Shown: in pieces, positions 1 through 53,783 of the stretch | How positions within the stretch are numbered: the first letter of the stretch is position 1 | Layout of the letters: each line of letters opens with the position of its first letter | NCBI GenBank assembly: GCA_025356095.1 | Contig: JANXUR010000072.1 | Span: forward strand, 1-53,783 | Source: Acidobacteriaceae bacterium | GTDB taxonomy: Bacteria > Acidobacteriota > Terriglobia > Terriglobales > Acidobacteriaceae | Length of the DNA: 53,783 nucleotides | Direction: 5' to 3' | The notes under the pieces: generated by a model | What the model was told of the DNA's origin: nothing | What the model saw: only the letters and a program-made list of their open reading frames with translations | The model's database searches: none | Program-made: the position numbers and the translations under genes

Positions 1-2257
1 CTGGTATCGTCGGGGCCGTAGTATTACCACAAGAGGTATTTACGCCACCCGGAGTAAGATCTTCGGTAGACGTACCCGTGGCCGGAAATGCATTGTTGCA
101 GAAGAACATTAGCACTGCATTGTTGCTGATCGTCGCGCAAGGGGCATCTTGAATTTGACCACCGGTGAACCATTTCACGCAGTCTCCACTTGGTGGATTA
201 GAGCCCGCAAATGTCGGGAACGTTACGGGTGTACCTGCACTTAGACCCCCGACGAATTGGTTGGAACTAGCATTATATGCTAGCTGCCCTGCCAAACTAG
301 GCGTGGTAACCGCAGAGCCCGCCAGCAGGAGGCCATTCGTTGCCGACACCTCTATCGCCAGCGTTGAGGCGTTGCTGACTTTCGAAAGCGCCGACTGGAC
401 AATGAGCGCCTTCGTACAGCCGCTAGTAGCATTCACATCGAAGTTATATCCAGATGAGGCACCACCGACGGCAACGTCCCCAGTGCAGTGGAAGATCCCG
501 GCTTGGTTAGTCGTGCCAGTGCCGTCAAAGTGGATCTCGTTGCCTAGGTTGCTTGGCGTCTTGACCTGCTCGCCCTTAACCCCGATAGCTTGACAGCCGA
601 TGCAATCGTAGAAGCGAACACCATCTCCAGTGTGATTGCGAAACGCAGTTCCAATCACTCGAATGGAACCCGTCGTTGACACCCCAGGAAGGGCACCGTA
701 TATCGGGGTTTCAAAGTCGGCTCCGTAGCTCGTGATTCCCGATCCGATCGGCGCCGACCCCGAGTACGTTCCTCCCTCGATCTGAATGTCGCTCAGCGAC
801 TGCGGTCCCCAAATTCCTATCCGGCAGAGCGAACAATTTGAATTTACTATCGCGCCGATCTGCGTCTGCATCCCAGCTGTACCGCCATTGACGTCGCCTT
901 CTAGTTCAATGCCATAGCCTCCGCCGAAGTTAGTGACATTCACCCGCTCCAAGTACGGGCGCACAACATTGATCAATCGAACCGCTCCCCACGTATTCCC
1001 CAACGCTGCTGTTGATGATCCAGCGGGGCATGTGCCATTACCTGGAGGACAAGTCCCAGAGCTGTCGCGAAAACCCAGATTCATGATATTGAGTCCATCC
1101 GCCATGTTTTGTGAGCCGGTCACGCCAAATGTCATCAGGGGGAATCTGCCGCTCCCTGCAATCTCGGCGCTCGCGTTCGGCACTTGGGCAGCCATACTTT
1201 GTGGCCCACTGCTATCCAGCCCTGACACCTCTCCTGTCCCATAACTGCCGCCCCCAAGGAGTGTGAGGTTAATCGTGGGAGTCACATTGCCGACAGATAT
1301 CCCGCTCGCGATGTAATAGCGGCCACTCCCGACGACGGTCGGCCCGGTCGGGCCAGGGAAATAAACCGTACAACCTCCCGCGGTGGCGCGGAAGTTCCCC
1401 TCGATACACGCGCTGATAGCCGCAGAAATTGCTGCCGAGTTGTCAGTGCCCCAGGCGACGCTGGCCGTCTTGTTCGTCGCCGGAACCACCGTTAACGCTC
1501 CGTCAGCGAGTGTCACCGATTTTGCAGTAGAGTAACCGACAATTGTGGAGAGAAGCACTGGTGATAAAGGTGGCGGAGCCGTGTCAAATGAGAAATTTGC
1601 TGAGCCCGATGTCCATGTCGCGCCTAGCGCGCAGCCGGATCCCGTCGTCGACGTTGTACAGTGGCCGGCGATTGGCTGCGCGAGCTCTCCCCCCGAGAGA
1701 TACGACACATACGGTATCCAACCGGTCGCGCTGCCTGTACTGGTGGGCGCTGTTATTTGCAACTGCGCGAAGTTGCCGCCGCTTCCGCAGCTCGTCACTG
1801 TTAGGGCGGTCGTCTGCTCAGTAGAGTTCGGAATACTTTCGCTCACGAATCGACCCGTGGTCGAATTTTCGTAAATGAGCGTAAATTTCCAATATGCTGT
1901 TTGGCCGCATTGAAGCGCGCCGCTGCCAATTTGTGAACCGGTACCCAGAGCAGCACTGTTCGGCAAGCCCGCACCGTTCACCGAAACGAATTTGCCGATA
2001 TCGGTCGGCAAGAAGCCAGTTATGCTGCTGTCATTTAACTGGAGATTTGTGCCATTGAGTGTGGTCATATATCCGGTGTAATTAAGCTTGAGGTCGCCCT
2101 TGGCACCATAGGTGGTCACGTCGATCCATGGGGTGGGGCCGCTGATGTTTAGGCCGGTTTGGGCGTGGAGGTGGTTGATAGCGAGAAGAGCGAGCACGCT
2201 AGTGGCGATCAACGTGCAGGGGGGGGGTAACATCTTGATCCAACGAAGTAGTGACAC
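1..2257 (-). CDS. Secreted pectate-lyase-like (beta-helix) protein, partial at left edge
   Basis: The minus strand is open from a GTG at 2257 to the window edge, giving about 752 residues without a stop. GGAGG at 2266-2270 lies eight bases upstream of the GTG and decides this start over an ATG at 2233. The N-terminus has basic residues followed by a hydrophobic stretch and HAQT, a plausible exported signal peptide. Just after it comes the motif WIDVTTYGAKGD. About 150 residues on there is a TDNSAAISAAI...GGCTVYFPG block; together these are the hallmark of the Pectate_lyase_3/GH28-related beta-helix superfamily. The rest is rich in Gly, Ser, Thr, Asn and short beta-prone turns. It is probably an extracellular polysaccharide-binding or polysaccharide-degrading protein, or a surface spike-like protein. 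The substrate cannot be read. A run of nine C (2219-2227 on +) sits within the signal-peptide codons. Confidence 0.75.
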   Translation of the reverse strand, partial: MSLLRWIKMLPPPCTLIATSVLALLAINHLHAQTGLNISGPTPWIDVTTYGAKGDLKLNYTGYMTTLNGTNLQLNDSSITGFLPTDIGKFVSVNGAGLPNSAALGTGSQIGSGALQCGQTAYWKFTLIYENSTTGRFVSESIPNSTEQTTALTVTSCGSGGNFAQLQITAPTSTGSATGWIPYVSYLSGGELAQPIAGHCTTSTTGSGCALGATWTSGSANFSFDTAPPPLSPVLLSTIVGYSTAKSVTLADGALTVVPATNKTASVAWGTDNSAAISAAISACIEGNFRATAGGCTVYFPGPTGPTVVGSGRYYIASGISVGNVTPTINLTLLGGGSYGTGEVSGLDSSGPQSMAAQVPNASAEIAGSGRFPLMTFGVTGSQNMADGLNIMNLGFRDSSGTCPPGNGTCPAGSSTAALGNTWGAVRLINVVRPYLERVNVTNFGGGYGIELEGDVNGGTAGMQTQIGAIVNSNCSLCRIGIWGPQSLSDIQIEGGTYSGSAPIGSGITSYGADFETPIYGALPGVSTTGSIRVIGTAFRNHTGDGVRFYDCIGCQAIGVKGEQVKTPSNLGNEIHFDGTGTTNQAGIFHCTGDVAVGGASSGYNFDVNATSGCTKALIVQSALSKVSNASTLAIEVSATNGLLLAGSAVTTPSLAGQLAYNASSNQFVGGLSAGTPVTFPTFAGSNPPSGDCVKWFTGGQIQDAPCATISNNAVLMFFCNNAFPATGTSTEDLTPGGVNTSCGNTTAPTIP

Positions 2258-2391
2258 TCGGAGTGCCTCCGACAACGACTGCTGCCCACGCCAACCACCT
2301 GTGGGTTCCTGGAGACGCGATGGGGAATCGCTTAGGTTAAGTAGAGCATGGATGGTGCGGGGTGTCAATGGCCGTGCGAGCCGGAGCGCCG

Positions 2392-2426
2392 AAAAAAGAC
2401 AGCGCCCCCGGTTTCCCGGGAGCGCT
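2392..2426 (-). terminator. Rho-independent terminator after the 201-aa repeat protein
   Basis: A GC-rich inverted repeat at 2401-2426 (arms beginning AGCGC and ending GCGCT) is followed on the minus strand by a run of six T (complement of 2392-2397). It lies about 45 bases past the stop of the minus-strand gene that ends at 2472, which fits an intrinsic terminator for that transcript. Confidence 0.7.
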
Positions 2427-2471
2427 GAAGGGTCGGTCAATTGGACAGTGGTTAGCGGGGGTTAGGCGAAG

Positions 2472-3077
2472 TTACTTCTTGGTGCGCGTGTTGTTGTGCT
2501 TCTCGCGATAAATCTGGTGCGAGGCTTGATTCTGTTGCTGGCGTACCTGCTGGCGTTCGGCCTGGGTCAGTTTGCCACCGTTAGCCTGACGGTCGGTCTT
2601 GATTTCCTGATTGATCTGGGCTTCCTTGTTTTCGAGCTGGCCGGCTTCGGCTGCCGTCAACTGGCCGCTCTTCACGCCTTGGGCAATACGCTCCTGCTGA
2701 TTTTCCTGACGGGTGCCGACGACGCCGTTGCCAGAGGTGGTCTTGTTGGCGTTGGTCTCTTCTTTATTGATCTGATGAGAGAGGCGATTCTGGATGTTGT
2801 TGAGGCGGGTCTGCTCGGCGGGAGTCAGCTTGCCACCGTTCTGGGATTTGAGCTGAGCGGCCTTCTGCTTTAGCCGGGCTTCTTCCTTTTCCAGCTTGGT
2901 CGCTTCGGACGGGGTCAATTCGCCGTCTTTGATGCCAGCGGCGATGCGATCCTGCTGATCCTTATAGCGCTCTGCCGGGGTCAAGGGGTCAGTCGGGGGG
3001 GTGGTGGACGTCTGGGCAAACATGGGCAGGCTCAGCGCGCTCATCATGGCTAGGGTCAAAACAATATTCTTTTTCAT
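2472..3077 (-). CDS. Secreted two-repeat hypothetical protein
   Basis: This encodes 201 residues from ATG 3077, chosen over a longer upstream extension because it opens with a clean signal peptide (MKKNIVLTLAMM...MFAQ) and has AAGGAG ten bases upstream. The mature part contains two copies of a roughly 63-residue unit. Each opens with RIAxGxKxGxLTxxEA, continues with a charged helix, then NGGKLTxAE and a Gln/Asn-rich SHQI(N/Y)(K/R)E ending. The units start at about residues 45 and 130 and are joined by a TTSGNG linker. The composition is polar, helical and extremely charged. Similar periplasmic or secreted proteins of unknown function occur in acidobacteria and some proteobacteria; no catalytic motif is visible. 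The gene stands alone with its own terminator. Confidence 0.75.
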   Translation of the reverse strand: MKKNIVLTLAMMSALSLPMFAQTSTTPPTDPLTPAERYKDQQDRIAAGIKDGELTPSEATKLEKEEARLKQKAAQLKSQNGGKLTPAEQTRLNNIQNRLSHQINKEETNANKTTSGNGVVGTRQENQQERIAQGVKSGQLTAAEAGQLENKEAQINQEIKTDRQANGGKLTQAERQQVRQQQNQASHQIYREKHNNTRTKK

Positions 3078-3272
3078 AATCGGTGCACTCCTTAATTCTT
3101 GGAAATTGTATGAGAGCCGCGGTTCGATCTCACGGTTGCTCTGGAGGACTAAACACGCATGGTTCGGGAATGTTGCGGAAAAAGTGTGGCAGAGCGAAAT
3201 GGGGTGCACTCTAGGCAAAGGGTTGGAAACACGTGCTTTCGACCGCAACTTATAGAACGGGGCGGGGTTGGG

Positions 3273-4142
3273 CTACAGCCCGGCGGCGATGCGGGAACGG
3301 GGATCCAGCAGGTCGCGCAGGGCGTCTCCGACGAAGTTGAAAGCAAGCACGGCCAGCATCACGGCGATGGCAGGAAACAGGACGAGATGCGGGGCGTCGA
3401 ACAGGTGGGAGCGGCCGTCATTGAGCATCGCTCCCCAACTAGCGGCGGGGGGCGGGACGCCGAGGCCGAGAAAGCTCATAGTGGCTTCGGCAAGAATGGC
3501 TCCAGCCATGCCGATGGCCGCTTGGACAATTACTGGCTGCATGATGTTGGGCAAAATGTGGCGGACGATGATGCGGAAGTCGCGGGCGCCAAGAGCGCGG
3601 GCGGCCTCTACGTATTCTTTTTCGCGGGCGGCGAGCACTTGCGCGCGGACGAGGCGGGCGTAGCCGACCCATCCGGTGAGCGAAAGCGCAGCAATGAGGT
3701 TGCCGATGCCGGGGCCGCGCACGGCGACAAAGGCAATCGCCAGCAAGATGCCCGGGAGCGCGAGAAAGGCGTTCATCAGGATGGCGTTGAAGAAATGATC
3801 GAGCCAGCCGCGGTAGTATCCGGCGAGGCAACCGGCGAGTACGCCGAGCAGCAAAGAGACACTTACAACGCCAGCGCCCACCATCATGGAGATTCGCGAA
3901 CCGAAGATGATGCGAGAAACAATGTCGCGTCCTAGTTCGTCGGTGCCAAAGAAGTGGGTAGCGGAGGGGGGAGAAAGACGGGCAGGCAAGTCAATGGTGG
4001 CTGGATCGTGCGGAGCCAGCAGGGGCGCGAAGATGGCACAGAGAGTAAAAATGGCGATGAGTAGAAGCCCCGCTGCGGCAAGTGGATTGCGGCTCAGTAC
4101 GCGCATCAGTGGGGTAGCGCCAAAGCTACGAACATGGCTCAT
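3273..4142 (-). CDS. dppC: ABC transporter permease, DppC/OppC type
   Basis: The protein is 289 residues and is the inner-membrane channel subunit of a peptide/nickel-type ABC importer. The start ATG 4142 overlaps the stop of the upstream permease in an ATGA arrangement, which argues against the longer upstream extension. After an N-terminal membrane segment there is the OppC-type stretch HFFGTDELGRD. The permease domain has further membrane spans and an EAA loop, EAARALGARDF...ILPN, that would contact the ATPase. It ends LLDPRSR, as OppC proteins do. Only the DppB partner is adjacent. No solute-binding protein or ATPase gene lies in the window, so they must be encoded elsewhere or shared. 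The substrate is unknown. Confidence 0.9.
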   Translation of the reverse strand: MSHVRSFGATPLMRVLSRNPLAAAGLLLIAIFTLCAIFAPLLAPHDPATIDLPARLSPPSATHFFGTDELGRDIVSRIIFGSRISMMVGAGVVSVSLLLGVLAGCLAGYYRGWLDHFFNAILMNAFLALPGILLAIAFVAVRGPGIGNLIAALSLTGWVGYARLVRAQVLAAREKEYVEAARALGARDFRIIVRHILPNIMQPVIVQAAIGMAGAILAEATMSFLGLGVPPPAASWGAMLNDGRSHLFDAPHLVLFPAIAVMLAVLAFNFVGDALRDLLDPRSRIAAGL

Positions 4143-5065
4143 GTGCGGATCCTCGGATTGATCGCGGCGTAGAGGACGTCGGTGAGTAAGTTGACCAGAA
4201 CGTAGGTTAGGCCGATGGCGAGGACGCATCCTTGCACCAGGAAGTAGTCACGGTTGGCGATCGCTTGAATGGCGAGCCGGCCCACGCCCGGCCACGAAAA
4301 GATGGTTTCTGTTACGACAGCACCTGCGAGCAACGCTCCGAATTGCAAGCCTAGAACTGTGATTACGGGAATAAGCGCATTGCGCAGGGCGTGGCGATAG
4401 ACGACTGCCGACTCACTGAGTCCCTTGGCGCGGGCGGTGCGGATGTAATCCTGGCTGAGTTCTTCAAGCATAGAAGTGCGGACCATACGAGTAAGAATTG
4501 CAGCTAGTGCGCTGCCCATGGTGACTGCGGGGAGGATGAGGTGCAGCCAAGTGCCGGAGCCAGAGACGGGGAGCCAGCCAATCTTGATGGAGAAGATCAG
4601 GATAAGGATGGGGCCGAGGGCGAATCCGGGCACGGACAGGCCGAGCAGACTGACGAAGCTAAGGAGGCGGTCGTCCCACCGATTGCGCCGGCGAGCTGAG
4701 TGTACCCCGGCGGGCACGGCGAGCAACACGGCGATGAGCAGTGCGGCGAGGGTGAGCTTCAAGGTGTAAGGATAGCGAACCGCAACTAACTGAGCGACTG
4801 GCTGATTGAGCCGCAGCGAGCGGCCCAGGTCGCCGTGCAAAACTCCGCCCCAATAGCGCAGGTACTGCTGGCCGAGAGGTAAGTCGAGTCCATAGGCGTG
4901 GCGCATGGCGGCGAGGTCGGCGGGCGCGGCACTTTCGCCTAGCATCTGCTGTACGGGGTCGCCGGGGACGAGGTGAATCAGCAGAAACACTGCGGAAACC
5001 ACCAGCCACAGTACAGGCAGCGTATAGAGCAGCCGGGATGCGAGGGAGCGGAGCATGGCTGGCAT
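4139..5065 (-). CDS. dppB: ABC transporter permease, DppB/OppB type
   Basis: The protein has 308 residues, close to the usual length for DppB/OppB inner-membrane permeases. It begins with a membrane helix followed by HLVPGDPVQQMLGE, the conserved N-terminal OppB motif. Then come a periplasmic region with GLDLPLGQQYLRYWGG and five further predicted spans. The cytoplasmic EAA loop (RTARAKGLSESAVVYRHALRNAL region) and the C-terminal NPRIR are typical of the family. It follows the CNNM/CBS gene by two bases and overlaps dppC by four, so the three genes are co-transcribed. The missing ATPase and binding protein make the pair an orphan channel here. Confidence 0.9.
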   Translation of the reverse strand: MPAMLRSLASRLLYTLPVLWLVVSAVFLLIHLVPGDPVQQMLGESAAPADLAAMRHAYGLDLPLGQQYLRYWGGVLHGDLGRSLRLNQPVAQLVAVRYPYTLKLTLAALLIAVLLAVPAGVHSARRRNRWDDRLLSFVSLLGLSVPGFALGPILILIFSIKIGWLPVSGSGTWLHLILPAVTMGSALAAILTRMVRTSMLEELSQDYIRTARAKGLSESAVVYRHALRNALIPVITVLGLQFGALLAGAVVTETIFSWPGVGRLAIQAIANRDYFLVQGCVLAIGLTYVLVNLLTDVLYAAINPRIRT

Positions 5066-5067
5066 CC

Positions 5068-6453
5068 CTACGCTTTCAGCGGTGACGGCGCGGTCGGCGC
5101 GGGAGCGGGCTCAGGTTGCGCCGTCTCAATGCGGACTTGTGAAATGCGGTGGCCTTCCATCTGGTCCACAGTATAGTGGCGGCCCTCAAAGTCAAAGGTG
5201 TCGCCGACGGTGGGGATTTTCTGTAGCTGGTCGAGGACAAAACCAGCGAGGGTCTCAAAGCCGTGGTCGCGCGGCAGTTCGAGTCGGTACTGCGACTCCA
5301 AGTCGAGGAGGCTCACCGCGCCTTCTAGAATCATGGACGAAAAATCGAACACGGAGTTGGGCGATTCCTCGGTATCGAATTCGTCTTCGATTTCGCCAAC
5401 GAGTTGTTCAAGCAGATCTTCGGCAGTAACCAAGCCAGCAGTGGAGCCAAACTCATCGACCACAACGGCCATGTGGCGGCGATTGGTCTTGAACTCTTCC
5501 AGCAGGTCTGCCAAGTCTTTGGTTTCCGGGACAACGAGTACGTTCCGCATGACTTGCGCCAGCGTCATGCGCTCGAGCCGGGCGTAGGCTGGCTGGGACG
5601 GCGAGAGCCGGAGGCGCAGTCCCATCCAGCGCATTACATCCTTGGCGTAGATCACGCCGACGATGTGTTCGGGGCCGCTGGCAGGGTCGTAAACCGGTAT
5701 GCGGGAGTGCTGCTCTTCCACAATGCGTTTGCTGGCAGCTTCAAGGGTCATATTGCCGGGGAGGGAGAAAATCTTGTGGCGCGGCACCATGACTTCGCGG
5801 ACGCTGACTTCGTCGAATTCGAGCACCTTGCGGATGGTCGCCTCTTGAAACGGGGGCAAAATGCCAACGTGACGGCTGGCGGTGACCATCAGCTTAAGTT
5901 CGTCGCTGGAATGAACGGCGCGCTCGGGTATGGATTGGAGATCAAAGGCGCGCAGCGCGACACCAGCGGAGCCCTTGAGCACCCATAGGAAGGGGCGAGA
6001 GATCGCCAGAAAGAACTCCATAGGGCCAGCGACGGCGAGAGCAACCTGCTCGGCGCGTTGCAGGGCAAGAGACTTGGGCACAATCTCACCCAACAGAACG
6101 TGCATATAGGTGATGGCAAGGAAGGCGAGGGTGATGGCGATGACGTGGGCGTAAACCGCACCGTAGGGAACACCTTGCAGGTATTCCTCAACAATGTGGG
6201 ACACAACAGGCTCGCCTAGCCAGCCGAGAGCGAGACTGGTCAGGGTCACCCCCAGTTGCACTCCGGCGAGCAGCTCGTCGAGCTTGGTCTGGAGGCGCTC
6301 GACGGTACGGGCACCGATGCGATGGGCTTCCACCAGTTGATGAACCCGGGTGGAACGCACACTCACCAACGCGAACTCGGCGGCCACAAAGAAGGCGTTG
6401 GCAGCCACCAGCGCGAAAATCACCAATATTCGGAGCAGGGCGTCGCCAAGCAT
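5068..6453 (-). CDS. CNNM/CBS-domain membrane protein (TlyC/CorC hemolysin family)
   Basis: The 461-residue protein has the full architecture of the family often called hemolysin C. An N-terminal CNNM domain has about four membrane segments (roughly residues 5-180), including LGEIVPKSLAL. Two CBS domains follow, with the recognisable VVVDEFGSTAGLVTAEDLLEQLVGEIEDE block near residue 340. A C-terminal CorC_HlyC domain ends around residue 445. Family members are linked to magnesium or sodium export and stress tolerance. True hemolysis is not implied. The gene is first in an operon with dppB (two-base gap) and dppC. A second family member lies at 21835-23118 and has a different context. Confidence 0.9.
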   Translation of the reverse strand: MLGDALLRILVIFALVAANAFFVAAEFALVSVRSTRVHQLVEAHRIGARTVERLQTKLDELLAGVQLGVTLTSLALGWLGEPVVSHIVEEYLQGVPYGAVYAHVIAITLAFLAITYMHVLLGEIVPKSLALQRAEQVALAVAGPMEFFLAISRPFLWVLKGSAGVALRAFDLQSIPERAVHSSDELKLMVTASRHVGILPPFQEATIRKVLEFDEVSVREVMVPRHKIFSLPGNMTLEAASKRIVEEQHSRIPVYDPASGPEHIVGVIYAKDVMRWMGLRLRLSPSQPAYARLERMTLAQVMRNVLVVPETKDLADLLEEFKTNRRHMAVVVDEFGSTAGLVTAEDLLEQLVGEIEDEFDTEESPNSVFDFSSMILEGAVSLLDLESQYRLELPRDHGFETLAGFVLDQLQKIPTVGDTFDFEGRHYTVDQMEGHRISQVRIETAQPEPAPAPTAPSPLKA

Positions 6454-7027
6454 TTATCCCAGAATTTTAGCACTGGCCGTCTGGCTAAGGTCAACCAGCA
6501 ATTTCGTGGTCGTGTTGCGGGCGATTCCAGGTCATGCGTCAGGTGGCGCGGACGCTGTTTCCGTGCACAAGGGCGGAAATAATCCGGATGCGCTCTTCAT
6601 TTGCCAGGGAGTTCATACTGGTAATTATGCTTGAGCGCATAAATACGATAGTCAAGCATTTTGTTCAGTTTATCTTTGCCTTAAGGCTCTCTGCCTATTA
6701 TTATCAGGGTATTGGGACTGCCCTCCCCAATGGGTTTCTTGACAAGTGGTTTACGATTACGCCGAAGAAACTTTTGGAAGCTTCGACACGTCTAAACAGC
6801 ATGTAGGCAGCGCGGATGTAAATGTACGTGCGTTTCGCGTCGTACAGGTCGCCACCGCCGAACCAGCCCAGAAGATGCACGAAAAGCTGCACCTCGAAAG
6901 GGTGGTCTCGCGGGTGGCCCTTTGTGTGCTAAATCTTTGAGCGGAAAACGCCGATTAGAGGTTGCACAGGAGGCAAGCAATGCGCGTTGGGGCAAGAAGA
7001 ACGACGCAAGAAGGTGAGCGGAAATTT
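6454..7027. other. Intergenic stretch without a convincing gene
   Basis: No reading frame here looks like a known protein. The left part would hold the promoter of the minus-strand CNNM/CBS gene. A minus-strand frame at 6704-6892 has some protein-like composition (LGWFGGGDLYDAK) but starts just after a stop and matches nothing I recognise. Base composition is less GC-rich around 6600-6780 than in the flanking genes. An 8-bp inverted repeat is listed separately. Confidence 0.5.
6627..6659. repeat. 8-bp inverted repeat with 17-nt spacer
   Basis: ATGCTTGA at 6627-6634 is perfectly mirrored by TCAAGCAT at 6652-6659. It lies in an AT-richer pocket of a non-coding stretch. There is no T run beside it, so it is not an obvious terminator. 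It could be a protein-binding site or the scar of a mobile element; chance is not excluded. Confidence 0.35.
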
Positions 7028-7546
7028 ATGTCTACGTCCTCGATATTAACTGATATTGGCGCAATGGAATCGAAGCTCTACTATGGCAGCGTCGCGGGAG
7101 CATATAGCGCTTCTGAGACGGCTGAGAGCATTTCAAATCATCCCGTGTTTAAGTTCATTCTCATGGCATGGCTGGCTACTGTCATTGGCAGGCTCAACAC
7201 GAACTTGGCAACTATGATGTCACGAATAGATGGCCCCCCAAAGACGACGCCGACCGCTCCGTCTAGGGAGACTCTACTAAAAGCCCAGGAGCACTTTGCC
7301 ACGTTAAGCACTTCGGTATCAAATTTGATTGACCTGATGGAACGACACGATCTAGCGAACTATTGGGCCTTTGGAGTGGTCACGAAGGTTCGTGATCTAC
7401 GGACGCACAATGAGCGCCTGATTGATTTAACGGATTGGCTGGAATTGGTGCTGCACCCTGATCTTTATCAGGAGAACGTTCAGGCGTCCCGCGCAGAAAT
7501 CGCACGCGGTGAGTGCATTGAAACATCCACCGCATGCCTGATCTGA
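7028..7546 (+). CDS. Hypothetical protein, unrecognised
   Basis: The frame gives 172 residues from ATG 7028, preceded by an AAGGTGAG ribosome-binding-like sequence; an upstream in-frame ATG lacks one. The protein has a short hydrophobic segment (VFKFILMAWLATVIG, near residue 44), a Pro/Thr-rich linker, then a helical region with NLIDLMERHDLANYWAF and THNERLIDLTDWLELVLHPDLY. I do not recognise the family. Codon use is less biased to G/C in third positions than in the housekeeping genes, suggesting recent acquisition. Its end overlaps the start of a broken RelE/ParE-like toxin frame, so it may be cargo of the same accessory fragment. It could also be a chance frame. Confidence 0.45.
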   Translation: MSTSSILTDIGAMESKLYYGSVAGAYSASETAESISNHPVFKFILMAWLATVIGRLNTNLATMMSRIDGPPKTTPTAPSRETLLKAQEHFATLSTSVSNLIDLMERHDLANYWAFGVVTKVRDLRTHNERLIDLTDWLELVLHPDLYQENVQASRAEIARGECIETSTACLI

Positions 7547-7816
7547 AGAAAAGGAACGTCGTTTTTTGCAAAGACGCCCGACAAGTATGTTGGGCGTCTT
7601 GATGCTCCCACCAAAGCGCGCATACACGAAAAACTAGACAGGATTGCGGCGGATTTTTCCGACCCGCCAAATTAAATTTTGTCTCTCCCCCTGGCGGGGA
7701 ACCCGCCTCTCGGATACACGCGGGTCGGCGACTATCGCATCATCTTCGACTTGTTGCCTGAAATGGTCAGCGTTACGGTTGTTGGGCCGCGTGGCGATGT
7801 CTACCGAAAATATTGA
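7534..7816 (+). pseudogene. RelE/ParE-family toxin remnant (two lesions)
   Basis: Starting at ATG 7534 the frame reads MPDLKKRNVVF, then shifts at a run of six T (7562-7567). Removing one T joins it to AKTPDKYVGRLD...RIHEKLDRIAADFSDPPN. That frame then meets TAA at 7673-7675 and continues in frame as GYTRVGDYRIIFDLLPE...VTVVGPRGDVYRKY before TGA at 7814-7816. The order of helix, RVGDYRIIF strand and GPRGDVY end is that of RelE/ParE/YafQ mRNA interferases or gyrase inhibitors, about 90 residues in all. The toxin is therefore inactivated by a frameshift and a nonsense codon. No recognisable antitoxin gene flanks it; the upstream 172-aa ORF does not resemble one. Confidence 0.8.
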
Positions 7817-7933
7817 CTGTTTAGCCCCCGCTGCAAAACCAAAAGGAGCCACTCCGGGACGGCCCTGCCGCCCGGCCTGAATTCTAGTGCCGAGCGAGGA
7901 AATTTGACGCGGGGCTGCACCATGGAGGCTTGC

Positions 7934-7960
7934 AGGGCATTGAGGGCATTCAGGGCCTTA
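7934..7960. repeat. 9-bp tandem repeat, three copies
   Basis: Three consecutive nonamers read AGGGCATTG, AGGGCATTC and AGGGCCTTA. The copies are slightly diverged and non-coding on both strands as far as I can tell. Confidence 0.6.
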
Positions 7961-8010
7961 ACGGAAAACTCCACGCGGGCTGCTTCCCTTTTGGCGGTGA
8001 GTGGGTCTAA

Positions 8011-8046
8011 GCGTAAAGGGCGGCGTAAAGGGCGGCGTAAAGGGCG
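8011..8046. repeat. 12-bp perfect tandem repeat, three copies
   Basis: GCGTAAAGGGCG is repeated three times without a mismatch in the intergenic stretch ahead of the HlyD-type gene. Perfect identity suggests recent slippage. Confidence 0.85.
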
Positions 8047-8244
8047 GTGAATCAGTCTTTCCGCAGCACGGGAGGACTCTCTTTTGACCCCATGTGATTC
8101 GTTGGTGGCGAGCCAGTGGAGTTGTTTTGTAGAACGACGGAACCAAGCCTGGTGCGACTGCGTACCAACAGATGAGCAACAGGCCCAAAGGGGCATGAAA
8201 CACTAGGAACATGACTGGGCCGAATCGGGTCGCAGGAGGGTGAC

Positions 8245-9453
8245 GTGGCAAACGGAAATGGCAAGAGCAAGAAGCGGCGGATGTGGATTGTCGCCGGAGT
8301 GGTGGTGGCGGTCTTGGCGGTAGTAGGGGTGGTAATCGCCTCGACCCGCGGCGGCGCGAAGATTGACCCCTCGAAGCTGGCGAATGTTGATAAAGGCGAC
8401 CTTGCGAAGAGCGTAGTGGCCACCGGCAAAGTCGAGCCCATCACCAGGGTGGAGTTGAAGTCGAAGGCCAGCGGCATTGTGAAGCACTTGCTGGTGGAAT
8501 ACGGCGACAAGGTGAAAGTGGGCCAAGTGTTGGCGGAGCTGGATAAAGAAGAAATTCAGGCGCAAGTGGAATCCGCCAAAGCGCAGTTGACGGCAACCGA
8601 GGCCAACATGGCAGCCTCAGCCGCTGATTTGGAACGCGCCAAAGTGGATGCGGAAGGCCCCGAAGTTCCGCTGCTGAAGCGTGCCTATGATCGCTCCAAG
8701 GGAATGGCCAGCGAAGGGGTAGTGTCACAATCTACGCTGGACGATGCCGAGCGTGCTTACAGTACGGCGCTGAATAAGCAGAATGTGGCGCGAGCGCAGT
8801 TGACGGTAACGAAGGCGCGGGTTGCACAGGCCAAGGCGCAAGTGTCGCAGCAGAAGGCAAACCTCGATCAACTCGACCAGCAACTCCGCTATGCAACGAT
8901 TGTCTCTCCGATTGATGGGGTGGTGCTGTCGCGTGACGTGGAAGTGGGCAGCGCGGTGAGTTCGATTCTGGTGCTAGGTTCGGGCGCAACCTTGGTGATG
9001 ACGCTTGGCGACACTCGCGAAGTGTATGTAAAGGGCAAGGTGGATGAGAGCGATATTGGCAAGGTCTATATCGGCCAGCCCGCGCGCATCAAGGTGGAGT
9101 CTTACAAAGACAAGACCTTTACCGGCAAGGTTACCAAGATTTCGCCCCTCGGCGTGGAAAAAGACAATGTGACCACCTTTGAAGTGCGGGTCTCGATTAC
9201 CAACCCGGAGGGCATTTTGAAGGCGGCGATGACAGCCAATGCCGAGATCATTCTGGAAGAACACAAAGGCGTATTGCAGATTCCCGAAGGCGCGATTATC
9301 TACGACAAAGACAAGAAGGCTTCGGTGGAAATGCCGGACGAGAAAGCAAAAGATGGCAAAAAGAAGGTGGGCATCGCGATCGGCATCTCTAACGGCGCGA
9401 AGACAGAAGTGCTGAGCGGCGTCAAAGAGGGCGACAAGGTCATCCTGCAGTAA
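8245..9453 (+). CDS. HlyD/MacA-type periplasmic adaptor subunit
   Basis: 402 residues from a GTG start at 8245, supported by AGGAGG six bases upstream. A positively charged N-terminus (KSKKRRMW) precedes one membrane anchor at about residues 13-32. A lipoyl-like barrel half follows (VVATGKVEPITRVELKSKASG), then a long alanine/glutamine-rich coiled-coil hairpin of roughly residues 105-220, then the second half (ATIVSPIDGVVLSRDVEVG) and beta-barrel and membrane-proximal domains. This order is that of membrane-fusion proteins such as MacA or RND adaptors, which bridge an inner-membrane transporter to an outer-membrane channel. No permease, ATPase or TolC gene is adjacent: a terminator-like hairpin follows directly, so the partner is unlinked. 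Confidence 0.88.
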   Translation: MANGNGKSKKRRMWIVAGVVVAVLAVVGVVIASTRGGAKIDPSKLANVDKGDLAKSVVATGKVEPITRVELKSKASGIVKHLLVEYGDKVKVGQVLAELDKEEIQAQVESAKAQLTATEANMAASAADLERAKVDAEGPEVPLLKRAYDRSKGMASEGVVSQSTLDDAERAYSTALNKQNVARAQLTVTKARVAQAKAQVSQQKANLDQLDQQLRYATIVSPIDGVVLSRDVEVGSAVSSILVLGSGATLVMTLGDTREVYVKGKVDESDIGKVYIGQPARIKVESYKDKTFTGKVTKISPLGVEKDNVTTFEVRVSITNPEGILKAAMTANAEIILEEHKGVLQIPEGAIIYDKDKKASVEMPDEKAKDGKKKVGIAIGISNGAKTEVLSGVKEGDKVILQ

Positions 9454-9460
9454 GAATCAA

Positions 9461-9515
9461 CGGGGCGCGAACCGCGACCAGCGGACGCGCCCCGAACTTT
9501 TGATATTTTTCATTT
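9461..9515 (+). terminator. Terminator-like hairpin after the adaptor gene
   Basis: CGGGGCGCG at 9461-9469 pairs with CGCGCCCCG at 9486-9494 around a 16-base loop and is followed by a T-rich stretch. The T run is broken (ACTTTTGATATTTTTC), so termination strength is uncertain. Confidence 0.6.
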
Positions 9516-9525
9516 TTCATTTTTC
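9505..9525. repeat. 7-bp tandem repeat ATTTTTC, three copies
   Basis: Three perfect copies of ATTTTTC lie between the hairpin and the ribosome-binding region of the DUF4097-type gene. They may add to the T-rich termination signal. Confidence 0.7.
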
Positions 9526-9539
9526 GGGGGGCTGAAGCT

Positions 9540-10547
9540 ATGCGGACAATGCAATGGGGAATGAACAAGCGATCGCTGGGCACTGGGGTAGCGCTTTTGG
9601 CAATGGTGCTCGGTGGCACGACGATGGCGCGCGCTGGCTGGGACAACAACAAAGTGAAGGGTGAGTTTACCCGCAACTATACCGTCAGCGGCCAAGTAGA
9701 TTTAGATGTGCGCAGCGGCTGCGGCGATGTGGAAGTGCGCAGCGGTTCGGGCAATACGGTGGCGATTATGGCTCACATTGAAATCAACAGTCGCTACGGT
9801 GGCAACGCCGAACAGCGGGTGCAAGCAATTGAAGCCAATCCTCCCATTCAGCAAACGGGCAACATCATCCGGATTACGCATGAACCCAGCAGCGAGTGGC
9901 GGAACATCTGCGTGAACTACGTGATCACTTCTCCGAAGACGACGCACATGATGGCGCGGACGGGGTCAGGCAACGTGGTTGCCGAGGGCATTTCTGGCCC
10001 TGTAGATGCGGAGTCCGGCTCGGGCGATGTTCGCATCGCGAGCATTGGCAGCATGACGCGCGTGCACACGGGGTCGGGCAACATCTCCGCCGAACGAATT
10101 CAGGGCGAAGTTCACATGGAGACTGGCAGTGGCGACGTGCAGGCGGTTGACATTGCCGGGGGGTTCACGGGACACACCGGCAGCGGCAACATCAAGCTGC
10201 GGCAGAATGCGCCGGGCCCGGTACGCGCAGAAACTGGTTCTGGCGACATCGAGGTAACCGGCAGCAACGGTTCGCTGCATGCCACTACCGGCAGCGGCAA
10301 CATTCACGCCGATGGCGACCCGAAGGGTCCGTGGCATCTTTCTACCGGCTCCGGCGAAGTGAGTTTGCGGTTGCCGTCCAATGCTTCGGTGGACGTTTCG
10401 GCACGCACTTCATCGGGCAGCGTGTCGGTGGATCATCCTATAACCGTGCAAGGCAAAGTAGGGCGGCAGGAAATTCACGGGAAGATGGGCAATGGCGGGC
10501 CGCTGATGGAAGTTTCGACCGGCTCGGGCGATATTTCAATCAAGTAG
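9540..10547 (+). CDS. DUF4097-type secreted beta-repeat protein
   Basis: 335 residues from ATG 9540, which has a run of G about nine bases upstream. A signal peptide covers about residues 1-32 and ends in MARA. The mature protein is a regular repeat of the type T/S-GSG-(N/D)-hydrophobic, with units starting at residues 141, 159, 177, 195, 213, 232, 250 and 269 and a final copy at 327. The spacing is 18 or 19 residues, one rung of a right-handed beta-solenoid. This is the pattern of DUF4097/DUF4098 beta-strand-repeat proteins, whose role is not established. It is probably periplasmic or surface-located. It follows the orphan adaptor by 86 bases and has its own strong terminator. Confidence 0.85.
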   Translation: MRTMQWGMNKRSLGTGVALLAMVLGGTTMARAGWDNNKVKGEFTRNYTVSGQVDLDVRSGCGDVEVRSGSGNTVAIMAHIEINSRYGGNAEQRVQAIEANPPIQQTGNIIRITHEPSSEWRNICVNYVITSPKTTHMMARTGSGNVVAEGISGPVDAESGSGDVRIASIGSMTRVHTGSGNISAERIQGEVHMETGSGDVQAVDIAGGFTGHTGSGNIKLRQNAPGPVRAETGSGDIEVTGSNGSLHATTGSGNIHADGDPKGPWHLSTGSGEVSLRLPSNASVDVSARTSSGSVSVDHPITVQGKVGRQEIHGKMGNGGPLMEVSTGSGDISIK

Positions 10548-10579
10548 GTTTTTAGCGATGGGAAACTTTTCCTCCTAGA

Positions 10580-10610
10580 TGGGCCGCGCCCTGCGCGGCC
10601 CACTTTTTTT
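10580..10610 (+). terminator. Strong rho-independent terminator
   Basis: A perfect 9-bp GC stem, GGGCCGCGC (10581-10589) with GCGCGGCCC (10593-10601), has a three-base loop and is followed by seven T at 10604-10610. It ends the DUF4097-type transcript. Confidence 0.92.
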
Positions 10611-10660
10611 GCGGGCTACAGTAGACTTCGCCGTATCCTGCTAGTGAACTGGATACGGCT

Positions 10661-11476
10661 ATGACTAAATCGCGCAGCGTCACCTTCACCACCGACTTCG
10701 GCCTTGCCGACCACTACGCTGGCACCATGAAGGGCGTGGTGCTGGGCATTGCACCTGCGGCCACCTTAGTAGACATCTCACACGGGGTGCCAGCATTTAA
10801 CGTGTTTGCCGGGGCGCTGACGCTGGGCGCAGCCTATCGTTACTTCCCTGCTGGCACGGTGCATGTGGCGGTGGTGGACCCGGGCGTGGGATCGGCCAGG
10901 CGGCCGATTCTGGTGGAGGCTGCAGGGCAGTTCTTCGTGGGGCCGGATAACGGCATTTTCGGTGAGGTTTACGCATCTTCTGCAGCTCGCGAAAGCGAAG
11001 GGCAAGTGCGGGTGCGGCACGTCACGGCGTCACAATTCTTTTTACATCCGGTGAGCCAGACCTTTCATGGTCGCGACATTTTCGCGCGTGTGGCTGGGCA
11101 TCTGGCTGCGGGCGTGGAGCCAGCGGCGTTTGGCGATGAGATTGACGACTATCTACGTATGGCCGCGCCTCCGGTGGAGCGCGCGGCGGATGGGGGGCTG
11201 CGGGGCCGGGTGCTGGCGGTGGATCACTTTGGGAACGTGATTACGAATATTCGGAACACTGACGTGCCGGAGGTGGCGGCGCAGGGAGTGTTTTCGCTCG
11301 AAGTGGCGGGCCGGGCTGTGAGCCGGACGCGCTCCAGCTATGCCGACGCCGCAGAAGGAGAGGTGTTTGCCATCCTTGGGAGTTCGGGGTATTGGGAGAT
11401 TTCGGCGAACCGGGCGTCCGCGTCGGAGTTGTTGGGAGTGGGCTGCGGAGACGAAGTGGTGCTGCGGGTTGGGTAA
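10661..11476 (+). CDS. S-adenosyl-L-methionine hydrolase (adenosine-forming), DUF62 family
   Basis: The 271-residue product matches the length and motifs of the SAM hydroxide adenosyltransferase family, which splits SAM with water into adenosine and methionine and is related to fluorinases. Visible signatures are TTDFGLADHYAGTMKGV at the N-terminus, the VHVAVVDPGVGS strand-turn, the FVGPDNGIF motif, TFHGRDIFA in the middle and DHFGNVITNI beginning the C-terminal beta domain. The Asp in TDFGL, the DNG and the HGRD residues are those expected in the active site. It is a cytosolic enzyme. The gene stands alone after a strong terminator. Confidence 0.92.
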   Translation: MTKSRSVTFTTDFGLADHYAGTMKGVVLGIAPAATLVDISHGVPAFNVFAGALTLGAAYRYFPAGTVHVAVVDPGVGSARRPILVEAAGQFFVGPDNGIFGEVYASSAARESEGQVRVRHVTASQFFLHPVSQTFHGRDIFARVAGHLAAGVEPAAFGDEIDDYLRMAAPPVERAADGGLRGRVLAVDHFGNVITNIRNTDVPEVAAQGVFSLEVAGRAVSRTRSSYADAAEGEVFAILGSSGYWEISANRASASELLGVGCGDEVVLRVG

Positions 11477-11665
11477 GGGGTTTGGGTGAGGGAGTTGGGT
11501 GGGGGGGTGAGATAGTCAAGAGTGTGTATTCAGTATTCGCATCTTGAATTCGGCAAAGTGCGCAGGATGGAAGATGGGCACCGATTTTTGTGGGTGGACG
11601 CAGCCGTCCGTGTGTCGAATGTTGCCAATAGGGGAACACCCGGCAGAAGCGGGGTGACTGCAACG

Positions 11666-11896
11666 CTACGGTTTGAGCTTAGGGCGGGCGTAGGCTTCCA
11701 TTTGGCCGGTCCAGTGGACGAAGCGGGAGAGGTTGCCGCGTTCGCGCCACGCGAAGGTCCAAAATTCGAGGAATCCGATCTCCTGCATTTTGACGCCGGA
11801 GTAGGTTTCCATGCGCCAGAGCAGATAGGGGCTGCGCCACGGGGTCAGGTGATGGCCCTTGGTCGAGCTCCAGAGGAAGCGTAGTTGGGCGAGCAT
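11666..11896 (-). CDS. Small conserved-looking protein of unknown function
   Basis: 76 residues, rich in Trp, Arg and Phe: it contains HHLTPWRSPYLLWRMETYSG, then a WTFAWRERGNL block and RFVHWTGQMEAYA. The aromatic/basic heptad-like composition is non-random and reminds me of small uncharacterised acidobacterial proteins, though I cannot name a family. No Shine-Dalgarno is seen, but TATACT (complement of 11904-11909) lies seven bases before the ATG, which would suit a leaderless transcript. It is isolated between the SAM hydrolase and pilC. The opposite-strand frames across this stretch look like shadows. Confidence 0.55.
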   Translation of the reverse strand: MLAQLRFLWSSTKGHHLTPWRSPYLLWRMETYSGVKMQEIGFLEFWTFAWRERGNLSRFVHWTGQMEAYARPKLKP

Positions 11897-12175
11897 CAGA
11901 GTTAGTATATCGCCGGGGGCGAAAGGGGATGAGAGGAGCAGGAGGAAGGGAGAAAAGGGGAACAGAATCAGGTGGGAAAATCAAATAAAACGAATTATAT
12001 TACTTTAGTAGGCATTGAATTCACGTCAGATTCGCAACACGCCAATGGAAAGATTTAGGGGGCAACGGCTGTGACGAATTTGTGTCGTGGGGAAAGGTGT
12101 ACAGCGTTAGCCAGAGCCTTGCACGGTTCGTCACCTTCGTAGTTCTTTCCTTGCGACCCCTGGCGAGTGGGCGGG

Positions 12176-13399
12176 CTACCCGGCTAACTTGGAAATCATC
12201 GAGAACAGTGGCATGTAGAGCGAGAGTACGATGCCGCCGACTACTACGCCGAGCACACCGATAATCAGCGGCTCGAGGGAAGCCAGCAGGTCTTTGGTGG
12301 CGATATCCACGTCGTCTTCATAGAAGTCGGCAATTTTGTGGAGCATGGTGTCGAGCGCGCCGGTGGCTTCGCCGACGTCCACCATGTGGCAGACCATGCT
12401 GGGAAACACCTTGGCCTCGCGCAGTGGGTCCACCATATTGCGGCCTTCTTCTACAGCTTTGCGGACTTTGAATAAGCCTTCTTCGATTACGGCGTTGCCC
12501 GAAGTGCGGGCTGTGATGGCGAGACCTTCGAGGATAGGGACGCCGGAGGAGAGTAGAGTCCCCATGGTGCGGGCAAAGCGGGCCACGGCGATTTTACGCA
12601 GCACATTGCCCAGCACGGGCAGTTGCAGCAGCAGACGGTCGGTGCGGTAGCGGCCGTGTGGGGTGCGGCGATAGCGGTTGATGCCGTAGTAGGTCGCGCC
12701 GACTGCGAGAAACACCGCCCACCAGTAGCTGCCGACGAAGGCGCTGAGGCCCATCACGATGCGCGTTGGCAGCGGCAGCGGCACGCCGAGGCCGACGAAG
12801 AGCGTGGAGAAGATTGGCACGACCCACTTGAGCAAAGCTCCGACAATAAGAATCGCCATACCGACGACGGCCGCCGGATAGACCAAGGCGGACTTGAGCG
12901 CGTTCCGCATCTTGAGGGCTTTTTCGACGTAGGTGGCAAGGCGCTGCAAGACGGTGTCGAGGATGCCTGCGGCTTCGCCTGCTTCCACCAGGTTGACGCT
13001 GAGGTTGTCGAAGGCTTCGGGATGGTCGCGCATGGCCCCAGAAAGCGTACTGCCTTCTTCGACAGCGGTGCGAACGCTGGTAATGGCAAGCGAAAAACGC
13101 AGACTTTCCTGATTGCTAGCCAGCACGTCGAGGCATTGAATCAGGGGGAGGCCGGAGCCGATCATCACAGAAAATTGCCGAAAGAAAATGGCGCGGTCGC
13201 GGGTTTTGATGGAACCCATCGAAGGCAGCAAGTTACGGAGACTAAAAGCGGGGGGCGAGGTGGATTTCTGTCCGGATTTGCCTGTAGGCTTGGGGGCAGA
13301 TGCAGGCAAAGGCGGTGTACGCCGCGCCGGGGCAACGGCTGCGCCGGCACCACTGCGTGAAAGTCCTGCGAGTTTGCTTCCAGAATAGGAACTTGGCAA
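12176..13399 (-). CDS. pilC: Type IV pilus inner-membrane platform protein PilC
   Basis: 407 residues from a TTG start, supported by GGAGG eight bases upstream. A Pro/Ala/Ser-rich N-terminal extension of about 55 residues precedes two T2SS_F domains. Each has the family signature: FFRQFSVMIGSGLPLIQCLDVL...VEAGEAAGILDTVL in the first, and ARFARTMGTLLSSGVPILEGL...VDVGEATGALDTML in the second. Three membrane segments are expected (near 175, 225 and 385). PilC is the platform on which PilB and PilT act. It is last in the pilB-pilT-pilC transcript, 18 bases after pilT. Confidence 0.95.
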   Translation of the reverse strand: MPSSYSGSKLAGLSRSGAGAAVAPARRTPPLPASAPKPTGKSGQKSTSPPAFSLRNLLPSMGSIKTRDRAIFFRQFSVMIGSGLPLIQCLDVLASNQESLRFSLAITSVRTAVEEGSTLSGAMRDHPEAFDNLSVNLVEAGEAAGILDTVLQRLATYVEKALKMRNALKSALVYPAAVVGMAILIVGALLKWVVPIFSTLFVGLGVPLPLPTRIVMGLSAFVGSYWWAVFLAVGATYYGINRYRRTPHGRYRTDRLLLQLPVLGNVLRKIAVARFARTMGTLLSSGVPILEGLAITARTSGNAVIEEGLFKVRKAVEEGRNMVDPLREAKVFPSMVCHMVDVGEATGALDTMLHKIADFYEDDVDIATKDLLASLEPLIIGVLGVVVGGIVLSLYMPLFSMISKLAG

Positions 13400-13417
13400 C
13401 CTGTCGCCTCCCTGTGC

Positions 13418-14542
13418 TTACTTTCGGTGAGTGGTAGGCCCAGCGGCAGCCCGGCCCGCCATGCCCGCGCCACGGTCAATCATGCCCATCAACTCATCCG
13501 GCATACTGCTTCTTTGCAAGGCGAGTTCCAAAGTGATCTGGCGTGCGAAATAGGCACGTGCCAAAGACTGGTTGAAGGTCTGCATACCGTATTTCTCTTG
13601 GCCGTTCTGCATGACGGAGTAGATCTGGTGGACTTTATCTTCGCGAATGAGGTTACGAATCGCCGTATTGGGGATGAGCACTTCCATGATCATGGTGCGC
13701 CCCTTACCATCCATTCGAGGCAAGAGGGCTTGGGACAAAATGCCTTCTAACGACAGCGAAAGCTGGGCCCGGATCTGGGATTGCTGGTGTGCGGGAAAGA
13801 CATCAATGATTCGGTTGATGGTGGCGAGGGCCGAGTTCGTGTGCAGGGTAGCAAAGGTAAGGTGGCCGGTTTCGGCGAGGCGGAGGGCGGCTTCGATGGT
13901 TTCTAGATCGCGCATTTCGCCAATCAAAACCACATCGGGGTCGGCCCGCATGGCCGCGCGCAGGGCGTCGCCAAAACTGTGGGTGTCTGAAGTTAATTCG
14001 CGCTGGTTAATGAGGCAATTCTTATTCGAGTGCACGAACTCGATGGGGTCTTCAATGGTCAGGATGTGTTCGTGGCGGTCGGTGTTGATCTTGTCAATCA
14101 TTGCCGCCAGCGTAGTAGATTTGCCGGCTCCGGTGGGCCCGGTGACGAGAACGAGTCCGCGAGGCTTGGCGCAGAGCGTGTGGATGACCGGCGGCATACC
14201 CAGTTGCTGGGTGCTGCGGATGGCAAGTGGAATGAGACGGAAGACGGCGGCGGTGGAACTGCGTTGCAGGAACAGGTTGGCACGGAAGCGGGCGAGGCCA
14301 TCAATGCCGAAAGAAAAATCAATGTCGTGCATTTTTTCAAAGCGCTGGCGCTGTTCCTCGGTAAGTACACTGGACGCAAGCTGATGGGTCTGCACCGAAG
14401 TAAGCGGCTCCATTTCCAGCGGACGCAGGGCACCATGCACGCGTACCAGCGGGGGTGAGTTGACGCTAAGGTGCAGGTCACTGCCTTCCATCTCAACCAT
14501 CTTCTGCAACAGGTCATTCAGCGTGAACAAACCAGCCTCCAT
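13418..14542 (-). CDS. pilT: Type IV pilus retraction ATPase PilT
   Basis: 374 residues. The N-terminal PAS-like domain is followed by the RecA-like ATPase core with Walker A GPTGAGKST at about residues 135-143, an Asp box (TIEDPIEF), Walker B (VVLIGEMRDLETI) and His box (TGHLTFATLHTN). The C-terminal AIRNLIRE motif, diagnostic of PilT over PilB, is present. The protein is a hexameric cytosolic motor that depolymerises pili for twitching motility. It sits between pilB (33-base gap) and pilC (18-base gap). The C-terminus carries a short Gly/Ala-rich tail. Confidence 0.95.
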   Translation of the reverse strand: MEAGLFTLNDLLQKMVEMEGSDLHLSVNSPPLVRVHGALRPLEMEPLTSVQTHQLASSVLTEEQRQRFEKMHDIDFSFGIDGLARFRANLFLQRSSTAAVFRLIPLAIRSTQQLGMPPVIHTLCAKPRGLVLVTGPTGAGKSTTLAAMIDKINTDRHEHILTIEDPIEFVHSNKNCLINQRELTSDTHSFGDALRAAMRADPDVVLIGEMRDLETIEAALRLAETGHLTFATLHTNSALATINRIIDVFPAHQQSQIRAQLSLSLEGILSQALLPRMDGKGRTMIMEVLIPNTAIRNLIREDKVHQIYSVMQNGQEKYGMQTFNQSLARAYFARQITLELALQRSSMPDELMGMIDRGAGMAGRAAAGPTTHRK

Positions 14543-14575
14543 TCGGCAACCACATCATTTATCGTGCAGGTTACG

Positions 14576-16306
14576 CTATCCAGCTACAGTTTCGCGAACC
14601 ACTTCTTCCAGGGATGTAATGCCTTGCATGGCTTTCAGCAAACCGCTGCGGCGAAGGGTCATCATGCCCTGCTCTACCGCTTTCTGTTTAAGCTGCGGCG
14701 CGGAAGCTCCAGCAAAGATGAGGTCGCGAATCGCTTCTCCAATCTCCATCACTTCGTAGAGTCCGGTGCGTCCTTTGTAGCCAGTGTCATTGCACAGGTT
14801 GCATCCCTTGCCTTTGCGGAGGGTGGCGCTCGCGGCTTCTGCTGGCGTCATGCCTTCGGCAATGAGCGTGGGCGCAGGCACGGTGACGCTTTGCGCGCAT
14901 TGGTTGCAGACGCGGCGCACCAGCCTCTGTGCACAAATAAGGTGCACCGAAGTGGCCACCAGAAACGGGTCAATGCCCATATTCAGCAAGCGAGTGATGG
15001 TTTCTGCCGCGCCGTTGGTATGGACGGTTGAAAGCACTAAATGTCCGGTGAGCGCGGCCCGTATGGCTGTTTCTGCTGTTTCAAGGTCGCGAATTTCGCC
15101 TACCAGAATAATGTTTGGATCTTGCCGCAGGAAGGCGCGCAGGGCAGTGGCGAAGTTCAGGCCAATCTGCTCCTTCATCTGCACCTGATTTACACCCGCC
15201 AACTGGAACTCGACCGGGTCTTCGGCGGTCATGATATTTACGTCAGGAGCATTGAGGCGGGAGATGGCCGAATAGAGGGTATTGGTTTTGCCCGAGCCGG
15301 TGGGGCCGGTGACGAGCACCATGCCGTAAGGCTTGAGGATGGCACGCTCAAACTTGGCAAAGGACTCGGGTTCGAATCCTAGCTGCGTCATATCCAGCTT
15401 CAGGGCTTCTTTATCCAGCAGCCGCAAGACGATTTTTTCTCCAAACAGAGTGGGCAGAGTGGAGACACGGAAGTCGAGTTGTTTCTTTTTTCCGGCCAGG
15501 CTGATTTTGAGCATCACGCGGCCATCTTGCGGCAATCGCTTTTCGCTGATGTCCAGCTTAGACATGATTTTGATGCGGGAAGCGATGGCATCGCGCAGCC
15601 GCAGCGGGGGCGACATGACGGTGGACATGACGCCATCCATGCGAAAGCGTACACGGTATTCTTTTTCGTAAGGCTCAATGTGGATGTCACTGGCCCCGCG
15701 CTTCACCGCTTCGGTAAGAATTACGTTTACCAGCTTGACGATGGGTGCCTCTTCGGAAACCTTTTCCAAATCAGGGATGGGTAAGTTCAATTCTTCGTTC
15801 TGGAGCTCGACATCGAGGTCGCCCGCTTCGGCGATGGAGGCCATCACGGCTTCCAAGCCTTGGTCGGCTAGCGGCTCTTCGCCACTGCCGTAAGCTTTGT
15901 CCAGAGCTGCGGTCATGTGGCTATAACCAGCGACCACCGGTTCGATGTTCAAGCCGGTGCGGAATTTCACTTCATCCATGGCAGCAACGTCTGTGGGGTC
16001 GGCCATGGCCAGCGTAAGCGAGCCGCCCACTTTGCTAAGGGGAAGGACTTCATGGCGACGTGCGATCTCGGCAGGAATGAGCGCAAAGACGGTGTGATCG
16101 GGCTCAACGGCGGGAAGGTTGATGGCGGGCATACCGTACTGGCGGCAGAAGAAGCCCGCGAGAATATCACCCGGCATGACCCCAGCCTTTTCCAGCGCGG
16201 GAATGAACGGGACGCGGGCCTCGCGCTGCACGGTGAGAGTGTGCGCAAGTTGTGTGGCAGTAATCTGGTGCTCGCGCACCAGCAGATCACCTAGACGCTC
16301 AGCCAT
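14576..16306 (-). CDS. pilB: Type IV pilus assembly ATPase PilB
   Basis: 576 residues from ATG 16306, with GAGG about ten bases upstream; the longer upstream frame is low-complexity and was rejected. An N-terminal MshEN/T2SSE_N domain covers about residues 1-140. The ATPase follows with Walker A GPTGSGKT at 334-341, Asp box AEDPVEF, Walker B IILVGEIRDLET and His box TGHLVLSTVHTN. Two CxxC pairs (Cys467/470 and Cys502/505) form the zinc site typical of PilB/GspE, just before GRTGLYEVM. It powers pilus extension. It heads the pil operon and is divergent from ntrY across a 270-base shared upstream region. Confidence 0.95.
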   Translation of the reverse strand: MAERLGDLLVREHQITATQLAHTLTVQREARVPFIPALEKAGVMPGDILAGFFCRQYGMPAINLPAVEPDHTVFALIPAEIARRHEVLPLSKVGGSLTLAMADPTDVAAMDEVKFRTGLNIEPVVAGYSHMTAALDKAYGSGEEPLADQGLEAVMASIAEAGDLDVELQNEELNLPIPDLEKVSEEAPIVKLVNVILTEAVKRGASDIHIEPYEKEYRVRFRMDGVMSTVMSPPLRLRDAIASRIKIMSKLDISEKRLPQDGRVMLKISLAGKKKQLDFRVSTLPTLFGEKIVLRLLDKEALKLDMTQLGFEPESFAKFERAILKPYGMVLVTGPTGSGKTNTLYSAISRLNAPDVNIMTAEDPVEFQLAGVNQVQMKEQIGLNFATALRAFLRQDPNIILVGEIRDLETAETAIRAALTGHLVLSTVHTNGAAETITRLLNMGIDPFLVATSVHLICAQRLVRRVCNQCAQSVTVPAPTLIAEGMTPAEAASATLRKGKGCNLCNDTGYKGRTGLYEVMEIGEAIRDLIFAGASAPQLKQKAVEQGMMTLRRSGLLKAMQGITSLEEVVRETVAG

Positions 16307-16532
16307 GGGGTCAGAACCTCGCAACCCACCAAATTGCGAACCGGGAAGAACTGGGATTGCGGGGCAGGGATCGGCCCTGCGGAAACAAACAACGGGTCTA
16401 GCTATGAGGCTAAGCGGGTGGGCGGACTGAGTCAATGCCGGGAGGTGAAATCCAGCTGACGAAAGTACCCTCACCTCAGGAATGGGGCGGGGACGGGGCG
16501 GCGGGGTGCAGCGGAACCGCGCGGATGGGGCA

Positions 16533-16538
16533 TATAAT
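16533..16538 (+). promoter_or_regulatory. -10 element for ntrYX
   Basis: A consensus TATAAT lies 38 bases before the ntrY ATG in the pilB-ntrY divergent spacer. No good -35 is seen at the right spacing, so activator dependence is possible. I found no clear -24/-12 (sigma-54) promoter facing pilB. Confidence 0.55.
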
Positions 16539-16576
16539 CGGCGTTGGCGGCAAAGTCGAGTATTTGTCGCGGTGCG

Positions 16577-18841
16577 ATGCCTGTGCAGCCCAACGACCCT
16601 CCTAACCCGCCTCTGGGGCCTGAAGAACATCGGGGAAGCCGCCGGCTTGCTGTGACCCTGCTCGCGAGCCTGATTACGCTGCTGTTTGTGGTGGTTTTTT
16701 CGCAGACGGCGTTCAATCTCACGTTTTTGCGGCCAAGTGGTGACGGGCAGATTCAGGTTTTTGCCGCACTTTCTCTGCTGATCTTCCTGCTGTTTGTAGC
16801 CCTCACCTACGTACTGGCGCGTACCGTGCTCAAGCTATGGAGTGAGCGCCGGATGGGCACACTGGGGTCCAAGTTCCGCACCCGCATGGTAGTGGGTGCA
16901 CTGCTGCTTTCACTGGGGCCGGTTATCTTCGTATTCTTTTTTGCGTATGGCCTGATGAACCGCTCAATTGACAAGTGGTTTTCGCGGCCGGTGGAGCAGG
17001 TGCGGGAGGACACCACGGCAATGGCTCTGCTGCTGGGAGCGTACGTCACGCAAAATGCCAATGCCGAAGCCAGCACCCTGGCCAGCGAACCCGGCACGAT
17101 CCGGGCATTTTCCACGGGTAACTTCACCGAGGTGCTGGCGCATTTCCGCGAGCACCAGCGAACTTTACAGGGCGGCTTTATCGTGGCTTTGCGCGAGGAA
17201 GATTCGTTAGCTGGTTATCAACTGCCGGTGCCGTGGTCTGGGATACGAGAAGAGTTGCGGCACGCGAAGACGAGCGCCAGCGGCGCGCTGCAACTGACTT
17301 TGGGGGGCGCAGATTTTGCAGTGAGCCGGGTTGCGGTAGGCTCAGCGGGCAGCATTTTGGTGGGCTTGCCGCTGCCACCGCAGTTCGCCGCTACTACCAA
17401 CCGGGCCGAAGCCAGCCAACAGCGATATCTTGAACTGAGCCGCGACCGCAAGCTGTTTCGGCAAACGTATTTGGGAGTGCTGGCGCTGCTGACTATGCTG
17501 GTGCTGTTTACCGCTACCTGGTTCGCGCTGTTGCTATCGAAGCAAGTGACGAGGCCGGTGGAGGCGCTGGCACGAGCCACGGAAGCTATTTCTGCGGGGC
17601 GCCTTGACTACCGGATCGCGGTGACCGGCCCCGATGAGTTTGGGGATCTGGTGCAACGCTTCAATCGTATGGCGGGGGATTTGGAATCCAGCCGCCAACT
17701 GCTAACCACTTCCACGGGCGAACTGGGTGACGCCAACCAGCAACTCGACCAGCGCCGCCAGCAGATGGAAACCATTCTGGAAAACATCCCCACCGGCGTG
17801 ATGTCGCTAGACGCTAGTCGCCGCATTACGCACGTGAACACTGCATTGCGACGGATTTTCGATCCTCAACTGAGGGGCCACGCGGGAGCCGTGCCTGGAG
17901 CAGGACTGGAAGAGTTTCTACCAGCCGAGATTCTTGCTGATCTGGATTTTCTGCTGCGCCGCGCCGACCGTATGGGTAGCACCACGAGTCCGATGGAGCT
18001 GCAAATCGGCCACCACGCGTTGCATGTTGCCGTGACGGTAGCGTCGCTGACCCACGGAACACAGCGGCTGGGCTGGGTGGTGGTGTTTGAAGACTTATCT
18101 GACTTGTTGCAAGCGCAGCGCGAAGCCGCGTGGCGTGAAGTGGCGCGGCAGGTGGCGCATGAGATCAAAAACCCGTTGACGCCGATCGCGCTCTCTGCCG
18201 AACGTATTGGGCGGCACTTGGCAGGCAACCAATCACCCGAACCGCGGTCGCTCGACATTATCCGCAAATGCGCGGAAACCATTGCCGCTTCGGTGGGAAC
18301 GGTTCGCTCGTTGGTGGACGAATTTGCCGCGCTGGCGCGATTCCCCAAGGCCAAGCCCGAACCCGCCGATATCAATGCAATCGTGGAAAGTACGCTCACG
18401 ATGTTTGAGGGGCGGTTGCATGGCATTCATGTAAGCACGGCGCTGGCGGAAGATCTACCGGCTGTGATGGGTGACCCGAACGCGTTGAAGCGCGCACTGG
18501 CGAATTTGGTGGACAATGCTGCCGACGCGATGGATCAATCGCTGGTGCGCGAAATTCATATCTCGACTGCGCTGCTGGATGACCACTCGGCGGTGGAAGT
18601 AGCCGTGGCAGATACCGGGCATGGTGTGACGCAGGAAATGAAGGAAAAGCTCTTTCTGCCATATTTCTCCACCAAGCATCGGGGCAGCGGATTGGGCCTC
18701 GCCATCGTCAGCCGTACGGTGGAGGACCATCGCGGCTCCATTCGCGTGGAAGAGAATCAGCCCGCCGGCACGCGATTTGTGCTGGAACTACCCATCGCGC
18801 CGGTGGCAGCGGAAGTGGCCAAAGGAGTGCGTCATGGTTAG
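16577..18841 (+). CDS. ntrY: NtrY-like sensor histidine kinase
   Basis: 754 residues from ATG 16577; an in-frame TTG at 16544 is an alternative. Three or four membrane segments in the first ~120 residues and another near residue 310 flank a periplasmic region. A HAMP domain (ATEAISAGRLDYRI), a PAS domain (ENIPTGVMSLDASRRITHVN) and a HisKA domain follow. The phospho-accepting His is residue 528 in VAHEIKNPLTPI. The HATPase domain has N-box NLVDNAADAM, DTGHG and GSGLGLAIV. The layout is that of NtrY, partner of NtrX in nitrogen and redox sensing. It overlaps ntrX by eight bases. Confidence 0.92.
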   Translation: MPVQPNDPPNPPLGPEEHRGSRRLAVTLLASLITLLFVVVFSQTAFNLTFLRPSGDGQIQVFAALSLLIFLLFVALTYVLARTVLKLWSERRMGTLGSKFRTRMVVGALLLSLGPVIFVFFFAYGLMNRSIDKWFSRPVEQVREDTTAMALLLGAYVTQNANAEASTLASEPGTIRAFSTGNFTEVLAHFREHQRTLQGGFIVALREEDSLAGYQLPVPWSGIREELRHAKTSASGALQLTLGGADFAVSRVAVGSAGSILVGLPLPPQFAATTNRAEASQQRYLELSRDRKLFRQTYLGVLALLTMLVLFTATWFALLLSKQVTRPVEALARATEAISAGRLDYRIAVTGPDEFGDLVQRFNRMAGDLESSRQLLTTSTGELGDANQQLDQRRQQMETILENIPTGVMSLDASRRITHVNTALRRIFDPQLRGHAGAVPGAGLEEFLPAEILADLDFLLRRADRMGSTTSPMELQIGHHALHVAVTVASLTHGTQRLGWVVVFEDLSDLLQAQREAAWREVARQVAHEIKNPLTPIALSAERIGRHLAGNQSPEPRSLDIIRKCAETIAASVGTVRSLVDEFAALARFPKAKPEPADINAIVESTLTMFEGRLHGIHVSTALAEDLPAVMGDPNALKRALANLVDNAADAMDQSLVREIHISTALLDDHSAVEVAVADTGHGVTQEMKEKLFLPYFSTKHRGSGLGLAIVSRTVEDHRGSIRVEENQPAGTRFVLELPIAPVAAEVAKGVRHG

Positions 18842-20186
18842 CATCCTGATTGTGGACGATGAAGCGAGTATTCGTGAATCGCTGAGCGGGGTGTTAGAGG
18901 ACGAAGGCTATCGGGTGGCGTTGGCAGAAAACGGTGATGAGTGTATGCAAGCGCTGGAAGATCGTGCGTTTGATGTGGTGCTGCTCGACATCTGGCTGCC
19001 GGGCATGGATGGGCTGGAGGTGTTGCAGCGGATTCGCAAGTTGGAAGGCGCGCCGGAAGTGCTGATGATTTCTGGGCACGGCACGATTGAGACAGCGGTG
19101 CGTGCCACCAAGCTGGGTGCTTTCGATTTTCTGGAAAAGCCGCTCTCGATTGACAAGACACTGGTGCAGATTAAGAACGCGCTGGACTCCCGGCGGCTGC
19201 AGACAGAAAATCGCGAACTAAAGAAGCAGGTGCAAGGCCGCCACGTCATCGTGGGCCAGAGTATTCCGATGAAAGCACTGCGCCAGCAGATTGGGCTGAT
19301 GGCCCCGACCAACGGCCGGGTGCTGATTTATGGCGAATCTGGCACTGGCAAGGAACTGGTGGCACGTGCGATTCATGCAGGGAGCCTGCGTGAGGATGAG
19401 TTGTTTGTGGAACTGAACTGTGCGGCGATTCCAGAAGACCTGATCGAGAGCGAGCTTTTCGGCCACTTGCGGGGATCGTTTGCGGGAGCGGCCAGCGGCA
19501 AGGTAGGCAAGTTCCAGAAGGCAGACCGCGGCACTTTGTTTCTGGATGAAGTCGGCGACATGAGTTTGAAGACGCAGTCGAAGGTGCTGCGCGTGCTCGA
19601 TGAGCAGCGGTTTGCCCCGCTGGGGAGCGAAGAGACGGTGGAGGTGGATGTGCGGGTCATCGCCGCCACCAACAAAGATCTGGAAGAGGAGATTAACCGC
19701 GGCAACTTTCGCGAAGACCTCTTTTACCGCTTAAATGTAATTCCCTTTTATGTACCGCCACTGCGCGAACGCAGTGAGGATATCCCGGTGCTGGCGCGGC
19801 ATTTCTTGAAAGAAATTTCGGCTGCCTACAGCCGTCGTCCGCGCGAAATTTCTGACGATGCGGTGGATGCGTTGATGCGCTATTCGTGGCCGGGCAACGT
19901 GCGCGAACTACGCAACGTGGTGGAGCGGGTGGTGATCATGAATCCGACGGCAGCCCGCATTGAACGCAAGCATTTGCCGCCGCTGGTGTATCGCGAGAGT
20001 GGCCGGGCTGGGGCAGGAGCATTTGCCACGCTGCATCAGGCTCGCGCGGCCTACGAGCGGGACTACATCTTGAAGAAGCTCGATGAGAACCATGGCAACG
20101 TAAGCCGGGCTGCGGAAGTGCTGGGGCTGGAGCGGAGCCATTTGTATCGGAAGATGAAGGCGCTAGGCATTGCAGTGAAAGAGTAG
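18834..20186 (+). CDS. ntrX: NtrX-like sigma-54-type response regulator with variant GAFTGA loop
   Basis: 450 residues from ATG 18834, which lies inside the end of ntrY. The receiver domain has phospho-Asp52 in VVLLDIWLPGMDG and Lys102 in EKP. The AAA+ domain has Walker A GESGTGKE (167-174), Walker B TLFLDEVGDM (near 234) and the arginine-finger region FREDLFYRLNVIP. A Fis-type helix-turn-helix (AAEVLGLERSHLYRKM) closes the protein. The sigma-54-contact loop reads GSFAGA (214-219) instead of GAFTGA, so the Thr that touches sigma-54 is Ala. NtrX proteins are known to vary here and may act without sigma-54. Adjacency to pilB makes pili a candidate target. Confidence 0.92.
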   Translation: MVSILIVDDEASIRESLSGVLEDEGYRVALAENGDECMQALEDRAFDVVLLDIWLPGMDGLEVLQRIRKLEGAPEVLMISGHGTIETAVRATKLGAFDFLEKPLSIDKTLVQIKNALDSRRLQTENRELKKQVQGRHVIVGQSIPMKALRQQIGLMAPTNGRVLIYGESGTGKELVARAIHAGSLREDELFVELNCAAIPEDLIESELFGHLRGSFAGAASGKVGKFQKADRGTLFLDEVGDMSLKTQSKVLRVLDEQRFAPLGSEETVEVDVRVIAATNKDLEEEINRGNFREDLFYRLNVIPFYVPPLRERSEDIPVLARHFLKEISAAYSRRPREISDDAVDALMRYSWPGNVRELRNVVERVVIMNPTAARIERKHLPPLVYRESGRAGAGAFATLHQARAAYERDYILKKLDENHGNVSRAAEVLGLERSHLYRKMKALGIAVKE

Positions 20187-20211
20187 GCGGGCGCGCTGCC
20201 ACAAAGTTCGG

Positions 20212-20655
20212 CTAGCGTTTGCGCATTTGTATTTCTGTACCGTTTTTCTCGAAGCGGACTTCATCCATCAGCCGGTTAATCAGGAAAATTCCGCGGCCAT
20301 GGTTGGAGTGAAGATTTTCCGCCATCAGCGGATTGGGCACCGCTTGCGGATCGAATCCGGGGCCGGGGTCGCGGACTACGATGACGATGCCCCGCTCTTC
20401 GTCACACGCCACCCAGCATTCCACCTGCTTGGTGGGGTCATTTTTGGCCCCGTGGACAATGGCGTTGGCAAGCGCCTCGCGCAAGGCAGTTTCCACCTCA
20501 AACTCGCTTCCCTTCATGCAGGGCGTGCCGCGCAATCCGTGCATGATCTGCTCCACCACCGGAGAAATGGCCTGAGGGTCGGCCGGAAGCGTGAACTCCA
20601 GCTTCAGGGCGAGCTTTTCCGGGTCTAGTTGAAACGGCAAACGCTCCTGCGCCAT
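20212..20655 (-). CDS. RsbW-like anti-sigma serine kinase (HATPase_c_2)
   Basis: 147 residues from ATG 20655, with GAGG nine bases upstream; the longer frame from 20703 lacks such a site. The GHKL ATPase fold is recognised by the N-box EALANAIVHGAKND, the G1 box VVRDPGPGFDP and the G2 segment NHGRGIFLINRLMDEV. There is no histidine phosphotransfer domain, so it is of the RsbW/SpoIIAB class that binds a sigma factor or phosphorylates an anti-anti-sigma protein. No STAS partner or sigma gene is next to it. It is convergent with ntrX, with 25 bases between the stops. Confidence 0.88.
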   Translation of the reverse strand: MAQERLPFQLDPEKLALKLEFTLPADPQAISPVVEQIMHGLRGTPCMKGSEFEVETALREALANAIVHGAKNDPTKQVECWVACDEERGIVIVVRDPGPGFDPQAVPNPLMAENLHSNHGRGIFLINRLMDEVRFEKNGTEIQMRKR

Positions 20656-20787
20656 CCCACACCTCAATGCAGATTGGATGCCGATTATCTCATGCGGGTG
20701 CACTGTGAGGCGAAACTGGCACTCTGCTGGTAACGCGCGGTGGTTACCGGTTCGCGGAATGCGCGGCCCAGCGCAGTGATTGCGTAC

Positions 20788-21771
20788 TCAAGCTTTCTTG
20801 ACTTTGGCCGCCGCAGGTTTTTCCGCACGCAGCGGCTCTACCGGTGTGGCAGCCATCATGGCTTCCAGTTGGCGCCTCCAGTCGATCTCTTCCACAAAGC
20901 GTTGCGAATCGCGCCAGCCCGGGCTTACCTTGACGAACAGTTCTAGAAAGACGCGCGCACCCAGCATCGTTTCCATGCGCAGGCGTGCGGCTGTGCCAAT
21001 CTTCTTGAGCATGGCTCCGCCCTTGCCTACTAGAATCGCTTTTTGGCCTTCTCGCTCGCAGTGGATCGTAGCCATGATGCGCGTGATGCGGGGCGTCTCT
21101 TCAAACTGGTCTATGACGACGGCGGTGGCGTGAGGCACTTCCTGCTGAGCCGACATCAATATTTGTTCGCGAATAATTTCTGCCGCCATAAAGCGCGCGG
21201 GCTGGTCTGTAATTTGATCTTCCTCGAAGTAACGCGGCCCTTCAGGCAGGGCGGCGACCACGGCATCGAGGAGAGCGTCCAGACCTTCTTTCTTGAGCGC
21301 AGAAATCGGGATGACTTCGGCAAAATCTCCGCGAGTGGTGTAGTCAGCAATAAGCGGAAGCAGGGTCTGCTTGTCCACGGTGTCCATCTTGTTCAACAGC
21401 AGAAAAGCCTTGGTTCCGGAGCGCTTCACCATTTCCAGCACAAATTCGTCAGTGGGGTCGGGGCGGCGGGCGGCGTCCACCATCATCAAGACGAGGTCAC
21501 TGCCTTCGAGGCCGGCGTGGACTTCGTGCATCATCTTGCGGCCAAGCGCGGAATCGGGCGTGTGAACGCCAGGGGTATCCACCAGAATCGCCTGCGCGCC
21601 CGGTCGGCCTTTGCGCTTCGGCACATTCAAGATGCCCTGAATGCGGTTGCGCGTGGTTTGCGGCTTGGGGCTGACAATGGCGATGCGTTCCCCCACCAGG
21701 GCGTTGAGCAAAGTTGACTTGCCCGCGTTGGGGCGACCGAGAATACAGAGAAAACCACTGCGGAAGGCCAT
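20788..21771 (-). CDS. era: GTPase Era
   Basis: 327 residues, slightly longer than the usual ~300 because of a Lys/Ala-rich C-terminal tail. The GTPase domain has G1 GRPNAGKS (12-19), the switch region PQTTRNRI, G3 DTPG (65-68), G4 NKMD (127-130) and G5 SAL (157-159). The KH RNA-binding domain carries AILVGKGGAMLKKIG and the conserved FLELFVKV strand. Era binds the 3' end of 16S rRNA and helps mature the 30S subunit. It is the last of the ybeY, CNNM/CBS and era gene string, a common bacterial order. Confidence 0.96.
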   Translation of the reverse strand: MAFRSGFLCILGRPNAGKSTLLNALVGERIAIVSPKPQTTRNRIQGILNVPKRKGRPGAQAILVDTPGVHTPDSALGRKMMHEVHAGLEGSDLVLMMVDAARRPDPTDEFVLEMVKRSGTKAFLLLNKMDTVDKQTLLPLIADYTTRGDFAEVIPISALKKEGLDALLDAVVAALPEGPRYFEEDQITDQPARFMAAEIIREQILMSAQQEVPHATAVVIDQFEETPRITRIMATIHCEREGQKAILVGKGGAMLKKIGTAARLRMETMLGARVFLELFVKVSPGWRDSQRFVEEIDWRRQLEAMMAATPVEPLRAEKPAAAKVKKA

Positions 21772-21834
21772 AGATTCTTCTTTGAAAGTACCTGCGCGAG
21801 TGCCAGCGGGCGCAGTGTTGATTGCGACTGGTTA

Positions 21835-23118
21835 CTAGGCTTTGATCTGTTCCTTGATCTGTTGCTGGTTAAGAAATGTAATGCGAACCTTTTCCACCCG
21901 GCGGTCCGTAGCTTCCAGCACTTCAATGCGGAGGGCTTCGTCTTCCACAATTTCGCCTTTGCGTGGAATGCGGCCAGCCAATTCAGTGACCATGCCGGCG
22001 ACCGTAGTGGCCGCAGTATCTGCGGGGACGACGCCGAACAACTCTTCGAGACGATCCACGTCCATGTTGCCTTGCACCACGTAAGTGTGCTCGCCCTCGC
22101 GGATATAGTCGCTCTCGGGCTCATGCTCGTCGCGAATTTCGCCGACAATCTCTTCCACCAGATCTTCCATGGTGACGACGCCAGCTGTGCCGCCGTACTC
22201 ATCAACTACCACCGCGATGCGGATATTCTTCTTCTGCATCTCGCGCAGCAGGTCATTGGTGCGTTTACTTTCTGGGACGAAGTAAACATCGGCGCGCATC
22301 AGCGAATCCACGCGGCGGGTTGCGGCCTCAGTGTCAGGAATCTGCAACACGTCTTGCGCATAGACAATGCCACAGATGCTATGGATGGTGCCTTCGTACA
22401 CCGGCACACGCGAGTAAGGCTTGTCGCGGAGCATTTCGATGAATTTTTCTACGGTGGTTTCGCCGGACACGGCAAACACTTCCGGCCGGGGACGCATCGC
22501 CTCGCGCACGGTCTTGTCGCCAAACTCGACAACCGATTGGATCAGGTCGCGATCTTCTTCGCCGAGGATGCCTTCTTCTTTGCCCGCCTCAATCAAGGCT
22601 TCTACGGCGTCGGATTGATCTTCGGGCGCGGGCTCGTGATGCTCAGCGCCGCTGGTGAGTGCGGCGACTGACTGCGAAAAGCCGAGAATCACGGTGAGCG
22701 GCATCATGATCCAGATGAGCACGCGCAAGACCCAAATGAAGTTCCGCAGCCACTCGCCTTCGGTGTAAGCGAACAGGAAATACGGAATGGCGTGGCCGAA
22801 GATGGTGATGAAGATCAACATACTGGCGGCCGCTTGCAGAACGTCGGGGACGTCCCAGGGATGGCCGAAAAAGGTGTTGTAGCCAACCAGCAGTGCGAGT
22901 GCGGCCACGGTCAACTGCCGAACCAGCCCCACTGAGAGGACGGCACGATCGCGGCTGGCCCACAGCACCGGTTCTACATGGTTTTCGTAGGAATCAATGT
23001 TGTCTTGAAATTCGCGGGAGAGAAATTTTCCAATTTCCGCGTACAGGCGGTCGAGGTAGGACGACAGCGTCAACAACCCGAGCAGAAACGCCGAGAGGGC
23101 TAAATGGGGCAGGCTCAT
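21835..23118 (-). CDS. CNNM/CBS-domain transporter-like membrane protein
   Basis: 427 residues. The N-terminal membrane part (to about residue 165) has three or four hydrophobic segments but is diverged from the classical CNNM of the 5068-6453 gene. Two CBS domains follow, from [24 protein letters not shown] on, with [28 protein letters not shown]-terminal CorC_HlyC domain is present ([15 protein letters not shown]). Family members are implicated in magnesium/cobalt resistance. Its ATG overlaps the ybeY stop by four bases and era follows, the usual place of the ybeX/corC-type gene beside ybeY. Confidence 0.9.
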
Positions 23119-23597
23119 GCGCGGCGGCTCCGCGGCCTTAATGCGCTTTGGGTGGGGGTGTTGCGCTCAATCAACGATTCGGGCAGGCGCAACTCTTTCC
23201 GCAGGCCAGCTTCTTTGCGCGCCATCTTGCCATCGTCGGTCTCGTGGTCGTAGCCAGCCAGATGGAGCAGCCCATGGAGGATCAGAATCTTGACTTCCGT
23301 CGCGAGTGGGTGGCCAAGCTGAGCCGCATTCGCGGCGGCAATGTCTTGTGAGATGGCGAGTTCGCCAGCAAGGCTGGTGCCACGCTTAAGGGCCGTGTCT
23401 GGTGCTGCGGCGAACGAAAGCACGTCAGTCGGCTTGTTCTTTCCGCGAAAGCGGTGGTTCAGTTCGCGCATGTGGGCATCACTCGTGACCAGCACATTCA
23501 CCTGACCAGCCAACTTGGCGGCCTGACGGGCGCGCGATAGAAAGCGCGCCAGCGAGGCCTGCGTAAGGCCCGGAACGGGCTGGGAGAAGATGACCAT
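23115..23597 (-). CDS. ybeY: Endoribonuclease YbeY
   Basis: 160 residues from ATG 23597; the extended frame upstream is not protein-like. The zinc site is HGLLHLAGYDH, with His108, His112 and His118 as ligands, matching the family HGxLHLxGYDH. Upstream are RELNHRFRGKNKPTDVLSF and GELAIS, both diagnostic. YbeY is a single-strand endoribonuclease acting in 16S rRNA 3' processing and ribosome quality control. It heads the ybeY, CNNM/CBS and era string. phoH, its usual upstream neighbour, is separated here by about 480 bases rich in tandem repeats. Confidence 0.96.
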   Translation of the reverse strand: MVIFSQPVPGLTQASLARFLSRARQAAKLAGQVNVLVTSDAHMRELNHRFRGKNKPTDVLSFAAAPDTALKRGTSLAGELAISQDIAAANAAQLGHPLATEVKILILHGLLHLAGYDHETDDGKMARKEAGLRKELRLPESLIERNTPTQSALRPRSRRA

Positions 23598-23712
23598 GAA
23601 TCGCGGCCAAGCCGCTAGAGAAATGATACAGGAGTCATCAGGCCCGAAGCCTAGTCCGCGCACTCAATCGTGGCCTTCAGCCGTGAGCGCGTCTGGAGTA
23701 ATTGCGCCGCAG

Positions 23713-23774
23713 AATCGAGCGCGCCTATATCGAGCGGTCCTATATCGAGCGTTCCTATATCGAGCGTTCCTATA
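23713..23774. repeat. 15-bp tandem repeat, about four copies
   Basis: The unit CCTATATCGAGCGTT occurs at 23724, 23739 and 23754, the first copy with one change, with a partial copy before (ATCGAGCGCG) and after (CCTATA). There are no unique spacers, so this is not a CRISPR array. Confidence 0.9.
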
Positions 23775-23910
23775 AGCACCAGACCCGCAGCATAGGGAGC
23801 CGATTGGTAGAAGATAGCTAGGTTGCCCCAAGGGCGCGTAGTAGGCAAGGCTACCCAAGGTTGGAGTGCTTCGCTCCGGGGCACCTGCAAGGGTCAGTTT
23901 CTGCGGCAAG

Positions 23911-23940
23911 TCACTGATCTTCACTGATCTTCACTGATCT
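23911..23940. repeat. 10-bp tandem repeat, three copies
   Basis: TCACTGATCT is repeated three times perfectly, followed by a further TCT. It lies downstream of phoH in the phoH-ybeY spacer. Confidence 0.9.
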
Positions 23941-24079
23941 TCTCCGTGTGGGCGTAGTCGTGTAGCGTAAGCGTGAGGGGCAAGAGCGACGCGAAGTGCC
24001 GCGCGGTGGCGTTGTCCGCTAACGTTGCCTCGATCTTCTGGTGAGCGACCTTGATTCTGATTCTCATTCGCTGTGCGAC

Positions 24080-25249
24080 TTAGTCGTGCTCCTGCGGAAT
24101 GTCTGATGCATGCTCCAGTTCCGGGTCGGCGTCCGGGTCGGCGTCCGGGTCGGCATCCGCATGGGTCGCTATGCCTGCTGGCAATGCGGGTGCCACACTC
24201 ACTCGCACGGGCACGCCGCTGGGCTTCCGGACTCGTTCCTCGGCTTCTTTCTGCTCCCATGTGGCAGCTTCTTGTGCGCCTAATGAGAGGGAGAGTTGCA
24301 CTCCGCCGCGCGCCTTGTATTCGTCATACGCGCGAACAATGCGTTGCACCAACTGGTGCCGCACTACGTCCGATTGATCAAAGTGCACAAAGGCAATACC
24401 TTCTACGCCTTGCAAAATCTCTAACGCTTCAATCAGGCCGCTTTTGCCCTTTACGGGCAGGTCAATCTGCGTGATGTCCCCGGTGATGACCGCCTTGGAG
24501 CCGAAGCCCAGGCGGGTGACGAACATCTTCATCTGCTCGGTGGTGGTGTTCTGGGCTTCGTCCATTATGACGAAGGCGTCGTTCAAGGTTCGGCCCCGCA
24601 TGAAGGCAATGGGCGCAATCTCGATGACGTTTTTTTCCAGGGCGCGCTCAATTTTTTCCGAGTCCATCATGTCGTAGAGCGCGTCATAGAGCGGGCGCAG
24701 GTAAGGGTCAACTTTCTCCTGCAAGGTGCCGGGCAGAAAGCCGAGCCGCTCGCCAGCTTCCACGGCGGGCCGCGCCAGAATGATGCGGCTGACTTTTTTA
24801 GAGAGCAACGCGGAAACGGCCATGGCGACGGCGAGATAGGTTTTGCCGGTTCCGGCCGGGCCGATGCCAAAGACCATGTCGTTGCGCTCGATTGCGTCTA
24901 GATAGCGGCGTTGATTGATGCTCTTGGGCTGGACGGTGCGGCGTCCGAGTGAACGGTTGCGGCCAGCTTCAACGAGCCCGCGTAGCGTTGCCGAGGGATC
25001 AGCCACCAGCACCCGAATCATGCTGCCGAGGTCGCTACTGGTAAAGGCTTGCCCGCCCTGCTGCAACTGGTCGTAGTCGGTAAACAGGCGCTCGGCGCGT
25101 TCGACCGGTCCGGCTTCGCCTTCTAGCAGGATTGAATCCGACCGCAGGTCTATGCGCACGTGCAAACCATCTTCCAGCAGACGAAGATTCTCGTCGCGGG
25201 GGCCGAAGAGCGTAGAGAGATTCGGGCAAATCGCAATGTTTTTCTTCAT
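24080..25249 (-). CDS. phoH: PhoH-family ATPase with Asp-Pro repeat tail
   Basis: About 389 residues from ATG 25249; a GTG five codons earlier is an alternative, and neither has a clear ribosome-binding site. An N-terminal KH-like segment precedes the PhoH ATPase domain with Walker [12 protein letters not shown], the conserved [15 protein letters not shown], and Walker [26 protein letters not shown] closes the core. The family is an ATP-dependent RNA-associated protein genetically tied to YbeY. The last ~60 residues are extra: a charged linker, then a DADP repeat encoded by a 12-bp tandem array. Confidence 0.94.
24121..24156. repeat. 12-bp tandem repeat inside the 3' end of phoH
   Basis: CCGGGTCGGCGT is present three times, the third copy with one change. 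On the minus strand it encodes a DADP repeat in the PhoH tail. The 12-bp period keeps the frame, so copy-number change alters tail length only. Confidence 0.9.
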
Positions 25250-25529
25250 GAAGGATTCGGGCACAGGAAGAACGGCAACATGAGGCGCTCGGAAACAACG
25301 GGTTTACGGCCACAATTCGCAGAGGTTTCTCTCAGCAAGTTTGACATTAACATCTGATGAATCAATGGTTTAGAAGCGACATGGGGAGGCCAAGTGCTGG
25401 CAACTGCCGGGGTGGGAGGAAAGCACATCTTGAGGTAGCGTAGTCCGGTTCGCGGTGGGAGTCAATCTGGAAAACTCGCTCCCTGTGCATCGCTGGCGGC
25501 GACCCGAAGCCGCGCCTAAGAAAACCTGA

Positions 25530-25559
25530 TTGACCACTCCGCCTAAGCCCGTTTAGAAT
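25530..25559 (+). promoter_or_regulatory. Sigma-70-type promoter of rpsT
   Basis: TTGACC (25530-25535) and TAGAAT (25554-25559) are separated by 18 bases. Transcription would start near 25566, giving a leader of about 73 bases before the rpsT ATG. The rest of the 25250-25638 spacer shows nothing else I can name. Confidence 0.65.
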
Positions 25560-25638
25560 AGAAGTTTGGGCGGCACGTCGCAGTGCGCCTGAGAGTTTAC
25601 CGACATCTTTGCACTTTCGTTGAAGGATACGTAGCAGA

Positions 25639-25908
25639 ATGGCAAATCACGTTTCAGCACTCAAGCGGGCCCGTCAGACCGAAACCCGTACCGAACGCAA
25701 TCGCGCCAACCGCTCCCGCCTGCGCACTGAGTTGCGCCGTCTGCGCGAGGCCCTGACCGCCGGTGACCCCAAGGCCGCCGAAGCGACTTTCCGCAGCACC
25801 ACCTCGGCCATTGATAAAGCCATTCAGAAGGGCGTGCTGCATGAGAACACGGCCGCCCGCTACAAGAGCCGCCTGGCGGCGCGCCTAGCCAAGCTGTCGG
25901 CCAAGTAA
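25639..25908 (+). CDS. rpsT: 30S ribosomal protein S20
   Basis: 89 residues, the normal size for S20. It starts [28 protein letters not shown], the highly basic N-terminal helix typical of the family, and continues with [27 protein letters not shown]20 is an early-binding protein of the 30S body that contacts 16S rRNA. GAAGGA lies upstream of the ATG. The gene is monocistronic, with its own promoter upstream and a hairpin downstream, and is divergent from phoH. Confidence 0.97.
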
Positions 25909-25958
25909 CTAGAGCAAGATCAAGGTTTCAGGTTTCGAGTTTCAAACGAGGAGCACGG

Positions 25959-25990
25959 CAAAGGGATGAGCGTTCGCGCTCACCCCTTTG
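25959..25990. terminator. TTCG-capped hairpin between rpsT and holA
   Basis: A 14-bp stem with one mismatch is closed by a TTCG tetraloop at 25973-25976. It lies between the convergent rpsT and holA genes, so it can serve both. It lacks a T run on either side, so it is either a Rho-assisted terminator or an RNA-stabilising end. Confidence 0.6.
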
Positions 25991-26048
25991 CGCTTGGGGA
26001 GAGCATCTCGAACGCTTGGAAATCCGCCTGCTCCGCTTACCCGCCTCG

Positions 26049-27182
26049 CTATACCGGCAGTTCGTCCTGCTGCCATTCGGAGGCTTGCTTTTCTGGCGGC
26101 GGCGCGGCGCACAGGTCGAGCACCAGCTTTTCCAGCACCAGCTTCTTGCTGACTGCGTTGGAGCGGAGCGCGAGGTCGGCGCGGGCTATGAGGCGGATGG
26201 CGCGGGTGAGTTCGCGGCGCGACTTGTAGCGGCGGGCTTGCTTGATGATGTCTTCTGCGGCGAACGGGGGCACGCGGAAGCCCTGCCACAGCGCAGCCCA
26301 TAAGGCGCGGGTGTCGCTGACGCGGCGCTCGAGGATCACCAGCATCTGACGGAAGGTGCGGGCCAGCATATACAGGTGGCCGATGGCGGCATCTTCGCCG
26401 TCGCTGGCGTTGAGCAGCGCGTCTAACATCTCCAGCGCACGCACCCGGTCTTTGGAGGAGATCGCGTCGGTCAATTCATAAAGCGACCGCTGCTTGGCAG
26501 CCAGGACCATGGTCTCCACGTCGCCGAGCGTGATGCGCTTGCGCTCACCCACATAGAGCGACAGCTTTTCCAGTTCATTGGAGATCATCATCATGTCGCC
26601 ACCGAGCGCGTCCACCATTTCGCGGGCTGCGTCGGTTTCCATCTTGATCTCGCGGGTAGCGCAGTCATCCATCAGCCATTTGACGGCCTCGCCTTCTTCC
26701 ACGCGGGCAAACTCCACGATGCCGCAGAATGAGCCGAGCGTTTCGCGAATCTTCTCGTAGCGCTCTTTGTCGGTCATATCCATGCGGCGCTGGTCGTTGG
26801 GGATGCTAATGTGGTCGGCGATGAGGATGAGCAGCGCGTCGGGGTTGGGATTCTTGACGTAGGCTTCGATGGCGTCAATCTTTTCGTCGGATCCTGCGCC
26901 GCGTCCAAATAAATTTTTGACGCCGCGCACGAAGAAGACTTGAAACGGGGCCATGAGTGAAGGGGTGCGGGCGCGATCGAGAATTTCGTGCAGATCAATT
27001 TCGGCGAGGTCAAGATCGTAGAGGCTGAATTCTCGGACTTCGGAGGGGACAAGTGACTGTAATATAGCCTGACGGCAGCGTTTGCGGAAGAAAGCCTCGT
27101 CGCCCACGAATACGTAGGCGGGGCGCAGAGTGCGCTTTTCCACTTCCGCCATAAAGCGCTGGGTGGGGGCAAAGGCTCGCAT
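26049..27182 (-). CDS. holA: DNA polymerase III subunit delta
   Basis: 377 residues with the HolA layout. An N-terminal nucleotide-binding-like domain opens with LRPAYVFVGDEAFFRKRC and continues VFFVRGVKNLF. The middle lid domain contains GGDMMMISNELEKLSLYVG, a conserved HolA segment. The C-terminal part includes LYMLARTFRQML, with AARRYKS-like and LIARADLALRS helices. Delta opens the beta clamp within the clamp loader. Its ATG overlaps the lptE stop by one base (TAATG), so it is the last gene of the psd-pssA-ASADH-like-lptE-holA string. lptE-holA adjacency is common in bacteria. Confidence 0.93.
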   Translation of the reverse strand: MRAFAPTQRFMAEVEKRTLRPAYVFVGDEAFFRKRCRQAILQSLVPSEVREFSLYDLDLAEIDLHEILDRARTPSLMAPFQVFFVRGVKNLFGRGAGSDEKIDAIEAYVKNPNPDALLILIADHISIPNDQRRMDMTDKERYEKIRETLGSFCGIVEFARVEEGEAVKWLMDDCATREIKMETDAAREMVDALGGDMMMISNELEKLSLYVGERKRITLGDVETMVLAAKQRSLYELTDAISSKDRVRALEMLDALLNASDGEDAAIGHLYMLARTFRQMLVILERRVSDTRALWAALWQGFRVPPFAAEDIIKQARRYKSRRELTRAIRLIARADLALRSNAVSKKLVLEKLVLDLCAAPPPEKQASEWQQDELPV

Positions 27183-27745
27183 TAAAAGCCCTCCAGCACA
27201 TTGCTAACCAGCGAGCGCGCGAAGCTGCGGGCGAGCCGGTCAAGCGCGGGCGACTCTTCTTCAAAAAAGCTACTGAGCTGGCCAGACACCTGATATTCCT
27301 CGCGGAAAGTGTACTCCGGATTCTCGAATAAAACTTTGCCTTGCCGGTCGGTAAGGGTGATGTGCATTTTTACAGTAACCAGCTCGGTGGAGGCGCGCCC
27401 GGACTTGGAATCATAGGTTGCGGGAGCGGTGGTCGCCGAGAGGACGGTACCGCGCAAGGTAGCGTCGGCGTCGGCGCCTTCATCTTTTCGGGCCGCGAAT
27501 ACGATGTGATATTTGGTGCGGGTGGTGAACTCACGCACCACGGCCTTGGTCAGCGTTTGCTCGACTTTGTAGGTTTGGGTCTGGTTGAGAAATGCGGGGA
27601 TGGCCAACGTGCGCACCTCAGAAGGCAAGATCACGTTGTGGGCAGAGGTGTGATACCCGCAGGCGGTGAAAGTAAGAGTTAGCACCAGCGTGAACGCAGA
27701 CACCAGCGTCAGTCCAGCCGACACGCGCTGCCGGGCAGAAATCAC
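27182..27745 (-). CDS. lptE: LPS-assembly lipoprotein LptE
   Basis: 187 residues from a GTG at 27745 that overlaps the upstream stop as GTGA; the longer frame upstream merely shadows that gene. A hydrophobic signal segment ends in a lipobox, FTACGYH, so Cys would be lipidated and the protein anchored in the outer membrane. Downstream is the LptE-like stretch LPSEVRTLAIPAFLNQTQTYKVEQTLTKAVVREF. LptE plugs the LptD barrel for LPS insertion. The position directly ahead of holA supports the call, since sequence conservation in LptE is low. Confidence 0.88.
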   Translation of the reverse strand: MISARQRVSAGLTLVSAFTLVLTLTFTACGYHTSAHNVILPSEVRTLAIPAFLNQTQTYKVEQTLTKAVVREFTTRTKYHIVFAARKDEGADADATLRGTVLSATTAPATYDSKSGRASTELVTVKMHITLTDRQGKVLFENPEYTFREEYQVSGQLSSFFEEESPALDRLARSFARSLVSNVLEGF

Positions 27746-28842
27746 TGAATGGCCTCCGGCCCGGGCAGGGTAGCCTCTGCTGAGGGGGGGCTGATGGCAG
27801 GGCTGGGAATGCCTAACAGGCGCTCCGCGATTTCCACGGCATTGCTGGCCGCGACGCGGAAGTTGTCTGCCGTCGCCCACAGCCACAACCCATTGGCGCG
27901 GGCGGTGTCGCGGGTCACCGTCAGCAAGATATCGGGCTGGCTGGCCGAGCTGACGTTGCTGGGCGGCGCCTCTGGGGAGTGGCTCAGTTGCACGTGCTCT
28001 CCGGCCATAGCCTGCTCAAAGTCGGCCAACGCCACCGCGTTTTCTGTTTCCACATAAAGGGAAGCGACGATGCCGTGAAAGGTCGGGGCCTGCGCCAGCA
28101 TCAGTGCGGGGGTGACGGCTTTTTCGCCCAGCAGCGCTGCCACTTGCCGCACGATACGCCGTTGCCGGAGTTCGAGCGGATACATGGCTTTAAGCCCCAG
28201 CCGGGGCAGCAGGTTAAAGGCCAGTTGGGCGTCAAACACTTCCTGCGGCAGGGGCTTGAACGAAAGCAGATTGATGTTCTGGGTATGCAGTTCGTCGAGT
28301 CCGCGCTTGCCGTTTTCTGAAGCGGGCAGCAGGATTGTGGCGACGGCAGTTTTAAGGGGCGCGGAATTATGCGCGCGGGCCAACAGTAGCGCAACTACGA
28401 TGGCTGCCGGATCGGCCACCACCAGCAGGTTGCGAACCGCGCCCGAGGCGGGCACGCGTGCGCCCGCAGGCTCTGCCTCTAGCCACGGAGCCCGCAGCAC
28501 TGCGCCAGCTTCTTCTTCCAGCGCGCTGGAAACATCAACAATCCAGTTGGAGGCGTCGGCGGCCTTGTTCCAGTGCTGGCGGGTGAAGGTCTCTTCGCTG
28601 GCAAAAAACGCAACGTCCACGCCAGCAAATTGATCTGCGGTTACGGCCTGAATGAACGACATCTCGTCGCCAACCACTTCCAGTTGGCCGAGCGCGGAGT
28701 CGTCATCCAGCAGCTTGACATCGAACGCGGGGAATTTGCGTTCGTCGAGCGCCTGCGCAACGTCTTTGCCCTTGAGCGTGGAAGCACCCACCAAGGCAAC
28801 GCGGACAAAACGAGGCGGTGTTGCAGTTGATTCGACACTCAT
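27742..28842 (-). CDS. Aspartate-semialdehyde dehydrogenase-like protein lacking the catalytic Cys
   Basis: 366 residues from ATG 28842. It has the Rossmann start RVALVGASTLKGKDV, a semialdehyde-dehydrogenase C-terminal domain (LPASENGKRGLDELHTQ) and PTFHGIVASLYVET, as in ASADH/USG-1 proteins. Where ASADH has the nucleophile in NPNCST, this protein has ADPAAI at residues 143-148 (28399-28413 covers DPAAI), so the cysteine is missing. It resembles USG-1 homologues, which are inactive paralogues. Dehydrogenase activity is therefore unlikely, and the role is unknown. It sits between pssA (8-base gap) and lptE (4-base overlap), suggesting a link to envelope biogenesis. Confidence 0.82.
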   Translation of the reverse strand: MSVESTATPPRFVRVALVGASTLKGKDVAQALDERKFPAFDVKLLDDDSALGQLEVVGDEMSFIQAVTADQFAGVDVAFFASEETFTRQHWNKAADASNWIVDVSSALEEEAGAVLRAPWLEAEPAGARVPASGAVRNLLVVADPAAIVVALLLARAHNSAPLKTAVATILLPASENGKRGLDELHTQNINLLSFKPLPQEVFDAQLAFNLLPRLGLKAMYPLELRQRRIVRQVAALLGEKAVTPALMLAQAPTFHGIVASLYVETENAVALADFEQAMAGEHVQLSHSPEAPPSNVSSASQPDILLTVTRDTARANGLWLWATADNFRVAASNAVEIAERLLGIPSPAISPPSAEATLPGPEAIQ

Positions 28843-28850
28843 GAAAATTC

Positions 28851-29702
28851 TTACGCCTCTTGGGCTACGGGAGTGGTCTTCCCGTGCCGCAAAATGAATA
28901 CCAGCCGCCAATAGACGCCGAAGAACATATAGCCCAACGCGACAAGCAACAGGACGGGCCCGGAATACGACCAAACCAAGGCAATCAGCGCGCCCAGAAT
29001 GATGATGGTGCGGAAGGGACGGCGTTGGCTGAGTTGCAGATTCTTGAAGCTGTAAAAGCGCCACGTGCTGACCATGAGGAATCCAGTGGCCAACACCAGC
29101 AACATCCAGATGGCGGAGATCCACCAGGTGGCGACGGGCTCGCCGCCGTTGAAGTGGACAATCGCGGCAAGCACACCGGCGGCGGCAGGAATCGGCATGC
29201 CGACAAAATACTTGCGATCCGGGCGGCCGGGATTCGAGGGCACGGGATTGACGGCGATATTGAAGCGGGCAAGCCGGGCCGCGCCACACAGCAAATAGAT
29301 GAAGCAGGCCACTGCTCCGATTTGCAGCAGACGGGTGCGCATGGCGGGCTGCGCCGCCAGTTCCGGCAACAGGCGTAAGCCCCAGTTGTAGGCGAGAAAT
29401 GCGGGTGCCACACCGAAGGTGACGACATCGGCGAGCGAGTCATATTCGCGGCCAAAGTCGCTGTTGGTGCCGGTGAGACGAGCGATGGTGCCGTCCAGAA
29501 AGTCGAACACAGCGGCCAAGCCGATGGCTTTAGCGGCTAAGTCGAAGTGCCAAGGTTCGGCGGGCGAGCCATGCATCGTCTGCAAGAGGGCGTAAAAGCC
29601 AGCGGCCATGTTCAGCGTGGTGAGTGAAGAGGGCAGCAGATATAAGCCCCGGCGCAATTGGCGGGGGCGACGACGCGGGGCAGAAGCCGCTTGGTCGCTC
29701 AT
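28851..29702 (-). CDS. pssA: CDP-diacylglycerol-serine O-phosphatidyltransferase
   Basis: 283 residues with about eight membrane segments. The CDP-alcohol phosphotransferase signature DxxDGxxARx8GxxxDxxxD is intact, with Asp67, Asp70, Gly71, Ala74, Arg75, Gly84, Asp88 and Asp92 in order. It condenses CDP-diacylglycerol with serine to form phosphatidylserine in the inner membrane. It overlaps psd by four bases, so synthesis and decarboxylation of phosphatidylserine are co-expressed to give phosphatidylethanolamine. An Arg-rich N-terminus precedes the first helix. Confidence 0.93.
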
Positions 29703-30385
29703 ACCTGCTCCTCCGTGCGCTGCACGGTAGGCAGAACAGTAGGCAGAACAGTAGGCAGAACGGCGAGCAGAACAGCGGGCAGCACGGCGAGCACACTACT
29801 GCCTCCACGTACCCGGTCTCCCTTTTTCACTCGCACCTGCGCCGCCGGGTCAAAGACCACGTCCACCCGTGAGCCAAACTTGATGAGGCCGATGCGTTCG
29901 CCGCGGGCGACTAGGTCGCCCACCTGCTTGTTGCAGATGATACGGCGCGCGATTAGACCGGCGATCTGCTTGAAGATGAGGGTTTGGCCTTCGCCTTCTA
30001 CGGTGACGATGTTCTGCTCGTTGTCTTCTGCCGACTGCGCGCTCATGGCGTTGAGGAACTTGCCGCGACGATACTCCACCGCGCGGACGACGCCGGCAAT
30101 GGGAGTGCGGTTCACGTGGACATCAAAAACACTAAGGAAGATGCTGAGGCGGAGCCGTTGGCCGCCGGCTTCCCACACTGTGCTCACGTCGGTGACAACG
30201 CCATCGCCGGGCGAAACAATGAGGCCGGGCTCTTGCGGAATCTGGCGTTCGGGGTCGCGAAAAAAATAGAGGCAGAACAGAGCAGCGAGCACAAGTGGGG
30301 TCGCCCATAACGGCGCCGTGAGCCATCCGAGGAGTACAGCTGCTGCCAGCAGTGGCAACGCGTAGAGGTATCCGTCTCGCACCAT
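29699..30385 (-). CDS. psd: Phosphatidylserine decarboxylase, short form
   Basis: 228 residues, the size of the short (PSD-A) family. Two N-terminal membrane helices come first. Then follow [24 protein letters not shown] and the [16 protein letters not shown] motif. The self-cleavage site is GGSS at 194-197; Ser196 would become the pyruvoyl group. The enzyme converts phosphatidylserine to phosphatidylethanolamine. The C-terminus is unusual: after SSVLA comes a run of about 22 residues made of VLP(T/A) repeats, encoded by a 12-bp array. This hydrophobic tail may lie along the membrane or be slippage-derived. Confidence 0.92.
29727..29798. repeat. 12-bp tandem repeat inside the 3' end of psd
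   Basis: Six 12-bp units start at 29727. The first two are identical (GTAGGCAGAACA), the third differs by one base, and the others are more diverged. They encode the VLPT-type tail of Psd on the minus strand. Confidence 0.88.
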
Positions 30386-30456
30386 AGTTGTCTAGCGATT
30401 ATAGAGGAGTGATGGCCCGGCCAGAGCCTGTGAATCAACGCATCCGCAGAGAAAAG

Positions 30457-30485
30457 AAAAACGGAGGCGCAAGGCCTCCGTTTTT
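30457..30485. terminator. Bidirectional intrinsic terminator
   Basis: A perfect 12-bp inverted repeat runs from AAAAACGGAGGC (30457-30468) to GCCTCCGTTTTT (30474-30485) around a 5-base loop. On the minus strand the T run follows the stem, so it ends the YdcH-like transcript before psd. The + strand also ends in five T. Confidence 0.9.
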
Positions 30486-30521
30486 CGGCTAAAGGAGATG
30501 TGCTGTGAGGGGAGCGCGTGG

Positions 30522-30752
30522 CTAGGCTTGCGCGGGCTGCCCGACGCCTTGGATCTCACGCTCCATGTGATCAATTTGGTCTTTTAATCGGAGTTTGAGC
30601 TTTTTCAGGCGGGATTCTTCCACTTGCTCATCTTCGGTGGGAAAGCGTTTTTCGGCTAAGGCTTCCAGTCGCTGCGAGTGCAAAGTGTGCTCATGGATAA
30701 GACGGCGAAACTCGTCGTGATTTTCCAGAAGCAGGTCTCTCGGATTAAGCAT
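30522..30752 (-). CDS. YdcH/DUF465-family small protein
   Basis: 76 residues, starting with MLNPRDLLLENHDEFRRLIHEH and ending with a helical KLKLRLKDQIDHMEREI. Short, charged, two-helix proteins of this pattern are the YdcH/DUF465 family; function is unknown. AGGAGG lies six bases before the ATG. The gene is monocistronic with a strong terminator downstream. Confidence 0.88.
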   Translation of the reverse strand: MLNPRDLLLENHDEFRRLIHEHTLHSQRLEALAEKRFPTEDEQVEESRLKKLKLRLKDQIDHMEREIQGVGQPAQA

Positions 30753-30846
30753 CCTGACCTCCTACCGCTGCATTAGGAGCTAAAAGTAGCACACCGCCAT
30801 GTCCGTCGCAAGTGCATTGTGGAAAACTATGGAGGATCGGGCTGGG

Positions 30847-31353
30847 TTACGGATGGAGTTGCAGTGCGTACAGGATTGCCGCTTCGGCGGGATTCTGGTA
30901 GTAGCCGGGACGGCGTCCGGTTTGGAGGAAGTTGAATCTTTCGTACAACTTACGGGCTGCCAGGTTTGATTCGCGAACCTCCAGAAAGATACCTGTGGCA
31001 TTGCCTTGACGGGCTATTTCGAGCAGCTTTGCCACCAGAGCTGCGGCCATGCCCCGCCGGCGGAAGGCAGGCAAAACGGCCAGGTTTTCGACTTCCCACT
31101 CCCCGGCGACCGCCTTGCCGATGAGCATTGCCGTGACGTGGGCGGTGAGCCGCGCAGCGAGCTGAACTGGAGTTTCGGCCTGAACGGCGAGCAGCACGAT
31201 TCTGCGCAGCGAAGCGGCTGGATCGGAGATCATGCTCGCGATCGCGTCACGGTACTGCTCCTCTGACCAGTGTGCAGCAGAATCGCTAGCGCGGTCTAAG
31301 AGGATCAGCGCCGCGAGGTCAGAGGTTTGTGCTTGTCGTAGGAAATAGTTCAT
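30847..31353 (-). CDS. rimI: GNAT N-acetyltransferase, RimI-like
   Basis: 168 residues from ATG 31353; the in-frame extension upstream is unlikely, being basic and unrelated. The GNAT fold is visible: beta strands FLRQAQTSDL and VENLAVLPAFRRRGMAAAL, the latter containing the acetyl-CoA pyrophosphate loop (RRRGMA), then IFLEVRESNLAARKLYERFNF and a terminal GRRPGYYQNPAEAAILYAL. This end is typical of RimI, which acetylates the N-terminus of ribosomal protein S18. Other GNAT substrates are possible, and no ribosomal gene is adjacent. Confidence 0.85.
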   Translation of the reverse strand: MNYFLRQAQTSDLAALILLDRASDSAAHWSEEQYRDAIASMISDPAASLRRIVLLAVQAETPVQLAARLTAHVTAMLIGKAVAGEWEVENLAVLPAFRRRGMAAALVAKLLEIARQGNATGIFLEVRESNLAARKLYERFNFLQTGRRPGYYQNPAEAAILYALQLHP

Positions 31354-31550
31354 TTTTCGATTCGTGAGGCTATTGCGTGAGCCGACGCGACATTTGTTTC
31401 CGGGCAAGCACCGACGGGTGGGCTCATCGTGCGCCCGAGTAAAAGCGACCCGCGCACCTCGCACCGCGCCCTTCTTTCGGTAGAATAGCGTACCTCTAGC
31501 AATGCGGCTTTTTGCCAGCGGCACACGTTCTTAGGGAGTGACACTCGATT

Positions 31551-33185
31551 TTGGGATTCCTGCTGCATTTTTCGGCGTTTCCGGCAACGGCACTCAGCCT
31601 GCTGAGCGGCAAGGGGCTGTCTGGAGTTTTCAGCCGTGCCACGGATCAAACCTTCTTTGGCCTTTACACGCCAGACTGGTTTGACCTGGCGTTGCTGATT
31701 CCCTACTTTCTGGTGCTGAGTCTGCTCTCGTTTTACGGCATCCATCGCTACGTGCTGGTCTACCTGTACTTCAAAAACAAGGCCAACAAGACCACCATTC
31801 CGCCGCAACAATTTGACGAGCTGCCGCGAGTGACGATCCAATTGCCGATTTTCAATGAGCAGTTTGTGGTGGAGCGGCTGTTGGAATGCATTTGCGCCAT
31901 TGCCTACCCGGAAGACAAGCTTGATATTCAGTTGTTGGACGACTCAACTGACGAAACGGTAGAGGTGGCGCGCGCCGCAGTAGAGCGCTTCGCGGCGCTG
32001 GGGCATCCCATCAGCTACCACCATCGAACCAACCGCGAAGGATACAAAGCAGGTGCGCTGCAAGAGGGCCTAAAGACGGCCAAGGGCGAGTTTGTGGCGA
32101 TATTTGATGCAGACTTTACGCCGACACCCGATTTTCTGTACAAGACGATTCACCACTTTACCGACGACAACATTGCGGTGGTGCAAACGCGCTGGACGCA
32201 CATCAATCGTCACTATTCGCTGACGACGGAAGTGAATGCGATGATGCTGGACGGCCACTTTGTGCTGGAGAGCACGGCCCGGGCGCGGAGTGGTCTGTTC
32301 TTCAACTTCAACGGTACCGCGGGGGTGTGGCGCGCGGCGGCGATTGAAGACGCGGGCGGGTGGCAGCATGACACGCTCACGGAAGACACCGACTTGAGTT
32401 ATCGTGCGCAGATGAAGGGCTGGAAGTTCATCTATCTGCAAGACGTGGAATGTGCAGCCGAGTTGCCGGTGGAAATGACCGCCTTCAAGACCCAGCAGCA
32501 GCGCTGGGCTAAGGGCTTGGTGCAGACGGCGATGAAGATTCTGCCGGGGCTGATGAAGAGCGATTTGCCGGGTCGGGTGAAGTTCGAAGCGTTTTACCAC
32601 CTGAGCTCGAACCTGAGCTATCCGCTGATGGTGATTTTGACGGCGTTGCTATTGCCCGCGATGATTGTGCGTTTTTATTCGGGCTGGTTCATGATGCTGT
32701 TTCTTGACCTGCCGCTGTTCATGGCGTCCACCGTTTCGGTTTCTATGTTTTACGTGATGGCGCAGCGGGAGTTGTTCCCTAAGACGTGGCTACGAGCCTT
32801 CTTGTACCTGCCGTTCTTGATGGCGATTGGGCTGGGGCTGACCATCACCAATACCAAGGCGGTGATGGAAGCACTATTCAAGAAGCAGTCAGCGTTCGTG
32901 CGAACGCCGAAGTACCGGGTGGATTCCAACAAAGAACGAGTGAAGACGGCCAAGTATCGCACGCGTTTGGGCTGGGTGCCGTGGGTGGAAGTTGGTATTG
33001 GCACTTATTTTGCGTGGATGGTGTGGTACGCGGTGTCACTGGAAAACTACATCACTGTGCCTTTTCTGCTCTTGTTTGTGGTGGGGTACTGGTACACGGG
33101 ATTTCTTTCCATATTTCAGGGGCGTTTTGGCGGCAGCAACAAAGTAACGGAGCACTCGGCACGGCCGTATCCTGTGGGCGTATAG
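31551..33185 (+). CDS. Processive GT2 glycosyltransferase, cellulose-synthase-like
   Basis: 544 residues from a TTG at 31551, the first usable start after an in-frame stop; no ATG occurs for over 200 codons. One membrane helix (about 45-72) precedes a GT-A catalytic domain: DD at 130-131, DAD at 186-188, TED at 277-279 and QQQRW at 315-319. At least four membrane helices follow (from about 350). D,D,D,QxxRW is the signature of processive beta-glycosyltransferases. There is no PilZ domain and no partner genes of cellulose synthesis, so the sugar made is not known. It is an integral inner-membrane enzyme. Confidence 0.9.
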   Translation: MGFLLHFSAFPATALSLLSGKGLSGVFSRATDQTFFGLYTPDWFDLALLIPYFLVLSLLSFYGIHRYVLVYLYFKNKANKTTIPPQQFDELPRVTIQLPIFNEQFVVERLLECICAIAYPEDKLDIQLLDDSTDETVEVARAAVERFAALGHPISYHHRTNREGYKAGALQEGLKTAKGEFVAIFDADFTPTPDFLYKTIHHFTDDNIAVVQTRWTHINRHYSLTTEVNAMMLDGHFVLESTARARSGLFFNFNGTAGVWRAAAIEDAGGWQHDTLTEDTDLSYRAQMKGWKFIYLQDVECAAELPVEMTAFKTQQQRWAKGLVQTAMKILPGLMKSDLPGRVKFEAFYHLSSNLSYPLMVILTALLLPAMIVRFYSGWFMMLFLDLPLFMASTVSVSMFYVMAQRELFPKTWLRAFLYLPFLMAIGLGLTITNTKAVMEALFKKQSAFVRTPKYRVDSNKERVKTAKYRTRLGWVPWVEVGIGTYFAWMVWYAVSLENYITVPFLLLFVVGYWYTGFLSIFQGRFGGSNKVTEHSARPYPVGV

Positions 33186-33268
33186 CGGGCGCTGCGGCGT
33201 GATCTTGCGGGGGCGGCGGGCGGGCTTTCCACCGCTGCTTCTGCTATCCTTGAGGCAGTGGTAGTGGT

Positions 33269-33445
33269 ATGCAAATTTTACTGGTTCTACTCCTGCTAAG
33301 TGTGCTTGCCATGCTGGCAGTGAGCGTTCGGTTGTATCTCCGCGTACGCCGCGAACTACGCCCCGAAACGCGCCCTGAGTTGAATGAGCGGGGCAAACCG
33401 CAAGTGGGTTCGACACCAGCAAAAGCACCTGCTGCCCATGAATAG
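33269..33445 (+). CDS. Small single-span membrane protein
   Basis: 58 residues that I translate as an N-terminal hydrophobic helix (MQILLVLLLLSVLAMLAV), then a basic stretch (RLYLRVRRELR) and a polar tail ending in APAAHE. It would be a single-span inner-membrane protein with a cytosolic tail. It lies between the GT2 gene and mqnD in the same direction. No family is recognised; a weak GAGG lies upstream. It may be a real small protein of this transcript. Confidence 0.5.
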   Translation: MQILLVLLLLSVLAMLAVSVRLYLRVRRELRPETRPELNERGKPQVGSTPAKAPAAHE

Positions 33446-33497
33446 TGAGACGAATTTCGCTTCCAGCCGCCAAATTTGGCGTGTCGTGAAAGAGGAC

Positions 33498-34349
33498 ATG
33501 AGTAACTCAGCAGAAGAAATCCGGGAAATTAAAGTTGCCCATAGTCCAGATTCGGACGATGCGTTTATGTTTTACGGTCTGGCCACGAACAAGATTCGTG
33601 TGCCTGGACTGCGTTTTACGCACACCCTGACTGACATTGAGACCCTGAACCGCAAGGCGATGGAAGGCGTGTACGACGTCTCCGCAATTTCCTTCCATGC
33701 CTACCCCTACGTGCAGGACAAGTATGCATTGATGGCGTGTGGCGGTAGCGTCGGCGAAGGTTACGGCCCGATGGTGATCTCATCGCGGTCGCTGTCTGCG
33801 GAAGAACTGGCAGGGGTAAAGGTGGCAGTACCCGGCACCCTGACCACGGCGTACCTGGTGCTGAAGCTGTTTGCGCCTGAAATTCAAACCGAGGTGGTGC
33901 CGTTTGACCAAATCATTGACGCAGTGAATGATGGCAAGTACGAAGCTGGGCTCATCATCCACGAGGGCCAATTGACGTACGCCAAGACGGGGCTGCATAA
34001 GGTGCTGGACCTAGGCAAGTGGTGGCAGCAGCAAACCAATCTACCCCTGCCGTTGGGTGGTAACGCCATTAAGCGCGACATGGGTTCGGAGTTGCAGCAC
34101 ACGGTTACGGTGGCGCTGCGCGACAGCATTCAATATGCCTTGGACAATCGCGAGGAGGCGTTGCAGTATGCCATGCAGTTTGCTCGCGATCTCGACGCCC
34201 AATCGGCTGACAAGTTTGTGGGGATGTATGTGAACGAGCGCACCATTGATTACGGTGCGGATGGCCGCGAAGCGGTACGACTGCTTCTCGATAAGGGCTA
34301 TCAGTCGGGCGTGATTCCCCACCCCGGTCGGGTGGACTGGGTAGAATAA
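33498..34349 (+). CDS. mqnD: MqnD-like menaquinone (futalosine) pathway enzyme
   Basis: 283 residues from ATG 33498, which follows GAGG closely; ATG 33438, overlapping the small membrane protein stop, is the alternative. The protein is of the MqnA/MqnD periplasmic-binding-protein-like fold: IKVAHSPDSDDAFMFYGL, GVYDVSAISFHAYPYV, GEGYGPMVISS and EAGLIIHEGQL, then LPLGGNAIKRDMG. MqnD (1,4-dihydroxy-6-naphthoate synthase) cleaves cyclic dehypoxanthine futalosine. No other mqn genes are near, so menaquinone synthesis genes are scattered. MqnA is the alternative assignment. Confidence 0.8.
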   Translation: MSNSAEEIREIKVAHSPDSDDAFMFYGLATNKIRVPGLRFTHTLTDIETLNRKAMEGVYDVSAISFHAYPYVQDKYALMACGGSVGEGYGPMVISSRSLSAEELAGVKVAVPGTLTTAYLVLKLFAPEIQTEVVPFDQIIDAVNDGKYEAGLIIHEGQLTYAKTGLHKVLDLGKWWQQQTNLPLPLGGNAIKRDMGSELQHTVTVALRDSIQYALDNREEALQYAMQFARDLDAQSADKFVGMYVNERTIDYGADGREAVRLLLDKGYQSGVIPHPGRVDWVE

Positions 34350-34372
34350 CAACTGTTCACGATATTCCGTTG

Positions 34373-34397
34373 ACGCCGCTGCCCCGCAGCGGCGTTT
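34373..34397 (+). terminator. Hairpin between mqnD and the HAD gene
   Basis: A perfect 10-bp stem (ACGCCGCTGC, then GCAGCGGCGT) with a CCC loop is followed by only a short T run (TTT). It is a probable but weak intrinsic terminator. Confidence 0.6.
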
Positions 34398-34437
34398 CCG
34401 TCTGGCGCAGCTTCGCAGCACACCGAGACACCGATTG

Positions 34438-35151
34438 ATGCAACTGGCTGGCCCCAGCTCCGGCGCACTCACCCTGCTGATTGATGCGGACGATACGCTT
34501 TGGGAAAACAACCTCTACTTTGAGCGTGCCATTGCCAAATTCATCTCGTTCCTGAATCACAGAGAGTACTCGCCCGCTGAAGTGCGCGAAGTACTGAATG
34601 ATGTGGAACGTGAGTGCATCGTGACGCATGGCTATGGTCTGCACAGCTTCGCCCACGCGTTGGTACATACCTTCGAGCGCATCTCGCAGGAGCCGATCAC
34701 GCCCGCGCTGCACCAGGAGATCCACGCGTTCGCGCATGAGATAGCGGCACATCCGATTGAGCTGATCGTCGGCGTGAACGAAACGCTGCAATACCTCGCG
34801 CGACGGCATCACTTGATTTTGATGACCAAGGGCCACATCCCCGAGCAAAGCGGCAAAGTGGAGCGTTCCGGGCTGAAAGAATATTTTTCTGCCGTGGAAA
34901 TTGTGGCAGAGAAAAACGAGCCAACCTACCGCTCGGTGCTGGCGAAATACGCGCTGGATCCCGCGCGGTCATGGATGATCGGCAATAGTCCCAAGTCTGA
35001 CGTGAACCCCTCGCTAGCGGCGGGATTGAATGCAGTATTCATCCCCCATGACAACACCTGGGTGCTGGAGCACGAAGAAGTGACGCAGCCGGAGTTGGCA
35101 TCACGGCTGAAGGTGCTGGATGGATTCGCGGAGTTGCAGAAACACTTCTAG
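34438..35151 (+). CDS. HAD-family hydrolase (YjjG-like)
   Basis: 237 residues from ATG 34438. Motif I is LLIDADDTLWENN (the DxD pair); motif II is HLILMTKGHIPEQ; the Lys motif lies in VEIVAEKNE; and motif IV is WMIGNSPKSDVNPSLAAGLN. A helical cap sits between motifs I and II. The family dephosphorylates small metabolites such as nucleotides; the substrate is not evident. It follows mqnD after a hairpin and is convergent with the dehydratase gene. Confidence 0.87.
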   Translation: MQLAGPSSGALTLLIDADDTLWENNLYFERAIAKFISFLNHREYSPAEVREVLNDVERECIVTHGYGLHSFAHALVHTFERISQEPITPALHQEIHAFAHEIAAHPIELIVGVNETLQYLARRHHLILMTKGHIPEQSGKVERSGLKEYFSAVEIVAEKNEPTYRSVLAKYALDPARSWMIGNSPKSDVNPSLAAGLNAVFIPHDNTWVLEHEEVTQPELASRLKVLDGFAELQKHF

Positions 35152-35232
35152 AGTTCCGCTCGCTGCTAGCGCGTCACCAGCCTTGTGGCTAGCGGGTGCT
35201 CCTCTGGTGGTGAGCGAGCGGTCAGGGGGTGG

Positions 35233-36186
35233 TCAGCGAGCAAAATCCACGGCTGCCGTGTTGGCGCCGCAGACCAGGATGCCCACGCGCTCGCCCGGCT
35301 GGGGCAGGTAGCGACCTGAGACCAGGCCGGCAAAGGCAGCCGCGCCGCCCGGCTCAGAGACGATACGCAGGCGATCCCACAACAACAGTTGCGCTTCACG
35401 AATCGAATCGTCGGGCACGAGCAGGACTGGGTCAAGATACTTCTGCGCCAGCGGAAACATAAGTTGACCTGCGATGTGCGCGGCCAACGAATCTTTCGCG
35501 ACACCGCCACCGGGCGCCTCGACCGGCGCGCCCGCCTTTAGCGCGTGATCGAGGTTCGGTGCCAACTCGGGCTCCACAGCAATCATCTTCACCCGGCCTT
35601 CGTACCAAGCGGCGATGCCGCCAATCAATCCGCCCCCGCCCACCGCAACCAGCAGCGTGTCGAGATTCGGCACCTGCTCCTCGAACTCCAGACCGACACT
35701 TCCCTGCCCAATCAAGGTCTCCACGTGGTCGAAGGGGTGAATCTGCATGGCGCCGGACTCAGCCACATACTGCTGGCACGCCGCTTGCGCATCGGGATAG
35801 GTTTCGCCGGGCATCACGATCTCGGCACCATAGGCTTTAAGCCGCGCGACTTTTACTGGCGGCGAAACGCTAGGCACGAAGATTCTGGCTTTGACGCCGA
35901 GCTTTCTTGCGGCGAAGGCGACAGCCGCGCCATGATTGCCGCCGGATGCCGCGGCCACGCCTGCCGCCGGAACCGGGCGTGTAAGCAAGCTGGTGAAGGC
36001 GCCACGAGCCTTGAACGAGCCACTGTGCTGCAACAGTTCCAGCTTGAAGTAGAGTTCTACGCCACGCAGGTTAAAGTCAGCACCCTCCACCTGCACCACC
36101 GGGGTGCGCCGCACGTGGGGACGAATCAAGGGATAGTTGGCGGCGATGCGCTCGCGGCTGAAAGCGGCTTGGTTCGGATTCGTCAT
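35233..36186 (-). CDS. PLP-dependent threonine/serine dehydratase family
   Basis: 317 residues from ATG 36186; the longer frame upstream shadows the Rieske gene. The fold-type II PLP enzyme shows LELLQHSGSFKARGAF with the Schiff-base Lys, the SGGNHGAAVAFAAR substrate loop and the glycine-rich phosphate cradle GGGGLIGG. A terminal SEPGGAAAFAGL carries the pyridine-N contact. There is no ACT domain, so it is of the catabolic TdcB/serine-racemase type rather than the biosynthetic one. It converts Ser or Thr to 2-oxoacids, or racemises Ser. It lies five bases after the Rieske ferredoxin gene, in the methyltransferase-Rieske-dehydratase operon. Confidence 0.88.
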   Translation of the reverse strand: MTNPNQAAFSRERIAANYPLIRPHVRRTPVVQVEGADFNLRGVELYFKLELLQHSGSFKARGAFTSLLTRPVPAAGVAAASGGNHGAAVAFAARKLGVKARIFVPSVSPPVKVARLKAYGAEIVMPGETYPDAQAACQQYVAESGAMQIHPFDHVETLIGQGSVGLEFEEQVPNLDTLLVAVGGGGLIGGIAAWYEGRVKMIAVEPELAPNLDHALKAGAPVEAPGGGVAKDSLAAHIAGQLMFPLAQKYLDPVLLVPDDSIREAQLLLWDRLRIVSEPGGAAAFAGLVSGRYLPQPGERVGILVCGANTAAVDFAR

Positions 36187-36191
36187 TGTGC

Positions 36192-36530
36192 TCACTTCGT
36201 TGTACTCACTTCGTTGGCGACTGCGTCGGGCAGCTCGACCCACACCTCGGCTGCCTCCGCTTTCACCGCAAACATGGTTTGCCGGGAATTGTGCACACCG
36301 ATGCCGGTGACTGGGTCGAATTCCCAGCCATGCCAAGGACAAACGACCTTGCCGTGCTCAATTGTTCCTAGGCCTAGAGGCCCGCCGCGATGCGGGCAAA
36401 CGCCATCCATGGCACGGATCTCCCCGTGAAAGCGGGAGACGCACAGCGTCTTAGCCTCGCAGACGATCTCGCGGACTTCGCCTTCTGGCGGCATTTCTGT
36501 GTCCGTACCTAACCGACTCCATTGCGACAT
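36192..36530 (-). CDS. Rieske [2Fe-2S] ferredoxin
   Basis: 112 residues from ATG 36530. The two cluster-binding boxes are CPHRGGPL (Cys, His) and CPWHGWEF (Cys, His), spaced 17 residues apart as in NirD-like and dioxygenase-type Rieske ferredoxins. It is small and soluble, with no signal peptide. Such proteins carry electrons to Rieske oxygenases, and an oxygenase is encoded at 45161-46267, so this is a candidate partner. It lies between a methyltransferase gene (46-base gap) and the dehydratase. Confidence 0.92.
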   Translation of the reverse strand: MSQWSRLGTDTEMPPEGEVREIVCEAKTLCVSRFHGEIRAMDGVCPHRGGPLGLGTIEHGKVVCPWHGWEFDPVTGIGVHNSRQTMFAVKAEAAEVWVELPDAVANEVSTTK

Positions 36531-36576
36531 CACCAAGCCAACTTTCTAAAAACTTGCCGAGGCCCCAGCCCTCAGC

Positions 36577-37293
36577 TTACGCTGCCTTCTTACCAATCAG
36601 TAACAGCGCTCCGATGCGCTTGAAGTCCCGCAGTTCTTCGGCATTGCGGAACCACTTGCCACTATATTCCGTGGGCGTCGGTGAGTGGTCGGCAATACGC
36701 AGCGAGCGCGCATTCAACCCATGCGCGCCAAGGAGCGCAACATACTCCGCCTCACTTTTCACCTGCACCGCAACCTGCAAGGCATCGGCCCAGCGCAGCG
36801 AGTAGTGGTTGTCGGTATAGAGGTTGATCAGGATGAAGAGTTCGCCGCCGGGTGCAAGCACGCGGCACAATTCGTTGAGCGCCTTGCCTTGGTCTGCGTA
36901 GTAGTAGAACGATTCGACCGAAAGCACCTTGTCGAAGAAGCCATCTTCCGCCGGAATGCTCGCTGCCGATCCCCACAAAAACTGGGCGTTGGCAACTTGG
37001 GCAGAGTTCGTACGCGCCAGTGTCACCATCTCGTCAGAAACGTCGAGTCCGATGGCTGCGCCTCGGCCTTCGGCGTCACCGGCTACGCGTTCGGCCAGCA
37101 GGCGCGTGGCCCAGCCCGCGCCGCAGCCGAGGTCAAGTACACGCTCGCCCGGACGCAGGTTCATCAGCGCCAGCGTCTGGCCGGTGATATCGGCGTGGTG
37201 GCGCTCCATCTCTTCGCCACGGCCGTCGGCGGCCCAACGGTTGAACTCAGCTTGCAGCTTTTGGTCTGCAGTGGATTGCTGCGGTTTGGTCAT
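36577..37293 (-). CDS. Class I SAM-dependent methyltransferase
   Basis: 238 residues. SAM-binding motif I is RVLDLGCGAGWATRLLAE; motif II region GAAIGLDVSDEMV; later come FFDKVLSVESFYYYAD and VLAPGGELFIL. The fold is the UbiE/Methyltransf_11 type. The substrate cannot be read: the C-terminal half lacks a diagnostic motif. It leads the minus-strand string with the Rieske ferredoxin and the dehydratase and is divergent from the zinc-ribbon gene. Confidence 0.88.
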   Translation of the reverse strand: MTKPQQSTADQKLQAEFNRWAADGRGEEMERHHADITGQTLALMNLRPGERVLDLGCGAGWATRLLAERVAGDAEGRGAAIGLDVSDEMVTLARTNSAQVANAQFLWGSAASIPAEDGFFDKVLSVESFYYYADQGKALNELCRVLAPGGELFILINLYTDNHYSLRWADALQVAVQVKSEAEYVALLGAHGLNARSLRIADHSPTPTEYSGKWFRNAEELRDFKRIGALLLIGKKAA

Positions 37294-37413
37294 AGAACTC
37301 TCTTTTGAATACCGATGTGAGCTGGGGGAACGCTAGGGGAACGCTGTGTGAACGCCACTCAACGCCGAAGCATTCGCACCCTGCCGCATGATTATGCTAC
37401 AGTCCCTAGCAAC

Positions 37414-37602
37414 ATGACTCAAACTCCCGGCTCCGGGCACAGCGTACCCCCGACACGCAGCGATGCGAATGTACCTATTTTTTATTGCCCGCAGTGCGCG
37501 GCAGCAGTGCATGATCCGCTCACTTGCGGAGACTGCGCGGCACTGATTTGCCGTCGTTGCGGCAGCCCACTGGAATCGCCCGACGACCTGGGGATCGGAT
37601 AG
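37414..37602 (+). CDS. Small zinc-ribbon protein
   Basis: 62 residues from ATG 37414; the longer frame lacks any feature. It holds four CxxC-like pairs in FYCPQCAAAVHDPLTCGDCAALICRRCGSPLE. Two of them suffice for a zinc ribbon, and all six central Cys could bind one or two zinc ions. It is followed by an APC permease with a two-base gap, so the two are co-translated. Function is unknown; a role in RNA or protein binding is guessed. Similar short proteins are common in acidobacteria. Confidence 0.7.
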   Translation: MTQTPGSGHSVPPTRSDANVPIFYCPQCAAAVHDPLTCGDCAALICRRCGSPLESPDDLGIG

Positions 37603-37604
37603 CT

Positions 37605-39026
37605 ATGGCGGAGACCTCACCCACGGCGGTCAGCATCGCGGAAGATGGCAGCGGCAAGCCTTCGCTGCTTCGTGGCCTTTCTCTGCTGGATGCCACGCTG
37701 TTCATTGTCAGCGGTATCATCGGCTCATCCATTTTCTTGACGGCGAAAGATATCGCTGGCCCGCTACCTCATCCCACATTGTTTCTCGGGGTGTGGGTGC
37801 TGGGCGGGCTGATTTCGATGTGCGCCGCTTTGGCCTTTGCCGAGATGGCTTCGATGTTCCCGGAGAGCGGTGGGCAGTATGTTTTTTTGCGCGAAGCTTA
37901 TGGCGACTACGCCGGATTTCTTTACGGGTGGATGTACCTGACCGTAAGCAGTGGCGGCAGCATCGCAGCGCTGGCGGTGGCGAGCGGTGCCTATGCGGGC
38001 AAAATACTTCCTATGTTTGCGCAAGAAAACATCCTGTTTACCGTTGCGGGGATGCCCATCAACGCGACGCAGGCTTATGCCATTGCGGCCATTGCGTTCC
38101 TTACCTGGGTAAATGTAACCGGGGTGCGCGAAGGCGCGATGATGCAGAATATTGCCACATGGGCACGAACCATCGCGATGGTGGCATTCATTATTCTTGG
38201 CCTGACCGTTGGGCGCGGGGCGTGGGCAAACTTTCACGCGGCAGCATCGGGAGTCACGTCTCTTTCCATGGGATATTCGCCGGGGCAATTTGTGGGCGCG
38301 ATTGGCATCGCGCTGATTCCGGTGTTTTGGGCTTACGACGGTTGGGTTTATTCCACATTTGTTGCGGGTGAAGTGAAGAACGCACAGCGCAATGTGCCGA
38401 TTTCTATTGTGCTGGGATTGTTGATCGTCGGCGTGCTGTACGTGGCGATGAATGTGGTTTACGTGTACGCCATGCCGACCAGTGCGATTGCGAAGGAAGA
38501 AGCTGTTGCGTTCGCCTCGGCCACGTCACTGTTTTCGCCGTCGGCAGCGGTGTGGCTTTCGGCGACGATTGCCATTGCGTGCTTTGGCGCGGCGGCCAGT
38601 TGCGCGCTGGGCGGCGGACGCATCTTCTACGCCATGGCGAAGGATGGGGTCTTTTTCCCGCAGATGGCGGCGGTACATCCGCGCTTCCGCACGCCTGCGA
38701 TCGCGTTGATTGTGCAGGGAGTGTGGTCCGCGATTCTGACCCTGAGTGGCCGCTACGACCAGCTGTACACCTATGTGATCTTTATGATGGTGCTGTTCTA
38801 CGTGATGACGGTAGTTGGGCTATTCATTCTGCGCTGGAAGCGTCCGGACGCGCCGCGCCCTTATCGCTGCACTGGCTATCCGTGGTTACCGGCGATTTAT
38901 CTGCTGGTAGCTGGCGCGTGGACATTGAATACGCTGATCGAGCGGCCAAAAGAGTCGCTGATTGGCGTGGCGATTGTGTTGGCGGGCACGCCGATTTACT
39001 GGTATTACAAGCGGAAGGCGGCCTGA
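37605..39026 (+). CDS. APC-superfamily amino-acid permease
   Basis: 473 residues from ATG 37605, two bases after the zinc-ribbon stop. Twelve membrane helices are predictable. The first has the APC signature FIVSGIIGSSIFLTA, the conserved Gly-rich helix 1 that binds the amino-acid carboxylate. Helix 6 has PVFWAYDGWVYSTFVAGEVKN. There is no substrate motif beyond this. It would be a proton- or sodium-coupled uptake system or exchanger for amino acids. Lying in a cluster of amino-acid degrading enzymes, it may import the substrate. Confidence 0.92.
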   Translation: MAETSPTAVSIAEDGSGKPSLLRGLSLLDATLFIVSGIIGSSIFLTAKDIAGPLPHPTLFLGVWVLGGLISMCAALAFAEMASMFPESGGQYVFLREAYGDYAGFLYGWMYLTVSSGGSIAALAVASGAYAGKILPMFAQENILFTVAGMPINATQAYAIAAIAFLTWVNVTGVREGAMMQNIATWARTIAMVAFIILGLTVGRGAWANFHAAASGVTSLSMGYSPGQFVGAIGIALIPVFWAYDGWVYSTFVAGEVKNAQRNVPISIVLGLLIVGVLYVAMNVVYVYAMPTSAIAKEEAVAFASATSLFSPSAAVWLSATIAIACFGAAASCALGGGRIFYAMAKDGVFFPQMAAVHPRFRTPAIALIVQGVWSAILTLSGRYDQLYTYVIFMMVLFYVMTVVGLFILRWKRPDAPRPYRCTGYPWLPAIYLLVAGAWTLNTLIERPKESLIGVAIVLAGTPIYWYYKRKAA

Positions 39027-39105
39027 TCTTGATAGACCTGCGCGGATAGCGCCTTGATTGTGGCAAAAGAACAAACCAAGGTGCCTCCGCCGCCAGCTTT
39101 GATGT

Positions 39106-40389
39106 TCATTTCCCCTTGTACACCACGCCGCCCTTCATCACGAAAGGCACATCTTCCAGCAGATGGATGTCCTTCAGCGGGTCGCCGCTTACCGCCACCA
39201 TGTCGGCAAACGCGCCGGGCTTTATCGCGCCCAGATCGTTCGATTTCCCCAGTAAATCCGCGGCGTTCACCGTGGCAGACTGAATCGCTGCCATCGGCGT
39301 CATTCCATACTTCACCATAAAGGCAAACTGCTTGCCGCTTAGCCCGTAGGGGCACACACCCGCGTCAGTGCCAAAGCTCAGCTTAATGCCCGCCTTTACC
39401 GCCTTGGTAAAGTTTTGCCGATGCACTTCGCCGAGCGCGCGGTCGTGCTCCAGGAAATCCATAGGGATGCCGCCCTTGCGGCCTTCTTCCTGTATGCACT
39501 CCTCGTCATAAATATCCATGTCAAGATATGTGCCATGCGCCTTGGCCAGGGCAATGCCTTCGTCGTCAATCAGGGTGGCATGCTCCACGCTGGCGACGCC
39601 CGCGCGAATCGCATTCTTAATACCTTCGGGCGCGTGGGCATGGGCTTCCACGCGCAGTCCGTAGTTGTGAGCCTCGTCGACTGCGGCGGTTAGTTCTTCG
39701 AGCGTAAACTCCTGCGTATAGGGACTGCTGCCGTGCGTGAGCACGGCGCCCGTTGCCAGTACTTTGATGTGATCTGCACCCGCGTGGTAGAGGAGTCGCA
39801 CCTTCTGGCGTACCTCCCATGGATTGTTGGCTTCGCCGAGCCGCAAATCGAGCGGCAGTTGGATGTCTGGTGCCAGACCGGTCATGGCGCCAGCACCGCC
39901 GGTCACGGTGATATATGCGCCTGCCACAAACATGCGTGGCCCTATGATGTCGCCACGATTGATGGCATCGCGGAGGGCTACGTCATTGAGCGCTCGGTAC
40001 ACGCCGACATCGCGCACTGTGGTGAAGCCCGACTCCAGCACCACACGCGCGTTCTTCACGGACTCCAACGCAGACTGCGCGGCGGACTTCTGCACCTGTG
40101 CCAGCGGCTCGGTGCTCCACGCGCCATCAGCGATGTGGGTGTGGCAATCAATCAACCCGGGGAGCACGGTCATCTGGCTAAGATCAATCATCTGTGCGCC
40201 CGCCGGAATCGTTAACCCAGCGCCTACTGCGGTGATGCGGCCTGTCTTCGCATCTAGCAGAATCGTTTGATTCTCAAGGACACGCGCATGTTCGGCATCA
40301 ATCAGCCGCCCAGCCCTGACGGCGATGGTTTGGGCGAAAGCGGCGAGAGTTGATAGCAGGAACACAAGACAAGCAAAACAGATCTTCAT
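39106..40389 (-). CDS. Exported metal-dependent amidohydrolase
   Basis: 427 residues from ATG 40389, preceded by GGGAGG; a longer frame exists without such a site. A signal peptide (MKICFACLVFLLSTLAAFAQ) marks it as exported. The amidohydrolase fold shows DCHTHIAD (metal ligands), the Lys in HIKVLATG, HAHAPEG, EHATLID and the Asp in FGTDAG. It resembles the imidazolonepropionase/Xaa-Pro dipeptidase group. It may hydrolyse N-acyl amino acids or prolyl dipeptides in the periplasm. It is convergent with the APC permease gene, which may import the product. Confidence 0.88.
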   Translation of the reverse strand: MKICFACLVFLLSTLAAFAQTIAVRAGRLIDAEHARVLENQTILLDAKTGRITAVGAGLTIPAGAQMIDLSQMTVLPGLIDCHTHIADGAWSTEPLAQVQKSAAQSALESVKNARVVLESGFTTVRDVGVYRALNDVALRDAINRGDIIGPRMFVAGAYITVTGGAGAMTGLAPDIQLPLDLRLGEANNPWEVRQKVRLLYHAGADHIKVLATGAVLTHGSSPYTQEFTLEELTAAVDEAHNYGLRVEAHAHAPEGIKNAIRAGVASVEHATLIDDEGIALAKAHGTYLDMDIYDEECIQEEGRKGGIPMDFLEHDRALGEVHRQNFTKAVKAGIKLSFGTDAGVCPYGLSGKQFAFMVKYGMTPMAAIQSATVNAADLLGKSNDLGAIKPGAFADMVAVSGDPLKDIHLLEDVPFVMKGGVVYKGK

Positions 40390-40514
40390 GAACAACCCTC
40401 CCGGCGATTCGTATGGAGACATCTTAATGCGAACTTGAAGCAAAGAAGAGAGGCACAGTGAAATTTGCTTTCTCTGTGCCTCGGTGCCGCTGTGTGCGAT
40501 CTTGCGCGTGCTAC

Positions 40515-41723
40515 TTAAACTGGCGTTGCGGTCTTACGCGCCGGGTTAAAGAATGGCAGGTCCACGACCGTGACCGCTACGGTCTTGCGGGCCGATTCCA
40601 CCGTCATTTCCATGCTCAGGCGTTGTCCGGCGGCGGCGTATTCGGTGCGGACACTGGCCAGCGCTATCATTTTTTTGAGCAGCGGTGACCAGGTTTGAGA
40701 CGTCGCTTTGCCGACCTGTGCGCGCCCCATATAAATGGGGATGTGCGTACGTGACGTGGTGGAAGGCGTCTGCGGCGCGAGGCCAATATCGTCAAACAGT
40801 TTTTCTACTTCGTCCCACTCCACTTCCAGACCCACTAATTGGCGGGCCGCACCTGTGGTTGCCTCCCGCATAAGCGCCGCCTTGCCCACAAAGTTTTCTT
40901 TATTCAAGTGCACCATCTTGCCAAAGCCTAGTTCATACGGCGAATATTTTTGCGACTCGATGAGCGCCTTCTTGCTGCTCACATAATCCACATCGGCCAG
41001 CAGCAGGCCAGCTTCCACGCGTGCCACATCGAGCGCCAACATTCCAGCCGCATGCAGGTCATACTTTTTGCCCGCAGCCATCAGCGCATCCCACACCCGC
41101 GGTGCACTGGCCGGGTCGCGCTGCAGCGGAATCCAGATTTCGTAGCCCAGATCGCCGGTGTAGCCGGTGCGCGAAATATCTACTGGCACGCCCGCGATCG
41201 TTCCTGAGGTCACGCGAAAATAGCGCAGATTCGCAATGTCGGCGTCGGCCACTTCCTTCAGCAATTTGGCCGAGGTCGGCCCCTGTAATGCCAGCGCGCC
41301 CACGCTTTCGCTGATGTCCTCCACTTGCACGTCCATGCCTAGAGCATTCTGGCGGAACCAACGCAAACTGGGGTCGGCGGCCGTCCAGCGGTAGACGTTT
41401 TCATCAAGCCGGGTGATGGTGCCGTCATCCACCACCTTGCCTTGCTCGTCGCACCAGCAGCAGTAGATGACCTGCCCGATTTTCACCTTGGTGATGTCGC
41501 GAGTGATCACGCGATTCACCAAACGGGTGGCATCGGGCCCACTCACCATGTACTTGTAGAGCGGCGAAATATCAATCAGCGCCGCCGCGTTGCGGATGGC
41601 GTTGTATTCGTGCTCGTGATGCGTTTCATAAACGCTGACGGTGTAGTATCCTGACCATTCCCGGTAGTTCAAACTGTGGCACAGGGCCAAGGTACGATCG
41701 TGAAAAGCTGTTCCTACAGGCAC
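40515..41723 (-). CDS. GcvT-like tetrahydrofolate-dependent aminomethyltransferase/demethylase
   Basis: 402 residues from a GTG at 41723, with AAGGAG five bases upstream. The GCV_T domain is seen in NAAALIDISPLYKYMVSGPDA, the folate-binding loop QGKVVDDGTITRL, and SRTGYTGDLGYEIW. The GCV_T C-terminal barrel includes VNFVGKAAL-like NKENFVGKAALM and IYMGRAQVGKATSQTWSP. GcvT, sarcosine/dimethylglycine oxidase tails and DmdA share this fold, moving a one-carbon unit to tetrahydrofolate. No gcvP/gcvH is near, so a demethylase role is likelier than the glycine cleavage system. It is divergent from the FAD-oxidoreductase/Rieske-oxygenase genes. Confidence 0.87.
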   Translation of the reverse strand: MPVGTAFHDRTLALCHSLNYREWSGYYTVSVYETHHEHEYNAIRNAAALIDISPLYKYMVSGPDATRLVNRVITRDITKVKIGQVIYCCWCDEQGKVVDDGTITRLDENVYRWTAADPSLRWFRQNALGMDVQVEDISESVGALALQGPTSAKLLKEVADADIANLRYFRVTSGTIAGVPVDISRTGYTGDLGYEIWIPLQRDPASAPRVWDALMAAGKKYDLHAAGMLALDVARVEAGLLLADVDYVSSKKALIESQKYSPYELGFGKMVHLNKENFVGKAALMREATTGAARQLVGLEVEWDEVEKLFDDIGLAPQTPSTTSRTHIPIYMGRAQVGKATSQTWSPLLKKMIALASVRTEYAAAGQRLSMEMTVESARKTVAVTVVDLPFFNPARKTATPV

Positions 41724-41758
41724 ATGAGCTCCTTGCGCGTGGCGATTCTCGCCGCCGG

Positions 41759-41788
41759 ATTATAGCGGGCCATTCCGCTGTCTCGCAA
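41759..41788 (-). promoter_or_regulatory. Promoter of the GcvT-like gene
   Basis: Read on the minus strand, TTGCGA (complement of 41783-41788) and a consensus TATAAT (complement of 41759-41764) are 18 bases apart. Transcription would start near 41752, about 29 bases before the GTG start. Confidence 0.65.
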
Positions 41789-41813
41789 CGCATCCCACCC
41801 TGCAGCAGACTTG

Positions 41814-41851
41814 TTGCGGCAGGCTTGCTGAGAACGAGTAGAATTTCTACT
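41814..41851 (+). promoter_or_regulatory. Promoter with overlapping palindromic operator candidate
   Basis: TTGCGG (41814-41819) and TAGAAT (41839-41844) with 19 bases between them form a plausible weak promoter for the FAD-oxidoreductase genes. The -10 is embedded in a perfect palindrome, AGTAGA-ATT-TCTACT (41837-41851), a likely regulator-binding site in this divergent spacer. The remainder up to 41948 holds AAGGAG just ahead of the ATG. Confidence 0.6.
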
Positions 41852-41948
41852 TACCTTTCAGTGATAACAGAAATGCGTGGTTCCCGCGAGTGCATTGCTA
41901 ATCGCATCGGGGAATAAAGTTGACCGAAGATCAAGGAGAGCCGCACAA

Positions 41949-43544
41949 ATGGCCTCAAGTAGCAAGTATGACGTGATCGTAATTGGCGGTGGCCATAACG
42001 GCCTGACCCATGCCGCGTACCTGCAACGCGCGGGCAAAAAGGTGCTAGTGCTGGAGCGGCGCCATGTGCTGGGCGGCGCGGCCGTGACGGAAGAAGTCTT
42101 TCCCGGCTTTAAGTTTTCGGTGTGCAGCTACGTGGTCTCGCTGCTGCGGCCGGAGATTATCCGCGACCTCGACTTGCCGCGGCATGGTCTGGAGATTCTG
42201 CCGCTCGATGGCACGTTTACCCCCATGCCGAACGGCGACCATCTGTGGCGGGTGAATGACCACGGCCTGACTCGCCGCGAAATCGCACGCCACTCCCGCG
42301 TGGACGCGGAAGCCTACGACGAATTCGGCAAAGCCATGCAGCAGATGTGCCGCTTTGTGAAGCCGATCTTGAATATGGTGCCGCCTGATCCCACTTCGTT
42401 GAATCCTAAGGATCTCGGCAAGCTCTTATTTCTCGGCAACCGCTTCCGCAAACTGAACGCGCAAGAAAAATACGATCAAGTGCAACTGATGACGATGAGC
42501 GCGATTGATTTTCTTGACCAGTGGTTTGAGACCGACGTGCTCAAGGCGACCATGTCGGCATCAGGAATCATTGGAACTTTTCTTGGCGTACGCTCGCCGG
42601 GCACGGCCTACGTGCTACTGCATCACTACATGGGCGAGATTGATGGGGCCTTTCGCGCTTGGGGGTTTGCGCGCGGTGGAACGGGAGCAATCTCCGAAGC
42701 AATTGCCAGCGCCGCCCGCGAGGCGGGCGTCGAAATTCGCACGAAGGCTGGCATAGCGCAGATTCTGGTGAAAGATGGCAAAGCGATTGGGGTTGCGCTA
42801 AACAACGGGGACGAGATTTACGCGGATGTGATTTCTTCTAGCGTGGACCCGCGTAACACGTTTAGCAAGATGATTGAGGCGCGGCACCTACCGGGCGACT
42901 TTCTGGAAGATGTAAATCGCTATAAATACCGGGGATCGTCGGGCAAGGTGAACTTAGCGCTGGACGCGTTACCGAACTTTACTGCCATGCCCGGCGAAGG
43001 CCCGCACCTGCGCGGCGCAATATCTATTTCGCCTAGTGTCGAATATATGGAACGCGCTTACGACGACGCTAAGTATGGCGACTTTTCGCGGCACCCCTAT
43101 ATTGATATGGTGATCCCTACACTCACGGATCCCTCCCTTGCGCCCCCGGGTAAGCACGTGATGAGTTGCTTTGTGCAGTACGCGCCCTACAAGCTGCGCG
43201 AAGGTAACTGGGACGAGAAGAAAGAAGCCTTCGGAGATACTGTAATTAATACCATTGCTGAATATGCTCCTAACATCAAGGATATTATCCTTCACCGGCA
43301 AGTCGTCACTCCGTTGGACTTAGAACGTGAGTTTGGGTTGAGTGAAGGCAATATCTTCCAAGGCGAGTTGTCGCTGGAGCAACTCTTTTTCCTTAGGCCG
43401 GCACCGGGCTGGGCGCGCTTCCGCACTCCGATTAAAAACCTCTATATGTGCGGCTCGGCAACGCATCCGGGTGGCGGGATCATGGGGGCGCCCGGAAGGC
43501 TCTCCGCACTGGAAGTGATTAAAGATATGAAGGGAGGCGTATAG
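41949..43544 (+). CDS. FAD-dependent oxidoreductase, CrtI/PYROXD2 type (first paralogue)
   Basis: 531 residues from ATG 41949, with AAGGAG ten bases upstream. The dinucleotide-binding motif VIVIGGGHNGLTHAAYL is followed by LVLERRHVLGGAAVTEE at about residue 35, and the C-terminus has the FAD motif NLYMCGSATHPGGGI. These are the marks of the phytoene-desaturase-like flavoprotein family, which includes PYROXD2 and amine-oxidase-like enzymes. No carotenoid genes are present, so desaturation of a carotenoid is unlikely. It is followed after one base by a second paralogue and then by a Rieske oxygenase. Confidence 0.85.
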   Translation: MASSSKYDVIVIGGGHNGLTHAAYLQRAGKKVLVLERRHVLGGAAVTEEVFPGFKFSVCSYVVSLLRPEIIRDLDLPRHGLEILPLDGTFTPMPNGDHLWRVNDHGLTRREIARHSRVDAEAYDEFGKAMQQMCRFVKPILNMVPPDPTSLNPKDLGKLLFLGNRFRKLNAQEKYDQVQLMTMSAIDFLDQWFETDVLKATMSASGIIGTFLGVRSPGTAYVLLHHYMGEIDGAFRAWGFARGGTGAISEAIASAAREAGVEIRTKAGIAQILVKDGKAIGVALNNGDEIYADVISSSVDPRNTFSKMIEARHLPGDFLEDVNRYKYRGSSGKVNLALDALPNFTAMPGEGPHLRGAISISPSVEYMERAYDDAKYGDFSRHPYIDMVIPTLTDPSLAPPGKHVMSCFVQYAPYKLREGNWDEKKEAFGDTVINTIAEYAPNIKDIILHRQVVTPLDLEREFGLSEGNIFQGELSLEQLFFLRPAPGWARFRTPIKNLYMCGSATHPGGGIMGAPGRLSALEVIKDMKGGV

Positions 43545-43545
43545 C

Positions 43546-45132
43546 ATGGCCGAGACTCGCGACATCATCATCATCGGAGGCGGACACAATGGCCTTGTTG
43601 CTGCCTTCTATCTTGCTCGCGCAGGCTACAAGCCACTCGTACTGGAGCGCGCTGACCAAGTAGGTGGCGCAGCCATCACCGGCGAGATCGCACCGGGATT
43701 TAGATGCTCCACGCTTGCCCACGCCACCGGCCCGATGCGGCAAGACATAGTTGCGGATATGCAGCTCGAGGCGCATGGAGTTACGTTTCGGCGCCCCGAT
43801 GTAAGTCTGTTCGCGCCGAGCCCCGATGGCAGTTCGGTGACTCTGTATCACGATGCGGCGCAGTCGGCGAGAGAGATCGCGAAGTTTTCCACTAAAGATG
43901 CGGAGAACTACCAGGAATTTCAACGAGTACTTACTTCGCTTGGGTCGGTGATGGCTCAAGTATTGGCGCTGACGCCACCAGATATTGACTCGCCCTCGCC
44001 GATGGACGCTTGGGAGTTACTGAAGACTGGCAATGACTTACGGAAATTGGGCAAGAAAGATATCTACCGTTTGTTACGATGGGGGCCGATGGCCGCGGCT
44101 GACCTAGTCGCGGAATGGTTCGACACAGAATTATTACGCGCCTGTGTTGCCGCGCGTGGCATCTTCGGCACATTTCTTGGGCCGTGGTCTGCAGGGAGTG
44201 CGTTGGCATTTCTGCTGAAGGCAGCGCTCGATCCGATTCCTGTTGGCTCAAGCATCTTTGTTGCCGGGGGAACCGGAGCCTTAACACAAGCGATGGCTGC
44301 GGCAGCGCAGGCGACTGGCGTAGAGATACGTACCTACGCAGAGGTGCGGCAGATTGTGGTGAAGGAAGGGCGCGCCACGGGCGTGGTTCTTGCCAACGGC
44401 GACGAGATCAGTGCGAAGGTGATTATTTCCAACGCAGATCCGAAACGCACGCTCCTGCGCTTGGTTGACCCCATACACCTGATGCCAGACTTTGCGACTA
44501 AGCTGCAGAACTTCCGTATGCAAGGTACCGTGGCTAAGATAAACTTGGCGCTGGAGGGCCTGCCCGAGTTCACCGCGCTGCGGGGCCAGGACGCTGCTGC
44601 TGCGCTCTCCGGGCGAATACAGATTGGACACGAAATAGACTATCTAGAACGGGCCTTTGACGCAGCCAAATACGGCGAATTCTCAACGAAGCCGTATCTG
44701 GAAGTAACCATACCTTCGCTGACAGATTCCTCGCTAGCCCCGACCGGAAAGCACGTTATGTCTATCTACGCGCAGTATGCACCTTTCAAGCTCAAGGCAG
44801 GGTGGGAGGGGCAGCGCGACGCTTTGGCTGAAGTCGCAGTGAACCATCTAGCGACTTATGCGCCGAATCTGCCGGGCTTGATTAGCGCCCACCAGACCAT
44901 TACTCCGCTCGATTTAGAGCGCACTTACGGCATGACGGGCGGCCAGATTTATCACGGTGATGTGACGCTGGACCAATTTTTTACCATGAGGCCGCTGTTG
45001 GGCCACGCGCGCTACGCTACTCCGATTGACTCACTGTACTTATGCGGATCGGGCACCCATCCCGGCACCGGCCTGAATGGCGGGTCGGGCGCCAACGCTG
45101 CGCGGGAGATATTGCGGTGTATTCGTAAGTAG
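43546..45132 (+). CDS. FAD-dependent oxidoreductase, CrtI/PYROXD2 type (second paralogue)
   Basis: 528 residues. It is clearly related to the previous gene along its whole length: GGGHNGLVAAFYLARAGY at the start, VVVKEGRA-like and DEISAKVIISNADPKRT in the middle, and LYLCGSGTHPGTGLNG at the end. The shared segments VEIRT and HVMSxxxQYAPxKL support a tandem duplication followed by divergence. The first and second proteins could form a heterodimer or act on successive substrates. The ATG follows the previous stop by one base, so the two are translationally coupled. Confidence 0.85.
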   Translation: MAETRDIIIIGGGHNGLVAAFYLARAGYKPLVLERADQVGGAAITGEIAPGFRCSTLAHATGPMRQDIVADMQLEAHGVTFRRPDVSLFAPSPDGSSVTLYHDAAQSAREIAKFSTKDAENYQEFQRVLTSLGSVMAQVLALTPPDIDSPSPMDAWELLKTGNDLRKLGKKDIYRLLRWGPMAAADLVAEWFDTELLRACVAARGIFGTFLGPWSAGSALAFLLKAALDPIPVGSSIFVAGGTGALTQAMAAAAQATGVEIRTYAEVRQIVVKEGRATGVVLANGDEISAKVIISNADPKRTLLRLVDPIHLMPDFATKLQNFRMQGTVAKINLALEGLPEFTALRGQDAAAALSGRIQIGHEIDYLERAFDAAKYGEFSTKPYLEVTIPSLTDSSLAPTGKHVMSIYAQYAPFKLKAGWEGQRDALAEVAVNHLATYAPNLPGLISAHQTITPLDLERTYGMTGGQIYHGDVTLDQFFTMRPLLGHARYATPIDSLYLCGSGTHPGTGLNGGSGANAAREILRCIRK

Positions 45133-45160
45133 TGACATAGACGGTTCGAGGTGATTCGCC

Positions 45161-46267
45161 ATGGACGTTTCAGTCGAGCAGATACTCAACGCCTATAAAG
45201 CAGATGCGCCGCTGGATCGCGCGTTTACCATCCCTGGGCCGTTTTATACGGATGCACGGCTAGCTGAGATGGAACGCAACCACGTCTTCCATCGTAACTG
45301 GCAGGTAGTCTGCCGGACGGGCCAGGTTGCTGAGCATGGGCAGTACATTACTGCGATGCTGGAAGGCGAGCCAATCATTGTGATTCGCGGCAATGACGGG
45401 ATTTTGCGTGCCTTCTACAACATCTGCCGGCACCATGCCGCTGCTGTCATGCCCGCGCCTTGCGGCCACGCCAGCATCTTGCGCTGCCCCTATCACGGAT
45501 GGAGTTACGGCCTAGACGGATCACTTAAGGGGATTCCGGAGTTTGATGGCGTATCAGATTTTGACCGATCGCAGAACGGCTTGGTCCCGGTAAAGGTGGC
45601 CACATGGGAGCAGTTTGTTTTCGTGAATCTCGATCCTGATGCCGGGCTGCTCTACTCGTTTCTAGGCGGCATTGTAGATAGGCTGAAGCCGCTTGCGGTG
45701 AGCAAACTGCACTATGTGGATAGCCGGAGTTGGGACATTGACTGCAACTGGAAAGTATTTGTTGATAACTATCTGGATGGAGGCTATCACGTTCCGCACT
45801 TGCACAAGGGATTGAGCAGCGTGCTGGACTATTCCAAGTACACGATTGAGAATGAAGATCGCTATTGCCTGCAATCCAGCCCCATGGTTGCCGGCGATGA
45901 TGATATAGCCACTGCGAACACGCGAAAGGGAGACCGAGCTTACTATTACTGGCTTTATCCTAACTTCATGATCAATTGTTACGACGGTTACATGGACACT
46001 AACTTGGTGCTGCCTCTCGGCGTGGATAAGTGCCGCGTAATTTTTGACTTCTACTTTGCCGACAACAGCCGCGAAGTGCAGGCACACAACATGCAAAGCA
46101 TTGAAGTAAGTGAGAAAGTACAAACTGAGGACCTGGACATTTGCGTCTCGGTGCAAAGAGGGCTCAACTCGCGGGCCTATGGCGCGGGGCGGCTTTCGGT
46201 GCGGCGCGAAGCAGGTGAGCACTTGTTTCATCGCTTATTGGCTGCTGACTTGAAGCGCGGAATCTAG
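45161..46267 (+). CDS. Rieske non-heme-iron oxygenase, large subunit
   Basis: 368 residues. The Rieske cluster ligands are Cys89 and His91 (CRHH) and Cys109 and His112 (CPYH). The mononuclear iron site lies in VDNYLDGGYHVPHLH, giving His210 and His213 or His215; an Asp further on (EDLDICVSVQ) completes the facial triad. This pattern is that of aromatic-ring hydroxylating or choline/carnitine/glycine-betaine-type monooxygenase alpha subunits. It needs a reductase and ferredoxin, and the only ferredoxin nearby is at 36192-36530. It closes the FAD-FAD-Rieske operon, 28 bases after the second FAD gene. Confidence 0.92.
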   Translation: MDVSVEQILNAYKADAPLDRAFTIPGPFYTDARLAEMERNHVFHRNWQVVCRTGQVAEHGQYITAMLEGEPIIVIRGNDGILRAFYNICRHHAAAVMPAPCGHASILRCPYHGWSYGLDGSLKGIPEFDGVSDFDRSQNGLVPVKVATWEQFVFVNLDPDAGLLYSFLGGIVDRLKPLAVSKLHYVDSRSWDIDCNWKVFVDNYLDGGYHVPHLHKGLSSVLDYSKYTIENEDRYCLQSSPMVAGDDDIATANTRKGDRAYYYWLYPNFMINCYDGYMDTNLVLPLGVDKCRVIFDFYFADNSREVQAHNMQSIEVSEKVQTEDLDICVSVQRGLNSRAYGAGRLSVRREAGEHLFHRLLAADLKRGI

Positions 46268-46288
46268 GGTTGTTTAGCAGACTGTGCG

Positions 46289-47518
46289 CTATAGCACGCG
46301 CTCGTGGCGGTAGCCACCCTGGGTGAGAGCAGCTAATAGGCGCCGAATTTGCTCATCGCCGCGAGTTTCGACTGAAATATCCACCAACGTATTGCCAAGG
46401 TTCACGCCGTAGTAGGCGCGGTCAAACTGGAATTCCACGATATTCGCGTGCTGGTCCGCAATGAGAGTGGAGAGGCGCTGCAACGAACCGGGGCGATCTG
46501 CCAGATGAATTTGCAGGCGCACCAGGCGCCCATCCTTCACCAATCCGCGTTGGATGATTCGCGCCAGCAGAGTAACATCAATGTTACCGCCGCAGACCAG
46601 TGCAACTGTGGTGCCAGTTACTTTCGCCTTGCGATGCAATAAGGCCGCGACCGCTGCAGCTCCCGCACCTTCAGCCAGCGTTTTTTCTTTTTCGAGCAGA
46701 GTTAGTATTGCGCTGGCAATCTCTTCCTCTTCCACCGCTACCACTTCGTCCACATACTTCTGAACCAGACTTAGGGTGCGTTCGCTGGTTCGGCGCACGG
46801 CAATGCCGTCTGCGATGGTGGTATTGGTGGGGACGGTCACGGGCACGCCGACTTTCAGCGCTTCCATCATCGAGGGCATATGCGCGGCCTGCACGCCAAT
46901 CACACGCACCCCGGGCTTGGATTCTTTAATCGCGCAAGCTACTCCGCTAATCAAGCCTCCGCCGCCGATAGGCACTACGACAGCCGCGAGGTTCGGCACC
47001 TGTTCCAGCAACTCTAGGCCAATGGTTCCTTGGCCTGCAATCACTTCTGCGTCGTCAAAGGGGTGGATGAAGACTAAGTTATCGGCTTCCGCCAGCCGCC
47101 TGGCCTCACCGTAAGCTTCGTCGTAGTTGTCGCCGAACAGGACAACTTGTGCACCGTAGCTGGCGGTGGCGTTCACCTTTACTAGCGGCGTCATCTGCGG
47201 CATCACAATCTTCGCGGTAATGCCGTGGCGCCCGGCATGGCAAGCGACACCCTGTGCATGGTTGCCCGCGCTCGCCGCGATGACGCCCCGGCGTTTTTCT
47301 TCTTCACTTAGGAGCAGGATGCGGTTGAGTGCGCCGCGCTCTTTGAAGGCACCGGTGGGCTGGCGGTTTTCAAGCTTAAGGGATACCGGTACGCCCGCTG
47401 CGGCAGAGATCGCTGCGGAATGCGAACACGGCGTGTAGCGCACGGCTTCACGAATGCGTTCGCGGGCCTGCTGAATGGAGTGCAAAGTGACTTGAACGTC
47501 TGGATGCGACTGGCTCAT
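46289..47518 (-). CDS. ilvA: Threonine/serine ammonia-lyase with ACT domain
   Basis: 409 residues from ATG 47518 (a GTG precedes it by three bases). The catalytic PLP domain has LKLENRQPTGAFKERGA with the Schiff-base Lys59, SAGNHAQGVACHA and the PIGGGGLISG phosphate cradle. The last ~75 residues form an ACT-like regulatory domain (RLQIHLADRPGSLQRLSTLIADQHANI). This is the intermediate-length IlvA/TdcB form, which deaminates threonine to 2-oxobutanoate and may also take serine. It is convergent with the Rieske oxygenase gene and sits next to the 2-oxoacid dehydrogenase. Confidence 0.92.
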   Translation of the reverse strand: MSQSHPDVQVTLHSIQQARERIREAVRYTPCSHSAAISAAAGVPVSLKLENRQPTGAFKERGALNRILLLSEEEKRRGVIAASAGNHAQGVACHAGRHGITAKIVMPQMTPLVKVNATASYGAQVVLFGDNYDEAYGEARRLAEADNLVFIHPFDDAEVIAGQGTIGLELLEQVPNLAAVVVPIGGGGLISGVACAIKESKPGVRVIGVQAAHMPSMMEALKVGVPVTVPTNTTIADGIAVRRTSERTLSLVQKYVDEVVAVEEEEIASAILTLLEKEKTLAEGAGAAAVAALLHRKAKVTGTTVALVCGGNIDVTLLARIIQRGLVKDGRLVRLQIHLADRPGSLQRLSTLIADQHANIVEFQFDRAYYGVNLGNTLVDISVETRGDEQIRRLLAALTQGGYRHERVL

Positions 47519-47552
47519 CACGGTAACCTTGGAAAGTGTAAAGATGCACGAA

Positions 47553-47575
47553 GGGCGGCGCCTAGTGCGCCGCCC
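47553..47575. terminator. Hairpin between the E1 gene and ilvA
   Basis: GGGCGGCGC (47553-47561) pairs with GCGCCGCCC (47567-47575) around a 5-base loop. There is no clear T run, so it may be an attenuating or Rho-assisted element between the two same-strand genes. Confidence 0.5.
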
Positions 47576-47606
47576 CGGGTGTTTCCTGTGGTTATGAGCT
47601 TACCAC

Positions 47607-49901
47607 TTACCACTCAGCCAGCCGCTTCATTTCACGGTACACATCATCCGGCTGAGGCAGAATGGCGTCTTCCAGAGGCGGGTAGTAAGCCACAAATACA
47701 TCTTTTGCAGCGATGCGCCGCACCGGCGCGTCGAGATCTTCGAAGAGTTCGTCGGCAATGCGCGCTGCAATTTCTGCGCCGTAGCCGAAACTCAGTACGT
47801 CCTCATGCGCCACAATCACGCGGCTGGTTTTGCGGACGCTCGCGGCAATGGCATCCCAATCGTAGGGTGCCAGTGACCGGAGGTCGAGTATCTCTACCTT
47901 GATGCCGTGGTCACGTTCCAGCCGCTGCGCGGCCTGAAGTGTGCGTGGCACAAGGGCGCCATAGGTCACCACGGTCAGGTCGGTGCCTTGCTGCACCACC
48001 CTAGCTTTGCCGAACGGAATCATATATTCCGGCCCCGGATAGGGCGCGCGGCCGTAGGTTTCGCGGTAGAGTCGTTTATGTTCGAGGAAGAGGACTGGGT
48101 CGTCGCAGCGAATGGCGGTGCGCAGCAGGCCAGCCGCATCCAGCGCGTTACAGGGGAAGATCACGCGCAGCCCGGGGATGTGGGTGAAGATGCTTTCGCC
48201 GCACTGCGAGTGATAAATTGAGCCGCCGGTCAGGTAGCCGCCAATGGGTACGCGCATCACCAGCGGGCACGAAAACGCATTGTTTGAGCGCCAGCGGATG
48301 ACGCTCATTTCATCGCGAATCTGCATCATCGCGGGCCAGATGTAGTCGAAGAACTGTATCTCCACCACCGGCTTTAGCCCGCGCGTAGCCATACCGATCG
48401 CCCGACCGGTAATGTTGGCTTCCGCCAGCGGGGTGTTGAAGGCGCGGTCGTTGCCAAACTCAATCTGCAAGCCAGAGGTCAGCTTAAAAACGCCACCTTT
48501 GCCCTTCACCTGCTTCTGCTTCAGGTATTCGTCGCGACTGCAATCAGCTACGTCTTCGCCAAATACAATCATGCGTTCGTCGCGCCGCATTTCGTCGCGC
48601 AGCGTGGCATTGATTAAGTCGGCCATGGTTTTGGGCGGGCCGTCGGACAAAGGCTGCGTCTCGAACTGCGCGGAAGTTGGATCAATGTCTGGCGAATAGA
48701 TGAAATCCATGATGCTGGCAACTTCAGGAAAGCGTGAGGCGAGCGCTCGATCGGCAGCTTCCTGCACTTCGTCATCCACTTGGCGTTCCAGTTGGCTCAA
48801 GCCCTTTTCATCCAGAATGCCTTCGCGAATCAGGAACAACTGCATGCGGGTAATAGGGTCGCGGCGGGCATCGGCTTGCAACTCGGATGCGCCACGGTAG
48901 AGCCGCTCGTCATCGCTGAGTGAATGCGAATACGGGCGAATCACATGGGCGTGGATAAACGCCGGGCCCTTGCGGGCGCGGACATATTTAGCCGCTGCCG
49001 TCATGGCGGCGTAGCACTCCAGCGCGTTGGTGCCGTCAATTTCCTGAAATTGAAAATTGGGAAAGTTGGCAACAATGCGCGAAATATTTCCCCCCGGTGT
49101 TTGCACTTCCACCGGAACCGAAATTGCGTATTCGTTATCTTGCACCACAAAAATAATGGGGACTTTCTGATTCGAGGCGGTATTCATCGCCTCCCAGAAT
49201 TCGCCTTCGCTGGTGGAGCCGTCCCCGAGCGAAACGTAGGTGACTTCGTCGCCCTGAAATTGCACATCCTTAAACCGGCGGTAGTCGTCATGGGAATTCC
49301 TGGCCGCATCTGGAATCTTGGCCGCAGCAGGATGGGCCGCAAAATACCGCCCGGCCTCGGCGCAGCCCACGGCTTGCAGCAATTGGGTACCCGTCGGCGA
49401 AGACTGCGAGGGGACGTTGTGACGCACATCGGCCCAATGCGAAGGCATCTGCCTGCCACCGGAGTTGGGGTCGCCCGCCGCACCCACCGAGCCCATCAAC
49501 ATTTCGTAAGGCGACATGCCCAGGGCCAAAACGAGCGCGCGGTCGCGATAATAGGGATAGAACCAGTCGTAGCCGCTGCGCAGCGCCATGGCGGCCGCGA
49601 CAGAAATAGCTTCGTGCCCAGCGCCGGAAATTTGGAAAAACACCTTCTGTTGCCGTTTCAGCAGAATCTCGCGGTCATCCACCTTGCGGGAGACGTACAT
49701 GGCGCGGTAAAAGGCCAGCAGTTGGGCAGCCGTAAGGCCTTCCCAACTCTTTTCTGCTGTGGTAGCTGCCAGGGCGGCGGATTCAGTCAAAGTTTCCATG
49801 AGGCTCTTTTCAGGTATGGCGTTATGATTCAAGCTCTTCCCGGGACGCACGCCTTTTTCTGGCGGCGCTTTCGGCTTGGGTTCGACTCTTGTAGTAGCCA
49901 T
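47607..49901 (-). CDS. 2-oxoacid dehydrogenase E1, fused alpha and beta subunits
   Basis: 764 residues from ATG 49901, preceded by GAGGAG; the longer frame from 50000 is unsupported. The N-terminal half is an E1 alpha chain with the thiamine-diphosphate motif [18 protein letters not shown]...VQDNEYAIS. The C-terminal half is a beta chain starting near [14 protein letters not shown] and containing FGEDVA, the [11 protein letters not shown] stretch and [15 protein letters not shown]. Such alpha-beta fusions serve branched-chain 2-oxoacid or pyruvate dehydrogenase complexes. No E2 or E3 gene is in the window. It could consume 2-oxobutanoate or pyruvate from the neighbouring dehydratases. It is divergent from gph. 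Confidence 0.93.
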
Positions 49902-50041
49902 GCGGCTCCTCGGTATGATTGAGGGAAGGATAAAAGCAAAAAGCGAAAAGCAAAAAGCGCGAGTACCCCTAATTGTAAAACCAGCGCGGCCTTGGCGCAC
50001 ACAGAAGGTGGCAGGCCCAGTGCGGAAAAGACTGCGAAAAA

Positions 50042-50734
50042 ATGATTCGAACCCATCGCACCATACCGGACGGTCGGCTGAAACTGGTGGTATTTGACCT
50101 CGACGGCACGCTAATAGACTCGCGCACCGATTTGGTGAATTCGGTGAATGCCATGCTGCGCCACTTCCAGCGGCATGAGCTTTCGCCGGAGCTAGTCTCC
50201 ACCTACATTGGCGACGGCGCGCCGATGCTGGTGCGCCGTGCGCTGGGTGACCCCGACGACGACCACATCGTGAAAGAGGCGCTGGGCTTTTTTATTGGCT
50301 ACTACCGCGAACACAAGCTGGACAACACGGTGCTTTTTGCCGGAATTCGCGAGGCGCTGGTGGCTCTGCAGAATCGGGCAGCGACTTTCCCTTTGCAGCT
50401 TGCAGTGCTGACGAACAAGCCGGTGACACCTGCGCGGCAAATTGTGGAAGCGCTCGGTTTAGCGGCAACTTTTGCGCGCGTTTATGGTGGCAACAGTTTT
50501 GTCACCAAAAAGCCTGATCCGCATGGGCTGGAGCGCCTGATGGCAGAGCTCTACGCCAATCCGGATGAAACCGTGATGATTGGCGACTCGTGCGTAGACG
50601 TCTTTACTGGGCGCAACGCTGGCACGTGGACGCTCGGCGTGACCTTTGGATTTCAGCCACATTCGCTGGAGGATGCGCCTCCTGATGTGCTGGTGGATAG
50701 CGCGGAAGAAATGGCGCACGTGCTTGGCGGCTAG
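50042..50734 (+). CDS. gph: Phosphoglycolate-phosphatase-like HAD hydrolase
   Basis: 230 residues. HAD motif I is [21 protein letters not shown], the Gph/PgmB pattern. A helical cap follows; motif II is [12 protein letters not shown]; motif III Lys is TKKPDP; and motif IV is [26 protein letters not shown]. The likely reaction is 2-phosphoglycolate to glycolate, but related sugar-phosphate phosphatases are not excluded. It has no clear ribosome-binding site and lies close to the next gene, probably co-transcribed with it. Confidence 0.85.
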
Positions 50735-50815
50735 GCGGGCGGGGGCGCCGCCCTTGCTCGCTTGCAATCCCACTCCCTGCAAATCCAGTATGCGAGATGT
50801 TACCTTTTTGTAACC

Positions 50816-51469
50816 ATGGCCCCACGCAAGAATGCTGCGCTCAAGAAGGCGAAGAAAGACAAAACCTACGGCTTCAGCCCAGCGGAACTCCGTACGCTGT
50901 GCGCGATGAAGAATCCGCATGGGGTGCAACGCTTTCTTGACTCGTTGGCTTACCACCTCGCTGACACCGCGTGGTCTCCGCGGCAGGTGCTGGCGGGGCG
51001 GACGGCGCACTGTCTGGAAGGCAGCATCTTTGCTGCGGCTGCGTTGCGGGTGCTGGGGTATCCGGCGCTGTTGCTCGATCTGGAAGCCGAGCATGATACT
51101 GACCACGTGCTCTGCCTCTACAAACATCGCGGGCACTGGGGCACCATCGCCAAGTCGAATTTCACCAGTTGCCGGGGCCGCCAGCCGGTGTATCGCACTC
51201 TGCGCGAGTTAGCGATGAGCTACTTCGATACCTACTTCAACCTGCGGGGTGAGCGCACGCTGCGAACCTTTTCGCGGCCAGTCAACCTCAAACGCTTTGA
51301 CCACCTGGACTGGATGATCACCAACAAGGACGTCTGGTTTGTCGCGGAATACCTGCTGACCATCAGCCATACCCGCATCCTGACGCCACGCATGGAAAAG
51401 GAGTTGGTTCGCGTAGATAAGCGGACGTTTGCGGCGGAGTGTTTGGGCAGAGCGGTGAAAAGTCCCTAG
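50816..51469 (+). CDS. Transglutaminase-like hypothetical protein
   Basis: 217 residues from ATG 50816; the in-frame start at 50762 adds 18 residues without support. The basic N-terminus (PRKNAALKKAKKDK) precedes a domain with TAHCLEGSIFAAAALRVLGYPALLLDLEAEH...DHVLCLYKHRGHWGTIAKSN. That order (Cys, then DHV, then W and a polar residue) resembles the transglutaminase-like catalytic core, with Cys, His and Asp/Asn as the triad. A helical C-terminus follows. No signal peptide is present, so a cytosolic role is likely, perhaps as a cysteine protease or a non-enzymatic member. The family was not otherwise recognised. Confidence 0.6.
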   Translation: MAPRKNAALKKAKKDKTYGFSPAELRTLCAMKNPHGVQRFLDSLAYHLADTAWSPRQVLAGRTAHCLEGSIFAAAALRVLGYPALLLDLEAEHDTDHVLCLYKHRGHWGTIAKSNFTSCRGRQPVYRTLRELAMSYFDTYFNLRGERTLRTFSRPVNLKRFDHLDWMITNKDVWFVAEYLLTISHTRILTPRMEKELVRVDKRTFAAECLGRAVKSP

Positions 51470-51562
51470 CGCAAGCCATCTTCCGCCGCCGCCCCTCAGT
51501 TTGGCACGTGGTTCCATATGCCTTCGCGGAGGCAATGCAGATTCAAAGCGAGATGACTCGGC

Positions 51563-51568
51563 TATAAT
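51563..51568 (+). promoter_or_regulatory. -10 element of the protein kinase gene, leaderless candidate
   Basis: A consensus TATAAT ends eight bases before the ATG at 51577, so transcription would start at or next to the start codon. No Shine-Dalgarno precedes the ATG. The -35 region is weak. Confidence 0.6.
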
Positions 51569-51576
51569 TCCCCAAG

Positions 51577-53783
51577 ATGCCGCTCGCCCCCGGAACCAAG
51601 CTCGGACCTTATGAGATTCAGTCGCCACTCGGTGCTGGCGGCATGGGTGAGGTCTACCTTGCTCGCGATACTCGGCTTGAGCGCACGGTTGCCGTCAAGA
51701 TTTTGCCGGATCATCTTGCGACTTCGCCCGAAGCACAAGAGCGTTTCGAGCGAGAGGCTCGTTCTATCTCGTCGCTGAGCCATCCCAATATCTGCCATCT
51801 CTACGATGTCGGCCACGAAGGCAGCACGCGCTTTCTCGTCATGGAGTACCTGCAAGGGGAATCGCTGGCGCAGCGGCTGGCTAAAGGCCCGTTGCCGCTG
51901 GAGCAGTTGCTTCGCGTGGGTGCGGAAATCGCCGATGGCTTGGAACGCGCCCACAAGAGCGGCGTCGTCCATCGCGACCTGAAGCCCGGCAACATCATGC
52001 TCACCAAGTCGGGAGCCAAGTTGCTCGACTTTGGGCTTGCCAAGTCTGCGGTTACGGGTGTGCGGGCAGGTCCGGCTTCAGGTGTCACTGCCACCTACGC
52101 GCCGACCGCTGCCACCAAGATCACGCAAGCGGGCACCGTCATCGGCACCTTCCAGTACATGGCACCCGAGCAAATCGAAGGCAAAGAGGTTGACGCCCGC
52201 AGCGACATCTTCGCCTACGGCGCGGTGCTGTATGAAATGGCGACGGGTCGCTGCGCTTTTGAAGGCAAGAGTCAGATATCCGTCGCATCGGCCATTCTGG
52301 AAAGAGAGCCGGAACCCATCACCAGCATTCTGCCCGCAGCACCACCTGCGCTGGATCACGTAATCCGTGGCTGTCTGGCAAAGGACCCCGACGCGCGCTG
52401 GCAGAGTGCTGGCGACATCGCCCGCCAGTTGCGCTGGATCAGCAGTGGCGGGTCGCAGGTCGCGTTGCCCGCCACCGCCCGCACCCGGCGGAACCTCCTG
52501 CACTGGCTGGGATGGGCCTTCGCCGCGATCATGTTTGCCGTGGTTGGATTCGTGCAGCACAACCGGACGGTGCCTCCCATTATCCGCTTCTCCAGTCCCC
52601 CGCCCACTGACACCAATTTTTTCTTCGACGGCGACTTCGGCGGTCCCCCGGTCATTTCGCCCGATGGCACACAGATCGTCTTCGCCGCCCGCAGCGCCAC
52701 GGCGCCCTCGCTTTACGTGCAACAGCTCAGTTCCGGCACGACGACGCGCCTTGATGGCACCGATGACGCAAGCTTCCCCTTCTGGTCGCCGGACGGCAAG
52801 TTCATCGCCTTCTTCTCCAACGGCAAACTCGAGAGAATTCCCTTGTCCGGTGGCGCAGTCAAGGTGATCGCCGACGCACTCACTGGCCGCGGCGGAGCCT
52901 GGGGCAAGGACAATATCATTGTCTTCGCGAGCGACTATCGCGTCGCACTGCTCAAGGTGGACGCCAACGGCGGCACCCCGGTTCCGGCCACCAAGCTGGA
53001 TACCAGCCTGCACTCCACGCATCGCTGGCCCAACTTCTTGCCCGACGGCAAACACTTCCTCTTCCTCGCCACCAACCACGGCAGCGGAACGGACGAGAAG
53101 AACGGCATTTATCTGGGGCAGGTGGGCGATACCAGCAGCAAGTTCATCGTTCAAAGTGACGCCCAGGCCATCTTCGCCAACGGCTACCTTCTGCACCACA
53201 TTGGTGGCCGGCTTGTCGCCCATAGATTTGATCCCGGTTCGGGGACCCTTTCCGGCGGACCGCAGACTGTTGCCGAAGGGGAGGATCTTGACCCCGGCAC
53301 GTGGCACTCCACTTTCAGTGCCTCCAGCAACGGCATCCTGGTGTATCAGGGTGGCTCCGGCCGGCATGGATTCAACCTCGTCCTCACCGACCGCAAGGGC
53401 AAGCTGCTCAAGCCGGTGGCTGAGAACATCTCCTTCCACGGTGGCGAGGTTTCCCCGGACGGGAAGCGCCTGGTGATGGCCGAGGGCGACCCCAGACAAG
53501 AGATTTGGGTCTATGGCCTCGATAATGGCTCCCGCACCCCCCTGACCTTCGAGGATGGAGCGAACAACAACATGCCCAGCTGGTCGCCCGATGGCCGCCG
53601 CGTGGTCTTCCAGATGGCTTCCGTGGGCAACGTGGCTAACAGCGCTGTTCTGAGGTCGGTTCTTGCCAATGGCGGCGGCGACGCGCAGACCGTCCTCTCC
53701 CTGAAGAGTGCCGACGGCAGTCCCAGTTTTTCGTTCTGGCCCCAGTACACCAGGGACGGCAAGTACCTCGTCTTCAATCAGCG
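51577..53783 (+). CDS. Membrane Ser/Thr protein kinase with PD40/WD40-like C-terminus, partial at right edge
   Basis: 735 codons are open to the window edge with no stop. The kinase domain is complete: glycine loop LGAGGMGEVYLARD (18-31), Lys41 in VAVKIL, HRD at 132-134, DFG at 151-153 and MAPEQ for the APE box. One membrane helix follows (about 309-327). Then comes an extracellular beta-propeller region with repeated (S/N)xDG(K/R/T) cores such as VISPDGTQ, WSPDGKFI, SPDGKRL and WSPDGRR. Such PknB-type kinases with PD40/TolB-like propellers are abundant in acidobacteria. The ligand and substrates are unknown. Confidence 0.92.
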   Translation, partial: MPLAPGTKLGPYEIQSPLGAGGMGEVYLARDTRLERTVAVKILPDHLATSPEAQERFEREARSISSLSHPNICHLYDVGHEGSTRFLVMEYLQGESLAQRLAKGPLPLEQLLRVGAEIADGLERAHKSGVVHRDLKPGNIMLTKSGAKLLDFGLAKSAVTGVRAGPASGVTATYAPTAATKITQAGTVIGTFQYMAPEQIEGKEVDARSDIFAYGAVLYEMATGRCAFEGKSQISVASAILEREPEPITSILPAAPPALDHVIRGCLAKDPDARWQSAGDIARQLRWISSGGSQVALPATARTRRNLLHWLGWAFAAIMFAVVGFVQHNRTVPPIIRFSSPPPTDTNFFFDGDFGGPPVISPDGTQIVFAARSATAPSLYVQQLSSGTTTRLDGTDDASFPFWSPDGKFIAFFSNGKLERIPLSGGAVKVIADALTGRGGAWGKDNIIVFASDYRVALLKVDANGGTPVPATKLDTSLHSTHRWPNFLPDGKHFLFLATNHGSGTDEKNGIYLGQVGDTSSKFIVQSDAQAIFANGYLLHHIGGRLVAHRFDPGSGTLSGGPQTVAEGEDLDPGTWHSTFSASSNGILVYQGGSGRHGFNLVLTDRKGKLLKPVAENISFHGGEVSPDGKRLVMAEGDPRQEIWVYGLDNGSRTPLTFEDGANNNMPSWSPDGRRVVFQMASVGNVANSAVLRSVLANGGGDAQTVLSLKSADGSPSFSFWPQYTRDGKYLVFNQ

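Follow-up and report, generated by a model that had tools for sequence, protein, structure and literature searches.

The window analysed here, by which we mean the whole stretch of 53,783 nucleotides, comes from an Acidobacteriaceae bacterium. Five genes on its minus strand are transcribed in the order psd, pssA, a gene resembling that of aspartate-semialdehyde dehydrogenase (ASADH), lptE and holA, and four segments of the ASADH-like protein were located by alignment:

29699..30385, minus strand: psd (phosphatidylserine decarboxylase); PF02666, and NF003685 at 184.4 bits against a cut-off of 183
28851..29702, minus strand: pssA (CDP-diacylglycerol-serine O-phosphatidyltransferase), immediately upstream of the ASADH-like gene; PF01066, and TIGR00473 at 108.8 bits against a cut-off of 107
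27742..28842, minus strand: gene of a cysteine-less ASADH-fold pseudoenzyme of 366 amino acids, assigned from the open reading frame and its translation, PF01118 and PF02774, the predicted model and structure matches
28768..28788, minus strand: dinucleotide loop, residues 19-25 (GASTLKG), with Thr22 for the middle glycine of GxxGxxG
28399..28416, minus strand: former nucleophile loop, residues 143-148 (ADPAAI), with Asp144 and Pro145 at the columns of the ASADH asparagine and catalytic cysteine
28309..28329, minus strand: residues 172-178 (LPASENG), at the ASADH nicotinamide loop Q..SGxG; Pro173 and Ser175 are conserved in the family
28069..28092, minus strand: residues 251-258 (QAPTFHGI), with Gln251 for the ASADH substrate arginine and Ile258 for the acid-base histidine, and holding the conserved Phe255 and the family-specific His256
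27182..27745, minus strand: lptE, with the GTG start at 27745 chosen here; PF04390 at 52.9 bits against a cut-off of 23
26049..27182, minus strand: holA (DNA polymerase III subunit delta); TIGR01128 at 212 bits against a cut-off of 80

The open reading frame of the ASADH-like gene and its translation are intact. Eight nucleotides separate the gene from pssA, which itself overlaps psd by 4 nt, and given the GTG start chosen for lptE, the ASADH-like gene and lptE overlap by another 4 nt (27742-27745). An earlier note, made from the sequence alone, had described a gene that follows psd and pssA and overlaps lptE, set among lipid and lipopolysaccharide genes rather than amino-acid genes, and the neighbours identified here agree with that description, the overlap depending on the GTG start. 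The pssA and psd products exceed their NCBIfam cut-offs narrowly; that of holA is also above its cut-off, and LptE is above its Pfam cut-off.

Both Pfam domains of the ASADH superfamily match the window protein (PF01118 and PF02774, at 38.4 and 45.8 bits against a gathering score of 26), while every NCBIfam model named for ASADH stays far below its cut-off, the best being NF004224 (133.9 against 284 bits), with asd_B TIGR01296 at 89.1 against 324.2 bits. An AlphaFold2 model built on a 47-row alignment reached a pLDDT of 92.7 and a pTM of 0.91. The top Foldseek match of this model is 2hjs, a USG-1 homologue from P. aeruginosa (E 3e-28), which is also the closest solved (PDB) sequence, and VIA-align gives Z scores of about 38 to the Vibrio and Streptococcus ASADHs and to 2hjs (for 2qz9_A, Z 38.1 and 2.3 A across 325 residues). 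In its predicted structure the protein has the complete ASADH fold, as the earlier note had expected, and with both Pfam domains and this fold it belongs in the ASADH/ArgC fold superfamily.

The active site was read from an alignment of family relatives with Vibrio Asd2 and six ASADH loci, seven ASADH rows together, and all seven catalytic and substrate columns checked (E. coli Cys135, Gln162, Glu240, Lys243, Arg267, His274 and Arg102) differ in the window protein. The motif NPNCST aligns with VADPAA, which places Pro145 in the cysteine column and Asp144 in that of the preceding asparagine; the earlier note had set ADPAAI against NPNCST, and the loop is indeed there, but that alignment was off by one. 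The catalytic cysteine is missing, as claimed, and the search for a replacement elsewhere ended with the composition of the protein: since it contains no cysteine in 366 residues, no other cysteine can take over the role of the nucleophile. Because the acid-base histidine column holds Ile258, the catalytic histidine is lost too. The retained C-terminal histidine region of the earlier note therefore has to be given up, as His256 aligns with a tyrosine of Vibrio Asd2 and not with the catalytic position. Of the remaining columns, the substrate carboxylate arginine (Arg267) is replaced by Gln251, the amino-group glutamate (Glu240) by Gln227, the nicotinamide-loop glutamine (Gln162) by Leu172, the phosphate-site lysine (Lys243) by Arg229 and the phosphate arginine (Arg102) by Glu109. 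PMC3276109 describes the role of SGxG in the ASADH nicotinamide loop and reports that the single change C136S in H. influenzae ASADH leaves less than 0.01% of the activity.

In the window's genome, a PF02774 search found three places: the window gene, argC and asd, with the argC label, like that of lysC below, assigned by reading the sequences. The asd gene carries the motif NPNCSA and adjoins a lysC-like open reading frame, so the check proposed earlier, to look for a genuine asd elsewhere in the genome, gave a positive answer, and automatic annotation of the window gene as aspartate-semialdehyde dehydrogenase would mislead, just as the earlier note had warned.

How far these replacements extend was read from a table of 134 family rows, a few of them fragments, with gaps set aside; it leaves out duplicates (L102-L105, L115), ASADH-like loci (L113, L131, L132, L151) and one diverged locus (L152). 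The nucleophile column has cysteine in 0 of 130 family rows against 7 of 7 ASADH rows, and proline in 114; the column before it has histidine in 101 of 130, with aspartate in the window protein and three others. The middle glycine of the dinucleotide loop is found in 2 of 131 family rows against 7 of 7, and all seven ASADH rows keep the cysteine, histidine, arginine, glutamate, lysine, glutamine and glycines. At the substrate arginine the family has glutamine in 87 of 130 rows and arginine in 10. The acid-base column is still histidine in 64 of 130 (Ile258 in the window protein) and the substrate glutamate column still glutamate in 89 of 121 (Gln227 in the window protein). In place of the old catalytic set stands another group of conserved residues: Phe255 (130/130), His256 (120/130), Pro173 (126/131), Gln188 (129/131), Ser175 (124/131) and Asp326 (125/129), all near-invariant. 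At three cleft positions (Asp144, Leu172 and Ile258) the window copy does not have the usual family residue, and its site may therefore not be the same as in its relatives.

The conserved positions concentrate where the active site used to be. Of 318 positions, 24 lie in four old active-site loops, whose limits were set by hand after inspection of the alignment. These loops account for 11 of the 31 positions with conservation of at least 80% (hypergeometric p 1.3e-6), for 5 of 16 at the 90% level (p 0.004) and for 12 of 50 at the 70% level (p 4e-5); this clustering is judged from aligned loops rather than coordinates. Some of the conserved residues are ancestral, and with the count restricted to residues rare in ASADH the loops account for 3 of 5 at the 80% level (p 0.003) and 4 of 14 at the 70% level (p 0.015). 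Sixteen listed pairs of relatives sharing at least 85% identity, which are non-independent and among which the window protein does not figure, gave dN/dS values of 0.037-0.150 in 15 cases; the remaining pair, with dS of 0.01 and dN/dS of 0.22, is little informative. Judged on these sequence comparisons, the family is under purifying constraint, and its cleft is rebuilt rather than left to decay.

The window gene was matched in 115 of 120 genomes of the same taxonomic family, the window's own included, which excludes chance as its origin; the nearest relative found is 54% identical. Across the phylum, a single-sequence search matched 113 of 297 genomes, some by ASADHs such as L085, and a 43-row profile matched 255 of 297, its weaker matches including ASADH and probably ArgC, while its strong full-length matches span many lineages. 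Family members are carried by 13 of 14 named contigs, from Acidobacteriaceae, other Acidobacteria, Aminicenantes, candidate division B38 and an uncultured bacterium. These contigs come from a single pattern scan of low sensitivity, by which presence outside Acidobacteriota was sought. The fourteenth contig (L113), a candidate from outside the phylum in a Rhodospirillaceae metagenome-assembled genome, was rejected as an ASADH, having scored 125 bits with the family model and 235 with the ASADH model. In the tree, the family rows (49 of 64 rows; 17 of 30 in a second tree) lie on one side of a branch with 100/100 support, and the ASADHs and USG-1 lie opposite. A joint clade of the family with USG-1, which has two rows in the tree, is not rejected (p-AU 0.332), and USG-1 may therefore yet prove to be the sister group. 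The window protein shares the features of this cysteine-less, pssA-adjacent family, namely its position directly after pssA, the cysteine-less loop, the Phe-His motif and its side of the tree; it belongs to an old Acidobacteriota family that is usually the third gene of the psd-pssA operon for phosphatidylethanolamine (PE).

Gene order gives the family its most persistent neighbour. Among the first 90 family loci, 85 have pssA no more than 300 nt upstream, with a 4-nt overlap with the family gene in 29 of these, and 81 have psd upstream; none of six ASADH control loci is beside pssA or psd. In a larger set the gene directly follows pssA at 121 of 132 loci and in 30 of 37 family labels, or at 121 of 137 loci once five diverged loci of label f23 are counted. 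This set omits the loci excluded from the residue table and L153, which has no family match; manual entry was used for its loci from L106 on and for the family labels. Eleven loci of the set do not directly follow pssA: L064, L071, L074, L075, L098, L133, L136, L137, L139, L140 and L143. Of these, L133 begins at the end of a contig, and for L143, L074 and L137 the upstream sequence amounts to about 390-520 nt. Downstream neighbours were counted at 131 loci, a slightly different set (L152, L175 and L176 in; L112, L114, L134 and L150 out; L177 and L178 in neither count): LptE follows at 41, an MsbA-like ABC gene at 12, YicC at 2 and none of these at 76, with pssA upstream at 117 of the same 131. 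With LptE after 41 and pssA before most, the lptE neighbourhood is confined to some lineages, and it is that of pssA which persists. The tie to LptE as such, suggested by the earlier note, thus does not hold across the family, and an LptE-specific partner was rejected on the same count.

Even the association with pssA is not strict. Five of the 120 genomes of the same taxonomic family gave no match to the window gene, and at 20 pssA loci (17 with psd upstream) in genomes without a strong family match, a family open reading frame was sought and found at none. A set of 20 genomes was also searched for Psd (PF02666), most of them from labels in which the gene is no longer beside pssA and a few lacking the gene. 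A match is absent from six (G207, G265, G303, G273, G257 and G400, 92-97% complete), which suggests loss of the PE route via phosphatidylserine. G273 is not among the matches of the 43-row profile; in the other five the family gene is retained, with an MsbA-like gene as its neighbour. The gene is therefore neither generally needed for PssA or Psd nor dropped together with Psd, and a strict PssA/Psd subunit was rejected.

Three arrangements were seen alongside these counts. Locus L153 (genome G115), from one of the five genomes of the window's own taxonomic family that gave no match, has psd-pssA and no family match beside it. Under label f23, the stretches examined carry diverged family-like genes (L152, L175-L178) that are not adjacent to pssA, at 3501-4316 in L177, 3498-4310 in L178 and 2484-4334 in L175, those of L177 and L178 encoding about 271 amino acids. 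Two loci (L138, 2606-8269; L090, 3384-8297) have a compact block of psd, pssA, the family gene, an msbA-like gene and yicC, with a guanylate kinase gene next in line (matching TIGR03263 in L138), and this block is possibly near the ancestral order.

Since its relatives stand nearly always directly after pssA, the window protein is probably a helper of lipid metabolism and not an enzyme of amino-acid synthesis, gene order being the ground from which this tie is inferred. Our preferred reading, held tentatively and at a little under even chances, is that of a cytosolic pseudoenzyme with the ASADH fold, dead as aspartate-semialdehyde dehydrogenase and serving as a ligand-binding accessory of phospholipid synthesis; the structural or regulatory role proposed in the earlier note is likewise an inference. 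It would no longer carry out redox chemistry, and the remodelled cleft of the former ASADH would bind a small ligand instead. The protein would then act as a sensor or scaffold of inner-membrane phospholipid synthesis, on PssA in most lineages, and might set the output of PE relative to other envelope lipids. One speculative candidate for the ligand is L-serine, the substrate of PssA, which resembles aspartate semialdehyde in size and shape; loss of the carboxylate-binding arginine speaks against its being bound in the old way. A more specific version, in which the pseudoenzyme is a dedicated metabolite sensor of PE synthesis in Acidobacteriota, detecting a lipid precursor or an amino acid in the former ASADH cleft and gating PssA, seems to us unlikely as it stands. 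If it were true, such a sensor would couple amino-acid supply to the output of membrane and outer-membrane lipids, lptE or msbA-like genes often following.

The same conserved cleft could instead belong to a repurposed enzyme, one that carries out non-thiol chemistry on the precursor of a lipid head group, or on some related metabolite, with a site made of His256, His144 (in most members), Pro173, Ser175, Gln188 and Asp326. The near-invariance of Phe255, His256, Pro173 and Gln188 and the concentration of conserved positions in the old active-site loops are what such an enzyme would leave, yet the window copy remains in the operon with Asp in place of His144 and Leu in place of Glu/Gln172, and with the middle glycine of the dinucleotide loop almost gone and the NADP 2'-phosphate positions often acidic, no redox cofactor is evident; we consider this improbable. 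A general envelope-lipid factor, partnered with the exporter and lipopolysaccharide-transport side (MsbA, LptE) rather than with PssA, would explain the LptE and MsbA-like genes downstream and the five genomes in which the gene is retained, adjoining an MsbA-like gene, without a Psd match. Two of the MsbA-like proteins score just below the TIGR02203 cut-off of 602 (584.6 bits in L138, 568.2 in L074). Against such a partnership, the 76 of 131 loci with neither LptE, MsbA-like gene nor YicC downstream have pssA upstream in 71 cases, and we hold it to be distinctly unlikely. We give little credence to a passive operon passenger, an old asd duplicate kept beside pssA whose function is unrelated to lipids. 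Gene order can persist by descent, and the gene is kept where it is separated from pssA (labels f36, f42, f49, f55, f63 and f23), but adjacency to pssA holds in 30 of the 37 family labels, among members about 24-53% identical to the window protein, and it stays while the downstream genes vary between lineages.

Cysteine-less relatives of ASADH are already known as a kind in USG-1, and the window protein has much in common with them: 2hjs is its best match in structure and in PDB sequence, E. coli Usg likewise has the ASADH fold without NPNC (its loop is VPDSLT, and that of 2hjs is SSPCAV, with a cysteine one place earlier), glutamine stands for the substrate arginine in both USG-1 (QAPVF) and the family, and NF004224, the best NCBIfam model, scores E. 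coli Usg above its cut-off. It is nevertheless very improbable that the window protein is a true member or orthologue of USG-1, its own NF004224 score lying at less than half of that cut-off. In the unconstrained trees USG-1 falls on the ASADH side of the 100/100 branch, though a joint clade is not rejected (p-AU 0.332); USG-1 keeps the GATGxVG dinucleotide loop that the family has lost and is without the family's His-Pro and Phe-His; and usg lies between pdxB and truA in E. coli, whereas psd-pssA precede and lptE-holA follow the window gene. To our knowledge, the function of Usg has not been established. The likeness to bacterial ASADH (Vibrio cholerae Asd2, 2qz9/2r00) is one of fold and of the shared residues Glu184, Phe209, Asn210 and Asp326; the window protein is without the catalytic cysteine and histidine, the substrate arginine and glutamate and the phosphate-site arginine, and sits in a psd-pssA operon instead. 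ASADH activity is very unlikely on the sequence, and the description of the protein as a pseudoenzyme with respect to ASADH holds up. A functional ASADH, for which the matching domain models might be taken to speak, has practically no chance of being right and was rejected: there is no cysteine, seven catalytic and substrate residues are replaced, and the genuine asd stands beside its lysC-like neighbour. PssA and Psd, the adjacent genes in most family loci, are themselves the lipid enzymes, and family-model searches reported no similarity of the window pseudoenzyme to either.

The finding matters beyond this locus. We know of no good understanding of how bacterial PssA activity is controlled outside E. 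coli, and a conserved gene in third place of the psd-pssA operon gives experiments a point of entry to that control. The protein also illustrates clearly how the active-site cleft of a pseudoenzyme can be rebuilt and kept rather than lost. Annotation would be corrected across many Acidobacteriota, where a protein with ASADH domains (as shown for the window protein) nonetheless directly follows pssA at most of the loci counted. In the openly available literature, mostly without subscription papers, a search of titles and the beginnings of abstracts gave no paper describing a large and separate family fixed beside pssA.

Two tandem repeats of 12-nt units were also seen in the window. One, at 29727-29793 on the minus strand, lies at the 3' end of psd and encodes a hydrophobic C-terminal tail outside the PF02666 match (residues 36-199 of 228). 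The other, at 24120-24159, falls within the 3' part of a PhoH-like open reading frame (24080-25264, minus strand; NF007827 at 220.8 bits, below the cut-off of 380) and encodes a tail of repeated Asp-Ala-Asp-Pro units.
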